From Gammaproteobacteria bacterium (GTDB lineage Bacteria; Pseudomonadota; Gammaproteobacteria; GCA-002705445; GCA-002716945): a stretch of DNA of 14,305 nucleotides. Position 1 is the stretch's first letter. The number at the start of each line of letters is the position of its first letter. The notes beneath the pieces were generated by a model, which was given only the letters and a program-made list of their open reading frames with translations, was not told the origin of the DNA and ran no database searches. The stretch covers positions 22,422-36,726 of the forward strand of contig NZWU01000012.1 in NCBI GenBank assembly GCA_002701705.1. Reading direction: 5' to 3'. This document shows, piece after piece, positions 1 through 14,305 of the stretch. A program made the translations under genes and the position numbers.

Positions 1-1277
1 GTTAACAATCCACCTCCACCTCCACAGCAATAAGTTTTTTCATTTATACTTTCATCATCCATATCAAAGAATTTATTTACAGATGATTTTATAATGTCTC
101 TTGGTATGGAAAATTGCCCTCCTAGAATTCCACCCATATTAGAAGCCCTGGCCACATTACAAGAATCATGATAAGTCAGTGTCATGTCATCATTGGCAGA
201 TTTATCTAATGCAAGCACATTTTTTTGTATAAGATCGTGCGTTACTTCGCAAATGTGTTGAGGGACTGGATATTTAGGGTCAAGAAAATCAAAAGGCCCA
301 GCCAGGGTATTTAAAAAACTATAGGCAACCCTCCAGGCATGTCCACATTCACCAAACACAATCCTTTTCGCATTGAGTTCAAGTGCTGCTTCTCTAATCC
401 TGAGAGCTAGTTTTTGCATATTTTGATAGCTTCCAATAAACATACCGAAGTTTGCAGCTTCACTGGCATGTGAACTCAGGGTCCAACTGATTCCAGCTTG
501 GTGGAAGACTTTCCCATACCCAATCAATCCATCAACATGAGGTTCCGCAAAAAAATCTGCAGATGGTGTTATGAGCAAAACATCACAATCTTTTACATCA
601 ACAGGGTATTTTACATCAAGCCCAGTTTCTTCTTTTACATCTTCTTCAAGACCTTCAAGAGTATCTTCTAGAGCAGGTTCTGGCAGCCCTAGGTTATTAC
701 CAATTCTATGTACTTTAGCGATTATTTCATTACAATATTTTTGTCCAACACCAATGGAGTCCATGACCTCTCTTGCTGCCATAGATATTTCAGCTGTATC
801 AATACCAATTGGACAAAAAACTGCGCATCTCCTACATTGCGAACATTGATGATAATATGTATACCAATCATCCAAAACTTCTTTTGTTAAATCAGTAGCA
901 CCAACAAGCTTAGGGAAATATTTTCCTGGAAGAGTAAAGTATCTTTTATAAACATTTCTAAATAGATTTTGTCTACCAACAGGCATATTTTTTGGGTCCT
1001 TAGTTCCTAAATAATAATGACACTTATCTGTACAAGCTCCACATTGCATGCATGAATCAAGAAAAACTCGAAGAGACCGATATTTGCCCAGCAGCTCGTC
1101 CATTTTATCAATTGCTTTTTCTTTCCAATTATCAACAAGACCACCAGGATAACCGAGTGGAGATTGAAATTCTTCCTTAGACTTGAATGGAGCTATATGC
1201 ACAGAGGCATCTTTCTGAATTTTAGGAATCCGCGAATATTCTTGCGGGATTGGTGTTTCAAATTTATTTTCTGCCAT
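1..1277 (-). CDS. dsrK: DsrK, HdrD-like iron-sulfur subunit of the DsrMKJOP membrane complex (C-terminus cut by window)
   Basis: This is the cytoplasmic catalytic subunit of the Dsr transmembrane complex, thought to handle the DsrC disulfide/trisulfide and pass electrons to DsrM. About 425 residues are visible and the C-terminus lies beyond base 1. Two ferredoxin-type [4Fe-4S] motifs are seen: Cys76/79/82/86 (SCMQCGACTDKC) and Cys145/148/151/155 (QCSQCRRCAVFCP). Further on are GECGHAW, HDSC with Cys373, and a CCGGGGG motif at Cys417-418, typical of the CCG domain that binds the noncubane cluster in HdrB/HdrD relatives. The start is ATG at 1277, 9 bases after the dsrM stop, with an AGGA that overlaps the end of dsrM. 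It is the last visible gene of the operon; dsrL/J/O/P would be expected just outside the window. The identification is secure from motifs and position. Confidence 0.95.
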   Translation of the reverse strand, partial: MAENKFETPIPQEYSRIPKIQKDASVHIAPFKSKEEFQSPLGYPGGLVDNWKEKAIDKMDELLGKYRSLRVFLDSCMQCGACTDKCHYYLGTKDPKNMPVGRQNLFRNVYKRYFTLPGKYFPKLVGATDLTKEVLDDWYTYYHQCSQCRRCAVFCPIGIDTAEISMAAREVMDSIGVGQKYCNEIIAKVHRIGNNLGLPEPALEDTLEGLEEDVKEETGLDVKYPVDVKDCDVLLITPSADFFAEPHVDGLIGYGKVFHQAGISWTLSSHASEAANFGMFIGSYQNMQKLALRIREAALELNAKRIVFGECGHAWRVAYSFLNTLAGPFDFLDPKYPVPQHICEVTHDLIQKNVLALDKSANDDMTLTYHDSCNVARASNMGGILGGQFSIPRDIIKSSVNKFFDMDDESINEKTYCCGGGGGLL

Positions 1278-1286
1278 GACTAAATC

Positions 1287-2027
1287 CTACTCTTTCATTG
1301 ATTCAAGTTTTTTTGCCCAATCAGAAATGTGCCTATCTTCTCTCGAAGTATCAGTTTGATTTCTTGTTGGACTGAAAAATAGTCCAGGTGCATGCAATAG
1401 TTTGCTATAAGGAAAAATAATCATAAGGAGTATAACAAGAAATAAATGTACCAGTAAGACTATATCAGCAGGCAACTCTGACCATTGAAAATACATCAAA
1501 CCCAAAAAAAATTGTCTAACAGCCAATACGTCTGTATGGAACCATTTCATCAGTAATCCAGAAAATGCAATTCCAATTATCAGAAGTAGCATCAAGTAGT
1601 CAGAAGGAGAAGAAATGTACCTGACTCTATCAACAAAAACTCTTCTTGCAAATAATCCAAATAAACCAAATAGCATAATGTATGCACCATAATGTCCAGC
1701 TGCTTGTATAATTTCCAATGATACAAACCACCAAACAGGATCAGTGAAAAACTTTAAATGCCTAAAGAGAGCTAATAATAAAGCAAGATGAAATAACCAA
1801 CTAAATAGCCATGTCCATTTAGTTGCACTAAATAAGCTTTCAAAAAGAACAACTTCACGGAGAATTCTAACCGCTACACCTGTTTTTGTTTTAGGGGCAG
1901 GAGGTGTTGGTATTTTAAGGGGGGCAGGTATTTTCGAAAACTCATAAATTCTATAAGCAAGTCCTACAAACAATACTGCAGCAGCAAAATAAAATAAAGT
2001 TCCGTACAGTATCGTAACAAAAGACAT
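1287..2027 (-). CDS. dsrM: DsrM, NarI-like cytochrome b subunit of the Dsr complex
   Basis: This is the integral membrane subunit that binds heme b and exchanges electrons between the quinone pool and DsrK. The 246 residues contain about five to six hydrophobic helices (roughly residues 5-27, 70-88, 100-128, 142-160 and 190-212). Membrane-embedded histidines in FHLALL, RHLKFF, AGHYGA and LVHLFL are good candidates for heme ligands, as in the NarI family. The C-terminal PYSKLLHAPG followed by a polar tail is typical of DsrM. The start ATG at 2027 has an AGGAG ribosome binding site 9 bases upstream. It lies 31 bases after dsrC and 9 bases before dsrK, so it is co-transcribed with both. The length matches the DsrM of purple sulfur bacteria. 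Confidence 0.94.
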   Translation of the reverse strand: MSFVTILYGTLFYFAAAVLFVGLAYRIYEFSKIPAPLKIPTPPAPKTKTGVAVRILREVVLFESLFSATKWTWLFSWLFHLALLLALFRHLKFFTDPVWWFVSLEIIQAAGHYGAYIMLFGLFGLFARRVFVDRVRYISSPSDYLMLLLIIGIAFSGLLMKWFHTDVLAVRQFFLGLMYFQWSELPADIVLLVHLFLVILLMIIFPYSKLLHAPGLFFSPTRNQTDTSREDRHISDWAKKLESMKE

Positions 2028-2058
2028 ATTGTCTTTCTCCTATTCTAGTTTTAATTTT

Positions 2059-2391
2059 TTAAACACAACCAGTAGGTTTAGGTAGGCCTGCAAACTTACA
2101 TGCTTGTTTAGCAGGGCCATAAGGAAATAATTCATAAAGATATTTGCTATTGCCTTTATCTTTGCCAAGTTTCTTTCCTACAGCTTTTGTAAGTACACGA
2201 ACGGCTGGAGCAATTTGATATTCTTCATAATACTCACGTAGAAAATTTATGATCTCCCAATGATCATCACCTAATTCTAAATCTTCTGCTTCTGCCATTA
2301 CACTAGCAACCTCTTTTTCCCAATCATTTAGATTGGCAAGATAGCCTTCTTCATCAGTTTCTAACGTCTTACCATTTACTTCTATAGTCAT
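2059..2391 (-). CDS. dsrC: DsrC, sulfur carrier protein with both C-terminal redox cysteines
   Basis: DsrC is the small soluble sulfur carrier that receives persulfide sulfur from DsrEFH and presents it to DsrAB and DsrMK. I chose the ATG at 2391, giving 110 residues, because it has a strong AAGGAGAA ribosome binding site; the reading frame stays open 15 codons further upstream but that extension would overlap dsrH and has no family counterpart. The flexible C-terminal arm KQACKFAGLPKPTGCV carries both functional cysteines: Cys98 (CysB) and the penultimate Cys109 (CysA). This makes it a true DsrC and not a TusE or RspA-type relative. The conserved HWEIINFLREYY helix is present. The gene sits 13 bases after dsrH, and its ribosome binding site is among the best in the operon, which fits the high abundance of DsrC in sulfur oxidisers (inference). 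Confidence 0.96.
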   Translation of the reverse strand: MTIEVNGKTLETDEEGYLANLNDWEKEVASVMAEAEDLELGDDHWEIINFLREYYEEYQIAPAVRVLTKAVGKKLGKDKGNSKYLYELFPYGPAKQACKFAGLPKPTGCV

Positions 2392-2395
2392 ACTA

Positions 2396-2403
2396 TTCTC
2401 CTT
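2396..2403 (-). promoter_or_regulatory. Strong ribosome binding site of dsrC
   Basis: AAGGAGAA on the minus strand, with GGAG six bases before the ATG at 2391. It decides the start of dsrC in favour of the 110-residue form. dsrB and dsrE in the same operon have no comparably good site. Confidence 0.75.
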
Positions 2404-2404
2404 T

Positions 2405-2707
2405 TTATAACCAGTTTTGTACCCTACTATTTTCAACTGTAAGTTTTACAAAACCTTTATAATCTATAATGTCTATATTAGGGATAAGAGATTTAATATC
2501 AAGCCCTCTTGCTTTTAAGTCAGGCTCAAGCACATAAAACTTGTGTATCTTTTGTCCCTCTAATATATTTTTTTCAAAATCTGTGTTTTTAAGTGCAGCA
2601 TAAACTCCATCTTCAATTAAAAGAATATTTGATTTATCTGGCGCTACCCTTAAACATGTTTGTAAACTGTTTTTCTCAAATGGCGATTTATTAATTGTAT
2701 GTAACAT
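2405..2707 (-). CDS. dsrH: DsrH, TusB-like subunit of the DsrEFH sulfurtransferase
   Basis: DsrH is the smallest subunit of the DsrE2F2H2 heterohexamer that relays sulfane sulfur to DsrC. The 100-residue protein has the DsrH/TusB pattern: MLHTINKSPF at the N-terminus, a conserved Cys18 (SLQTCLRVA, equivalent to the conserved cysteine near residue 20 in the family) and ILLIEDGVYAAL. I chose the ATG at 2707, whose A is the last base of the dsrF stop codon (TGATG). A TTG one codon upstream is also in frame but is a worse start. The overlap implies translational coupling with dsrF. Position between dsrF and dsrC is the canonical one. Confidence 0.93.
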   Translation of the reverse strand: MLHTINKSPFEKNSLQTCLRVAPDKSNILLIEDGVYAALKNTDFEKNILEGQKIHKFYVLEPDLKARGLDIKSLIPNIDIIDYKGFVKLTVENSRVQNWL

Positions 2708-3090
2708 CAAAAATTTAATATAACCTCGCTCTCATTTATAAGTTTCTTTATTTGATCAGATGAGATAATTTTAACATCAACTGATAAATCATCTTGAGTA
2801 AGACCTCTTTGCTCAAGTGACTTTTTTTCTACATAAAGTTTTTCCACATCCATATCTTCTAATGCTGCGTAAGTCTTTGAAAAATTTTTTGTACCAATCT
2901 CAGATGTATCTTGATTTTTCTTTAACTGGAACACCCCATCATCTATAAAGACCAAAGTTACATCTTGTTCAAAAGCTGCTCCAATAAGTACAGTCTCTAG
3001 AGCCTCATGAGCATATATTGTCCCGTGTGGAGCTCTTCTGTTAATGTATAAGAATTTTTTAACAATACCGCTTTGAGTTTCTTCTTCCAT
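2707..3090 (-). CDS. dsrF: DsrF, TusC-like subunit of the DsrEFH sulfurtransferase
   Basis: DsrF is a structural partner of DsrE and DsrH in the sulfur-relay heterohexamer. The 127-residue protein shows the DsrE/F fold signature: KKFLYINRRAPHGTIYAHE, then LIGAAFEQDVTLVFIDDGVFQL. It has no cysteine at all, consistent with DsrF not being the sulfur-carrying subunit. I start it at the ATG at 3090, one base after the dsrE stop. In-frame TTG (3102) and GTG (3099) lie within dsrE and would give a slightly longer protein. The stop codon overlaps the dsrH start. The identity is well supported by fold motif and gene order. Confidence 0.92.
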   Translation of the reverse strand: MEEETQSGIVKKFLYINRRAPHGTIYAHEALETVLIGAAFEQDVTLVFIDDGVFQLKKNQDTSEIGTKNFSKTYAALEDMDVEKLYVEKKSLEQRGLTQDDLSVDVKIISSDQIKKLINESEVILNF

Positions 3091-3091
3091 A

Positions 3092-3484
3092 CTAATCACC
3101 AAAAGTTATTAATCTGTCTGTCTGTATGCCAGCCTCTATAAGCTGACCTAGTCCAGAAATTCTAAAATTTTCTGCAAGATTATTTGCATCTTTCTTATTC
3201 CTTTTCATTTCTTCTGGGTCAACCATACCTCTACGTTGTGCTGCTGCAACACAGACCACCAAATCAATATTGTTTTCCTTTGCAAGTTCCGTCCATCTAT
3301 TCGGTATATGCCTATCATCTTGAGGAGGAGTAGCAAGCCTGGTTCCATTATTTACACCATCATGATAGAAAAATACACGAAAGATTTCATGTCCATCTTC
3401 TATTGCTGCTTTGGTAAATAAATACGCACTATCAGATGCTTGATGTGTGTAAGGTCCTTCATTAACGAGAATTCCAAATTTCAT
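3092..3484 (-). CDS. dsrE: DsrE, sulfur-binding TusD-like subunit of DsrEFH
   Basis: DsrE is the subunit that carries the transferred sulfur as a persulfide before passing it to DsrC. The 130 residues begin MKFGILVNEGPYTHQASDSA and contain DLVVCVAAAQRRG, in which the cysteine is residue 78, the same number as the active Cys78 described for Allochromatium vinosum DsrE. FRVFFYHDGV is the conserved core strand. The start is ATG at 3484, 14 bases after the dsrB stop, with only a weak purine stretch upstream. DsrEFH is confined to organisms running the pathway oxidatively, so it is the best evidence here that the dsrAB is of the reverse type. Confidence 0.95.
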   Translation of the reverse strand: MKFGILVNEGPYTHQASDSAYLFTKAAIEDGHEIFRVFFYHDGVNNGTRLATPPQDDRHIPNRWTELAKENNIDLVVCVAAAQRRGMVDPEEMKRNKKDANNLAENFRISGLGQLIEAGIQTDRLITFGD

Positions 3485-3498
3485 AAATTATGACGTTC

Positions 3499-4593
3499 TT
3501 AAAATCTAATGTATGCAGATGAATTAAGCGTTTTTCTTCCACCACGCCAATTATCAATATGGTATTTTGTGAATGGTAACTCTGTCAGTTCAAAAAATCT
3601 CGGCCAACCAATTCTGTCAATCCAATCATTTATCCTTTCCCAATCTCTAGCATCATCCTTATATACTTTAAGAATACGTTTAACTATGGCTGTTGCTTCA
3701 GGCCATCTTGGTGGGTTATTTGGTATCCCGGCAGCAACAAGCTTTTGAAAAGTTGGTTTTGTTCTTGCGTTAGAATGATTTCCACCAACCCAAATTGCCA
3801 ACTTACTATGCTCTGGATCATTAATCTGCATAGGTGGACATGGTGGATAACAAGCGCCACAGCATATACATTTCTTTTCATCAACCTCTAGGGATGGTTT
3901 ACCATTTACTATCGCAGGTCTAATAGCTGCTACGGGGCATCTTGCTACAACAGATGGTCTCTCACAAACATTAGATACTAAATCATGGTTGATCTTTGGT
4001 GGTTTTGTATGTTGAATATTAATTGCAATATCACCTTGTCCGCCACAATTTATTTGGCAGCAGGATGTAGTCATGTGCACTCTATTAGGCATTTCATTAT
4101 TTTTAAATTCATCTATAAGTTCATCCATCATTGATTTGACAACCCCTGATGCATCAGTACCAGGTATGTCACAATGTAACCATCCTTGAGTATGCGCAAT
4201 CATTGCAACAGAGTTTTTAGTCCCACCTACAATGAATCCTTCTTTTTCAAGAGCTGAAATTAGTGGGTCAACTTTAGTTGCATCTTTAACCATATATTCA
4301 ATGTTACTTCTAATAGTAAATCTGACGTAACCGTCAGCAAATTCATCACCGATATCACATAATTTTCTCAATGTGTAAACGTCTAGTATTCTTTGTGTTC
4401 CTGCTCTGACTGTCCAAATTTCTTCGTCACTCTTAGAAACATGTTTTAAAACTCCTGGTTTTGGATGTTCATGATATTTCCAACGACCAAAATTTTTACG
4501 CATAGTAGGATGCATATATTGAAAACCATCTGGGCAACCAGATTCGATTGGCGTTCTCATTTCTTTTTTTACTTTTTTAGTTTCTTTTTCCAT
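3499..4593 (-). CDS. dsrB: DsrB, beta subunit of reverse dissimilatory sulfite reductase
   Basis: With DsrA this forms the cytoplasmic siroheme enzyme that oxidises DsrC-bound sulfur to sulfite. The 364 residues contain the typical DsrB stretches IESG, HEHPKPGVLKHV, RFTIRSNIEYMV and TQGWLHCDIPGTDASG. Cluster and siroheme-region cysteines are Cys141, Cys178-179 and Cys183 (TTSCCQINCGGQGD). The inserted ferredoxin domain has Cys242/245/248/252 (KCICCGACYPPC). The protein ends in YIRF, as usual. The start is ATG at 4593, 14 bases after dsrA, with a poor ribosome binding site; an internal ATG at 4560 (MRTPIESG) preceded by AAAGAA is an alternative giving 353 residues. No sign of truncation. Confidence 0.96.
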   Translation of the reverse strand: MEKETKKVKKEMRTPIESGCPDGFQYMHPTMRKNFGRWKYHEHPKPGVLKHVSKSDEEIWTVRAGTQRILDVYTLRKLCDIGDEFADGYVRFTIRSNIEYMVKDATKVDPLISALEKEGFIVGGTKNSVAMIAHTQGWLHCDIPGTDASGVVKSMMDELIDEFKNNEMPNRVHMTTSCCQINCGGQGDIAINIQHTKPPKINHDLVSNVCERPSVVARCPVAAIRPAIVNGKPSLEVDEKKCICCGACYPPCPPMQINDPEHSKLAIWVGGNHSNARTKPTFQKLVAAGIPNNPPRWPEATAIVKRILKVYKDDARDWERINDWIDRIGWPRFFELTELPFTKYHIDNWRGGRKTLNSSAYIRF

Positions 4594-4607
4594 ATTTATA
4601 ATTTAAG

Positions 4608-5861
4608 TCAAGCTGTATCTTTTTTTGAATCAGCCTTTTCATACCATTTCACAGCTTCATCATCCCAATCATCTAATCTGACATATGAACTTTCTCTTGG
4701 GTGAGCAACCATGTTGGGTTCTGCATCAATTCCAATTCCCTCAAGATAATTAATTAGCCCTATTCTTTCAATCATTTCTCCACACCTTTCATGTTCCAAT
4801 GCATTCTCAGCCCAAAAATCAATTGTATTCTCAGCAATTTCAACTAATTTTTCCCAATCTTCCTCAGATTCAAGTTTCATAAATGGAACAATTACAGTTC
4901 CCATCAAATCTCCAATTTTCAGTGTTCTTTTGCCACCTATTAAAACTGTCGCTCCTTTATCATCACCTGGATGGAGTGCTTTTGGTACGACATTTAAACA
5001 ATGCATGCACTTAACACAGTTTTGATTATCTATGACGATAGTATCATCATCATTTAATGAAATTGCATTTGTTGGGCATCTTGTAACAATGTTATCAATA
5101 ACATGCTTTCTTCCTTTTTTAGCAACATATTTTTTAAATTCTTCTTGATCTACTTTTATGTCATCACGCCAGGTACCAATCACAGACATGTCTGCGCGTT
5201 CTATACTATTCATACAATCGTTAGGACAGCCTGAGACTTTAAATTTAAATTTATAAGGTAATGCAGGTCTATGTATATCGTCTGTGAAGTTATTTACGAG
5301 TAATCGATGAGCTTTGTGTTCATTGATATTTGACATCTCACATCTACCAGCCCCAACACATGACATTCCGGTTCTGACACAAGGGCCAGCTCCACCTAAA
5401 TCAAAGCCATAATCATTGATTTCATCAAAGAAATGTTGTGTATTTTCTGTGGTAGCACCAATGAACATGATGTTTCCTGTCTGCCCATGAAAAGTGACTA
5501 GGCCTGAACCAAATTTCTCCCAACTGTCTGCAAGCTTTCTAAGCATATCAGTTGTATAATAATTGCCTGCAGGAGGTTGAACTCTTAATGTGTGAAATTC
5601 TTTTGATGCTGGGAATTGTTTACCCACTTCACTAAATCTAGGAATAATACCGCCACCATACCCATAAACAGAAACTGTGCCGCCTTTCCAATAACCTTTT
5701 CTTGTTTCATAAGAATGTTCCAATTGCCCCAAAAGGTCATTATTAACAGCATTTACTCTGTCATCTGGATGATCATCCCGTAGTTTTTTAATCCCTGATA
5801 TAAAAGATGGCCATGGACCTTCTTCCAAATTATCAAGCATGGGAGTATCATGTTTCTTCAT
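4608..5861 (-). CDS. dsrA: DsrA, alpha subunit of reverse dissimilatory sulfite reductase
   Basis: First gene of the operon and catalytic subunit of rDsrAB. The 417 residues start MKKHDTPMLDNLEEGPWPSF at the ATG at 5861, which has an AGG ribosome binding site; a TTG two codons upstream is in frame but unnecessary. The siroheme-[4Fe-4S] ligand motif Cx5C...Cx3C is complete: Cys168, Cys174, Cys212 and Cys216 (SCVGAGRCEMSN and SGCPNDCMNS). The ferredoxin domain has Cys262 and Cys282/285/288 (NCVKCMHC). RVQPPAGNYYTTDMLR is the conserved substrate-side region. Strong similarity to sulfur-oxidiser DsrA is recalled from the family; with dsrEFH downstream the oxidative direction is well supported. 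A divergent oxygenase gene lies 121 bases upstream. Confidence 0.97.
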   Translation of the reverse strand: MKKHDTPMLDNLEEGPWPSFISGIKKLRDDHPDDRVNAVNNDLLGQLEHSYETRKGYWKGGTVSVYGYGGGIIPRFSEVGKQFPASKEFHTLRVQPPAGNYYTTDMLRKLADSWEKFGSGLVTFHGQTGNIMFIGATTENTQHFFDEINDYGFDLGGAGPCVRTGMSCVGAGRCEMSNINEHKAHRLLVNNFTDDIHRPALPYKFKFKVSGCPNDCMNSIERADMSVIGTWRDDIKVDQEEFKKYVAKKGRKHVIDNIVTRCPTNAISLNDDDTIVIDNQNCVKCMHCLNVVPKALHPGDDKGATVLIGGKRTLKIGDLMGTVIVPFMKLESEEDWEKLVEIAENTIDFWAENALEHERCGEMIERIGLINYLEGIGIDAEPNMVAHPRESSYVRLDDWDDEAVKWYEKADSKKDTA

Positions 5862-5982
5862 AAACAACCTCTATATTGTTGGCTTATAGTGTTTATTATC
5901 TTATCATTAATTTCTAATATAGATATTACAATTTTGCACTTTTTTGCATTAAAATCAAGGGTACATAAACCTTAAAAATACA
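5862..5982. promoter_or_regulatory. Divergent intergenic region between dsrA and the dioxygenase gene
   Basis: These 121 very AT-rich bases must hold the promoters of the dsr operon (minus) and of the 5983 cluster (plus). I could not assign a convincing -35/-10 pair on either strand. A direct repeat TTTTGCA occurs at 5932-5938 and 5942-5948, exactly 10 bases apart, as expected for tandem binding of a regulator on one DNA face. In A. vinosum the region upstream of dsrA is a reported DsrC-binding and regulatory site; transfer of that to this repeat is inference. Confidence 0.5.
5932..5948. repeat. TTTTGCA direct repeat with 10-bp period
   Basis: Two copies of TTTTGCA separated by CTT, one helical turn apart, in the divergent dsrA upstream region. 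In AT-rich DNA this could be chance, so a regulatory role is only suggested by placement. Confidence 0.4.
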
Positions 5983-6837
5983 ATGGATATATCAAATACA
6001 ACAAAAGATGATTATAAGCGTTGGGAAGATAAAAAGTTAAATAATTTTATTTATCAACCAGATAAGATGATGGTTGAAATAGCTGAAGCTGAATCACTAA
6101 AAAAATCTGAGAAAACGAAGATAAAAGATTTACTTGATCAGCAGAACATAGTTTTTTATGAATTTAAAAGCATGAAAGGCACAACCCCAAGTGCTCTGCT
6201 TTCACTATCAAAACAGTTAGGGCTCGAGGATTTTGACTACAATCCTAAATCAGATAAGACAGGCTTAACTCCTATTACAGTCCAAAATGATTTAAACACA
6301 GACGATGAATACGTACCGTATACAACAAAGGCATTAAATTGGCATACTGATGGTTATTATAATCATTTCGATGAATCTATTCACTCTTGGTTACTACACT
6401 GCGATGAACCCGCAAAACAAGGAGGTGAAAACACTTTTCTTGACCATGAAATAGCTTATATATTGTTCAACCAACAAAATAAGAATATTTTATCTTTAAT
6501 GGATAACATTACATATACAATCCCTGAAAATAAAAAAACAGGTAGAAAAAGTGTGGATGGATATGTCTTCTCGTTTGAAAATAAATATAAAAAATTACAT
6601 ATGAGATTTACTATGAGAGAAAATAATATTCATTGGAATGAAAATGCTGTCAAGGAAGTTGATATGTTAAAGGAAATTATTAAAAAATCTGAAAGATATC
6701 ATGTTAAATATAAATTAGATTATCGCCAGGGCGTTATTACAAATAATATTTTACACAACCGTTCATCATTTACAAATTTAGGCAATCAGACTAGGCTGAT
6801 ATATAGGATTAGATCAAAAAAAAGAGTGGTTTTTTAG
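5983..6837 (+). CDS. TauD/TfdA-family 2-oxoglutarate/Fe(II) dioxygenase
   Basis: A non-heme iron oxygenase that should couple 2-oxoglutarate and O2 to oxidation of an unknown substrate. The 284 residues carry the facial triad His121-x-Asp123 (LNWHTDGYYN) and a distal His258 (NNILHNRSSF), with Arg271/Arg275 (TRLIYRIR) placed to bind the 2-oxoglutarate carboxylate. EPAKQGGENTFLDHE is the usual TauD-fold segment after the HxD motif. The start ATG at 5983 has no clear ribosome binding site. It heads a plus-strand group that is divergent from dsrA, and the next ATG follows its stop codon directly. TauD enzymes release sulfite from sulfonates and others act on unrelated small molecules; the substrate cannot be read from the sequence. 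Family call is firm, function is open. Confidence 0.85.
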   Translation: MDISNTTKDDYKRWEDKKLNNFIYQPDKMMVEIAEAESLKKSEKTKIKDLLDQQNIVFYEFKSMKGTTPSALLSLSKQLGLEDFDYNPKSDKTGLTPITVQNDLNTDDEYVPYTTKALNWHTDGYYNHFDESIHSWLLHCDEPAKQGGENTFLDHEIAYILFNQQNKNILSLMDNITYTIPENKKTGRKSVDGYVFSFENKYKKLHMRFTMRENNIHWNENAVKEVDMLKEIIKKSERYHVKYKLDYRQGVITNNILHNRSSFTNLGNQTRLIYRIRSKKRVVF

Positions 6838-7029
6838 ATGTTATATTTAAGTAGTTTATTAATTGAATATAAAGATGTGGAGAGTTTTGATCAATTAATA
6901 GATATTGTAAAAGAGAAAGCAAAACAAGGTGAAATATTTATTAAAATTGATTTAAAGCCGCCTTATCCTGATACGCCAGAAGACTGGGAGGATAAAATTG
7001 AATCTGCATTTAGTGGATATCAAAAATAG
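6838..7029 (+). CDS. Small 63-residue protein of unknown function
   Basis: Not recognised. The ATG abuts the stop codon of the dioxygenase gene (TAGATG), so it is very probably translated by coupling. The protein is acidic/basic mixed, without cysteine or membrane segment. It has an N-terminal hydrophobic stretch (MLYLSSLLIEY), a predicted helix around residues 15-30 and a C-terminal PPYPDTPEDWEDKIESAF segment rich in Pro, Trp and acid. Five bases separate it from the Cas6-like gene, so a role as a partner of either neighbour is plausible but unproven. Confidence 0.65.
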   Translation: MLYLSSLLIEYKDVESFDQLIDIVKEKAKQGEIFIKIDLKPPYPDTPEDWEDKIESAFSGYQK

Positions 7030-7037
7030 TACTCGTG

Positions 7038-7703
7038 ATGCCTGAAGAAAAAACTAATCTTACATCCTCAATGACTGACATTGCCTATATGATTAATTGT
7101 AAAACTCTTCCCTATGACCATGCTTTTGAACTTTCGAATCAGATCACAATGGTATTGCCGTGGCTTAATGATAATCTGCAAAATGGTATTCATATGTTGC
7201 ATGGACCTCATGCCGGTCATGGCTGGGAACGTTCAACAGATGATACAATTTTCCTATCCAAACGCACAAGACTCATACTAAGAATCCCAAAAACACATAT
7301 TGACCAAGCAAAAAAGCTTGAAGGGGTTACGTTAAAAATTTCAAATGATACTTTGGTAGTCGGAAAATCTTATGAAAAACCTTTCGCAGTAACAAGAGAT
7401 TTATTTTCTAAGTTTGTCATAGTTGATGAGGGAATAGATGAGGAACAATTCTTAGAAAAAATAAATAATGAATTACAACAAAATGGGATTTCATTACACA
7501 AAACAATTTGTGGCAAAACAAACACCCTAGAAATCAATAATAAAAAGAAATCTACACGCAGTCTTATGTTGCCAGGTTTATCTAAGCAACAATCAATACT
7601 CATACAGGATAAAGGCTTGGGTGAAGGAAGAATTTTTGGTTGTGGTTTATTTGTACCCCATAAATCAATTGATGCAGTTGCAAACTTTAAAGATGATGAG
7701 TAG
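7038..7703 (+). CDS. Stand-alone Cas6/Cmx6-family (type I-MYXAN Cas6-like) RAMP protein
   Basis: The 221 residues resemble the Cas6 variant annotated as Cmx6 of MYXAN-type CRISPR systems, a crRNA-processing endoribonuclease family. Seen in the sequence: an N-terminal CKTLPYDHAFELSNQI block, PWL, HGWER, SKRTRLILRIP (RNA-binding RAMP strand), SLHKTICGKT, TRSLML and a C-terminal glycine-rich loop at residues 193-203 (GLGEGRIFGCG) that fits the Cas6 consensus GhGxxxxxGhG, followed by LFVPHK. His28, His52, His55, His58 and His61 are candidates for a catalytic histidine. No Cas7, Cas5, Cas8, Cas3, Cas1/2 or repeat array is present in the window. The start is ATG at 7038 (a GTG directly precedes it); neither has a good ribosome binding site. 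In this dsr/DsrC-paralogue setting it may process a different RNA. Confidence 0.75.
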   Translation: MPEEKTNLTSSMTDIAYMINCKTLPYDHAFELSNQITMVLPWLNDNLQNGIHMLHGPHAGHGWERSTDDTIFLSKRTRLILRIPKTHIDQAKKLEGVTLKISNDTLVVGKSYEKPFAVTRDLFSKFVIVDEGIDEEQFLEKINNELQQNGISLHKTICGKTNTLEINNKKKSTRSLMLPGLSKQQSILIQDKGLGEGRIFGCGLFVPHKSIDAVANFKDDE

Positions 7704-7767
7704 TTTGTTCAACCATATGCTTGTGGACTTCTTGCAATTAGTATATTAGACTTTTCCAATATAGTTT

Positions 7768-7781
7768 AATTATTAATAATT
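7768..7781. promoter_or_regulatory. 14-bp perfect palindrome upstream of the DsrC paralogue
   Basis: AATTATTAATAATT is a perfect inverted repeat that ends 8 bases before the ATG at 7790. It could be an operator, but it is made only of A and T in an AT-rich spacer, so chance is a real alternative. The rest of the 86-base spacer (7704-7789) shows no clear promoter or terminator. Confidence 0.3.
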
Positions 7782-7789
7782 GGTGTTAA

Positions 7790-8128
7790 ATGAAAATTGA
7801 ACTTAATGGCAATGAAATTGCGACAACAGATACTGGATTTCTGGTAAATGTAGATGATTGGAATGAAGAAATAGCCAAAATAATTGCAGCACAAGAAGAG
7901 ATAGAGCTTACAGACAAACACTGGGATGTGATTAAATATCTGCGAGATGAATTTATAAATAATAAAGAGAATCAACCAAATACAAGAAATATGGTGAAAG
8001 ACCTTGGCAAACTTTGGGGCGAAAAGATTGATACTAAAGCCCTCTTTGATTTGTTCCCAGGGAATCCAAGCAAGCAGGCAGGTAGAATTGCGGGCTTACC
8101 TGAAAGTAGAAGAAAAGGTGGTTATTAA
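7790..8128 (+). CDS. DsrC/TusE-family paralogue lacking both redox cysteines (RspA-like)
   Basis: A 112-residue DsrC-fold protein: KIELNGNEI, then GFLVNVDDWNEEIA, then HWDVIKYLRDEF, then LFPGNPSKQAGRIAGLP. CysB of true DsrC (KQAC) is Gly98 here (KQAG) and the C-terminus ends KGGY with no CysA; the protein contains no cysteine at all. It therefore cannot carry sulfur by the known DsrC chemistry. DsrC homologues without the cysteine pair have been grouped as RspA, regulatory sulfur-related proteins, and the fold contains a helix-turn-helix. Start ATG at 7790 with a weak GGTG site. Its stop codon abuts the next ATG at 8129. A role in sensing or in binding DNA, RNA or a Dsr partner is inference. 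Confidence 0.88.
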   Translation: MKIELNGNEIATTDTGFLVNVDDWNEEIAKIIAAQEEIELTDKHWDVIKYLRDEFINNKENQPNTRNMVKDLGKLWGEKIDTKALFDLFPGNPSKQAGRIAGLPESRRKGGY

Positions 8129-8353
8129 ATGGCAAATGAAAAGGCATTACAAGCAGAAAGAAAGAAAATTATCGCTCGATTATTAGAAATTCAAAAGAAA
8201 TTTATGGAATTAGAAAGAAAGGAAGGTGTAACTGAAAAAGATATACACCTCAACCCCGTTGGAATTGTCAAAGAATATAAAGAAGAACATGAAAAACTTG
8301 CTGATAGACTAGTTGATATTGCTCATGAATTGAAAGGGTCGATAAGAACATAA
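8129..8353 (+). CDS. Small 74-residue helical protein of unknown function
   Basis: Not recognised. The ATG directly follows the stop of the DsrC paralogue (TAAATG) and the stop overlaps the next gene's start, so all three are translated as a unit. The protein is highly charged, rich in Lys and Glu, with no cysteine. Residues 3-32 and 45-72 look like two long amphipathic helices (heptad-like spacing in AERKKIIARLLEIQKKFMEL and HEKLADRLVDIAHEL), joined by a loop with HLNPVG. A helical hairpin or coiled-coil partner of the RspA-like protein is a reasonable guess. Confidence 0.7.
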   Translation: MANEKALQAERKKIIARLLEIQKKFMELERKEGVTEKDIHLNPVGIVKEYKEEHEKLADRLVDIAHELKGSIRT

Positions 8354-8547
8354 TGAACGAAGAATATTTTAATACTGTTGCAAAATTAGAAAAAATGAGC
8401 GTAAGTGATGATTACATCATTGGTTGGCAAGAGGGGTATCAAGGCAGCCCCAAAGTAGAAGAACAAAGAATTACTGATGCCTATGAAGCCGGTTATACTG
8501 ATGGCGAAAAACGCACTACTGACAGTGCTGAAAATTTTAAAAAATAA
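8353..8547 (+). CDS. Small 64-residue protein with paired aromatic-glycine motifs, unknown function
   Basis: Not recognised. The ATG overlaps the preceding stop (TAATG at 8351-8355), which argues that it is real and coupled. The protein is acidic and has a short internal duplication of the form G(W/Y)xxG(Y): IIGWQEGYQGSP near residues 22-33 and AYEAGYTDGEK near residues 44-54. This spacing of small and aromatic residues recalls helical turns in ribosome-modulation-factor-like or stress proteins, but the similarity is too weak to name. It ends tail-to-tail with the minus-strand gene at 8548, with no space for a terminator between the stop codons. Confidence 0.65.
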   Translation: MNEEYFNTVAKLEKMSVSDDYIIGWQEGYQGSPKVEEQRITDAYEAGYTDGEKRTTDSAENFKK

Positions 8548-9114
8548 TTATCCGCTTTTTCTAAGAGAATCGTAAACTTCAATTATTTTTTTATAAACTT
8601 CCACAGAGTCTATATCTACTATTTGATCCATAACCCATTTGTTTGTTTGACTCAGCCCCATGGCATCTTGTATTTTTTTAGCAAGGTGTCTAAAAATAGA
8701 ATAATTGGATTCCTTTTTTGAAAATTTAAATTCTGAATATTCTGATGACCGCATGTTTAACGTATTAATGTAGCCTTTTTTATAGTCGCCTAAACCAAAT
8801 AATTCTTCACAATTTTCCTGCATTATCCGTGCAGATTGTTTCCCCAGATTATTCATAATTGCGATACGTTCATCGTCAGTGGTCTTATCTAAAAATAACA
8901 ATCTGTCAACCAGGTGGATTTGGAAAGACATAAATTCCACAATTACAGTTACCCTTTGATGATCAGAACTATATTCAAAATCCTCACCATGAAGGTTCCT
9001 GGCCTTATCCAGAGATAATTTCCAAGCTATGAAAGATAATGCACTGGCAATATCCTCGCTTGTTTTGGTCTTGGAGGATGTTTTTGACCACTTACTCTTA
9101 ATTCTAATAGCCAT
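8548..9114 (-). CDS. Protein of unknown function, 188 residues, mostly helical
   Basis: Not recognised. The protein is soluble, with a basic Ser/Thr/Lys-rich N-terminus (KSKWSKTSSKTKTSED) followed by mainly helical sequence. Features include SALSFIAWKLSLDKARNLHGEDF, VEFMSFQIHLVDRLLF with a His and Asp-Arg pair, and a C-terminal IIEVYDSLRKSG. There is one cysteine (ENCEELFG). The start ATG at 9114 has no strong ribosome binding site. It lies opposite to the flanking genes: divergent from the oxygenase at 9182 and convergent with the 8353 gene. Its length, normal base composition and absence of a competing plus-strand gene support it as real; its relation to the sulfur genes is unknown. Confidence 0.7.
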   Translation of the reverse strand: MAIRIKSKWSKTSSKTKTSEDIASALSFIAWKLSLDKARNLHGEDFEYSSDHQRVTVIVEFMSFQIHLVDRLLFLDKTTDDERIAIMNNLGKQSARIMQENCEELFGLGDYKKGYINTLNMRSSEYSEFKFSKKESNYSIFRHLAKKIQDAMGLSQTNKWVMDQIVDIDSVEVYKKIIEVYDSLRKSG

Positions 9115-9128
9115 ATAATTTGATGTTT

Positions 9129-9156
9129 TTGTTACAAAAATGCATTATTTTATACT
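9129..9156 (+). promoter_or_regulatory. Candidate sigma-70 promoter for the 9182 gene cluster
   Basis: TTGTTA at 9129-9134 and TATACT at 9151-9156 with a 16-base spacer match -35 and -10 boxes well. Transcription would begin near 9163, just before the AGGAAA ribosome binding site at about 9168 and the ATG at 9182. It is the clearest promoter candidate in the window; no experiment supports it. Confidence 0.5.
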
Positions 9157-9181
9157 ATACACTTATCAGGAAATTATATAA

Positions 9182-9775
9182 ATGGACATGCAAATAGAAA
9201 AAAGATTGATTGAATTAAAAGAAGGTAGTTTCATATTTGAGTTTAATGATTCTCTCAGCAAAGACAAATGTGATGAAATTATCAAACGGTTTGAAAATTC
9301 ATCTGACCAACATTATCAAGGCCGTATTGGGCAAAATTTAAAAGAAGATACTTCCATAAAAAAATCCACAGACATGGTCATCAGTGGTAAGGATGAATGG
9401 AAAGATATAGATGAGTTATTATTTACAAGTCTTGCTAAGGCTCTTAGTAGAGTAAAAAAACAGTTTGAGTTTTTTAACGGCCCTTTTAAAGATGTTGGAT
9501 ATGCTGTACAGAGAACTAAACCTGGTGAGTATTATCATTGGCATGTTGATAGTGGAAGCCATCAGTTGAGTGATCGTCAATTAGTTGCTATTTGGTATTT
9601 AAATGATATTGAAGGACCTGGAGGTGAAACAGAATTTCTTAACCAAGCTATAAAAATAAAACCAGAGACTGGTAAACTAATCCTCTTTCCTCCGTTTTGG
9701 ACTCATGAACATAGAGGTGTTAAACTTCAAAAAAGTGTTAAATACATTGCAACAACGTGGGTAGTCTTTAAATAA
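9182..9775 (+). CDS. 2-oxoglutarate/Fe(II) oxygenase of the prolyl 4-hydroxylase-like family
   Basis: A 197-residue iron oxygenase distinct from the TauD-type one at 5983. The C-terminal half (residues about 105-197) is a P4H-like double-stranded beta-helix: YAVQRTKPGEYYHWHVDSG gives the metal ligands His121 and Asp123; LVAIWYLND and GGETEFLN are standard; LFPPFWTHEHRGV supplies the distal His175, and Lys187 (SVKYIATTW) is placed for 2-oxoglutarate. Relatives hydroxylate protein side chains such as proline, or nucleic acids. The start is ATG at 9182 (another ATG two codons on) behind AGGAAA. Its stop overlaps the next ATG (TAATGG), linking it to the TrpD2-like gene. Substrate unknown; O2 or 2-oxoglutarate sensing by modification of a neighbour-encoded protein or RNA is inference. 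Confidence 0.85.
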   Translation: MDMQIEKRLIELKEGSFIFEFNDSLSKDKCDEIIKRFENSSDQHYQGRIGQNLKEDTSIKKSTDMVISGKDEWKDIDELLFTSLAKALSRVKKQFEFFNGPFKDVGYAVQRTKPGEYYHWHVDSGSHQLSDRQLVAIWYLNDIEGPGGETEFLNQAIKIKPETGKLILFPPFWTHEHRGVKLQKSVKYIATTWVVFK

Positions 9776-10896
9776 TGGCAGACTCAAACAAACAAAATTT
9801 ATCATCAAATGATTTGATGAAATCCGTAATTCAAAGAATTGCTACAGGGCCTGAGATGAGCAAAGATATTTCAAGAGAAGAAGCTCAGCTCTGTATGAGT
9901 TCTGTTCTCAAAGGTGAGATAGAAGAAACGCGTTCAGCTATTTTTCTTATTGCTCTTAGGATGAAAAGGGAAACTGATGATGAATGTCTTGGGATTCATG
10001 ATGCGATTAAAGAAGTTACGAAGTCTGTTGAGATATCAAAAAAGAATGTAATAAATATTGGTGATCCCTATGATGGCTTTACCAGAAATATTCCTTCTTC
10101 AGCTTTTCTCTTACCAGTTTTGGCAGAACTCGGATATCCAGTTCTCTCTCATGGAGTAGAATGTATTGGACCAAAATTTGGGTGTACACATAACATCACA
10201 TTTAAATTACTGGGTCTAAATGTAAATATGACGACTGAAGAAGCAGCAGAAAGATTAGAAAATAATAAGATTGGTTGGGCATATTTGGATCAGAGTCAAT
10301 TTTGTCCTGACCTTTATAATTTGATGAGTCTAAGAGATAAAATAATAAAAAGGCCGGTCATCACGACGATTGAAGTTCTTGCAAACCCAATAGTTGGTAC
10401 AAAAACACATTTTGTAACTGGATATGTTCATAAAGCATACCCACCTATTTATTTAAATTTATCTAGAAATGCAGGGTTTGATACAGCAATGGTCATACGT
10501 GGGACAGAAGGAGGAGTGATACCATCTCTTAAACAAGATGGGAAGATACATTTCTACAAGACAAAAAATGGCAATGATGAATTGCTTGAAGTCAATCCAA
10601 TAAGGGACCTAGAAATTGAGCAAGAAGTTCGTGCTGTAGCAATACCAGAAAATTTTTCAAAATTAAGTACTGCTGATAAAGTTGAAACTAAAATTAATCC
10701 TGAACAACTTGCATCTGAGACTATAAAACTTGGTTTGGAAGCTCTATCAGGAAAAGATGGACCAATGAAAGATTGTATAATTTATGGTTCTTCATTAATT
10801 TTGCAGCACATTACCAATGATAATTTATCTATTTGTACGAAAACTATTCGAGAAGTGATTGAATCCGGTAGCTGTTTAGACAGAATTAAACAATAG
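9775..10896 (+). CDS. TrpD2-like anthranilate phosphoribosyltransferase homologue with altered PRPP motif
   Basis: The 373 residues have the architecture of the nucleoside phosphorylase/anthranilate phosphoribosyltransferase superfamily: an N-terminal helical domain (about 12-84, including EIEETRSAIFLIALRMKRET) and an alpha/beta domain from about 92. The catalytic GTGGD loop of TrpD is replaced by GDPYDGFTRN (residues 96-105), and the following segment is LSHGVECIGPKFGCTHN where TrpD has KHGNRS-like sequence. It is therefore unlikely to make phosphoribosylanthranilate, and no trp gene is nearby. TrpD2/YbiB relatives of E. coli bind nucleic acid; whether this protein does is inference. The start overlaps the 9182 gene stop and the next gene begins 2 bases after its stop, so it belongs to that operon. 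Confidence 0.82.
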   Translation: MADSNKQNLSSNDLMKSVIQRIATGPEMSKDISREEAQLCMSSVLKGEIEETRSAIFLIALRMKRETDDECLGIHDAIKEVTKSVEISKKNVINIGDPYDGFTRNIPSSAFLLPVLAELGYPVLSHGVECIGPKFGCTHNITFKLLGLNVNMTTEEAAERLENNKIGWAYLDQSQFCPDLYNLMSLRDKIIKRPVITTIEVLANPIVGTKTHFVTGYVHKAYPPIYLNLSRNAGFDTAMVIRGTEGGVIPSLKQDGKIHFYKTKNGNDELLEVNPIRDLEIEQEVRAVAIPENFSKLSTADKVETKINPEQLASETIKLGLEALSGKDGPMKDCIIYGSSLILQHITNDNLSICTKTIREVIESGSCLDRIKQ

Positions 10897-10898
10897 TT

Positions 10899-11225
10899 AT
10901 GAGAAAAGAGATAACTACCGATGATGCTGGATTTCTCCAAAATCCAGATGATTGGAATGAAGAATTTGCATCAAAAACAGCAAAAAATTTTGATTTAGCT
11001 CTTACTGATGCTCATTGGGAAGTTATCAAATACATTAGAAATCATTATACTAAACATAACAGGGTGCCGGAATTGAGAGAGTTATTGAGACTTTTTGAAA
11101 CTAATTATGGGAAAGAAAAATCTTCTAGAAAATATATATATAAACTCTTTCCCTACGGATATGGACAGCAAGCATGTAAAATTGCTGGTATGCGACAACC
11201 TAAAAAACTTTGGTTGGATGTTTAG
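10899..11225 (+). CDS. DsrC-family paralogue keeping only CysB (RspA-like)
   Basis: A 108-residue DsrC-fold protein: TTDDAGFLQNPDDWNEEFA, then DAHWEVIKYIRNHY, then IYKLFPYGYGQQACKIAG. Cys93 is CysB, the inner arm cysteine, but the chain ends QPKKLWLDV with no penultimate CysA, so the disulfide or trisulfide of true DsrC cannot form. The first beta strand seen in DsrC (EVNGK) is mostly absent. It is placed 2 bases after the TrpD2-like gene and 3 bases before the DUF4396-like gene. It differs from the cysteine-free paralogue at 7790 and from DsrC at 2059, so three cysteine patterns occur in one locus. A partner-binding or regulatory job is likely but unproven. Confidence 0.88.
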   Translation: MRKEITTDDAGFLQNPDDWNEEFASKTAKNFDLALTDAHWEVIKYIRNHYTKHNRVPELRELLRLFETNYGKEKSSRKYIYKLFPYGYGQQACKIAGMRQPKKLWLDV

Positions 11226-11228
11226 AAA

Positions 11229-11678
11229 ATGAATATTAATGCAGAAACAACTTTTGATTGGACTTCTTGGCCTACGTGGAAAATTTCCGCAGAAAATACT
11301 ATGTGGTGTCTGATCGGATGTAGTATCGGTGACTTTGGAACAATATTTTATTTTCAGGTTACGGGAATCCCATGGCCAACATTTAATATTATGGTGCTCG
11401 CAATTATTAATGGGATAATAACTAGCATTCTTCTTGAAACCATAATTCTCTTGAAACAAATGGATGTCTCAAAAGCTTTCAAAACAGCAATAGGAATGAG
11501 TTTGATATCCATGATAAGTATGGAAGTAGCCATGAACACTGTTGATGTTTTAATTACTGGTGGAGCTCAACTAAATTTCTTTGTCTTACCTATTATGTTA
11601 GTTGTGGGTTTTTTGACCCCGTGGCCTTATAACTATTGGAGATTAAAAAAGTTTGGTTTAAATTGTTGTCCTAAATAA
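11229..11678 (+). CDS. DUF4396-like membrane protein
   Basis: A 149-residue inner-membrane protein with four hydrophobic helices at about residues 25-43, 50-74, 84-105 and 115-131. WPTWKISAENTMWCLIGCSIGDFGTIFYF is interrupted by two cysteines (Cys27 and Cys31) in the first helix, and the end PYNYWRLKKFGLNCCPK adds a Cys pair and a Tyr/Lys tail. This layout (CxxxCxxGD in the first helix and PYNYWRLKKFG at the end) is what I remember of DUF4396 proteins, whose function is unknown; metal binding by the cysteines is possible. It is the last gene of the plus-strand cluster, 3 bases after the DsrC paralogue. It overlaps the exbB gene tail-to-tail by 8 bases. Confidence 0.75.
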   Translation: MNINAETTFDWTSWPTWKISAENTMWCLIGCSIGDFGTIFYFQVTGIPWPTFNIMVLAIINGIITSILLETIILLKQMDVSKAFKTAIGMSLISMISMEVAMNTVDVLITGGAQLNFFVLPIMLVVGFLTPWPYNYWRLKKFGLNCCPK

Positions 11679-12300
11679 TGTGGGAAGTAAAAATCTGGGT
11701 AACTGAACTTTCAATAGTAAATTTTAATTTTTCAACCAAACCTCGAAACCAAGATTCAAAGATTACTACAGGTATTGCAATACTCAAACCAGCAGCAGTG
11801 GTTAATAAGGCTTCCCATATACCTCCTGAAAGTATCGCAGGGTCAACATTCTTACCAGCATGTTCTAATTGTTGAAACGCATCTATCATCCCAAAAATAG
11901 TTCCTAAAAGACCAGCTAAAGGAGCAACTGCAGCAATTACCTGTAGCCCTGTAAGTTTTGAATTGTAGTAATCAATTCTTTCATCACTTAATCTGACAAT
12001 TTCTTCTTTTAAATGTTCCTCTGTTTTTGCTGAAGGTTTGTTATTTTTTATAAGTTGATACATTGCAAAAGATGCAACTTCTTCCACGGGATGCTCCGCT
12101 TTTTTAATTAAATTATACGCGTCATCTCTATTTCCTGATTTCCAAAGGCTAAGGCTACTATCCAATTTTTCACTTTTAAAAAATTTAGCTTCTCTAAATA
12201 CATGAATCTTATATAAGATAACTGCCAGAGCATAAATAGATAGCAGTGCCAGAAAATACATTACTGGTCCACCAAGATTAAAAAGTATATTCATACTCAT
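11671..12300 (-). CDS. exbB: ExbB/TolQ/MotA-family proton channel protein
   Basis: ExbB powers TonB-dependent uptake by conducting protons together with ExbD. The 209 residues show the three expected membrane helices (about 12-31, 117-140 and 163-184), a cytoplasmic loop between the first two, and the family motifs VAPLAGLLGTIFGMIDAF (Thr134) and GGIWEALLTTAAGLSIAIP (Thr167-168) that line the channel. The start is ATG at 12300, with GGGAG upstream; a second ATG at 12294 is possible. It lies downstream of the TonB-dependent receptor gene on the same strand, which fits a shared job. No exbD or tonB follows: the next gene in that direction is convergent. A TolQ identity is less likely without tolR/A/B. 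Confidence 0.88.
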   Translation of the reverse strand: MSMNILFNLGGPVMYFLALLSIYALAVILYKIHVFREAKFFKSEKLDSSLSLWKSGNRDDAYNLIKKAEHPVEEVASFAMYQLIKNNKPSAKTEEHLKEEIVRLSDERIDYYNSKLTGLQVIAAVAPLAGLLGTIFGMIDAFQQLEHAGKNVDPAILSGGIWEALLTTAAGLSIAIPVVIFESWFRGLVEKLKFTIESSVTQIFTSHII

Positions 12301-12347
12301 AATTCCAATACTCCCTTTTCAAGTAATAGATAAAAATGTCATGTTAC

Positions 12348-12376
12348 CGTAATTCCAAACTTTTGTCTCGTAATTC
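12348..12376. repeat. CGTAATTC direct repeat, 21-bp spacing, upstream of exbB
   Basis: CGTAATTC occurs at 12348-12355 and 12369-12376, start to start 21 bases, about two helical turns. Read on the minus strand, both copies are GAATTACG and precede exbB by about 50-75 bases, so they could be an operator. The evidence is only the repeat itself. Confidence 0.3.
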
Positions 12377-12391
12377 AATAAGATGTGGTAA

Positions 12392-12411
12392 CCCGAGAGA
12401 TAACTCTCGGG
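12392..12411 (-). terminator. Hairpin between the TonB receptor gene and exbB
   Basis: CCCGAGAG and CTCTCGGG form a perfect 8-bp stem with a 4-base loop, 41 bases after the receptor stop codon. On the minus strand the stem is preceded by an A-run and not followed by a U-run, so it is not a textbook intrinsic terminator for the receptor. A T6 run does follow on the plus strand (12417-12422). It may act as a transcript-end stabiliser, attenuator or bidirectional terminator. The whole 151-base spacer (12301-12451) holds no gene. Confidence 0.45.
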
Positions 12412-12451
12412 CACCATTTTTTCATCTGAGAAGTGATGAAAGTTACTTCAT

Positions 12452-14305
12452 TTAAAAATCAAACTTGAAACCAGCCATAATGGTTTGTGGTTTATTAGGC
12501 CTCTTACCGTATTCATGCTCAGAAGCAACAATCACTTTATCGAATAAGTTATCTATATTGAAAAATAATCGCGCGTCACTTATACCATGCATATTAACAG
12601 GCATTTTCATTCCTGAATGAAGATCAAATATCCAGGCCTTACCAGTTTTATAGGTATTGCTGGGATTGGTGAATGTATCATCAAGATATTTTGCCCCTAA
12701 TGAAACATCCCAAGTTGATGTTTTCATACCCATTGATACATACATTTGAAAGTCAGGAATGTATGCAATAGATTTGCCTTGTTGAGCTGGTTCGCTATCA
12801 GTGTTTGTCTTATATTCTGAGTTTTGAACTAATGCTGACACAAGAAGAGGGAATTTAATTGAATTCATATTGCTCATTCCTTTCATATGAGGCCCAGCAA
12901 ACATATCAGTAAGTCTGTATTGAAATTCAAGCCCATGGACTTCAGCCTTACCAGCATTTAATGAGTCACCAGTGTTTCCAGTACATCCATTTGCAACCAA
13001 ACAGGATTCTAATAAATTATCATAATCCACTAGGAATGCGATTGCTTCTAGATAACTATTCTCAGAGCCTATTCGAAGGCCAAGTTCGTAATTATCAGAT
13101 GATTCAGGATTAGCTGAGCTATAACCTGTTGGTGAGTACCCCTCATGATATCCGCCAAACATTTGAAGCCCATTAGGGTAACTATAAACTGTTGACAACC
13201 CTAACATCGTCTCATTATTACTCGCCTTGCCAGTTGAGCCAGGCGAGCCCATTGTTCCTTTGTTGTATTCTACATCTTCATAACGAAGACCCAGTGTGGA
13301 GGTAAAGTTGCCGTGTGTTACAACATCCTTGATATGCCATGATTCTGCATCAGCGTCTTTCAGTTCAGAACCCGATTGAGAACCCGGTCCTGTAGCTCCA
13401 CCAATTTTAAGCGTCATGGTATTGTTTGCATCAAGAGTGTAGTTTTCTTGATAAGATGAATCCATTCTTTGACGATAATCTTTATGTCTACGGTAGCCAT
13501 ATTCTAAATCATGGTTTCCGATCTGATGGTCAATTACGAATTGAACACCAGTCATTCCATAGTCTCGATGACCCATAGATCTTTTGATGTATTCATTGGC
13601 GCCCATCGCAGTGGTTCCAGTAATGATATTACAAGCGCGTAATTCCAATCCTAGATCACTTGCACAAGCTCCTTGCATATCAATGTTACTAAAAGCCACC
13701 TTGGTAGTATCGCCCACTCCATTTGCTTCAGGGTCAATGTAGATATCACCTACTTTACCCCATATACGACTATATCTAGTTTTATAAAGTTTAGACGTAA
13801 CCTGCATGTTAGGCATTGGTTCCATGTAATGGGTAAAAATATAACGATGATAGTCATTATCCATTTGATCAAATGCTGTTGCACCATATCTTTGATAAGG
13901 GTCTGAAGCGAATGATGCTGTAGTTAGTCCCGTATAAGTTTCATTGGAAGTTTCAGTAGTGTTTTGACTGGAAAGTTCAAAATACTGATTCCATACACCA
14001 CCCTGCGGTGTATAACGTATTTTAAATAAATCAGATTGCTTATCAAATCCGGTGTCCCCTGGATTGCCAGTTCCCTTGATTGATTTAAACCCATCGGATC
14101 GATAATCATGGTATTCAAATACATAGCCAATTGATGGAGTTATATTCCCACCATAGTAAGTATGATTACGTGTAAAGCCGTCATCACCGAAGGTAAGAGA
14201 ATAATGTCCCTCACTATCAACGGTCGGCACTTGTCGAGATATAAAGTTAACAGTACCTGCTGTAGTTCTTGGACCAGTACCAATTGCAGCAGGACCCTTC
14301 AAGAC
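12452..14305 (-). CDS. TonB-dependent outer-membrane receptor (N-terminus cut by window)
   Basis: A ligand-gated beta-barrel transporter of the outer membrane; the visible 617 residues begin inside the plug domain. The first visible residues, VLKGPAAIGTGPRTTAGTVN, are the conserved end of the TonB plug, so the signal peptide and TonB box lie beyond base 14305. The in-frame first 'start' near 14302 is TTG coding for Leu of this motif, not a true start. The rest alternates amphipathic barrel strands and loops. Two Cys pairs (CASDLGLELRAC and SCLVANGC) probably form disulfides in extracellular loops. The chain ends MAGFKFDF, with the C-terminal Phe needed for barrel insertion. Overall resemblance is to ferric-siderophore/FecA-like receptors, but the ligand cannot be decided. 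Its G+C content is clearly higher than that of neighbouring genes. Confidence 0.9.
   Translation of the reverse strand, partial: VLKGPAAIGTGPRTTAGTVNFISRQVPTVDSEGHYSLTFGDDGFTRNHTYYGGNITPSIGYVFEYHDYRSDGFKSIKGTGNPGDTGFDKQSDLFKIRYTPQGGVWNQYFELSSQNTTETSNETYTGLTTASFASDPYQRYGATAFDQMDNDYHRYIFTHYMEPMPNMQVTSKLYKTRYSRIWGKVGDIYIDPEANGVGDTTKVAFSNIDMQGACASDLGLELRACNIITGTTAMGANEYIKRSMGHRDYGMTGVQFVIDHQIGNHDLEYGYRRHKDYRQRMDSSYQENYTLDANNTMTLKIGGATGPGSQSGSELKDADAESWHIKDVVTHGNFTSTLGLRYEDVEYNKGTMGSPGSTGKASNNETMLGLSTVYSYPNGLQMFGGYHEGYSPTGYSSANPESSDNYELGLRIGSENSYLEAIAFLVDYDNLLESCLVANGCTGNTGDSLNAGKAEVHGLEFQYRLTDMFAGPHMKGMSNMNSIKFPLLVSALVQNSEYKTNTDSEPAQQGKSIAYIPDFQMYVSMGMKTSTWDVSLGAKYLDDTFTNPSNTYKTGKAWIFDLHSGMKMPVNMHGISDARLFFNIDNLFDKVIVASEHEYGKRPNKPQTIMAGFKFDF

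Follow-up and report, generated by a model that had tools for sequence, protein, structure and literature searches.

Cas6 is usually taken for a CRISPR enzyme, and the model name cas6_cmx6 would file the gene studied here under type I-MYXAN CRISPR. The gene lies at positions 7038–7703 on the plus strand of a 14,305-nucleotide stretch of a Gammaproteobacteria genome, referred to below as the window, next to genes of the Dsr sulfur-oxidation system, a pathway that is important to the cycling of sulfur in the sea, sediments, and symbioses. The locus raises the question of what a Cas6 does among dsr genes. Our survey shows that the gene has an inherited bond to dsr, and a bond this tight suggests that sulfur oxidation has a conserved RNA-type factor that had been overlooked.

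Identity of the Cas6 gene

The stand-alone gene encodes 221 amino acids, with an ATG start at 7038, an in-frame GTG at 7035, and a stop codon at 7701–7703. A first-pass annotation of the locus had called the product Cas6/Cmx6-like. Profile searches bear this out well beyond chance, with the protein exceeding the curated cut-offs of both PF09559 (2.3e-52, 178.2 bits against 26.7) and TIGR02807 cas6_cmx6 (112.5 bits against 98.85), and the PADLOC Cas6 models match it as well (best 2.6e-56). Judged by these matches, the window protein is a true Cas6/Cmx6 homologue and a member of that protein family, and the gene belongs to the PF09559 branch; the PF01881 profile found nothing in the window's genome. 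PF09559 matched 0 of 14 control genomes, in a set of searches that held no positive control. Viral contigs queried with the single sequence gave no relatives, and a PHROG search of the protein returned no family.

The protein falls, above the cut-offs, in the same Pfam and NCBIfam families as the TIGR02807/PF09559 Cmx6 of type I-MYXAN CRISPR, found for example on cyanobacterial plasmids, and it is 22–27% identical to the cyanobacterial-plasmid Cmx6 across 89–97% of its length. A glycine-rich loop and a histidine in the alpha-1 region are common to both, whereas the GNGW-x-R, TRS, and PHK stretches are the dsr-linked family's own and are absent from the three CRISPR Cmx6 that were aligned. The sole significant solved relative of the family by profile is 8fcj (2.5e-25), the Cas6 of a type I-B CRISPR-associated transposon, which works in a CRISPR transposon complex and, according to the alignments, has an asparagine where the dsr-linked family has its alpha-1 histidine.

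Predicted fold and conserved residues

An AlphaFold2 model of the window Cas6, built with 26 homologues, reached a mean pLDDT of 90.2 and a pTM of 0.85. Its first half runs through strand 12–20, helix 29–39, strand 78–84, helix 85–94, and strand 104–114, and its second half through strand 122–129, helix 135–148, strands 157–166 and 169–178, and helix 183–192. Compared with the description of Cas6 in PMC3727216 by strand/helix order only, this predicted topology is that of two consecutive RAMP-like halves, the pairing expected if the Cas6 reading was right. The same source gives the Cas6 glycine-rich loop as the consensus G-phi-G-X5-G-phi-G with a basic residue, placed after the last helix of the second half. 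The loop singled out at first pass, GLGEGRIFGCG, is present in the window protein, fits this consensus, and occupies the same place in the model.

Conservation was assessed over 101 Cas6 sequences, two of which (L057 and L157) are identical. The loop glycines are nearly invariant (Gly193 in 100, Gly195 in 99, Gly201 in 100, and Gly203 in 101), and loop position 198 is basic in most sequences, as Arg in 86/101 and Lys in 9/101. Arg76 and Arg82 are kept in all 101 relatives, and Lys209 in 100. His28, which immediately precedes helix 29–39 (alpha-1) in the model, is kept in 100 of the 101, and all three aligned CRISPR Cmx6 have this histidine too. Active-site histidines have been reported in alpha-1 of other Cas6 enzymes, namely His26 of TtCas6e and His29 of PaCas6f (PMC3652601), and the window Cas6 carries a histidine of this catalytic type. 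Such a residue is common in Cas6 and not universal; the same paper describes active Cas6 proteins from which it is absent, as well as very low Cas6 turnover. A Cas6-like sequence alone is no proof of cleavage.

No tie to CRISPR

The first-pass annotation had seen neither Cas genes nor a repeat array beside the gene. This stood up to closer inspection: other Cas families were absent from the ten window proteins scanned (the dsr-side and right-end proteins lay outside the scan), and there is no CRISPR array in the window, because it contains no tandem repeats and its direct repeats are two-copy only, of 20–26 nt. The operon of a type I-MYXAN Cmx6 would place cas3, cas8, cas7, cas5, and cas1 beside the gene. 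None of these, nor an array, was seen near the window Cas6, which has dsr and cassette genes as neighbours instead. The arrangement differs in the cyanobacterial plasmid relatives annotated as CRISPR Cas6, where all six that were examined have the gene immediately ahead of cas3. The window Cas6 is not part of a CRISPR locus and, judged by its gene context, does not belong to a CRISPR system.

A complete MYXAN-type locus elsewhere in the genome had been named at first pass as a finding that would overturn the idea of a domesticated gene. None of the order's 25 genomes gave a Cas1 match, neither the window's own (70.8% complete) nor its 24 relatives, and PF09559 matched 20 of the same 25, once each. 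Across a sample of 369 genomes of the class Gammaproteobacteria, PF09559 was present in 118, again with one match each; the exception was G286, with two adjacent pieces. Cas1 was present in 135 of the 369 (E up to 1e-3, weak matches counted), distributed as 50 of 118 carriers versus 85 of 251 non-carriers (p 0.13), so that presence of the gene was not tied to this CRISPR adaptation gene. Among the Cas1 matches listed, the closest to cas6 on the same contig was 21.8 kb away. On this Cas1 survey of the order and the class, CRISPR service in trans was rejected as a general explanation.

A cassette divergent from dsrA

The gene sits in a cassette of plus-strand genes. The first of these, at 5983–6837, encodes a TauD-type Fe(II)/2-oxoglutarate dioxygenase (PF02668, 1.5e-12), in which His121, Asp123, His258, and Arg275 are found in 61/61 relatives and the iron ligands are kept; this TauD-like enzyme has no obvious RNA role. 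It is followed at 6838–7029 by a gene for a 63-aa conserved protein that adjoins cas6 (cluster 7, at least 41 of 81 loci, no Pfam match). Downstream of cas6 are a DsrC paralogue without cysteines, here called DsrC', with a C-terminal KGGY (7790–8128; PF04358, 1.2e-33), and, abutting it, a gene for a 74-aa conserved protein (8129–8353; cluster 14, at least 26 of 81 loci, nothing over the curated Pfam cut-off). The oxygenase and the DsrC paralogue do flank the gene, as described at first pass, but the oxygenase is not its immediate neighbour, because the 63-aa gene lies between the two.

A minus-strand gene at 8548–9114 encodes a 188-aa conserved protein that is often near the cassette (cluster 12, at least 33 of 81 loci, no Pfam match); it stands beside cas6, DsrC', and tauD in four divergent loci (L138–L141). 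The protein was also observed to recur near dsr as well as near the cassette.

The dsr genes are on the minus strand, divergent from the cassette. They comprise dsrA at 4608–5867 (TIGR02064, 2.7e-188; the match at G000:C19:27056-28258 corresponds to window 4635–5837), dsrB at 3499–4593, which clusters with dsrA and is the second, weaker TIGR02064 match of G000 (3.1e-21), and the canonical dsrC of the dsr operon at 2059–2391, which has both C-terminal cysteines and ends in ...QACKFAGLPKPTGCV. The intergenic region between the divergent dsrA and tauD (5868–5982) contains blocks conserved among nine aligned close relatives, and given its orientation it is probably the promoter region for both genes.

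Neighbourhoods were compared over 81 loci, the window and the best 80 of at least 573 relatives found with an alignment query. Their common order is dsrA on the reverse strand, then tauD, the 63-aa gene, in some cases a gene for a 236-aa protein, cas6, DsrC', and the 74-aa gene, all forward. Carriers of the cassette include Sedimenticola selenatireducens (L117) and Halochromatium roseum (L090). The counts over these loci are lower bounds, because simple ORF calling picks antisense ORFs in GC-rich DNA: 11 of the 81 showed no Cas6 cluster, yet 80 of 80 fetched loci encode a Cas6 relative. For this reason the GC-rich loci were re-read by tblastn.

Linkage to dsrA across genomes

For the class sample, dsrA was called with TIGR02064 at E <= 1e-30, a threshold chosen to keep out related sulfite reductases, which raise the number of matching genomes to 217 at 1e-3; the family's own cut-off is passed by 112 genomes. 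By this call, cas6 was present in 118 of the 369 genomes and dsrA in 119, with both in 111, cas6 alone in 7, dsrA alone in 8, and neither in 243. The co-occurrence has an odds ratio of 482 and a p value of 7e-75, which overstates certainty because the 369 genomes are not independent samples. The pattern anticipated at first pass, a family found near dsr without CRISPR, is thus what the survey returned, with dsrA in 111 of 118 carriers and no association with Cas1.

The linkage is also positional. Where cas6 and dsrA share a contig (n = 84), 82 pairs lie within 6 kb and all 82 of these are divergent; the two remaining pairs are separated by 41 kb (G133) and 517 kb (G347). In each of the seven cas6-only genomes, tblastn located other cassette genes on the cas6 contig, and six of the seven contigs end within ~0.8 kb of the dsrA-side cassette gene, the exception being G321. 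One of the seven, G340, has a dsrA fragment at the contig edge. Within the order, 18 of the 25 genomes have both genes, five have neither, and two have cas6 only, at ~0.5 and 1.1 kb from the contig start. Among 101 Cas6 loci, 20 of them chosen by hand, every one of the 62 in which both Cas6 and DsrA are complete has the two genes divergent and no more than 6 kb apart. Exceptions to the arrangement are few: cas6 occurs without the cassette in G133, G249, and G347, which belong to one family, and in G056, and in G085 it is directly divergent from dsrA without DsrC'.

A draw of 398 genomes across the phylum contained PF09559 in five, all from the window's class. The proportion of carriers varies from draw to draw (118/369 versus 5/398), and no prevalence estimate follows from it. 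The four carriers besides the window's own have cas6 divergent from dsrA, together with DsrC', the 188-aa protein, and TauD. Among phylum-draw genomes with dsrA at E <= 1e-90, cas6 was found in five of five from the class and in 0 of 48 from other proteobacterial classes (18 families). This indicates a class-specific accessory, and that rDsr chemistry does not need the gene. Accessory genes of sulfur oxidisers that are linked to the dsr cluster have been described, namely dsrN, dsrR, dsrS, and dsrL (PMC3368242). Unlike these, cas6 is divergent from the operon, is confined to one class in these samples, and comes from an RNA-processing family.

Distances among Cas6 sequences follow those among DsrA sequences, with a Mantel r of 0.69 against a maximum of 0.275 in 5000 permutations (n = 62). 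The dN/dS of Cas6 was 0.07–0.12 in 10 of 12 computable pairs (14 were tried, and three of the ten fall within one trio); the two other pairs gave 0.22, for the window paired with L057, and 0.40, for two Marithrix. These results show that Cas6 is under purifying selection and is co-inherited with dsrA. A tree of 50 carriers and six CRISPR Cas6 placed each set on one side of a branch with support of 100/99, the CRISPR members being cyanobacterial only and some of the carriers not lying beside dsrA. The dsr-linked Cas6 differs from type I-MYXAN Cmx6 in both respects, inherited with dsrA and forming a separate group in the tree. The domestication and the link to sulfur-metabolism genes that the first-pass annotation had proposed are established by these data: the gene is kept without CRISPR, is under purifying selection, and is bound to dsr and a DsrC paralogue.

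A DsrC paralogue without cysteines

DsrC' is over the cut-off for both PF04358 and TIGR03342 and so belongs to the DsrC/TusE family, and the copy in the window (7790–8128) has no cysteine at all. The sulfur carriers of this family have C-terminal cysteines. Neither catalytic cysteine is found in any of 46 cas6-adjacent DsrC', which end in RKGGY instead, whereas 29 of 29 dsr-operon DsrC have both; 13 further sequences end in KGGY. The penultimate cysteine of DsrC is reported to be strictly conserved and required for contact with DsrEFH (PMC3397948). Since it is absent, DsrC' cannot carry sulfur through a contact of the DsrEFH type. The DsrC of A. vinosum has been reported to bind DNA upstream of dsr (PMC5944118), so that DsrC' might conceivably act as a regulator. 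We note that DsrC' has the appearance of a dead sulfur carrier under strong conservation.

The window holds a third DsrC homologue at 10899–11225, whose only cysteine lies close to its end (QQACKIAGMRQPKKLWLDV). It adjoins a TrpD/YbiB-like protein (9775–10896) and is followed by a DUF4396 protein (PF14342, 11229–11678) whose cluster is found in at least 10 of the 81 loci.

Search for an RNA substrate and shared DNA elements

Hairpins were sought by folding the cassette and dsr gaps, by listing locally stable hairpins in 24 loci, and by aligning the gaps of close relatives. Among the hairpins listed, none stood out as a conserved substrate in the lineage of the window, and an Rfam scan of the window matched no family. 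Perfect hairpins were present in the cas6–DsrC' gap of 13 of 44 loci versus 8.2 in shuffles, no clear excess. Strong GC-rich hairpins that at first resembled targets were observed, again among those listed, in the dsrA–dsrB gaps of L074, L078, L083, L088, and L096 and in the dsrC–dsrM gaps of L074, L078, L088, and L110; no strong intercistronic dsr hairpins were seen among those listed for the window's lineage. Intercistronic dsr hairpins were rejected as the Cas6 target, given that the window's gaps at these two positions are only 14 and 31 nt long, yet the gene is kept.

The cas6–DsrC' gap contains a 22-bp palindrome-like element at 7742–7763, a conserved block in ten aligned sequences of the order including the window. 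A pattern search for it returned one site, read on both strands, where 0.03 were expected, the pattern having been derived from the same aligned relatives. The order's element, TATATTAGA..., recurs almost letter for letter, on the opposite strand, in the dsrA/tauD region (5868–5982). As a hairpin, the 22-bp dyad was rejected: its left arm is invariant while its right arm drifts, which speaks against an RNA stem.

Another palindrome, TAYCC-N6-GGRTA, was found in 30 of 64 dsrA/cassette regions (e.g., L110, L101, and L117). It is absent from the window's lineage, which has the different dyad described above. With spacers of 0–14 other than 6, TAYCC/GGRTA occurred in at most two regions, and shuffles gave 0.2. 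Palindromes with spacers of 3–7 had a density of 0.153 per kb within 3 kb of cas6 versus 0.012 beyond, about 13-fold denser, with most sites counted on both strands. The third-position pairs of 31 elements were T/A in 18, C/A in 7, T/G in 5, and C/G in 1. Independent half-sites fit the pattern, on counts taken by hand from the 30 regions. Because both mixed forms occur (7 and 5 of 31), a Cas6-size RNA stem-loop was rejected, and the site of a DNA-binding protein, an operator, fits better than an RNA stem. From its sequence pattern, TAYCC-N6-GGRTA is likely the operator of a dsr regulator, and its occurrence suggests one regulator common to the cassette and dsrA. Half-sites or copies were also seen in the cas6–DsrC' and DsrC'–74-aa gaps.

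On sulfide, transcripts of dsrEFH and dsrC are reported to be more abundant than the dsrA transcript (PMC3397948, citing Grimm 2010), an excess that would fit RNA-level control. However, dsrC has its own promoter (PMC3368242), which explains the excess without processing.

What the domesticated Cas6 may do

The reading that we favour, with modest confidence, is that this domesticated Cas6 is an accessory of the Dsr system that acts in Cas6 fashion on a host RNA, with DsrC' as its likely partner. Under this reading, a Cas6 would have left CRISPR immunity and become an accessory of the Dsr sulfur-oxidation system in one proteobacterial class, inherited with dsr and placed divergently from dsrA. 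Its tandem RAMP fold and glycine-rich loop would grip one structured host RNA, and His28, at the start of alpha-1, could make a slow, metal-independent cut. The target would come from the Dsr programme: a dsr mRNA, its leader, or a small RNA. We infer that DsrC', the likely partner, would serve as a sensor or a DNA-binding regulator and not as a sulfur carrier. A more specific version, in which expression of the dsr machinery is set by a dedicated host RNA that Cas6 processes and the cysteine-less DsrC is the sensor partner, is put forward tentatively, at a little less than an even chance. Several results count against the favoured explanation: the searches turned up no RNA substrate, eight class-sample genomes have dsrA but no cas6 match, dsrA-bearing genomes of other proteobacterial classes manage without the gene, and the TauD-like neighbour has no obvious role with RNA. 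RNA cleavage or holding ranks as the most likely activity, ahead of pure RNA binding, with a protein scaffold third.

Pure binding would make the protein a chaperone, or a translational or stability regulator of a dsr mRNA or small RNA, without cleavage. It fits the basic residues Arg76, Arg82, and Lys209 that are kept along with the glycine-rich loop, and Cas6 turnover is reported to be so slow that chaperone-like roles were judged equally or more important (PMC3652601). Yet an alpha-1 histidine in 100 of 101 relatives is more than a pure binder needs, and the gaps searched yielded no conserved target structure, so we regard this alternative as unlikely while taking it seriously.

A further step away from Cas6 activity would be reuse of the RAMP fold as a scaffold or regulator that works with DsrC', the TauD-like enzyme, or DsrAB, without any RNA. 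The neighbours are indeed enzymes and a DsrC-like protein rather than RNA factors, and the GNGW-x-R, TRS, and PHK stretches missing from the three aligned CRISPR Cmx6 could be read this way. But the most conserved features of the family include the loop and the alpha-1 histidine, the very parts with which Cas6 handles RNA, and the gene persists without DsrC' and TauD in L149–L151 and L155, and in L152 directly divergent from dsrA. We consider a scaffold role rather improbable. That the protein is an ordinary CRISPR Cas6, serving distant arrays in trans or left over from a lost type I-MYXAN locus, is extremely improbable: it passes the cut-off of the CRISPR model TIGR02807, 50 of 118 carriers have Cas1, the window's genome is just 70.8% complete, and the array scan covered the window alone, but Cas1 is missing from every one of the order's 25 genomes, it is not significantly more frequent in carriers than in non-carriers, its nearest listed match on a cas6 contig is 21.8 kb off, true CRISPR Cmx6 lies directly before cas3 in six of six plasmids, and the strict dsrA linkage, purifying selection, and separate tree group all argue otherwise.

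If the more specific version, with its dedicated host RNA, is true, most dsr-bearing sulfur oxidisers of the class would have a CRISPR-independent Cas6 pathway. From the dsr linkage, sulfur metabolism seems to include an RNA-handling step that has gone unrecognised, and the linkage raises a testable question: what is the host RNA target of a Cas6 without CRISPR, and how does its action affect Dsr?

Relation to earlier reports

What is new here is a known Cas6 family in a role outside CRISPR, where it would exert Cas6-type RNA handling. Our literature search, which covered few subscription journals, returned one earlier sighting of cas6 among dsr genes (PMC10989796). Other papers naming both Cas6 and dsrC mention the two apart in the passages retrieved. 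The Cas6 of PMC7540712 is that of a type I-E system, and the word CRISPR is absent from a large synteny study of Dsr proteins (PMC10504309). In PMC10989796, the word cas6 occurs once, in the legend of Figure 3B, and the text passages seen offer no interpretation of it. That legend gives cas6 in purple on a map of dissimilatory sulfur genes in genomes from mangrove metagenomes, and it is probably the same gene in the same place as the one in the window.
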